A DNA stretch of 34,480 nt from Bacteroidota bacterium (GTDB lineage: Bacteria > Bacteroidota > Bacteroidia > Bacteroidales > GCA-2748055), in contig QMPQ01000008.1 of assembly GCA_003648635.1 (NCBI GenBank), forward strand, positions 1-34,480, given 5' to 3'. Under the pieces are notes generated by a model, which did no database searches, was not told the origin of the DNA, and worked only from the letters and a program-made list of their open reading frames with translations. Shown piece by piece: positions 1 through 34,480 of this stretch (position 1 is the first letter of the stretch; every line of letters begins with the position of its first letter). Both the position numbers and the translations under genes were made by a program.

Positions 1-349
1 AGATCAACTTGAATCTGCGGAGATTGGCATTATCGAAGTCATTCCTGCCCGAAATGTCAAGCGCTTCCTCTAAGACAACAGCAAAACTCTTTCGTTGAAA
101 ACGCAGGGCACTTTTACCACGTGTCTTAATTTCTTTCAGTTCCAGAGGCTCCATACCCAGAAGAAATTCCATACCCGCTTCGTCAATGGTGTAGCTTGTA
201 TCCCTGCTGTTATAAATAAATTCCTGCATCTCGGGAGTGACCCGTAGTTCAAATACCACATCGGGATTGGGAGGAAGCTCAACTTCCTTGTAGCAGGAGC
301 TTATGCCCACCAGCAACAGACTCAGTATAATGAATTTTAAATAGCTCAC
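1..349 (-). CDS. CotH-like lipoprotein, partial (continues beyond window start; GTG start proposed)
   Basis: Manual reverse translation gives (V/M)SYLKFIILSLLLVGISSCYKEVELPPNPDVVFELRVTPEM...LKEIKTRGKSALRFQRKSFAVVLEEALDISGR..., open to the window edge. It has a lipobox-like LVGISSC and a CotH-like RGxS...KSF motif. Confidence 0.5.
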   Translation of the reverse strand, partial: MSYLKFIILSLLLVGISSCYKEVELPPNPDVVFELRVTPEMQEFIYNSRDTSYTIDEAGMEFLLGMEPLELKEIKTRGKSALRFQRKSFAVVLEEALDISGRNDFDNANLRRFKLI

Positions 350-537
350 TTTTTCCCTTTGATAATGTGACTGTAAAGAAAGTAAAAATGGTGCATACAA
401 ACCGTTCTATGACCAGAGAACATTCAAGAGGTAAATGCAAGTTCTGATATAAAAATATGCATATTTGTAATTACGAAAACTCATACTAAACAACGGTGAT
501 TTGGGCTTTTAAGTGCCCTCTGGTGAGACATTAAACA

Positions 538-2040
538 ATGAAATCAGTCACTAATACAATATTGAAGCAGTGCCAAAAGTCATGGTTTCAATATTCAATT
601 ATTATTCTGCTAGCCTTTTTTCAGTTATTCTGTAAACTCGATTATTTACCAATTCAGAAATGGGATGAAGGTAAAAATGCAGTGAGTGCATATGAGATGC
701 TGCAAAATAAGAACTATCTGGTGCGGCACTATGAAGGTGAGCCTGATAATTGGGGATTTAAACCACCTTTATTGACGTGGCACCAGGTTGTTATAATGAA
801 ATTGATTGGAGTAAATGAGCTTGCCGTTCGGCTTCCTTCTGCTATATACGCCCTTTTCACTGTATTGCTCCTCTTCCGTTTTATGAAATTTGAATTAAAA
901 CTCCCCTCTCTTGGAATTGTTGCTGCTTATGTGCTATTAACATCATATGGATACCTGGACCGTCACATTGCACGAACGGGCGATCATGATTCTATGGTAG
1001 TGTTTTTTCTTACACTTCAGGCTATTTACTTTTATAAATACCTGAAGTATAAGGATAAACGTAATCGATACCTGGCTATAGTCACCCTGGCACTGATATT
1101 TGGAACCTTGACTAAAAGTGTTGTTGCACTTACTTTCATCCCTGGCTTTCTACTATACACAATTCTTAAAGGAAAACTTAAATATGTATTGCAGCATCGT
1201 CAGCTTTACTTGAATATGTTTATTTATTTACTTGTTGTTCTCGGGTACTACTTATATAGAGAATTGAATGCTCCGGGATATTTATCCGCTGTCTGGGAAA
1301 ACGAATTACTACCGCGTTACAGCAATAATGCAGAGAACTATATATATGACAACTTAAAAGAATATTTCTATTATATCAATAAGCTGTGGGAAAGAAGATT
1401 GGTGCCCTGGATATACTTGTTACCCTTCTCTATAATCACTTTATTTTATATAAAGGAAGAGGCCTTTAGGACCTTATACAGGTATTTGTTGCTTATATGT
1501 GTTGGCTACCTGGTAATTATTTCGTTAGGTGCAAAGAATATATGGTATGATGCTCCGATGTATCCTCTTATCGCTATAATTATTGCCATGGGTATCTATC
1601 AATGGGTCCGTTTTATTCTTCATTTTCCTGCTAAAATATACTTTCGCTGGAGTTTAGTTATACTTATTGGAGTATCCCTTATCTACTTTAGTGTAGATGT
1701 TACAAAAAAGTTAACTTTTGCTATATCTGAAAAACAATGGGCATACGAGGAACAGGGAATAAATTATTTTCTTAGGGACAATATCAGAAATGAGCAAAAT
1801 ATCAGTACGATGGGAGTTGCCTATTCCGGATACCATTCACATATCAGGTTTTATATGAACCTTTTAAATGATAGCGGCAGTGACCTGTATTTTGTAAAAT
1901 ACAAGATGCTAACACCTAACTCAATGGTGATTGCGTCTGAGAATATGGTAAAGGAGTATATCGAACATAATTATAATTGCACTAAAGTCTTTGAAAAATA
2001 TAGTGCTGCTATTTATAGAATCGATGATTCAAGAAAGTAA
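538..2040 (+). CDS. ArnT/PMT-like glycosyltransferase family 39/83 integral membrane protein
   Basis: 500 aa, multi-TM, N-terminal WDEGKNAVSAYEML and ARTGDHDSMVVFFLTL motifs typical of ArnT-like glycosyltransferases. Confidence 0.8.
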   Translation: MKSVTNTILKQCQKSWFQYSIIILLAFFQLFCKLDYLPIQKWDEGKNAVSAYEMLQNKNYLVRHYEGEPDNWGFKPPLLTWHQVVIMKLIGVNELAVRLPSAIYALFTVLLLFRFMKFELKLPSLGIVAAYVLLTSYGYLDRHIARTGDHDSMVVFFLTLQAIYFYKYLKYKDKRNRYLAIVTLALIFGTLTKSVVALTFIPGFLLYTILKGKLKYVLQHRQLYLNMFIYLLVVLGYYLYRELNAPGYLSAVWENELLPRYSNNAENYIYDNLKEYFYYINKLWERRLVPWIYLLPFSIITLFYIKEEAFRTLYRYLLLICVGYLVIISLGAKNIWYDAPMYPLIAIIIAMGIYQWVRFILHFPAKIYFRWSLVILIGVSLIYFSVDVTKKLTFAISEKQWAYEEQGINYFLRDNIRNEQNISTMGVAYSGYHSHIRFYMNLLNDSGSDLYFVKYKMLTPNSMVIASENMVKEYIEHNYNCTKVFEKYSAAIYRIDDSRK

Positions 2041-2150
2041 TTGTTCAATAGATTAATTGTTTACTATATTGACAACAATTACTAAATAGAACCATAGAAT
2101 CTGCAATGAAATTGCAAGCTTATAATCTTTTACCTGAAAACAATTATTGT

Positions 2151-3740
2151 ATGAAAATATTTTCGCTGATTTCAGCTTCTCTACTCCTTTTTTCTGTAAT
2201 ACTTTCGGCCCAGCGAGCTGATTGGGTAGATGGATATGCCGACGGGTGTACCTCCATTACTCTTGGTAAGAAGGCAACTACCGACGGATCAGTAATTACT
2301 TCACATACCGACGATAGTCACCGTACACGCTCCTGGATGGATGTTGTTCCGGCACGTAAACACGCCAGCTCGGCCACAAGTCCCATGTTTAAAAGGGTGG
2401 CCTGTGACTCGTTTGACATGCCGAGCTACAGCCACCTTCCCATTGGGGAGATCCCACAGGTAAAAGAAACCAACCAGTTTCTTAATACAGCCTATCCGTC
2501 TATGAATCAGTTCCAGCTGGGTATTGGAGAATCTACTTTTGGCGGAAGGGAAGAGCTGCAATCCGACTCCGGCTTAATTGATTGTCAGAGGCTCTGTCGC
2601 CTGATGCTGGAACGTTGTAAAACAGCACGGGAAGCCATTGAACTGGCTGGTGAGTTGACCGGGAGATATGGATGGAACGATTATGGTGAGGTTCTGACCA
2701 TTGCAGACAAGACAGAGGTCTGGCATCTTGAAATTCTGGGTCCTGGAAAGGGAAAGACCGGTTCGGTATGGGTGGCCCAACGGGTGCCTGATGATCATGT
2801 TGCAGTCAACGCTAATGCAAGCACCATCAAAGAAATAGACCTGGATAACAGGGATTACTTTATGGCCAGTGAGAATGTCTACAGTGTGGCTGCTGAGGCA
2901 GGCTGGTGGAATGAAGGAGAGCCCTTTCAGTTTTGTTATGCCTATGCTCCCAACAGCCGGACCTCACTGGCAGCCAGGAGAAGGGAGTGGAGGGTTTTTG
3001 ATCTGCTTGCTCCTTCGCTGAAGCTCGATCCCTATGCCGAGAACTATCCTTTTTCTGTTAAACCTGATGCTCTGGTCTCGCTCTCAGATCTGAGGTCTGT
3101 CTTTTCGGATTACTACGAGGGAACTCCATTTGATATGACCAAAGATATGGTGGTCGCCGATGATAAGGGACAAACTGTAATCTCACCCCTGGCCAATCCA
3201 CACCTCCCTTACGATATGAATAAACTATTTCGGATCAATGGTGGTTGGGGCTGGCGCGGCGAAAGAACCATCGCACGCTGGTATACGATGTATGCCACCA
3301 TTATCCAGTGCAGGGAATGGCTGCCTGATGAGATTGGAGGAGTGGTCTGGCTGGCCCAGGACAATGTGGCCACTTCCATCTATGTGCCAGTCTACTGTTC
3401 GGGTAGTGATCTGCCTGTATCTTATAAAACTCCTGGGCGTCCCAATGGATATACACACGAGTCGGCATGGTGGGCTTTTAACAGGCTGAGCACACTTACC
3501 GCACAGCGATGGGGTGATATGCGCTATGATGTAAACGAGGTTTGGGACAGCTGGCAGGAGGAACTCTTTGACGGACAGGCTGCTTTTGAGGAGCAGGCTC
3601 TTGATCTGTATAAAAGAGGGAAGAAAGAAGAACTTGTCAACTACCTGACTGGCCATACCATGGAGTGGGGCGATAAGGTGGTGGAGAAAGCATGGGAGCT
3701 GGGAGATATGTTATGGACAAGGTATGATGAAAAATTCTAA
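2151..3740 (+). CDS. C69 family dipeptidase (secreted); supplied ORF opens at 2106 but the signal peptide suggests ATG 2151
   Basis: MKIFSLISASLLLFSVILSAQ signal peptide, then DGCTSITLGKKATTDGSVITSHTDDS with the expected N-terminal nucleophile Cys region of C69 peptidases. Confidence 0.85.
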   Translation: MKIFSLISASLLLFSVILSAQRADWVDGYADGCTSITLGKKATTDGSVITSHTDDSHRTRSWMDVVPARKHASSATSPMFKRVACDSFDMPSYSHLPIGEIPQVKETNQFLNTAYPSMNQFQLGIGESTFGGREELQSDSGLIDCQRLCRLMLERCKTAREAIELAGELTGRYGWNDYGEVLTIADKTEVWHLEILGPGKGKTGSVWVAQRVPDDHVAVNANASTIKEIDLDNRDYFMASENVYSVAAEAGWWNEGEPFQFCYAYAPNSRTSLAARRREWRVFDLLAPSLKLDPYAENYPFSVKPDALVSLSDLRSVFSDYYEGTPFDMTKDMVVADDKGQTVISPLANPHLPYDMNKLFRINGGWGWRGERTIARWYTMYATIIQCREWLPDEIGGVVWLAQDNVATSIYVPVYCSGSDLPVSYKTPGRPNGYTHESAWWAFNRLSTLTAQRWGDMRYDVNEVWDSWQEELFDGQAAFEEQALDLYKRGKKEELVNYLTGHTMEWGDKVVEKAWELGDMLWTRYDEKF

Positions 3741-3742
3741 GA

Positions 3743-4780
3743 ATGAGCAAAATAATTAATCGGCGTGGGTTTGCAAGTGACAACAATTCGGGTGTGCACC
3801 CCGGCATCCTGGCTGCACTCCCGAAGGTAAACGACGGTCATGTTATCGCCTATGGCGATGATCCCTATACGGAAAAGGCAAGTGCCCAGCTCAGGGATAT
3901 ATTTGGGCAGGAGACCGAAGTATACTTTGTATTTATCGGCACTGCTGCCAACGTATTAGGACTCTCCACAGTGACACAGTCATATAATGCCGTTATTTGT
4001 CCCGAAACAGCACATATAAATGCGGACGAGTGTGGTGCTCCTGAGAAGTTTTCGGGATGTAAATTACTGACCTGTAACACTCCCGATGGGAAGCTGACGG
4101 TAGATATGATCGCCTCCCATATGCATGGGATCGGTTTTGAACACCATGTGCAACCCAGGGTGGTCTCCATTACCCAGGCCACAGAACTGGGTACGGTGTA
4201 TACGCTTGATGAGATCAGAGAGATTGCAAGGTATACACACGAGCATGGCATGCTGCTACATATGGATGGAGCCAGAATCAGCAATGCTGCTGTTTCACTG
4301 GATTGTGGATTTTATGAAATGACTGGCGGAGCCGGTGTTGATGTACTCTCCTTCGGGGGAACCAAAAATGGAATGATGTATGGTGAAGCCATCATCTTTT
4401 TCAATCCGACCCTCTGTGAGGATTTCAAATACAGACGGAAGCAGGGTATGCAGCTGGCTTCAAAAATGAGGTATATAGCTGCCCAGTTTAGTGCCTTCCT
4501 GGAGAATGACCTTTGGAAAGAGAATGCCAGCCATGCTAACAGGATGGCCCGGAAACTATATGCTGCCGTTAAGGATATAAGTGGTGTGGAGGTGACCCGC
4601 CAGGTGGAATCCAATGCCGTATTTGCAAGGATTCCCTCCCATATTGTGCCGGCACTGCAGGATGAGTTCTTTTTCTATGTATGGGATGAGGAGGTGTCGG
4701 AGGTGCGATGGATGTGTTCATTCGACACCACTGAAGCAGATATCGAAGCTTTCATTTCCCTGATAAGGTCCAAGCTTTAG
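3743..4780 (+). CDS. Low-specificity L-threonine aldolase / beta-eliminating lyase family
   Basis: PLP fold-type I enzyme with LLHMDGARISNAA and the PLP-Lys motif SFGGTKNG; starts 2 nt after the upstream stop. Confidence 0.85.
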   Translation: MSKIINRRGFASDNNSGVHPGILAALPKVNDGHVIAYGDDPYTEKASAQLRDIFGQETEVYFVFIGTAANVLGLSTVTQSYNAVICPETAHINADECGAPEKFSGCKLLTCNTPDGKLTVDMIASHMHGIGFEHHVQPRVVSITQATELGTVYTLDEIREIARYTHEHGMLLHMDGARISNAAVSLDCGFYEMTGGAGVDVLSFGGTKNGMMYGEAIIFFNPTLCEDFKYRRKQGMQLASKMRYIAAQFSAFLENDLWKENASHANRMARKLYAAVKDISGVEVTRQVESNAVFARIPSHIVPALQDEFFFYVWDEEVSEVRWMCSFDTTEADIEAFISLIRSKL

Positions 4781-5998
4781 TCAGGGGATCAGCAGGGAGC
4801 TGTCTCCATAACTCAGGAAGCGAAAGCCCTCCCTCTGCGCATAGTCATAGACCTTTCTCCAATCCTCTCCAATCCAGGCTGCAATAAGCAACAACAGAGT
4901 GCTTCCCGGCATATGAAAATTAGTCAGCAGCCCACTGATGGTTCTGAATCGGTAACCCGGGACAATCATCAGCTGGGTAGAGAAATGTAGATGTTCCAGA
5001 TCGTATTCCCTGCAATATGCCAGCAGAGCTTCGATACTCTCCTGCAAGGGGATATCCTGTGGGAGTTCCTCATTCTCCCATTGCACGATGGCCAGTGATA
5101 AGGGCTTGGATGGGACCTGTTCCCTAAGTTTAACGCCCAGCCAGTAAAGAGATTCCAGACTACGGGTACTTGTGGTGCCCACCGCGATTAATCCCTCACT
5201 CCTTTTTTGCCACTGCTCCAGAAAACTCTTGCTTATGACCACCTGCTCCGAATGCATGGAGTGCTTCCTTGCATTCTCCTCTTTAACTGGCACAAAAGTA
5301 CCGGCTCCCACATGGAGGGTAAGATGTTCCATTCGAACCTTTGACTTCTCCAGGTCCTGCAGCAAAGCCTTTGTGAAATGCAGTCCGGCCGTTGGTGCTG
5401 CCACAGAGCCCTTGTTCATGCTGTAGATGGTCTGGTAACGTTCCCTGTCGCTCTTCTCTGCTTTCCGGTTCATATAGGGTGGGATGGGAGTGCTCCCCGA
5501 CTCTTCGATGATTTCTCCGAATGTCACTCCATTCCGCCTCCACTGAAATGAAATTATAAATCCATCTCCGCTTCGCTCCTTAAGTTGTGCTTCAAGCCTA
5601 AGCTCTTCACCTTTGATACGGGTATGCAGGAAGACCGGACCACTCTTCCATTTCTTAACATTTCCCACCAGGCAGAGCCAGGTGGATGAAGTCTCAGCCT
5701 GGAAAGCCTGCTCATAATCGGCCGGATCGACGGGCTCCAGGCAGAAGATCTCAATACCTGCACCAGTCTCTTTTTTGAAGCGGAGACGTGCCTGGATTAC
5801 TCTGGTGTTGTTAAAGACCAACCAGGAGTCGCCGGGCAGGTGCTCTGGCAGATGGCTGAACAGGTCCTGGGAAATACTCCCTCCCTTATAGAGTAGCAGT
5901 TTGGAAGAAGATCTGTCGGCCAGGGGATATTTAGCTATGTCCTGCCCGGGCAGGTTATACTTAAAATTCTCAAGACGAACGAAGGATGGCTTGGCCAT
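4781..5998 (-). CDS. queA: S-adenosylmethionine:tRNA ribosyltransferase-isomerase
   Basis: 405 aa with FNNTRVIQARL, GSVAAPTAGLHFT, HVGAGTFVPV and TNFHMPGSTLLLLIAAW motifs. Confidence 0.9.
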   Translation of the reverse strand: MAKPSFVRLENFKYNLPGQDIAKYPLADRSSSKLLLYKGGSISQDLFSHLPEHLPGDSWLVFNNTRVIQARLRFKKETGAGIEIFCLEPVDPADYEQAFQAETSSTWLCLVGNVKKWKSGPVFLHTRIKGEELRLEAQLKERSGDGFIISFQWRRNGVTFGEIIEESGSTPIPPYMNRKAEKSDRERYQTIYSMNKGSVAAPTAGLHFTKALLQDLEKSKVRMEHLTLHVGAGTFVPVKEENARKHSMHSEQVVISKSFLEQWQKRSEGLIAVGTTSTRSLESLYWLGVKLREQVPSKPLSLAIVQWENEELPQDIPLQESIEALLAYCREYDLEHLHFSTQLMIVPGYRFRTISGLLTNFHMPGSTLLLLIAAWIGEDWRKVYDYAQREGFRFLSYGDSSLLIP

Positions 5999-6027
5999 GT
6001 TTTCTTACTGATGTCCGCAAAATTAAC

Positions 6028-6035
6028 TATTTTTG
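6028..6035 (+). promoter_or_regulatory. Candidate -7 box TATTTTTG upstream of rnpB
   Basis: Exact TAnnTTTG match about 20 nt before the mature 5' end. Confidence 0.4.
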
Positions 6036-6054
6036 CATAGTTCTTAAAAATTTT

Positions 6055-6380
6055 GCAGTAGTTGATCCTGTCGCTGCAGGCTTCGGCCTGTGGAGGAAAG
6101 TCCGGGCAGCTAAGGGTACCGCACTGTTGAAAAACAGATGTCTGTGAAGGCATGGGTGCAAAGAAGAAAATAACCGCCTCCTTAAGGGGGTAAGGGTGAG
6201 AAGGTGGGGTAAGAGCCCACCGGTGTAGCGGGCAACCGTTGCAGCCGTTTGTCCTGCGGGCTGAAAGGCCATGTATACCGGTATTATAAAAGCTACCCGC
6301 TTCTGCCGGGGGGTAGGCCGCTCAGAAAAATGACAGGAATCCTTTAAACAGGATACAGAACCTGGCTTACCAACTACTGC
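6055..6380 (+). ncRNA. rnpB: RNase P RNA (bacterial type A-like)
   Basis: gcagtagtt...aactactgc terminal pairing, gaggaaagtccgggc 5' core, and acagaacctggcttac 3' core motif. The ORFs on this segment are incidental. Confidence 0.93.
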
Positions 6381-6386
6381 ATTTTT

Positions 6387-7100
6387 TTACTCTATAACTG
6401 GCATCCCAAAGAGAGAGTCATCCAGGGTTCTATTGTATTCGATGGATTCAAAGGTAACGGCGCTTATAACCTGTCCTCCCATTTTTGATCCCATATAGTG
6501 AGCCGTAGGGATGCCCTCTACTACCTTATAGTCTTTAAGCTCCGTCTCAATCTCATTTTCCATACCCTGAGCCATCTGAATTGTGATGATCTTTGACATC
6601 AGGGAAGTTTCCCTGGATATGTAAATGGTTATTTCATCGCCTTCTGCGGTGGTAAGCTTTATCATATTAGCGGACCCGTCTTCGCTTGTTCCCAGCAGCT
6701 CAACTTTATTTCCTTTATCCTTATAATCCCAAAGAGGGCTGTCAATGTTGGCCTGATTGATCACACCTTTAAGTTCATCTGTTCCCATTTCCCTGGGTTC
6801 AGTAACTCCCATGCCTGGCATATAGGTCCAGCCAGTGGTGCCATTGTAGGTCTGAATCATTTTTGATCCCATAATTTCAGCTTCTAACCTAAACTTAAGA
6901 GGTCTTGCCTGATAGATGGTGACTCCAGTCTCCATTCCCATAAATACCAACTTGCCGTTCATGGTGGTGGAGGTGATCTTTGAGATCTTATCCTGGGCCG
7001 AGGCCTTATAGTGATCGTTCAGTATCTTATCCAGGTCCTGTGCTGACAGGGCGGTGATTGCAAATACTGCAATTAGGAAAGAAATAGTAAGTCTACGCAT
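6387..7100 (-). CDS. Outer-membrane lipoprotein-sorting/LolA-like periplasmic protein
   Basis: 237 aa, signal peptide, AQDKISKITSTTMNGKLVFMGMETGVTIYQARPLKFRLEAEIMGSKMIQTYNGTTGW pattern typical of Bacteroidota LolA-like proteins. Confidence 0.6.
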   Translation of the reverse strand: MRRLTISFLIAVFAITALSAQDLDKILNDHYKASAQDKISKITSTTMNGKLVFMGMETGVTIYQARPLKFRLEAEIMGSKMIQTYNGTTGWTYMPGMGVTEPREMGTDELKGVINQANIDSPLWDYKDKGNKVELLGTSEDGSANMIKLTTAEGDEITIYISRETSLMSKIITIQMAQGMENEIETELKDYKVVEGIPTAHYMGSKMGGQVISAVTFESIEYNRTLDDSLFGMPVIE

Positions 7101-7128
7101 GTGTATAAAATTTTAGTTCTAATCAAAT

Positions 7129-7965
7129 TTACATATTAATTACGACATCTCTAAGAAGGGTCAGATTTCTTAAGAATTCGTCCAGGAGCTCCAATTTAAG
7201 CATATTGGCACCATCCGATTTTGCTCTGGATGGATCGGGATGTGTCTCCACAAAAATGCCATCTGCACCCACAGCAATACCAGCTTTTGCCATAGTCTCA
7301 ATCAATTCTGGTCTGCCCCCTGTTACTCCACTACTTTGGTTAGGCTGTTGGAGGGAGTGGGTTACATCCAGGATTACCGGATAGCCAAAGAGCTGCATCT
7401 CCGGGATTCCCCTGAAATCAACCACCAGATCCTGATATCCAAAAGTGGTGCCCCGTTCGGTAATCAAAATTCTTTTATTACCCGATTCGACCAACTTATC
7501 CGCGGCAAACTTCATGGAATCCGGTGAAAGAAACTGTCCCTTTTTAACTGAAACGGCGCGTCCAGTCCTGGCACAGGCAACAAGCAGGTCGGTCTGCCGG
7601 CACAGGAAGGCCGGAATCTGTAGAACATCAACATATTCTGCTGCTTTCTCGGCCTCTTCAGGACTGTGTACATCGGTGACTACAGGCAGGGAAAATTGTT
7701 CTCCCACCTCCTTCAGAATTTTCAGGGCTAAGTCATCTCCAATGCCCGTAAAAGAATCAATACGGGAACGGTTGGCCTTTCTGTATGAGGCCTTGAAAAC
7801 AAAAGGCAATTGATATTTCTCACTGAGTTCCTTAATGTGTTCAGCGATATTCATGACCATATCCCTGTTTTCCACCACACAGGGACCGGCGATCAACAGG
7901 AACCCGTCTCCGTCGCCATAACGAATGGAAGGGATCACTTCTCTAAAATCCTTACTTTTTACCAT
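7129..7965 (-). CDS. kdsA: 3-deoxy-8-phosphooctulonate synthase
   Basis: IAGPCVVENRD, FKASYRKANRSRIDSFTG, DVTHSLQQPN and VETHPDPSRAKSDGANML motifs. Confidence 0.92.
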   Translation of the reverse strand: MVKSKDFREVIPSIRYGDGDGFLLIAGPCVVENRDMVMNIAEHIKELSEKYQLPFVFKASYRKANRSRIDSFTGIGDDLALKILKEVGEQFSLPVVTDVHSPEEAEKAAEYVDVLQIPAFLCRQTDLLVACARTGRAVSVKKGQFLSPDSMKFAADKLVESGNKRILITERGTTFGYQDLVVDFRGIPEMQLFGYPVILDVTHSLQQPNQSSGVTGGRPELIETMAKAGIAVGADGIFVETHPDPSRAKSDGANMLKLELLDEFLRNLTLLRDVVINM

Positions 7966-9277
7966 AATTTTTCATCTCTTTCCACATCTTGTCCAGTCGC
8001 GTTCGCATTTCCTCTTCACGGGGATTCTCCCCCGGCTGGTAAAAATGTGGGGTTTCCAGATCCTCCGGAAGGTAGTTTTCCCGGACAAAATGATCTTCGT
8101 AATTGTGAGCGTACTTGTAGTTTTCACCGTAGCCCAGGTCCTTCATCAGCGAAGTGGGCGCATTTCTTAAATGGAGGGGTACGGCCATGTTTCCTGTTCT
8201 CTGTACAGTTTGCAGTGCTTCATTGATGGCTGCGTAGGCGGAATTGCTTTTGGGCGATGCCGCCAGGTAAATGGTGGTTTCAGAGAGAATGATCCTGGAC
8301 TCCGGCATTCCGATCATATTTACAGCCTGGAAACAGTTGGTGGCCATTAACAGGGCATTTGGATTGGCGAGGCCTATATCTTCCGATGCAAGGATCACAA
8401 GGCGGCGGGCAATAAACTTAATATCTTCACCTCCGGCAAGCATTCTGGCCAGCCAGTACACTGCTGCATCGGGATCGCTCCCTCGCACTGACTTGATAAA
8501 AGCGGAGATAATGTCATAATGCATCTCTCCATTTTTGTCATAGATGGCCATATTCTCCTGGAGCCGGTCGGTAACCAGATCATCAGTGATCTCAATGGTC
8601 TGATCCGCACTAAAGTCTTCACCGGAGCTTTCCGATTTGACCACCACCTCCAGGGTATTCAGTAATTTCCTGGCATCACCGCCTGAGTATTGAAGCATGG
8701 CCTTATTCTCCTGGATATTTATTTTCAGTTTTTTAAGATAGGGATCCTTTTCAAGCGCGCGCTGGAGCAATGATTCAAGGTCTTCTTTCGATAAGGAGTT
8801 CAGGATGTAGACCTGGCAACGGGAGAGCAGTGGAGAAATCACCTCAAAGGATGGGTTTTCGGTGGTTGCCCCGATCAATGTTACAATGCCCTGTTCAACT
8901 GCTCCCAGCAGGGAATCTTGCTGTGATTTAGAGAAGCGGTGAATCTCATCTATAAAAAGAACAGGGTTGGGCTGGTTAAAGAACTGGTTTTTCCTGGCCT
9001 TTTCAATGGTCTCCCGAACATCCTTTACACCTGACTGTACAGCACTCAGACCGTAGAATGGGCGGTCAAGCTGTTTGGAGATAATGGAGGCCAGGGTGGT
9101 TTTTCCCACACCAGGGGGCCCCCATAATATAAATGAACTAAGGGAACCTGAGAGCACCATTTTGCGTATAACCGCATTGGGACCCACCAGGTGCTCCTGT
9201 CCGATATAGTCTTCCAGGGTCACTGGACGCATACGATCGGCAAGAGGTTGGTTGGGGAACTGAAATGCGGGAGACAT
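7952..9277 (-). CDS. rarA: Replication-associated recombination protein A (AAA+ ATPase)
   Basis: RMRPVTLEDYIGQEHLVGP, GPPGVGKTTLA Walker A, FIDEIHRFSKSQQDSLL Walker B, C-terminal MgsA domain; overlaps kdsA by 14 nt. Confidence 0.92.
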   Translation of the reverse strand: MSPAFQFPNQPLADRMRPVTLEDYIGQEHLVGPNAVIRKMVLSGSLSSFILWGPPGVGKTTLASIISKQLDRPFYGLSAVQSGVKDVRETIEKARKNQFFNQPNPVLFIDEIHRFSKSQQDSLLGAVEQGIVTLIGATTENPSFEVISPLLSRCQVYILNSLSKEDLESLLQRALEKDPYLKKLKINIQENKAMLQYSGGDARKLLNTLEVVVKSESSGEDFSADQTIEITDDLVTDRLQENMAIYDKNGEMHYDIISAFIKSVRGSDPDAAVYWLARMLAGGEDIKFIARRLVILASEDIGLANPNALLMATNCFQAVNMIGMPESRIILSETTIYLAASPKSNSAYAAINEALQTVQRTGNMAVPLHLRNAPTSLMKDLGYGENYKYAHNYEDHFVRENYLPEDLETPHFYQPGENPREEEMRTRLDKMWKEMKNYGKK

Positions 9278-9282
9278 GATTG

Positions 9283-9290
9283 CAAATTTA
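9283..9290 (-). promoter_or_regulatory. Candidate -7 box TAAATTTG for rarA
   Basis: Minus-strand TAnnTTTG, 5 nt between its last base and the rarA ATG. Confidence 0.4.
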
Positions 9291-9299
9291 GGCTTTTTT

Positions 9300-9307
9300 T
9301 AATTTTG
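9300..9307 (+). promoter_or_regulatory. Candidate -7 box TAATTTTG for the DUF6588-like gene
   Basis: Plus-strand TAnnTTTG, 21 nt between box and ATG 9329. Confidence 0.4.
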
Positions 9308-9328
9308 TCGCTGAAAGTAAACCATATT

Positions 9329-10435
9329 ATGATGAAACGTAATACAATAAAGGCCAGTATAATTTTATCACTTCTGACAGGAGGACTATGGATTCCCTTA
9401 TTTTCCCAGATACCCTCACCGGAGTTTATCTATGGAGGGATTGAGGATGCGGAGGTGCTTTTGCAGGAATACCTGAAACCTTTCGCTAATATCATTGGCT
9501 CGGATCTGAATGCAGGCTGGTACAATACCGCAAAACCACATGAGCTGGGCGGGTTGGATATAACGGCCACAGTTAGCTGGGCTAAAGCCCCGGCTTCTGC
9601 CCTTAGCTATGACCTGGCTACATTGAATTTGAATGGAACCATTGAAGCTAATCCTGGAACCATTGCGCCTACTATTGCTGGTCAACAGGAAAACCGACCT
9701 GAGCTCTCTTATTCACAAATGCTCGATATGGGAGGTGGAAATATGCAGGAGGTAGTATACTCCAGAATTACCGTACCCGATGGGGCTGGATACGATTATT
9801 TTCCGCTTCCCATGGCTCAGCTAACGGTGGGCTTACCCTTTGGAACGGATGTGTCTGCCAGGTTCATCCCCATGATAGGATATAAAGATTATGGAGAGAT
9901 CGGACTCTGGGGTGTGGGAGGGAAGCACTCCATTTCTCAATGGCTGCCCTTTCTGAAAGAGCTTAAATTTCTTGATATCAGTGCACAGGGTGGATATACA
10001 AAGGTAAGCTCTTCGGTTCATGTGGTGGTGGAACCCCAGGATCTTGTGGAGGTGGATAACTACCCGGATTATAACTGGGATGACCAGTTTATTACCCTGA
10101 AGGTGGAGGGTTGGACACTTAACCTGATCGCTTCTCAAACCTTTTCAGTGATCACCTTCTATGAAGGAATAGGCTATGCCAGTTCCAATGTGCAACTGCT
10201 GATGGAAGGTCACTATCCCATAAATACTGTGATCCTGGATGAGTCCAGCGCCGATTTCGGAAAGGTCACCTACGAAATTGCAGAGAATCCCATAGATTTG
10301 AGCTATGTGAACTATAACAACCTGCGCGTGAATGTGGGAGCCAGGCTCAAGCTGGGCGTGCTTACCCTCCACTACGATTTTACCTATACCCTCTATGCTA
10401 CCCAATCGGTAGGCATTGGAATCAGTTTCAGGTAA
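9329..10435 (+). CDS. DUF6588-like outer-membrane/secreted protein; ATG 9329 preferred over ORF start 9191
   Basis: Signal peptide from ATG 9329 (MMKRNTIKASIILSLLTGGLWIPLFSQ); beta-rich protein ending in GISFR. ORF start 9191 lies inside rarA. Confidence 0.6.
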   Translation: MMKRNTIKASIILSLLTGGLWIPLFSQIPSPEFIYGGIEDAEVLLQEYLKPFANIIGSDLNAGWYNTAKPHELGGLDITATVSWAKAPASALSYDLATLNLNGTIEANPGTIAPTIAGQQENRPELSYSQMLDMGGGNMQEVVYSRITVPDGAGYDYFPLPMAQLTVGLPFGTDVSARFIPMIGYKDYGEIGLWGVGGKHSISQWLPFLKELKFLDISAQGGYTKVSSSVHVVVEPQDLVEVDNYPDYNWDDQFITLKVEGWTLNLIASQTFSVITFYEGIGYASSNVQLLMEGHYPINTVILDESSADFGKVTYEIAENPIDLSYVNYNNLRVNVGARLKLGVLTLHYDFTYTLYATQSVGIGISFR

Positions 10436-10452
10436 AAGTGTCTTAGCTGAAC

Positions 10453-12054
10453 TCAGAAACCGTTCAGGTTCATTGTTACGGTGGGGATCAAAAGCAGCCA
10501 GCCCAGGAAAATTAAAATGGCCATAAAAGGGAGCACCCACTTAAGCCATTTTTCATAAGGTATTTTAGCTACACCCAGGACACCAATCAGTACAGGTGAA
10601 GTGGGAGTGATCATATTTGTAAAGCCATCACCCAATTGAAAAGCCATCACTGTAGCCTGCCTTGATACACCGATGAGATCTGAGAACTGTGACATGATGG
10701 GCATGGTCAGTGCCGCTTTTGCTGATCCACTGGGTATTACAATATTAATCATGGTCTGGATCAAATACATCATGCTTACAGAGGCCAGCTTTCCAAACTC
10801 CTGCATGGACTGTGCAATACTGTACAGCATGGAATCGATGACCTTACCGTCCTCAAGGATCACCAGGATGCCTCCAGCCAGGCCAACCACAACTGCAGCT
10901 GAGAGTATATCCCGCATACCTTCAATAAACAGCTTGGTGATCTGATTGGCACTCCTGTTCATGGCCATTCCTGAAAATATTCCCATCACCAGGAAGAGGG
11001 TGGCAATTTCTTTCACAAACCAGCCATATCCCATAACCCCGACAATCAGATATATGATGGTGAAAATAAGCATATTCAATATAAAGAAATGAACTGACTT
11101 GCGAAGTGAGACAACTCCTGAAATGGCAAACAGACCTGCTATGACCGGCAGAAAAGTGAAAGTGTACTCACTGTTTCCAATCCGCAGGGTAGAAAGGGGT
11201 TCCAGGATAGCAAAAACGGTCATTGCTCCCAATAGCATGACAAAAGTGACCCATGCCATCACTGGTGTCTTGTAATCCAGGTGATCCAGATCCACGCCCT
11301 CTTTTCCCCTCCAATAATTGTCAGAATCATATACAGGAGAGGCTTTGGGATTTTTTCGGATACGAGCTGCATAACGCAAGACCCAGGCGATACCGACGCT
11401 GTTTATTACAAGCCAGACAAAGAGCCTGTACTCTATTCCTGAAAAGAGAGGAAGGCTGGAAAGTCCCTGTGCAATGCCTATGGTAAATGGATTAAGTAGC
11501 GCCCCGGCAAAGCCCAGTCCGGCTCCAACAAAACACATGCTTAGTCCGACGATGGAATCATAGCCCATGGAGATTGCCAGAGGAACAAAAATGATGATAA
11601 ACGCAATGGTCTCCTCACTCATTCCGAATGTGGCACCGAACATGCTAAACACCAGCATGATCAGCGTAATAATCATATTGTCAACACCCAGAATTCGGAA
11701 GAAGCGGTAACGCTCCAGCTTCCTGACACGGACCAGGAAAGACTGGATTCCCACATCAATGGCCTTGCTGTCGTTCATGATCCAGAACGCCCCTCCAATA
11801 ATCAGTATAAATACAATAATATCGGCCTTACCGGCAAACCCGTCAAAAAGGGCACTGAATAACTGCCATGTTTGGGGATGTTTGTCGGCCTCATGGAAAG
11901 AACCCTCAACAATAACCTCCCGCATGGTTCCATTAACATCCACAAGCTCTCTTTCAAACTCACCTCCGGGCAATATCCATGTAAGCACCACGGCAGCTGC
12001 GATAAAGGAAAATACGATTACATAGGTATGGGGGATAGCTAGTTTTCTGGCCAT
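10453..12054 (-). CDS. YfcC family putative basic amino acid/C4-dicarboxylate-type transporter
   Basis: 533 aa, about 12 TM; WILPGGEFERE, GGAFWIMNDSKAIDVGI, MFGATFGMSEETIAF, IPSGSAKAALTMPIM, MITPTSPVLIGVLGVAKIPYEKW. Confidence 0.85.
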   Translation of the reverse strand: MARKLAIPHTYVIVFSFIAAAVVLTWILPGGEFERELVDVNGTMREVIVEGSFHEADKHPQTWQLFSALFDGFAGKADIIVFILIIGGAFWIMNDSKAIDVGIQSFLVRVRKLERYRFFRILGVDNMIITLIMLVFSMFGATFGMSEETIAFIIIFVPLAISMGYDSIVGLSMCFVGAGLGFAGALLNPFTIGIAQGLSSLPLFSGIEYRLFVWLVINSVGIAWVLRYAARIRKNPKASPVYDSDNYWRGKEGVDLDHLDYKTPVMAWVTFVMLLGAMTVFAILEPLSTLRIGNSEYTFTFLPVIAGLFAISGVVSLRKSVHFFILNMLIFTIIYLIVGVMGYGWFVKEIATLFLVMGIFSGMAMNRSANQITKLFIEGMRDILSAAVVVGLAGGILVILEDGKVIDSMLYSIAQSMQEFGKLASVSMMYLIQTMINIVIPSGSAKAALTMPIMSQFSDLIGVSRQATVMAFQLGDGFTNMITPTSPVLIGVLGVAKIPYEKWLKWVLPFMAILIFLGWLLLIPTVTMNLNGF

Positions 12055-12141
12055 AGGTCCGGGGATTCAGGTATACAAATATGAATTAAAATTTTTAAGG
12101 GAATAAAATTTCTTAAATTTATCCTCCCTAAACAGCCCTTT

Positions 12142-14418
12142 ATGTTGTTGCTCCGAACCCTCTTCATTCTTTCTCTGGCTCTTTTTTCTACCCTTTTGCC
12201 AGCAAGAGATCAACTCAAACGAGACAGTCTGAAAGCTCAGATTGAAGGTGATATTGCCGATTCAACCCGTTCCCGCTTGTTGTTTGACCTGGCAGAAGAA
12301 CTGGGAGCATCAGATACCCTCCTTGCATTCTCAAGTCTGGAAAGAGGAAAAGAGATTGTAGAATCCCTGAATGATGTACAGGGACTGGGACGCTATTACA
12401 AGGTGCTTGGAAAAATTGAAACCCGTTGTGGTTACTATGATCAGGCAATTCTGCACTATGACCGTGCCCTGGCCTATTTTAGTGAAGCAGATGATCAGCT
12501 GAGCTACTTTGAAACAATAAAGGAGAAGGGAAATGTCCACCTGTTCACGGCAGAATTTCCCCAGGCCATGAACCACTACGAGTTGGCCCTGGACTACTAC
12601 CGAAAAAACAACAATGTGATTGGTATCAGCCGCTGTCTGAATAACATGGGGATTATCCATAAAAACAGGGGCGAATATGTGGAGGCCCTTTCTGTCTACC
12701 AGGAGTCTGTTGTTTACCTCGATTCTGTTCGGGATGCATATGATATTTCACAGGCCTATATCAATATGGGTAATCTCTTTGTTCTTATGGGAAGCTACGA
12801 AAGGGGTCTTGAGTATTATGATAAAGCGCTTGAGATTTCAGAACGGAACAATTACCAGCATAATATTTCTCTCTCCCTCTCTAATTCAGGGGTAATACAA
12901 AATAAAATAGGAAACTACGATGAGGCGCTCAACCTTTACCAGCGCTCCCTGAGAGTCAGCAGATCACTTAATGATCCGGTTCAGACATCCAACTGTCTGA
13001 TCAATATTGGGACCAACTATGCAGAAATGGGTGAGCCTGAGAAGGGGCTTGACTATGTGCAACAGGGAATGGAGATGAAGATAGAACTGGGTGATGAACG
13101 AACTATTTCGAATTGTTACATCCATCTTGCAGATATATACTCCAAACTGGAGGAGCATGAAAAAGCCATTGAACTATTAAACAGGGCCATTCCCATCAAG
13201 GAAGAGCTGGATGAACCCGACGGACTTATCAGGTGTTATCTGGGGCTGGGCTCCATTGCATATCACCAGGAAAGGTATAGGGAAGCGGTCCGGATGGCAA
13301 ATATGGGGCTGGAGATCGCCCGGGAGATTAGCGCCATAGAGTATATAGCCGAGGGTTATTTGATTAAAAAGGAGATTGCGGTTAAGCAGGGCGATTTTCG
13401 TTCGGCTTACCAGTTTGAAACGCAACACAGCCTCTATATGGACAGCCTGATGGATGAGGCCATCGCTAAAGCTTCTATGGAGATTGAGTTTAGAACTCGT
13501 TCAAAAGTGCTTCAGCAGGAAAATGAAAATCTAAAGATTCAATCCAACCTCGACCAGTTGCTGGTACGAAAAAAAACTTCGGTATTTTACTCCATCCTGG
13601 GTATTGCCGCCGCATTGCTACTTGGATTGATCCTGGTGCTCTACTATATGCGTCGTCATAGAAATACCTCCCTTAAACTGGAAGAAAAGAATCTGGTCAT
13701 CACCAAACAGAACCTGAAACTGGACCAGGTAAATAAAACCAAAGACCGGATGATGTCGATTATCGCCCATGACCTGAGGGGGACTATTGGCAATCAGTTA
13801 ACAGCCGTGGAGGTCTTATACAGGATTGAAGGGGACGATAAGGTTGAGATAGACCGAAAAAGGTTGTTGGGTAACCTGAAGAATTCTGCCTCTTATTCCC
13901 TGGAATTGTTAGAGAATCTGCTGCACTGGTCACGCCTTGAGGAGGGAGCATCCAACTACCACCCGGAAGAGGTGAAGTTAAATACGCTGGTAAGTAACTG
14001 TCTGTCACTTTACAGCGAAAGTGCTAAAAACAAAGAGCTTGTTTTTGAAAAAGATATCAAGGAAGTCATCACCTGTAACTCCGATAAGATCATGATGGAG
14101 ACCATCTACAGAAACCTGATTTCCAATGCCATCAAGTTTTCAAATCCTGGAGGGACTATCACCATCGGACTAAGTAAGCTTGACGGTAAGACTCGTTTTT
14201 GGGTCACAGATCAGGGGATCGGCATGAGTGAAGAGGAGTCGCGAAAAGTAATACAAAATGGGGGTATTACACGTAGAGGCACTGCAAACGAAAAGGGAGC
14301 AGGCATGGGTTTAGCCCTGGTACAGGAATTCACAAAAATTCACAATGGGGAACTAATTATTACAAGCGAAACTAACAAAGGCTCCACCTTTGAAGTTATA
14401 ATTCCCTGTTTAAATTAA
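12142..14418 (+). CDS. TPR-containing sensor histidine kinase
   Basis: Signal peptide, about 8 TPR units (e.g. YDEALNLYQRSLRVSRSLND), one TM, H-box MSIIAHDLRG, N-box NAIKFSNPGG, G-boxes DQGIGM and GAGMGLAL. Confidence 0.9.
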   Translation: MLLLRTLFILSLALFSTLLPARDQLKRDSLKAQIEGDIADSTRSRLLFDLAEELGASDTLLAFSSLERGKEIVESLNDVQGLGRYYKVLGKIETRCGYYDQAILHYDRALAYFSEADDQLSYFETIKEKGNVHLFTAEFPQAMNHYELALDYYRKNNNVIGISRCLNNMGIIHKNRGEYVEALSVYQESVVYLDSVRDAYDISQAYINMGNLFVLMGSYERGLEYYDKALEISERNNYQHNISLSLSNSGVIQNKIGNYDEALNLYQRSLRVSRSLNDPVQTSNCLINIGTNYAEMGEPEKGLDYVQQGMEMKIELGDERTISNCYIHLADIYSKLEEHEKAIELLNRAIPIKEELDEPDGLIRCYLGLGSIAYHQERYREAVRMANMGLEIAREISAIEYIAEGYLIKKEIAVKQGDFRSAYQFETQHSLYMDSLMDEAIAKASMEIEFRTRSKVLQQENENLKIQSNLDQLLVRKKTSVFYSILGIAAALLLGLILVLYYMRRHRNTSLKLEEKNLVITKQNLKLDQVNKTKDRMMSIIAHDLRGTIGNQLTAVEVLYRIEGDDKVEIDRKRLLGNLKNSASYSLELLENLLHWSRLEEGASNYHPEEVKLNTLVSNCLSLYSESAKNKELVFEKDIKEVITCNSDKIMMETIYRNLISNAIKFSNPGGTITIGLSKLDGKTRFWVTDQGIGMSEEESRKVIQNGGITRRGTANEKGAGMGLALVQEFTKIHNGELIITSETNKGSTFEVIIPCLN

Positions 14419-14419
14419 C

Positions 14420-14427
14420 TACTTTTG
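14420..14427 (+). promoter_or_regulatory. Candidate -7 box TACTTTTG for the RelA/SpoT homologue
   Basis: Exact TAnnTTTG match; would place the TSS downstream of the ORF-track start 14425, supporting ATG 14446. Confidence 0.35.
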
Positions 14428-14445
14428 CCATGCAAAAACTGTTGC

Positions 14446-16653
14446 ATGGAAATCATTGAGAAATATTCTTCACCTCTGCAAAAGGAGATTCTCGCTTACT
14501 ATAAGGATCTCATCCGAATTTGCGTTAACGAGTACGATAAACGCTCCCTGGCACTGGTTAAGCGTAGCTTTGAGTTTCTGATGGAGCATACCGGGGAAAC
14601 CCAGGAAATTAATGGTATCCATTTAGTGAAATTCTCATCGGGACTGGCACGGATGGCCGTGAAGGAACTGGGCATGGATGCCATCGGAGTCTCAGCGGCA
14701 TTATTACTGCATTGTTCAGAACTGAATCAACTTTCGAATAATGATATAGCTTCCGGTGTGGGGGAGCGCACAGCTACGGTTATTCAGGAGTTTTTAAAGA
14801 TCAGTGACCTGGATACTACCACCAACCAGGGGCAGTCCGAAAATATGAGAAACCTGATCCTGACACTGGCCACAGACTTCCGTGTGATCCTGGTCAAGAT
14901 TGCAGAGCGGCTCTACCTTATGAGACAAATGGAGCTCCTCGAAGAAAAAGAGCAGATCGAGCTCTCCTGCGAATCAAGGTTTATCTATTCTCCACTTGCC
15001 CACAGGCTTGGATTATATAACGTGATGTCAGAAATGGAGGATATCTCCATGGCCATTCTGGAACAGGAGGAATATAACTCAATTGCCGAAAAGCTCAAGG
15101 CTTCAAACCAGCGAAGAAACCGCTTTATCAAGGAGTTTATTAAACCACTTCAGGAGGACCTGGAGAGGGAGAGACTCCGGGCAGAGATCAAAGGACGGCC
15201 CAAAGCAATTTCTTCCATCTGGCGAAAAATGAAAAAGCAGAAGGTGGAGTTTGAAGAGGTTTACGATAAATTTGCCATCCGGATTATTATCGATAGCCCT
15301 TTAAAAAAGGAGAAAGCCGACTGCTGGAAAGTATACAGCATAATTACAGACCACTATCAACCCAATCCCGAGCGCTTGCGCGACTGGATCTCGGCGCCCA
15401 AATCCAATGGATATGAATCTTTACATACTACTGTAGTAGTTCCGGGAGGGGAGTGGGTAGAGGTGCAGATCAGATCCGCCCGAATGAATGTGATAGCAGA
15501 GAAAGGACTGGCTGCACACTGGAAATACAAAGGGATAAAGGGACAGGCCGGTATTGATAAGTGGATACAGCGGGTAAGGGAGACTCTTGAAAACACTGAG
15601 ATGGATGCTTCAAATCTTATGGAGGATTTGCAATTGAGTCAGTTCAGTAAAGAGATTTTTGTATTCACTCCCAACGGCGACCTGAAAAAGTTTCCTGAGA
15701 ATGCCACGGTTCTGGACTTCGCCTTTGATATCCACACCGATGTGGGTTCCTCCTGTGCGGGAGCCCGAGTCAACAATAAAAATGTCCCCATCCGTTACCG
15801 CCTTCAGAATGGCGATAAGGTGGAGATCCTGCGATCCAAGAACCAGAAACCCAAGATGGACTGGCTAAATGTGGTTGTGACTTCCAAGGCCAAAGGGAAG
15901 ATCAAACAGGCGCTGAAAGAGGCCAAGCTGAAAGAGGCAGAACATGGCAAAGAGATTTTGAAAAGAAGATTCCGTAACTGGAAGGTTGAATTTAACGACG
16001 TTAGTATTCGTAAGGTAATCCAGCACTTTAAATACCGGGATGCCATCGACCTCTATTTCGATGTGGCTACCGAGAAGGTGGAATTGCTCTCGATCAAGGA
16101 ACTGCTTACCAGCAGTGAGAAACCCCTTGAAGTCAAAGCTGAAAGAAATGAAGAGGAGACGGTTGACCGGCTTATAAAAACAGCTTCCAGGGAGTCGGGC
16201 GACTTCCTGGTGATTGATGAGAAACTGGCCAATGTTGAGTACAAACTTTCTCCCTGCTGCAATCCCATCCTGGGAGATGCCATCTTTGGCTTTGTGACCA
16301 TCAGCTCAGGAATATCCATACACCGGACCAACTGTCCCAATGCACAAGAGATGCTCTCACGCTACGGTTACAGGGTGGTGAAAGCTCGTTGGAACAGCAG
16401 TAATAAGGAGGCCTTTTTCCCAGTTAGCCTGCGTATTACAGGGATGGATGACCTGGGGATCGTAAGCAATATTTCGGATGTGATCTCCAAGGACCTGCAG
16501 GTCAATATGCGATCCATCTCAGTCGAATCAATCGACGGGATGTTTGAGGGCAGCATTACCCTTTTTGTTAAGGATACCCAGCATCTTGAAGCGCTTATTC
16601 GTAAACTGAAGAAGGTAAAGGGAGTCTTAAATATCAAAAGGATGGATACCTAG
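14446..16653 (+). CDS. RelA/SpoT-family (p)ppGpp synthetase with degenerate N-terminal HD domain; ATG 14446 preferred over ORF start 14425
   Basis: Synthetase domain AISSIWRKMKKQKVEFEEVYDKFAIRIIID...PKSNGYESLHTTVV...EVQIRSARMNVIAEKGLAAHWKYKG, TGS domain IFVFTPNGDLKKFPENATVLDFA, C-terminal Zn-finger-like and ACT regions. Confidence 0.9.
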   Translation: MEIIEKYSSPLQKEILAYYKDLIRICVNEYDKRSLALVKRSFEFLMEHTGETQEINGIHLVKFSSGLARMAVKELGMDAIGVSAALLLHCSELNQLSNNDIASGVGERTATVIQEFLKISDLDTTTNQGQSENMRNLILTLATDFRVILVKIAERLYLMRQMELLEEKEQIELSCESRFIYSPLAHRLGLYNVMSEMEDISMAILEQEEYNSIAEKLKASNQRRNRFIKEFIKPLQEDLERERLRAEIKGRPKAISSIWRKMKKQKVEFEEVYDKFAIRIIIDSPLKKEKADCWKVYSIITDHYQPNPERLRDWISAPKSNGYESLHTTVVVPGGEWVEVQIRSARMNVIAEKGLAAHWKYKGIKGQAGIDKWIQRVRETLENTEMDASNLMEDLQLSQFSKEIFVFTPNGDLKKFPENATVLDFAFDIHTDVGSSCAGARVNNKNVPIRYRLQNGDKVEILRSKNQKPKMDWLNVVVTSKAKGKIKQALKEAKLKEAEHGKEILKRRFRNWKVEFNDVSIRKVIQHFKYRDAIDLYFDVATEKVELLSIKELLTSSEKPLEVKAERNEEETVDRLIKTASRESGDFLVIDEKLANVEYKLSPCCNPILGDAIFGFVTISSGISIHRTNCPNAQEMLSRYGYRVVKARWNSSNKEAFFPVSLRITGMDDLGIVSNISDVISKDLQVNMRSISVESIDGMFEGSITLFVKDTQHLEALIRKLKKVKGVLNIKRMDT

Positions 16654-18074
16654 TAGCGTGGATCGGGCCTGTAAGGGAGTCTGGCCATTTTCTCCACCGT
16701 CATCCCCGGGAATCCAAACTCTTCGGTAATTTCACCATAAAGCAGATAGATGCCATTCCCCCTGTAGGGATGACGCTTCAGAGAACCCGGGAAGTTGACC
16801 ACATCAAAGAATTCACCCTCCACATCCAGGAAAGTGCCAAAATTCATCCACTGCTTTTGTTTGGTACGTACATGTTTAATTGTTACAAGATTACCCAGCA
16901 TACGTACCTTCTTACCTACCTTTTCTTTCATCTGGCGTGAGAGGATCTCCCCCCGGAAAGCGGTCTCAAGCAGCTCGAAAGCGGGAATCGTCACTGCAAA
17001 ACCGAGAATCTCCAGCTCATCGTAGCTGTTCTCAAGAGTGGTCTGCTCCAGTTTGGGCAGGCTGAACTCCCGTTTCTGCACAGGAAATAACTCCCTTACA
17101 GGATCCCTCTTTTTGCGCTTCCCAAGCACCAGGTGGGCATCCCATAAAAGCTCCTTCTTGCTCTTCCCTGTGAAGCGGAAAGCAGAGATGCGGATCAGAA
17201 TAATCACCTGATCAAGCCCCACGGGCACCCGCTCAAGGAAATCCTCCAGGCTGCTGAATGTCCCGCTTTGTTCTCTTTCTCCGCAAATCATTCCAACAAC
17301 CTGCTGCTCCAGGTTCTGAATATGTATAAATCCTATATAGATATCATTCCCGCTAATGGAGGTCTTATGTTCACTCTGGTTCACACAGGGAAGGTGGATG
17401 CTGGCTCCCCAACGTCGTGCTTCATTGAAATAGACCCAGGTGCGGTAAAATCCTCCGAAATTATTGATGACTGCTGTCATAAACTCCAGGGGATAGTGTG
17501 CTTTCAGGTAGAGCGACTGGAAGCTCTCCACCGCAAAAGAGGCCGAGTGGGCCTTGGAGAATGAATAGCCAGCAAAAGAGCTGATCTGTCGCCATACTTC
17601 CTGGGTGAGTCCGTCGGGATAGCCCCGCTGACGGCAATTGTCAAAAAAACGGTCTGCAATCCGGTCAAACTCTGTCCTGGAGCGGTACTTCCCACTCATG
17701 GCCCTGCGAAGCACATCCGCATCGGCCAGGTCCAGACCGGCAAAGTGATGGCAGACCTTGATCACATCCTCCTGGTAGACCATCACTCCGAAGGTCTCCT
17801 GCAACTGCTCCTCCATAATGGGATGGAGGTACTCAAATGAATCGGGGTGGTGAAACCTGTGTATATATTCACGCATCATCCCCGACTGCGCCACCCCCGG
17901 CCTGATAATAGAACTGGCTGCCACCAGGGTACGGTAGCTGTCGCAGCGAAGCTTGGTGAGTAATCCGCGCATGGCCGGACTCTCAATATAGAAACAACCG
18001 TTGGTTTCACCTGATCTGAGCTGTTTCAGCACCTTACTATCCTTTTTGAAATCATCCACCCGGTGCACATCCAC
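16650..18074 (-). CDS. DnaE2-like C-terminal part (fingers, HhH, OB-fold)
   Basis: GCFYIESPAMRGLL, VYQEDVIKVCHHFAGLDLADADVLRRAMSGK, SKAHSASFAVESFQSLYLKAHYPLEFMTAVINN; proposed start is GTG, which may simply be the continuation of the upstream frame. Confidence 0.8.
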   Translation of the reverse strand: MDVHRVDDFKKDSKVLKQLRSGETNGCFYIESPAMRGLLTKLRCDSYRTLVAASSIIRPGVAQSGMMREYIHRFHHPDSFEYLHPIMEEQLQETFGVMVYQEDVIKVCHHFAGLDLADADVLRRAMSGKYRSRTEFDRIADRFFDNCRQRGYPDGLTQEVWRQISSFAGYSFSKAHSASFAVESFQSLYLKAHYPLEFMTAVINNFGGFYRTWVYFNEARRWGASIHLPCVNQSEHKTSISGNDIYIGFIHIQNLEQQVVGMICGEREQSGTFSSLEDFLERVPVGLDQVIILIRISAFRFTGKSKKELLWDAHLVLGKRKKRDPVRELFPVQKREFSLPKLEQTTLENSYDELEILGFAVTIPAFELLETAFRGEILSRQMKEKVGKKVRMLGNLVTIKHVRTKQKQWMNFGTFLDVEGEFFDVVNFPGSLKRHPYRGNGIYLLYGEITEEFGFPGMTVEKMARLPYRPDPRY

Positions 18075-18101
18075 TGCAATCCCGCGGTTCCGGCGAACCA
18101 G

Positions 18102-19610
18102 CTACGCACACTCCTTGATGTGCCCGATGCCGCGCTGACTGAGGATGTCCAGTTTCTCGAATCCCAGTGTTTCGGCCACATACATATCCCACTGGGTGGT
18201 GGGAAGTCCTTTGGGAGGCATATCCAATGCTGTATAGCAAGTCAGGGGCTCTTCAGAGATCAGTACCCCGCCGGCATGAATACTTCTCAGGTTGGGGAAG
18301 TCCATCAGGCGACTTCCGGCCTCATAAATATTCTGGGTAATATGATTGTTATTCAGATCGCTTGAGGGATCCTTCACAAGCCGGTCGATATCCTCCTTGG
18401 GCAGGCCATACACCTTACCCAGCTCCCTGAATATAGATCGGTCCCGAAAGGTGGAAATGGTCCCGATCAAAGCCGTATGTTTGCGTCCATACCTCTTGAA
18501 GATATAGTCGAGCACCTCATCCCGTTCCTTCCACGAAAAATCAATATCAAAATCGGGTGGACTGGTTCTTTTGGGGTTGATAAAACGTTCGAAATAGAGG
18601 TCCAGGTCAATGGGGTCCACATCGGTGATCCGCAGGCAGTATGCCACAATGGAGTTGGCGCCGCTGCCCCTTCCTACGTGGTAGAAGCCCCGCGACATGG
18701 AGTAGCGGATCACATCCCAGGTAATCAGGAAATAGGAGGAGAAGCCGAGCCGGTCGATGATCTCCAGCTCATGCCTGATCCGTTTCAGAGCCTCCCGGTT
18801 CTTGCGTCCATAGCGATATTCCATCCCATCCATGGCCAGTTTCTCCAGCAGGACCCTGTCGTCCTGGGCCGTCCCTGTAAAGGTCTTTTTATTCTTGACG
18901 GTCGTGAAATCGAAATCGATGCGGCAATCTTTAATAAGCTCTTCTGTGTTCCTCCTGATTTGTGGAACTTCATCGTAGGCACAGCGCAGCAGGTCGGGTG
19001 AGAGCAGCACATCACTTTCACAAGCCATCTGCTCCGGCTTCAACTGGCTCAACAGGATATTGTGATCAATGGCCCTCAGGTGCCGGTGGAGCGCATGGTC
19101 ATCCTTATGAAGAAAAGTCACCGGGTGCCGTATCACCAGCCTTGAAGGCTCCAGGTTCCATCTGGAGGTAAGCAGCCTGTTCACCTCACCCGGCCGCACA
19201 CCAATCAGCTCCTGGTCGCGTAGCTTTGCTCTGCTTTTTTTATTTCCCTGCCAGGGGTTCTTACTGAAATCATAGATGAACCACACATCCTCCAGGGGTG
19301 GAGCACGTTCGGGCAGGGGGAGCTTCGACTGGTTGTGATAAGAAAGAAAACTGTTCAACTCCCTGAATCCACGTGCGTTTCGTGCAAGGCCCGTATAGAG
19401 ATAATTGGCCCCATTGCGGTATTCGATCCCTCCCATGGAATGAATTCCGTACTTATGGCAGGCCCTTACAAAGTCGACCATGCCGGTGGAATTATTAATG
19501 TCGGTCAGTGCCAGTGCATCTATCCCCATTCCGGCTGCATGCTCCACCAGTGTTTCCACCGCCATGGTCCCGTAGCGCAGGCTATAATATGAATGACAGT
19601 TTAAGTACAT
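18102..19610 (-). CDS. DnaE2-like N-terminal part (PHP domain plus palm with catalytic Asp motifs)
   Basis: GRGSGANSIVAYCLRITDVDPIDLDLYFERFINPKRTSPPDFDIDFSWKERD; ends at TAG after GHIKECA. Confidence 0.85.
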   Translation of the reverse strand: MYLNCHSYYSLRYGTMAVETLVEHAAGMGIDALALTDINNSTGMVDFVRACHKYGIHSMGGIEYRNGANYLYTGLARNARGFRELNSFLSYHNQSKLPLPERAPPLEDVWFIYDFSKNPWQGNKKSRAKLRDQELIGVRPGEVNRLLTSRWNLEPSRLVIRHPVTFLHKDDHALHRHLRAIDHNILLSQLKPEQMACESDVLLSPDLLRCAYDEVPQIRRNTEELIKDCRIDFDFTTVKNKKTFTGTAQDDRVLLEKLAMDGMEYRYGRKNREALKRIRHELEIIDRLGFSSYFLITWDVIRYSMSRGFYHVGRGSGANSIVAYCLRITDVDPIDLDLYFERFINPKRTSPPDFDIDFSWKERDEVLDYIFKRYGRKHTALIGTISTFRDRSIFRELGKVYGLPKEDIDRLVKDPSSDLNNNHITQNIYEAGSRLMDFPNLRSIHAGGVLISEEPLTCYTALDMPPKGLPTTQWDMYVAETLGFEKLDILSQRGIGHIKECA

Positions 19611-19622
19611 AGTTCGCTGCGC

Positions 19623-20879
19623 TCAGTGCCAATACCGATAACGCCGGTTTTTCAGATTATCGATCTGCTGACGATCTTCCGGAGAGGAGATGCTCTTCTC
19701 TTGCTGTGACTGTGCAATCTGTTCCTCCAGGTCGTGAAGCTGTATGCCACTGGCCCTTTTGATCGAATCGGAGCCGTAGCGCCTACGCAGCTTGTCCAGT
19801 GCCAGGTAGAGATGCACCATCTCCGTAGTATCTTCAAAGAGGTTCAGCTGCTGAACACCCCGGACCAGTCCGGAGAGCCGGACCCCCACCAGGCGAATCA
19901 GCATGCGACGCTGATAAAGACGCTCAAACAACTCCCTGGCAACGGGCATCAATGCATGATCAAAAGAGGTATAGGCAATCCGTTTCTGCAGGGTGTGGGT
20001 ATCAAAATTTGAATAACGGATCTTAAGGGTCACAATGGAGGTGAGTTTCTCCTCTTTGCGCAGCTGGAAGGCCAGCTTCTCCACCATGGAGGTAAGCAGG
20101 TCATGCAAACCTGCCATATCCATGGTATCCCGCTGGAAGGTCCTTTCGCTCCCGATGGATTTCCGTTCAGAATACTGGACCACGGGAGTAGGGTCAATGC
20201 CATTGGCCTTCTTCCAGATCACCAATCCGTTTTTCCCCAGCAGGCTCTCCATCATCTCTATGGGAATTTGCCCCAGGGTGCCGATGGTGGCAATGCCCAT
20301 GGAGCGCAGCAGATGGAAGGTGCGGTTTCCGATCATGGGGATCTTCCGAATGGAAAGAGGGGAGAGGAAGCCCTGCTCCTGACCACCGGGGATCTCAATC
20401 TCCCCATTGGGTTTGGCCTCACCGGTGGCAATCTTTGAAACCGTTTTGTTCACCGATAAACCGCAGGAGATAGGCAGGCCTGTCTCTTTGATAATGCGCT
20501 GTCTTAATTCATGAGTCCACTGCATACATCCAAAAAAGCGATCCATTCCGGTAATATCCAGGTAGTGTTCATCAATGGATGCTTTCTCATACATGGGAGC
20601 CTCTTCTGCAATAATCTCGGAAACCATCCTGGAATGCCTGCTGTAAGCATCCATATCCCCCCTGATCACAATAGCTTCGTTGCACAGTGAACGTGCCATC
20701 TTCATGGGCATGGCCGAATGCACCCCGAACTGTCTGGCTTCATAACTGCAGCTGGATACCACGCCCCGGTCCGACATCCCCCCTATGATCACGGGTTTTC
20801 CTTCGAGTCCGCTGTTCATTAAGCGCTCTACAGATACAAAAAATGTATCCAGATCCATATGTACAACACTTCGTTTCAT
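19623..20879 (-). CDS. dinB: DinB-like Y-family DNA polymerase (Pol IV)
   Basis: VVHMDLDTFFVSVERL, SCSYEARQFGVHSAMPMKMA, KASIDEHYLDITG, LPISCGLSVNKTVSKIATGEAKPNG; 12 nt upstream of the dnaE2-like gene. Confidence 0.9.
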   Translation of the reverse strand: MKRSVVHMDLDTFFVSVERLMNSGLEGKPVIIGGMSDRGVVSSCSYEARQFGVHSAMPMKMARSLCNEAIVIRGDMDAYSRHSRMVSEIIAEEAPMYEKASIDEHYLDITGMDRFFGCMQWTHELRQRIIKETGLPISCGLSVNKTVSKIATGEAKPNGEIEIPGGQEQGFLSPLSIRKIPMIGNRTFHLLRSMGIATIGTLGQIPIEMMESLLGKNGLVIWKKANGIDPTPVVQYSERKSIGSERTFQRDTMDMAGLHDLLTSMVEKLAFQLRKEEKLTSIVTLKIRYSNFDTHTLQKRIAYTSFDHALMPVARELFERLYQRRMLIRLVGVRLSGLVRGVQQLNLFEDTTEMVHLYLALDKLRRRYGSDSIKRASGIQLHDLEEQIAQSQQEKSISSPEDRQQIDNLKNRRYRYWH

Positions 20880-20908
20880 ACCCGCGGCGCTCGTGTTAGT
20901 TTTTTTAT

Positions 20909-20916
20909 TATCTTTG
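20909..20916 (+). promoter_or_regulatory. Candidate Bacteroidota -7 box (TATCTTTG) for the XRE-S24 gene
   Basis: Exact match to TAnnTTTG; overlaps the start of the first palindrome. No clear -33 box recognised. Confidence 0.4.
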
Positions 20917-20931
20917 ATTAGTATATGATCA
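20915..20931. promoter_or_regulatory. Operator-like near-palindrome 1: TGATTA-GTATA-TGATCA
   Basis: Read directly; related to second site 23 bp downstream, located between dinB and XRE-S24. Confidence 0.5.
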
Positions 20932-20937
20932 TTATTT

Positions 20938-20954
20938 TGATTACAATATAATCA
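20938..20954. promoter_or_regulatory. Operator-like perfect palindrome 2: TGATTA-CAATA-TAATCA
   Basis: Perfect 6-bp inverted repeat with 5-nt spacer; same 17-bp size and left arm as site 1. Confidence 0.55.
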
Positions 20955-20992
20955 GACACTTTATTATATGCAACCATAAATATTGTTTTAAC

Positions 20993-21826
20993 ATGTATTT
21001 TGATTCAAATATTAAGCTCTTGAGAAAGCGTAAAAAGCTCACACAGGATGAGGTGGCTGCACAGCTCCAGATGAAGCGCTCCACCTTAAGTGGTTATGAG
21101 AATAAAGTGGCACAGCCTGGCTTGGATATACTTCTACTCTTCTCGGCTTACTATAACATCGCCATAGATACCCTTTTGAAAGTTGATCTGTCAAAACTAC
21201 GTGAGACCCAGCTGCAACAGCTGGAACACGGAGAAGATGTATTCCTCAGAGGTGGAAACCTGCGTGTACTTGCCTCTACGGTAAATGCTCATAACCAGGA
21301 AAATATTGAACTGGTACCTGTAAAGGCCCAGGCAGGATACACCAATGGTTTTGCCGATCCTGAATACATCAGCGAACTGCAGGTCTTCCAGCTTCCTTTC
21401 CTCTCAGGAGAAAAAAAGTACAGAAGTTTTCAGCTACAGGGCGATTCCATGCTCCCTATTCCGGAGAAGGCCTGGGTGACCGGTGAATATGTGCTTGATT
21501 GGAAAGAGCTCAAGACCGGTGAGGCTTGTGTCGTTCTGACCATGGATGACGGCATTATTTTCAAAATTATCGAAAACAGAATCGAAAAGGAGGGAAAGGT
21601 GATCCTTTATTCCCTGAATCCGCTTTATGAACCCTATGAGATTCATGTGAGCGGCATCAGAGAGATCTGGAAGTTTATCCACTTTATAAGTCACGAAATC
21701 CCTGAACCAGTGATCCCTGAAAACCAGTTGGTTCGTACTGTGGCAAGTCTAAAGCAGGACATGGAGCGCCTGAAACGAATCAATTTAGACCAAAATCATC
21801 ACCCAGAAGAGCCTCCTGTTTCCTGA
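20993..21826 (+). CDS. XRE-family HTH plus S24 peptidase domain, LexA-like repressor
   Basis: N-terminal HTH LTQDEVAAQLQMKRSTLSGYENKVAQP; C-terminal S24 with Ala-Gly in VPVKAQAGYTNGFADPEYI, Ser in QLQGDSMLPI and Lys in GIIFKIIENR. Confidence 0.88.
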   Translation: MYFDSNIKLLRKRKKLTQDEVAAQLQMKRSTLSGYENKVAQPGLDILLLFSAYYNIAIDTLLKVDLSKLRETQLQQLEHGEDVFLRGGNLRVLASTVNAHNQENIELVPVKAQAGYTNGFADPEYISELQVFQLPFLSGEKKYRSFQLQGDSMLPIPEKAWVTGEYVLDWKELKTGEACVVLTMDDGIIFKIIENRIEKEGKVILYSLNPLYEPYEIHVSGIREIWKFIHFISHEIPEPVIPENQLVRTVASLKQDMERLKRINLDQNHHPEEPPVS

Positions 21827-22400
21827 TCATACTCAGGTAACGTAGTTGCCCTGCCAGAAAACCTTCTTTTTGCTCAGCATCGGGCATGCAAATGAATTTG
21901 AATTTTTCATCGGAGGAGAGATTCAGTGCAATGATGAGGTCTTTTCGGGAAATATGAGTAGCGCTGGAAGTGCTGAGAAATTCCTGATCAAATTGATCTT
22001 TGTAACTGGTAATGAGCTCCACGAGTTCCTCACTAATTACAGGGTCATCACAGGGTATCCTGCGGATGTTCCCTCCGGCATAAAGTTTTCCCTCAAGCTG
22101 CTTATTGTAACTGGATATCTCAACAATAGCAAGGGATTCAACAACAATTACCATATGTCCCCCTTCATTTTCAGCCACCACATCTTTCAATCTCACTTCG
22201 CAACCGAACTCTTGTATTTCCTGTTCAATAACAAAAGGAATTGCAAAAGTAATGCCCAGGGTGCGTGCTTCATCAATTAGCTGCTTGTAACGAGGTTCAA
22301 ATATCCGAAGAGGCATATCTTCTCCTGGAAACAGGAAAATACTCAAAGGAAAAAAGGGCAGTATTGCAGTTTGCTGATTCATCTCTAGATTTATGTTCAA
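21780..22400 (-). CDS. LON peptidase substrate-binding (N-terminal) domain protein
   Basis: ILPFFPLSIFLFPGEDMPLRIFEPRYKQLIDEA motif; 206 aa, no ATPase or protease domain. Confidence 0.85.
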   Translation of the reverse strand: MNINLEMNQQTAILPFFPLSIFLFPGEDMPLRIFEPRYKQLIDEARTLGITFAIPFVIEQEIQEFGCEVRLKDVVAENEGGHMVIVVESLAIVEISSYNKQLEGKLYAGGNIRRIPCDDPVISEELVELITSYKDQFDQEFLSTSSATHISRKDLIIALNLSSDEKFKFICMPDAEQKEGFLAGQLRYLSMIRKQEALLGDDFGLN

Positions 22401-22499
22401 TTAACAAATCATGTTTCAAAATTGTTTAACTTTTAACGTTTCTATGAATCAAGAAATAATATGATCTAGACACTAGACGCTGAGTACTATCTAACTAAT

Positions 22500-23225
22500 A
22501 TGTGTTTTACCATAGAAATACATCTTACCAGGAAGGCCATTGAGGATAGGTTCCGGGTCGATACCTCGGCATTGTATGATTTTGATTTTAACTATTTCTA
22601 CAGGGCATTCAGCAATCCCTTTATCCCAGTGATCGCCCAGGAAGATTCATCGAAGGTTCAGTTGATGCAGTGGGGCTTGATCCCAGCCTGGAGTCGCGAC
22701 CGTGAAGAGGCGGAACGAATCCGAAAAGGGACCTACAACGCCCGGTCAGAAACTTTGCATGAAAAGCCCTCCTTTAAAGAAGCATTGAGCAGGGGACGCT
22801 GTCTGATCATTGCGGGAGGTTTTTTTGAATGGCAGCTTGTAGACCAGGTGAAGATCCCATGGTATATCTCATTGAAAAATGGAGACCCATTTGTATTTGC
22901 AGGTCTGTGCGATAGCTGGAGGGATTCCCTTAGCGGTGAAATCAGTAGAACTTGTTCTCTGATTACTACCCAGGCAAACCCGCTGATGGAGCTTATCCAC
23001 AACACCAAGAAAAGAATGCCGGTTATTTTAAATAAGGACCTGGAAAACGATTGGATTTCCGGAGAACCCTCCCTCTTAAAGAGAAATCTTATATTAACTG
23101 CTCGCAATGAATCTGATTTAAAGGCACATACGGTTTCTCCGCGTCTCTCTTCTCCACATGCTGAGCCTTCAGATCCACGTATAATTGCACCATATGAACA
23201 ACTTTCTTCTGGAAGATTATTTTAA
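22500..23225 (+). CDS. SOS response-associated peptidase family (SRAP; YedK/HMCES-like)
   Basis: Cys2 after Met (MCFTIE), YNARSETLHEKPSF, GRCLIIAGGFFEWQ, LIHNTKKRMPVIL. Confidence 0.9.
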   Translation: MCFTIEIHLTRKAIEDRFRVDTSALYDFDFNYFYRAFSNPFIPVIAQEDSSKVQLMQWGLIPAWSRDREEAERIRKGTYNARSETLHEKPSFKEALSRGRCLIIAGGFFEWQLVDQVKIPWYISLKNGDPFVFAGLCDSWRDSLSGEISRTCSLITTQANPLMELIHNTKKRMPVILNKDLENDWISGEPSLLKRNLILTARNESDLKAHTVSPRLSSPHAEPSDPRIIAPYEQLSSGRLF

Positions 23226-23413
23226 ATGATCCCTGGATTTCAACAAATAGAATAATAGTTGTTCTTCTATAAAAGCTTACTAGATAAATAGATGAGTCAT
23301 AAGATTAACAAGCTATTAACTATTTGTTAATAAAGTCTGTTCATTCAATGTTAAATTCTTCAAGGTTTTTTTCTTGCAGCAATGCTATAAAGCATATACT
23401 TTTGGTATACCAA

Positions 23414-23833
23414 GTGAGCGATAAAAGGCCACTCAGTTCTTTAAATGATTAAGTTCATTAGCTATCAGGGCAACCTGGTAATGTGAACATGGGTCACGCG
23501 AACAGCTAATCAGGTATTGATGCTGTTCTCCCGATCTTCGGATCGGACTGTGAACTGGAGTACCTGGACTGCTGTCAAAGGCATGAAGGGAGATTCGAAA
23601 CGGAAACCGTAGAGTACCTGAAAACGCGGTGAAAGTTGTTAGCAGTTGAGCATTGGCATTGTCTATGGGCAACAGCGGTGCAAGTTGTTCGATTCGTCGG
23701 ACAGCGAAAGAGATTACAAGGCTTCGGCCTCGTATTCGAACCATAATAACCGTAGCTTGGCGCGAATTAGAGACTACGGTATCTAACAAGCGGAATGGGA
23801 ACCAGATGCAAATTTGGCTCCCATTCGTGTTTT
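23414..23833 (+). ncRNA. Candidate large structured RNA, possibly 5' domains of a group II intron lacking an encoded RT
   Basis: ORF-poor block with many hairpins: CCGATC-TTCG-GATCGG (23531-23546), AGGC-TTCG-GCCT (23719-23730), ACCGTAG/CTACGGT (23749-23755/23774-23780), AGG-GCAA-CCT (23467-23476), GAATGGGA/TCCCATTC (23793-23800/23819-23826). GTGAGCG at its 5' edge resembles the group II GUGYG start. No RT ORF and no recognisable domain V. Confidence 0.5.
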
Positions 23834-23925
23834 ATACCTCCAAAGCTTAGATAAAATCTTTTGACCAAATGCTTGGAATGAATTATCAATCACTGCAAAA
23901 ATCTCTACGAACGTGCGTATTCTTA

Positions 23926-23967
23926 TGCGAAGAGCACTATAATATACATTATTGACCGCCCTTCGCA
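23926..23967. repeat. Inverted repeat TGCGAAG / CTTCGCA
   Basis: Perfect 7-bp arms at 23926-23932 and 23961-23967, 28-nt loop. Confidence 0.5.
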
Positions 23968-24123
23968 ATAAGCGCTTAGCCATTGTATCATTCTAATTAT
24001 CAGCATATTCTGCTTACGATGAAGAGGAGGCCAAAATAGGGCCTTTGAACAATTCTGATCTAAACTCATTTAACTGTAACTTAGTATTAGTAATAGAAGA
24101 TCATTGTTCGAATTTTAGTTGTT

Positions 24124-25452
24124 TTGAAAAAGATTCTGATTTTTATATCTCTGTTTATTTTCCTCTTTTTTGGAGAGATCGCATTGACCTTCTCCGATAA
24201 GGGATATCCATCTCTTTTGAATGATGAAGAAGTACCTTTCTCTCTGCTGATTGACAATCAATACTCTGATTTTGAGGGAACAAACAATATAGACAAGCAA
24301 ATTGATGCTTTTCTCAAGCGCTGGAAGATTGAGGGTGCCAGTCTGGCCGTTACCAAGGATGAACGTCTGGTATATGCCAAAGGATTTGGTACAGCCAATA
24401 AGGAAACAGGAGAGGATGTGAAGCCTGGTCACCTTTTCCGAATTGCATCTGTCTCCAAACTGATCACTGCTGTAGCCATTATGAAATTATATGAGGAAGG
24501 AATGCTCGAACTGGACGACCCTGTTTTTGGAGAGCATGGTATTCTTAATGACTCAATATTCAGAAACTATGTGGATCCCAGGGTTGAGGAAATAAGTGTT
24601 CGCCACCTCTTAAACCATACTGCTGGTTGGTCAAGATACGCAGGTGATCCCATATTCAATCCGCTTTATATTGCCAGGAAAATGAATGTTCCGGCTCCTG
24701 CTGCTGTAGAAGATATCCTGCAATATACGCTTACGCGAAAATTGAACTTTGAACCCGGAACCCGTTACAGCTATTCCAACATGGGCTACGCCATACTTGG
24801 AAAGATCATTGAGCGGGAAAGCGGAATGCCCTACCAGGATTATGTGGTTATGAATCTGCTTAAGCCACTGGGTATTCATGATATGCATATCGGGAAAAGT
24901 TACTATCATGAAAAATACCCAAACGAGGTCAGATACCACAGTAGTGCAGGTGTAATGACCACCCGTGCCATGGATGGATCGGGTGAAATTGTACCTATAT
25001 ATTATGGTGGCAATGATATGGAACTGCTGGGTCCGGCCGGAGGCTGGGTGGCTTCAGCTCCGGAACTGATAAAATTTATGACGGCCATAGATGGCTTTGA
25101 TGACCAGCCCGACATTCTTACTCCAGAAACCATAGCCAGTATGTCGGATCCAAGTATTGCTGGAAAAGGTCTTTTCGGCTGGAGGGGAAGCGACAGTTAC
25201 GGCACCTGGTGGCGCACAGGTTATCTCTCCGGCTCTTCAGCCTTGATAGTCAGGCAAACGGATGGAATAAACTGGGTTGTCATGACAAATACCACTACCT
25301 ATAAACAATCCAGAATACACAGGTATGTTTCGGCTATGATGTTTGGGGCAATAAGTAAAGTTCAGCAATGGCCTGATATTGACCTTTTCACCATGGAAGA
25401 GAAACATCCCGGGCCAATTGCAGATATTCCTGCAACAAATCCGAAACTTTAG
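24124..25452 (+). CDS. Serine hydrolase, class C beta-lactamase/penicillin-binding-like (TTG start)
   Basis: RIASVSKLITAVAIMKL (SxxK), YSYSNMGYAILGKIIE (YxN), signal/TM N-terminus. Confidence 0.88.
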   Translation: MKKILIFISLFIFLFFGEIALTFSDKGYPSLLNDEEVPFSLLIDNQYSDFEGTNNIDKQIDAFLKRWKIEGASLAVTKDERLVYAKGFGTANKETGEDVKPGHLFRIASVSKLITAVAIMKLYEEGMLELDDPVFGEHGILNDSIFRNYVDPRVEEISVRHLLNHTAGWSRYAGDPIFNPLYIARKMNVPAPAAVEDILQYTLTRKLNFEPGTRYSYSNMGYAILGKIIERESGMPYQDYVVMNLLKPLGIHDMHIGKSYYHEKYPNEVRYHSSAGVMTTRAMDGSGEIVPIYYGGNDMELLGPAGGWVASAPELIKFMTAIDGFDDQPDILTPETIASMSDPSIAGKGLFGWRGSDSYGTWWRTGYLSGSSALIVRQTDGINWVVMTNTTTYKQSRIHRYVSAMMFGAISKVQQWPDIDLFTMEEKHPGPIADIPATNPKL

Positions 25453-25512
25453 TCGATATTATTCAATCCCAATTATTTTCCTTTTATCTTAGTGCGATAA
25501 GAGCTGATTTTA

Positions 25513-26439
25513 ATGGAACTTTCATCCATCAAACACATAGATCCTTCGCAACTGGCTGATTTTAAGGCTGATTTGTTTATTACTGGTCTTGGCTATGAAA
25601 GTCGAAGCACCACCGTGGCACGGAGGTTTGAAAACAACTCCTGCAGAAAAATTGCCCTGGAGAACAACAACCTCATCAAAGAGTATTCATACCAGGAAAA
25701 TAGCGACTATTTGGAGAAGCATGGCTTTGAGATTATCAGGGTCCAATCTGAGCTTCCTGACGTGGATGAAATTTTCCAATCACTGAGTAGGGATACCATT
25801 AATATTGTCCTTGATTGCACCAATATGCCCCCCTTATGGTACTATGAGTTTTTCAAGTGGTTTGATGAGAAACAGGCTGCAGAGGGAAAGGTCCGGATGA
25901 GGATTGCCTATACCATGGCCAAGTATGTACGGCAACCTGGTTCACGCAAGGTTAAAGAGATCTTTGATTTTTTGAAGGAGGAGGTAAGACCTGCAAATGG
26001 CAAGAAGGTTGCTCTGATCCTGGGACTTGGGCAGGGAAAAAATGTCTCTGATTCGATATTCAAAATGATTAATCCTGATCTGCTTTATCTCTATTATGCT
26101 GATCCCCCTGCGGAAAAACGCTTTGTTGAGAAGGTCTTTGTAAATAACCATAACCTGATTAACGAAGCTCCCATCAGGAACCTTGTTGCCTATCCAATCC
26201 GTAACGGACAGGCGATCTATCAGAGTCTGATTAATATCATTCTACCTCTGCGCGATGAGTACTCCATTGTGCTTATTCCTCAGGGTCCTAAAATATTCTC
26301 TGTGGTATCTATGCTGGTTCATATGGGATACCCCGATATCAGGATTAGTTATCCGCGTTTTAAGAAGCCACCTTCAGTCGATCGTCTGCCCAAAGACGAA
26401 CCTGTTGTACTGGACATTCTATTCGAAGGCGAAGAGTAA
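25513..26439 (+). CDS. Uncharacterised conserved-looking protein (308 aa)
   Basis: Intact ORF with ADLFITGLGYESRSTTVARRF, INIVLDCTNMPPLWYYEFFKWF, VALILGLGQGKN; no family confidently recognised. Confidence 0.75.
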   Translation: MELSSIKHIDPSQLADFKADLFITGLGYESRSTTVARRFENNSCRKIALENNNLIKEYSYQENSDYLEKHGFEIIRVQSELPDVDEIFQSLSRDTINIVLDCTNMPPLWYYEFFKWFDEKQAAEGKVRMRIAYTMAKYVRQPGSRKVKEIFDFLKEEVRPANGKKVALILGLGQGKNVSDSIFKMINPDLLYLYYADPPAEKRFVEKVFVNNHNLINEAPIRNLVAYPIRNGQAIYQSLINIILPLRDEYSIVLIPQGPKIFSVVSMLVHMGYPDIRISYPRFKKPPSVDRLPKDEPVVLDILFEGEE

Positions 26440-26510
26440 AAACAATTTCATGGTATGGTTGTTATACCAACAAATTTTCTGATACTACACCATTTTCATA
26501 TACTATAATT

Positions 26511-27824
26511 ATGGCAAATTTTGATATTATCATGCCGAAGATGGGTGAGAGTATTGAAGAAGCAACAATTACAAATTGGTTTGTTAAAGAGGGAGATATG
26601 GTAGAGGAGGATGATGTCCTTCTTGAAATTGCCACCGATAAAGTTGATTCTGAGATACCGTCACCTGTTGAAGGAGTTATTAAAAAAATATTTTTCAGGC
26701 AGGATGAGGTTGTCGCTGTAGGTACCGTGATTGCAGTTATTGGTTTGGATGGTGATGATTCTTCCAGCCCTGATGAAAAGCCTGAAGCTGTTATCGAAGA
26801 GGAAGTTAGTGATTCAGAGCCTGAAGTCATCCATGAAAAGAAGAACGATGAGCCTGTGGTTTCAAGCCAGGGGAGGTTCTATTCCCCGCTGGTCCGAACC
26901 ATTGCTGGAAAGGAAGGTGTTTCGCAGGATGAACTTGATGCCATCGAAGGAAGTGGATTAAATGGGAGGGTTCGTAAAGAAGATCTCCTGAAATACCTTG
27001 AGAACAGGGGTGGAGCCTTACCAGTCCAAACTGAAAAAGCAGTAGCAGCTGCTCCAGGTTCTGCCCCCCCTGCAAAGAAAGAATCTGCGCCAGCATCCAC
27101 CATGGAAGGTGATGAGGTCATCGAAATGAGCAGGCTCAGGAAGCTGATCGCCGATCATATGATCCGCTCCAAGCAGACTTCGGCTCATGTCACTAATATG
27201 ATTGAAGTGGATGTAAGCGCTGTGGTTGAATGGAGAAACCGTGCGAAAGAAGACTTTCTAAAAAAAGAAGGTGTTAAGCTTACTTACCTTCCCGTATTCC
27301 TGGAAGCGACCGTTAAAGCACTACGTGATTTCCCGCAGATCAATGCTTCCGTGGATGGGGATAAGATCATTTTAAAGAAAAACATCAATCTTGGTATAGC
27401 CGTTTCATTACCCGATAATAACCTGATCGTACCAAATATAAAAGATGCAGGAGCCCTGAATCTGACGGGGCTTACAAAAAAGATGAATGCCCTGGCATCA
27501 GCTGCTCGAAGCAATAAACTAAATCCTGACGATATCAGTGGCGGAACCTTTACGGTAACCAATTTCGGTTCTTTTCAGAACGATATAGGCACTCCCATTA
27601 TCAATCAGCCCGAAGTGGCCATTCTGGCAATAGGAGCTATTAAGAAGAAACCTGCGGTGATCGAAACTGAGATGGGGGATATGATTGCCATCAGGCAGAA
27701 GATGTGGTTATCCCTTACATACGACCACAGGATTGTTGATGGCGCCCTTGGAGGTGCATTTCTGAAACGCCTGGGAGACTATATCGAATCATTTGATCCC
27801 CATGCCGGTAATTTTAAACTCTAA
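26511..27824 (+). CDS. 2-oxoacid dehydrogenase E2, dihydrolipoamide acyltransferase
   Basis: Lipoyl domain EIATDKVDSEIPSP, peripheral-subunit-binding domain SPLVRTIAGKEGV..., catalytic YDHRIVDGALGGAFL. Confidence 0.92.
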   Translation: MANFDIIMPKMGESIEEATITNWFVKEGDMVEEDDVLLEIATDKVDSEIPSPVEGVIKKIFFRQDEVVAVGTVIAVIGLDGDDSSSPDEKPEAVIEEEVSDSEPEVIHEKKNDEPVVSSQGRFYSPLVRTIAGKEGVSQDELDAIEGSGLNGRVRKEDLLKYLENRGGALPVQTEKAVAAAPGSAPPAKKESAPASTMEGDEVIEMSRLRKLIADHMIRSKQTSAHVTNMIEVDVSAVVEWRNRAKEDFLKKEGVKLTYLPVFLEATVKALRDFPQINASVDGDKIILKKNINLGIAVSLPDNNLIVPNIKDAGALNLTGLTKKMNALASAARSNKLNPDDISGGTFTVTNFGSFQNDIGTPIINQPEVAILAIGAIKKKPAVIETEMGDMIAIRQKMWLSLTYDHRIVDGALGGAFLKRLGDYIESFDPHAGNFKL

Positions 27825-27830
27825 GCAACA

Positions 27831-29873
27831 ATGTCAACAAAGAAGAAATATAGTATTAAGCATACAGACAAAGAGACCCTGGCAAAATGGCTAAAACTGA
27901 TGCTGGTCGGTAGGGCTATTGACAACAGAGCTCCCAATTATCTGAAACAGGCCATTGGTTGGTCCTACCATGCACCATTTGCAGGCCATGATGGCATTCA
28001 GCTGGCCATTGGACAAATCTTTGACCGAGAGCATGATCACCTCTTCCCCTATTACCGGGATATGCTGACAACACACTCTGCAGGTCTCACTGCAGAAGAG
28101 CTGATACTCAATGGAATTTCCAGGGATTCGGATGTGGCTGGTGGAGGAAGGCATATGTCCAACCATTTTGCAAAGCCGGAATGGAACATTCACAACGTTT
28201 CATCCTGTACAGGAAATCATACCCTTCATGCTGTGGGCCTGGCCCGCGCCATGAAAAAATACAAGGTTCCCGGTGTGGCCATAAGCTCCCAGGGCGAATC
28301 GTCCGTTTCGGAAGGATATGTTTATGAAGCCATCAATGGTGCAAGCACTGAAAAACTTCCGGTTATTTTTGTGTTTCAGGACAACGGATATGGCATCTCG
28401 GTTCCCAAGGCAGATCAGACTGCTAACCGAAAAGTGGCAAATAACTTTACAGGATTTAAAAACCTGGAAATATTTCATTGCAACGGCAAAGATGTATTCG
28501 ATAGTATGAATACCATGACCGCTGCCAAAGCATATGTGGCTGAACATGAACACCCGGTCATTGTGCATGCAAATTGTGTCAGAATTCACTCTCACTCCAA
28601 TTCCGACAGGCACGATCTCTACCGGGATGATTATGAATTGAACTATGTCAATGAATATGATCCACTGGCTAAATTCAGGCGCCTGTTGCTCAGATACGAG
28701 CGGTTTACCGAAGCTGAGCTGGAAGCGGTAGAAGCGGAGGCAAAAGGGGTGGTAAAAGCTGCCCATAAGGTGGGGATGAATGCTCCCCAACCAACACCCG
28801 AGTCGATCTATGACTTCGTTATTCCCGAACCCTATGTAAGCGACAAATACCCCGAGGGCCTTCATACCTTTGAAGGAGAGCCGAAAAAATTGATAGAAGG
28901 ATTGAACGAGACTCTGAAAGCAGAGTTTCGTCATAATCCCGACACTTTTATCTGGGGACAGGATGTGGCCCACAAGGAGAAGGGAGGGATCTTCAATGTA
29001 ACCAAGGGGATGCAGCAGGAATTTGGCAAAGAACGCGTCTTCAATGGCCCCATTGCAGAAGACTTTATCATGGGGACTGCTAATGGAATGAGCCGGTTCA
29101 ATGACAAACTTCGTATTGTGGTTGAAGGTGCTGAGTTTGCCGATTATTTCTGGCCCGCCATGGAGCAGTTTGTTGAAACTACCCATGAATACTGGCGCAC
29201 AAAAGGTCAATTTTCGCCCAATATCACTGTTCGACTGGCATCTGGAGGATATATAGGGGGTGGACTCTATCACTCGCAGACTATTGAGGGCTCTTTAACA
29301 CCTTTGCCGGGAGTAAGGGTGGTATACCCTTCATATGCAGATGATGCTGCCGGATTGCTTCGTACCAGCATGCGTTCAAGAGGTATGACACTCTTCCTTG
29401 AGCCCAAGGCACTCTATAATTCCAGCAAGGTGCTTTCACCCATTCCCGATGACTTTGAGGTGCCTTTTGGCAAAGCCCGGTTAAGAAGGGAAGGAACTGA
29501 TATGAGCATTATAACCTATGGCAATACCACTCCTCTGTGCGTGGATCTTGCAGACAAGTTTTTGAAGGATGACATAGCAAGTATAGAGGTACTGGACCTT
29601 CGTTCTCTCAGTCCGCTCGACAACGAAGCGATCATGGCTACTGTTAAGAAAACAGGGAAAATTCTTATGGTACATGAAGATAAGGTGTTTGGTGGATTCG
29701 GGGGAGAGGTAGCTGCACTGATTAATGAGATGGCCTTTGAGCATTTGGATGCTCCCGTTAAAAGAGTGGGATCCACCTTTACGCCTGTTGGGTTTAACAG
29801 GATCCTGGAAGCAGCGGTCCTTCCCGATCTGGCTAGAATTGAAAATGCTGCAACAGAGCTGTTGAACTACTAA
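27831..29873 (+). CDS. 2-oxoacid dehydrogenase E1, fused alpha-beta subunits
   Basis: 680 aa: N-terminal TPP domain (SSQGESSVSEGYVYEAIN...FVFQDNGYGISVP), then beta subunit (EALNETLKAEF-like, FNGPIAEDFIMGTANGMS, EDKVFGGFGGEVAALI). Confidence 0.92.
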   Translation: MSTKKKYSIKHTDKETLAKWLKLMLVGRAIDNRAPNYLKQAIGWSYHAPFAGHDGIQLAIGQIFDREHDHLFPYYRDMLTTHSAGLTAEELILNGISRDSDVAGGGRHMSNHFAKPEWNIHNVSSCTGNHTLHAVGLARAMKKYKVPGVAISSQGESSVSEGYVYEAINGASTEKLPVIFVFQDNGYGISVPKADQTANRKVANNFTGFKNLEIFHCNGKDVFDSMNTMTAAKAYVAEHEHPVIVHANCVRIHSHSNSDRHDLYRDDYELNYVNEYDPLAKFRRLLLRYERFTEAELEAVEAEAKGVVKAAHKVGMNAPQPTPESIYDFVIPEPYVSDKYPEGLHTFEGEPKKLIEGLNETLKAEFRHNPDTFIWGQDVAHKEKGGIFNVTKGMQQEFGKERVFNGPIAEDFIMGTANGMSRFNDKLRIVVEGAEFADYFWPAMEQFVETTHEYWRTKGQFSPNITVRLASGGYIGGGLYHSQTIEGSLTPLPGVRVVYPSYADDAAGLLRTSMRSRGMTLFLEPKALYNSSKVLSPIPDDFEVPFGKARLRREGTDMSIITYGNTTPLCVDLADKFLKDDIASIEVLDLRSLSPLDNEAIMATVKKTGKILMVHEDKVFGGFGGEVAALINEMAFEHLDAPVKRVGSTFTPVGFNRILEAAVLPDLARIENAATELLNY

Positions 29874-29890
29874 TTCTTAAGATCCTAACA

Positions 29891-30397
29891 ATGAATAAAA
29901 CCGCAATAATATACAGTTATAATACCAAGAAGACCGGAAAGATCGCAACTCTGATTCAGGAGGGCTTTGAGGATTCCACCATTGAAATGCTTAATGCTGA
30001 AGAGATCACAGAAGATATCTTTCTATCCTTTGACCATATCATTATGGGCGTAGCCACCTGGTTCGATGGCGAGCTGCCCAATTTCTGGGATGAATTTGTA
30101 CCTGCCCTTGAAGAGTTGGACCTGACAGGAAAAAAGATAGCCCTGTTTGGATTGGGCGATCAGAAAGGTTATCCTGAAAATTTCCTGGATGGTGTGGGTA
30201 TCATGGCGGGGATCCTGGAAACTCAGGGGGCAACACTGGTAGGATTCACCTCGTCGGAGGGATATGAATTCGAGAGCTCAAAGGCTTTACGGAATGATGT
30301 CTTCATGGGCCTGGCCATCGACTACGAGAATCAGGGATCCATGAACCAGGAGCGTGCCGCTGCATGGGTAGAGCAGCTGAAGAAAGAGTTCGCCTGA
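29891..30397 (+). CDS. Flavodoxin
   Basis: 168 aa; MGVATWFDGELPNFWDEFVPALEELDLTGKKIALFGLGDQKGYPENFLDGVG. Confidence 0.88.
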   Translation: MNKTAIIYSYNTKKTGKIATLIQEGFEDSTIEMLNAEEITEDIFLSFDHIIMGVATWFDGELPNFWDEFVPALEELDLTGKKIALFGLGDQKGYPENFLDGVGIMAGILETQGATLVGFTSSEGYEFESSKALRNDVFMGLAIDYENQGSMNQERAAAWVEQLKKEFA

Positions 30398-30418
30398 TAC
30401 GATTCCGTGAATTTTAAC

Positions 30419-30434
30419 CATGCTGGATAGCATG
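30419..30434 (+). terminator. Weak terminator-like hairpin CATGCT-GGAT-AGCATG followed by TTTT
   Basis: 6-bp perfect stem and short T-run downstream of flavodoxin. Confidence 0.3.
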
Positions 30435-30495
30435 TTTTAGCATTAATTTTACTTCTTTTGTGCTTTACGAATGTTATCTGTTAATATGTAGAGCC

Positions 30496-31995
30496 ATGGC
30501 GAAAGACCGCGTTTATATCTTCGACACCACCTTAAGAGACGGGGAACAGGTTCCCGGCTGTCAGCTAAATACCATTGAAAAAATTGAGGTGGCCAAAGCA
30601 CTGGAGGAACTTGGGGTGGATGTGATTGAGGCAGGATTCCCCATTTCCAGTCCAGGTGACTTCAATTCTGTAATTGAAATCTCAAAAGCGGTGTCTGAAC
30701 CGACAATCTGTGCACTTACACGTGCTGTAAAGAAAGATATCGAGGTTGCTGCTGAATCTTTAAAATTTGCCAAACGCGGTAGAATCCATACAGGGATAGG
30801 AACCTCCTATTATCACATTTATCACAAGCTAAACAGTAATCCTGAGGAGATCATTCAAAGGGGTGCTGAAGCTGTCAGATACGCCAAATCCTTTGTAGAA
30901 GATGTGGAATTCTACGCAGAAGATGCAGGGCGATCGGACAATAAGTACCTCGCTCAGGTGGTTGAAGCGATGATAGATGCAGGAGCTACAGTCATCAATA
31001 TTCCTGATACTACTGGCTATACACTGCCTGATGAGTACGGGAAAAAAATTAAATACCTGGTAGATCATGTAAGCAATATTGATAGGGCCATCCTCTCCAC
31101 CCATTGTCACAATGACCTGGGAATGGCCACTGCCAACACGATGAGCGGAATAATAAATGGTGCCAGGCAAGTCGAAGTAACCATGAATGGAATCGGAGAG
31201 CGCGCAGGTAATACGTCTCTGGAAGAAGTTGTTATGATAATGAAGAGTCGTAAACACCTGAACCTGCAATCCAATATTAATGCTCGAAAAATTTACAGTA
31301 CCAGTAGACTGGTATCCACCCTGATGCGCATGCCGGTACAGCCCAATAAGGCCATTGTAGGAAGAAATGCTTTTGCCCACTCCTCTGGAATACACCAGGA
31401 TGGAGTACTAAAAAGGCGTGAGAACTATGAGATTATCAATCCTAAATCGGTGGGGATACAGGAGTCTTCCATTCTGCTTACCGCAAGAAGTGGCAGGGCT
31501 GCATTAAAACACAGGCTTGGAAAGCTGGGCTTTACCTTCAGCAAAGATGCACTTGATAAAATATATGAGGAATTTCTGGTACTTGCCGATTCCAAAAAAG
31601 AGATCGTTGATGAAGATCTGAAAATGCTGGCGGGCTCCAGGGACAGGGATATAAAACGAAATCTGCATCTCGATAAATTGCAGGTACTCTGCGGTTTAGG
31701 TACTGCGCCAGTGGCAACTGTTTCGCTCATCTGGGAAGGGGTAACGCATACAGCCACTTCGGAAGGAAATGGTCCAGTTGATGCCTCTATCAATGCGGTC
31801 AAGATGATCCTGAATAAGAAGGTAAGGATCGAGGAGTTTTTGATTCAAGCCATTACCAAGGGAAGTGATGATATGGGGAAGGTACATATGCAGGTTGAAA
31901 GCAAATCTGTACTCTATTATGGCTTCTCTGCATCCACCGATATTGTCACAGCGTCAGTTGAAGCGTTTATTGACGCCATGAGTCAAATTGTTTAG
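30496..31995 (+). CDS. leuA: 2-isopropylmalate synthase; ATG 30496 preferred over ORF start 30460
   Basis: [62 protein letters not shown]-terminal regulatory domain. Confidence 0.88.
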
Positions 31996-32028
31996 CAGGG
32001 CAGTCGCACTTTTTACTATTTTTACATA

Positions 32029-34356
32029 TTGAGAACAGCTTTATTACTGCTCGTAATTCTTACTATGATTTCTCTGGAAAGCTTTGGTAAGGAGACTATT
32101 CATGGCTATGTGCACGATGCAGCCACCGGGGAGGCATTGCTTGCCGCTAATGTAATCATAGAAGAATTGGGTACGGGAACCTCTACCAATGAATTCGGCT
32201 ATTATGCACTATCACTTGAACCTGGTTCCTATACACTGATTTTTTCCTATGTTGGATATACGACTGTTTTCAGGAGTATCGACCTGCGAGAGGGAATGGT
32301 TCTCAATATGGAACTGAGTGAGTCCTTAACTGAGCTGGAAGAGGTGACCATTTCTTCCAAACAAAGCAATTCTAACATTACCCAACTTGAAACCGGAAGT
32401 TCTAGTTTGTCCATCCAATCAATTCGAAAAATTCCAGCATTTATGGGGGAGGTGGATGTGATTAAAGCAATTCAACTCTTGCCAGGGGTGCAAGTAACCA
32501 GTGAGGGTTCTTCAGGATTTAGCGTTAGGGGAGGAGGACGTGACCAAAATATGATTCAGCTTGACGAAGCAGCCATATATAACGCCAGCCACCTGATGGG
32601 TTTCTTCTCTGTATTTAACAATGATGCTATTAAAGATGTGAAACTTTATAAGGGCGATATTCCTGCCAGATCGGGTGGCAGACTGGCATCTCTCCTGGAT
32701 GTTCGCATGAAAGAGGGGAACAGCAAACAGTTTCATGCGAGCGGTGGCATTGGCACCATCGCAAGTCGTCTAACACTTGAAGGACCCATTGTGCCAGATA
32801 AAGTCTCATTTATACTTTCAGGAAGAAGAACCTATGCGGACATTTTCCTGCTATTCTCAAAGGATGAGACTGTTCGGAATACCAGACTCTACTTCTATGA
32901 CCTCAATGGAAAGGTGGACTATCGTATCAATGACAAAAACAGAATCTATCTGTCGGGCTATAACGGTAAGGATACCTATGCCAATAAAGAGTATGCTGGG
33001 ATGGGTTTTGGAAACCGAACGCTTACATTGGGCTGGAACCATGTCTTCAACAACAGCCTGTTCAGTAATTTCACCCTGGTCAATTCGCATTATTTTTATG
33101 ACCTGGGAACTCCTGAGGATGCAGAAGAAAATTTTAATTGGAAGTCCAATCTTGACGACTATGGTTTCAAAGCGGATTTCACCTGGTTTCCTTCCCCCGA
33201 ACACACCTTCCGTTTTGGCGGATCAACAACGTATCATATCATCAATCCTGGTGAAATCACTGCAGTCAGCACAGGAGGTATCAATCAGAGCCTGGAACTG
33301 AGTCATGATTACGCTCTTGAAAGTGGGCTCTATTTTTCCGGCGAATCAAAATTTGGAAAGAAATTTGCGTTGCGTTACGGACTTCGCTATTCCATGTTCA
33401 ACAATATAGGTCCGGCTACCATACCTGTTTTTGACGAAGATTATAAGCTGATAGACACCACCTACTATGAGAAGGGAGACTTTTTTAATTTCTATAGTGG
33501 ATTTGAACCAAGGTTAGCGGCAAACTATATGCTGAATGATAGGCAAAGTGTGAAAGCCAGCTATTCCCGTACCCGTCAATATTTGCAGCTGGCCAGTAAC
33601 TCAGCAGCAGGAACCCCCCTTGAAATCTGGTTTCCTGCCTCTCCCAATATTGAGCCACAGATATCGGACCAGGTCTCCGTAGGTTATTTTCGGAACTTCC
33701 TGGAAAATAAACTTCAAACGTCGGTGGAGCTCTATTATAAGAAGATGATAAACTCCATCGATTTCAGGGATCATGCCCAGTTAATGCTGAATCCAAGGCT
33801 GGATGGGGAAATCAGAATCGGAGAAGCCACTTCCTATGGAGCAGAATTCTTCGTTAAATATGCAAGCGGTGGATTTTCAGGTTGGGTCAGCTATACATAT
33901 TCCAAAACCTTACGGACTTTTGCTGAGATAAATGATGGCAAGCCTTATTCAGCTCCCTACGATAGACCGCACGACCTGGCCTTAGTTCTCAGTTATGATA
34001 TAACACAGAGGATTGGCCTGGCTGCCAATTGGATCTACAGTACCGGCCTGCCCTTTACACTCCCTTCTGGCAGATATGAAATAATGAACAATATCCTCCC
34101 CTTGTATACGGGAAGGAACGAGTACAGGCTTCCCGACTATCACCGTTTGGATCTTTCTATTACACTTAGGGGCAAAGAGAAACCGGGAAAACGATGGAGA
34201 GGGGAGTGGAATCTCTCCTTCTATAACGCGTATGCAAGGAAGAATGTATGGACACTCAATTTTGTTGAGGATGAAGAACAAGCCGATGTGACCCATGCCG
34301 AAATGACTTATCTATTTTCTATTGTCCCGGCACTTACCTATAATTTTAATTTCTGA
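32029..34356 (+). CDS. TonB-dependent receptor with carboxypeptidase-like N-terminal domain (TTG start)
   Basis: Signal peptide, GYVHDAATGEALLAANVIIEELGTGTSTNEFGYYALSL, plug GFSVRGGGRDQNMIQLDEAAIYN, beta-barrel repeats, C-terminal NFNF. Confidence 0.9.
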   Translation: MRTALLLLVILTMISLESFGKETIHGYVHDAATGEALLAANVIIEELGTGTSTNEFGYYALSLEPGSYTLIFSYVGYTTVFRSIDLREGMVLNMELSESLTELEEVTISSKQSNSNITQLETGSSSLSIQSIRKIPAFMGEVDVIKAIQLLPGVQVTSEGSSGFSVRGGGRDQNMIQLDEAAIYNASHLMGFFSVFNNDAIKDVKLYKGDIPARSGGRLASLLDVRMKEGNSKQFHASGGIGTIASRLTLEGPIVPDKVSFILSGRRTYADIFLLFSKDETVRNTRLYFYDLNGKVDYRINDKNRIYLSGYNGKDTYANKEYAGMGFGNRTLTLGWNHVFNNSLFSNFTLVNSHYFYDLGTPEDAEENFNWKSNLDDYGFKADFTWFPSPEHTFRFGGSTTYHIINPGEITAVSTGGINQSLELSHDYALESGLYFSGESKFGKKFALRYGLRYSMFNNIGPATIPVFDEDYKLIDTTYYEKGDFFNFYSGFEPRLAANYMLNDRQSVKASYSRTRQYLQLASNSAAGTPLEIWFPASPNIEPQISDQVSVGYFRNFLENKLQTSVELYYKKMINSIDFRDHAQLMLNPRLDGEIRIGEATSYGAEFFVKYASGGFSGWVSYTYSKTLRTFAEINDGKPYSAPYDRPHDLALVLSYDITQRIGLAANWIYSTGLPFTLPSGRYEIMNNILPLYTGRNEYRLPDYHRLDLSITLRGKEKPGKRWRGEWNLSFYNAYARKNVWTLNFVEDEEQADVTHAEMTYLFSIVPALTYNFNF

Positions 34357-34480
34357 TGAGTTTGATATATATATATCGTTATGGTTTTATCCTGATTGCT
34401 TCCCTGATCCTGGTTACAGCATGCACGGAAAAAATCGATATCGAACTTGATTCCACCTATGCACGACTGGTAGTGGAGGG
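34356..34480 (+). CDS. DUF4249-like lipoprotein, partial at window end
   Basis: Manual translation MSLIYIYRYGFILIASLILVTACTEKIDIELDSTYARLVVEG; ATG overlaps the TonB receptor stop by 1 nt (TGATG); lipobox Cys. Confidence 0.65.
   Translation, partial: MSLIYIYRYGFILIASLILVTACTEKIDIELDSTYARLVVE

Follow-up and report, generated by a model that had tools for sequence, protein, structure and literature searches.

The window, that is the whole stretch of DNA that was analysed, comprises 34,480 nucleotides of contig QMPQ01000008.1 (assembly GCA_003648635.1) from a Bacteroidota bacterium of the order Bacteroidales, a placement that promoter type and gene content also make very probable. A gene encoding an SRAP protein (22500-23225) and a serine hydrolase gene (PF00144, 24124-25452) flank a putative non-coding RNA, designated copy A, and both neighbours lie on the same strand as the RNA. 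The region 25513-26439 (plus strand) encodes a protein of 308 amino acids without a Pfam or NCBIfam match; most members of the family retain it beside the hydrolase, and its sequence diverges fast (28-89% identity). The window also contains, at 6054-6385 (plus strand), an ordinary housekeeping RNA, the class A RNase P RNA of bacteria, detected with a score of 196.7 bits. The RNA locus comprises the following features:

23316..23354, plus strand: operator, composed of the imperfect palindrome TTAAC-TAT-TTGTTAATAA and, after it, the two direct boxes TGTTCAT and TGTTAA
23374..23379, plus strand: -33/-35 element TTGCAG, whose location before the copies is conserved (TTGAC/TTTGG/TTGCA)
23397..23404, plus strand: -7 element TACTTTTG of the Bacteroidota type TAnnTTTG, conserved and directly before the RNA
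23408-23410, plus strand: transcription start, predicted from sequence
23410..23833, plus strand: ncRNA copy A, ~424 nt, based on homologues and covariation, with both ends predicted
23794..23833, plus strand: intrinsic terminator AATGGGA...TCCCATT-CGTGTTTT, also present in the inspected homologues

As the initial annotation had stated, the intergenic stretch of about 420 nt is devoid of a credible ORF: when open frames were compared among 13 homologues, the longest were erratic and none was conserved in the RNA region. The dense RNA structure likewise proposed for the stretch agrees with its MFE of -144.3 kcal/mol as compared to -120.4 +/- 6.1 kcal/mol for dinucleotide shuffles of the same stretch (z = -3.9). 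Concerning the boundaries, previously set to 23414-23833, the end at about 23833 was retained and the start was not, since conservation and the closing helix begin at CCAAG (23410) and not at GTGAGCG (23414).

A whole-genome search revealed the RNA in 13 of the 17 other genomes of the genus, full-length in 12 of them (80-96% identity) and partial, at a contig end, in one. In other genera of the family, weaker matches to the ends of the RNA were obtained by the same search. These 13 congeners, as well as 8 genomes from four further genera, share both the site and the gene order (SRAP - RNA - hydrolase), and synteny of copy A spans five genera; in one genome (G022), SRAP is missing from the RNA site. 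Within its own genome the RNA stretch is single-copy by blastn, similar DNA was not found on plasmids, and viral contigs gave no match to the RNA pattern. The RNA is syntenic and inherited vertically, and is not mobile. A 25-nt match at L026:8752 was attributed to chance, as no RNA surrounds it.

Matches to the 5' end at other sites in three genomes (G020, G026, G027) led to a second type of copy. In the genome of the window, this diverged copy B of ~535 nt was found by a pattern of the 3' core (C16:7581-7632, minus strand), flanked by genes for FloA and for a sodium:solute symporter, with a gene for a TonB receptor further out; the pattern read backwards, as a control, gave zero matches in 393 genomes. 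In a search of the order with a covariance model of the 3' core (84 positions), the RNA was detected in 84 of the 393 genomes; these belong to 33 families, 30 of them at E<1e-4. In the window's own family the RNA is present in 26 of 28 genomes, including all 10 of good quality, usually in two copies each. By these matches, most genomes of the family are seen to carry two diverged copies at unlinked sites. The phylum-wide covariance search gave matches in the same class only, among them a convincing one in f128, a further family of the class, with both the 5' motif and the core present. Weak covariance matches in family f124 (L107-L110) were rejected, since they resemble terminators and lack both the 5' motif and the core. 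Members range from compact ones of ~325 nt to the longest of ~560 nt, and the genes beside the copies are unrelated from copy to copy (FloA, SSF, TonB receptor, SusD, carboxyl transferase). Tandem copies were observed in other families (L118:3001 and 4517; L119, minus strand, 3375 and 4175; G180:C1:208875 and 209359), and in L118 and L119 each tandem copy has an operator and a promoter of its own.

Across copies, the operator consists of a palindrome TTATTAACAATTGTTAATAA followed by two direct boxes TGTKNAT(AA), and the boxes TGTKNATAA resemble DnaA boxes. It is present in 57 of 57 aligned copies and ends 78-80 bp before the RNA start in 52 of the 57. These copies were chosen by promoter and 5' motif, so that promoter conservation is in part a consequence of the selection, in which the operator played no role. 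When up to 3 mismatches were allowed, the genome of 4.13 Mb contained two operator sites, before copies A and B only, and zero sites for the reversed operator. The predicted elements identify the RNA as a gene with promoter, terminator and private operator, and the two copies are likely co-regulated.

RNAalifold folded 13 sequences of the genus into 110 pairs. In a count of 108 pairs over these sequences, 98.1% of cells were paired, as compared to 29-41% when partners were slid by 1-3 columns, and compensatory (double-sided) changes were found in 25 pairs versus 10.3 +/- 1.9 in shuffles. The elements of the fold in copy A are:

23410..23414, plus strand: 5' strand of P1, CCAAG, pairing with CTTGG at 23756-23760
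23427..23430, plus strand: 5' strand of P2, GGCC (RNA nt 18-21), pairing with 23739-23742
23461..23482, plus strand: GCAA-capped hairpin (helix 5 of the covariation count), 3 pairs with compensatory changes
23531..23546, plus strand: UUCG-capped hairpin CCGATC/GATCGG (helix 7), 3 pairs with compensatory changes
23720..23729, plus strand: second UUCG-capped hairpin GGC/GCC (helix 16), GC to AU in 6 sequences
23739..23742, plus strand: 3' strand of P2, preceding AUAAUAA; P2 is down to 2 pairs in the window's member
23750..23755, plus strand: pseudoknot strand CCGTAG, pairing with the loop at 23774-23779
23756..23760, plus strand: 3' strand of P1, CTTGG, directly after the conserved GUAG
23761..23792, plus strand: P3 hairpin, its loop carrying CTACGG (helices 3 and 4 of the cross-copy comparison)

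P1, formed by RNA nt 1-5 with CUUGG, holds across families, with 223 of 225 pairs in 45 members and at most 53% in shifted controls. Its strands occur in nine combinations, including CCAAG/CUUGG, UCAAG/CUUGA, CCGAG/CUCGG, UCAGG/CCUGA, CCAGG/CCUGG and UCAAA/UUUGA. P2 has 136 of 168 pairs versus at most 133 in 1000 shuffles, and its pair types covary. In the P3 stem UUAGA/UCUAA, all five inner pairs have changes on both sides; the CCGTAG pseudoknot is paired in 89% of cells and mostly invariant. Two unpaired motifs, UGAGMGAUAAAA and AUAAUAA, are conserved. The two UUCG hairpins, the GCAA hairpin and the final long hairpin, all recognized in the single sequence by the initial annotation, are retained throughout or almost throughout the 13 genus sequences, with compensatory changes in each of the three capped hairpins. 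For the 7-bp complement ACCGTAG/CTACGGT the pairing stood and the form did not: the simple hairpin was dropped after comparison with copy B in favour of a pseudoknot, in which CCGUAG pairs with the loop of P3. The long-range pairs TTAGCT/AGCTAA and GTTCA/TGAAC, also proposed, are absent from the consensus fold. Since the first nucleotides pair with the 3' part and the hairpin loop pseudoknots back, P1, P2 and the loop pseudoknot join both ends of the RNA in a compact core in the predicted fold, and the arms between the two ends are variable; the 3' core is well supported, and the middle part can be aligned within genera only. A GUAA-capped hairpin in the middle, GAUCGUAAGACCU, is conserved in the copies of type B and in the A copies of two genera, g2 and g5 (loci compared: L024, L025, L046, L040 and others). 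In the window's own genus copy A lacks it, and this arm may there have been lost or replaced.

Searches against Rfam 15 gave no match for the RNA, in the window or in diverse homologues, at gathering and at permissive thresholds. No earlier description was met in the open literature searched. OLE, ROOL and GOLLD are large ornate ncRNAs and provide precedents for the broader kind (PMC12286853). Like the RNA described here, they measure several hundred nt, stand alone, adopt an elaborate pseudoknotted fold and lack an ORF, with a function that is unknown or of scaffold type (PMC12286853). They are, however, from another clade, whereas the present RNA has its ends tied by P1/P2 and the loop pseudoknot and usually comes as two chromosomal copies, likely co-regulated, with a common multi-box operator; neither the region in the window nor diverse homologues matched their Rfam models at gathering threshold or at E<=0.5. 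The 6S-Flavo RNA (RF01685), a stand-alone ncRNA reported from Bacteroidetes (PMC2864571), differs in its model of 108 positions and its unrelated architecture; it had no match in the window's own genome in a search in which the control genomes were silent too, and the Rfam scan of the window was negative. tmRNA is similar in size, in its pseudoknots and in its end-to-end pairing, but the present RNA has neither a tRNA-like domain nor a tag ORF, and neither ARAGORN nor Rfam detected a tmRNA in the window. Because no homology to the known large ornate RNAs was found, the RNA would, as judged by Rfam 15 and the open literature searched, be new as a family, and the broader kind of large ornate RNAs has precedents. 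The suggestion of a possibly undescribed large ncRNA is thus borne out by the homologues, the covariation, the predicted promoter and terminator and the lack of an Rfam match. The region is very probably the gene of an undescribed family of large stand-alone structured ncRNAs with its own transcription unit, a confidence that refers to identity (RNA family and transcription unit) and not to function.

A group II intron devoid of an ORF, whether decayed, truncated or mobilised in trans, was among the origins initially considered and would account for a large RNA with UUCG/GNRA hairpins and some D1-like phrases, and the genome does hold one D5-D6 match (G000:C57:18867-18924, minus strand; L022) and one RT (RVT_1, G000:C198:3944-4633, minus strand; L021), its sole matches, on different contigs. 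Group II membership is nevertheless refuted, and an intron extremely improbable: cmscan at E<=5 on 23200-24150 matched neither D1-D4 nor D5-D6, diverse homologues (20 loci) gave no match, and the RNA occupies the same intergenic site in congeners and other genera, has its own promoter and terminator, and lacks near-identical extra copies in the genome. The accompanying remarks that domain V and an RT are missing were correct, RF00029 being unmatched in the region and RVT_1 being confined to contig C198. Copy A shares its strand with both neighbours and keeps its place throughout the family, as would a cis-acting element of the hydrolase or SRAP gene (leader, riboswitch or 3' UTR); since it ends in a terminator ~290 bp before the next gene start, and the genes next to copy B and next to the copies found in other families are unrelated, such a role is highly improbable.

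Since the RNA is conserved in its ends, its fold and its regulation, and its copies have different genes beside them, the folded RNA would act in trans, probably as an RNP scaffold. As a statement of function, a scaffold RNP is put forward tentatively. A regulatory RNA acting in trans, which would pair with mRNAs or mimic a nucleic-acid ligand (6S-like or sponge) and use its fold merely for stability, is consistent with a stand-alone gene, two co-regulated copies and an intrinsic terminator. The length, the pseudoknotted core and the conserved unpaired motifs exceed the needs of base-pairing sRNAs, however, and the single long bulged hairpin of 6S-like RNAs is missing, so that we consider this role somewhat unlikely. 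The multi-pseudoknot core closed by the RNA's own ends and the purine-rich joining strands of compact members might also be expected of a self-cleaving or otherwise catalytic RNA, a reading made improbable by the lack of a match to any ribozyme model, the single terminator at a fixed 3' end and the lack of an evident substrate.

Genes controlled by DnaA have DnaA boxes (TTATNCACA) in their promoter region. In the copies of family f128 (L102, L103, L104), perfect TGTGGATAA boxes stand upstream in place of the TGTTNATAA palindrome, the boxes of the remaining copies being TGTTNATAA variants and not canonical TGTGGATAA; comparison of the lineages suggests that the operator word has drifted between them. 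The TGTGGATAA word occurs just 2 and 5 times in 400 kb of two f128 genomes, and the window's own dnaA region contains no cluster of such boxes. Transcription would be set by a factor binding TGTKNATAA boxes, either dedicated or DnaA-like, with DnaA as a candidate because the f128 relatives have perfect TGTGGATAA boxes at the same place. This factor would control transcription of both copies together. That the boxes themselves are the functional element, a DnaA titration site or oriC with the RNA as a by-product, is very unlikely in spite of the DnaA-like boxes before the copies and the perfect ones in f128: the boxes sit immediately before the promoter and keep a distance of 78-80 bp to the point where the RNA begins, and strong selection acts on the fold of the RNA itself. 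A GC-skew switch is absent at the locus in the three genomes examined, which speaks against the oriC reading. A further reading, which we judge unlikely, would be a clade-wide class of large RNA under DnaA or a DnaA-like box reader, a folded RNP RNA that contributes to the coordination of replication or growth and whose two co-regulated copies represent subunits or alternative forms.

Large structured RNAs conserved across many bacterial families are rare. The RNA described here is found with strong scores in 30 families of one order and in one further family of the class. Since its operator marks just two RNA genes in the genome of the window, the function of the RNA is open to direct tests by deletion, pull-down and operator binding.
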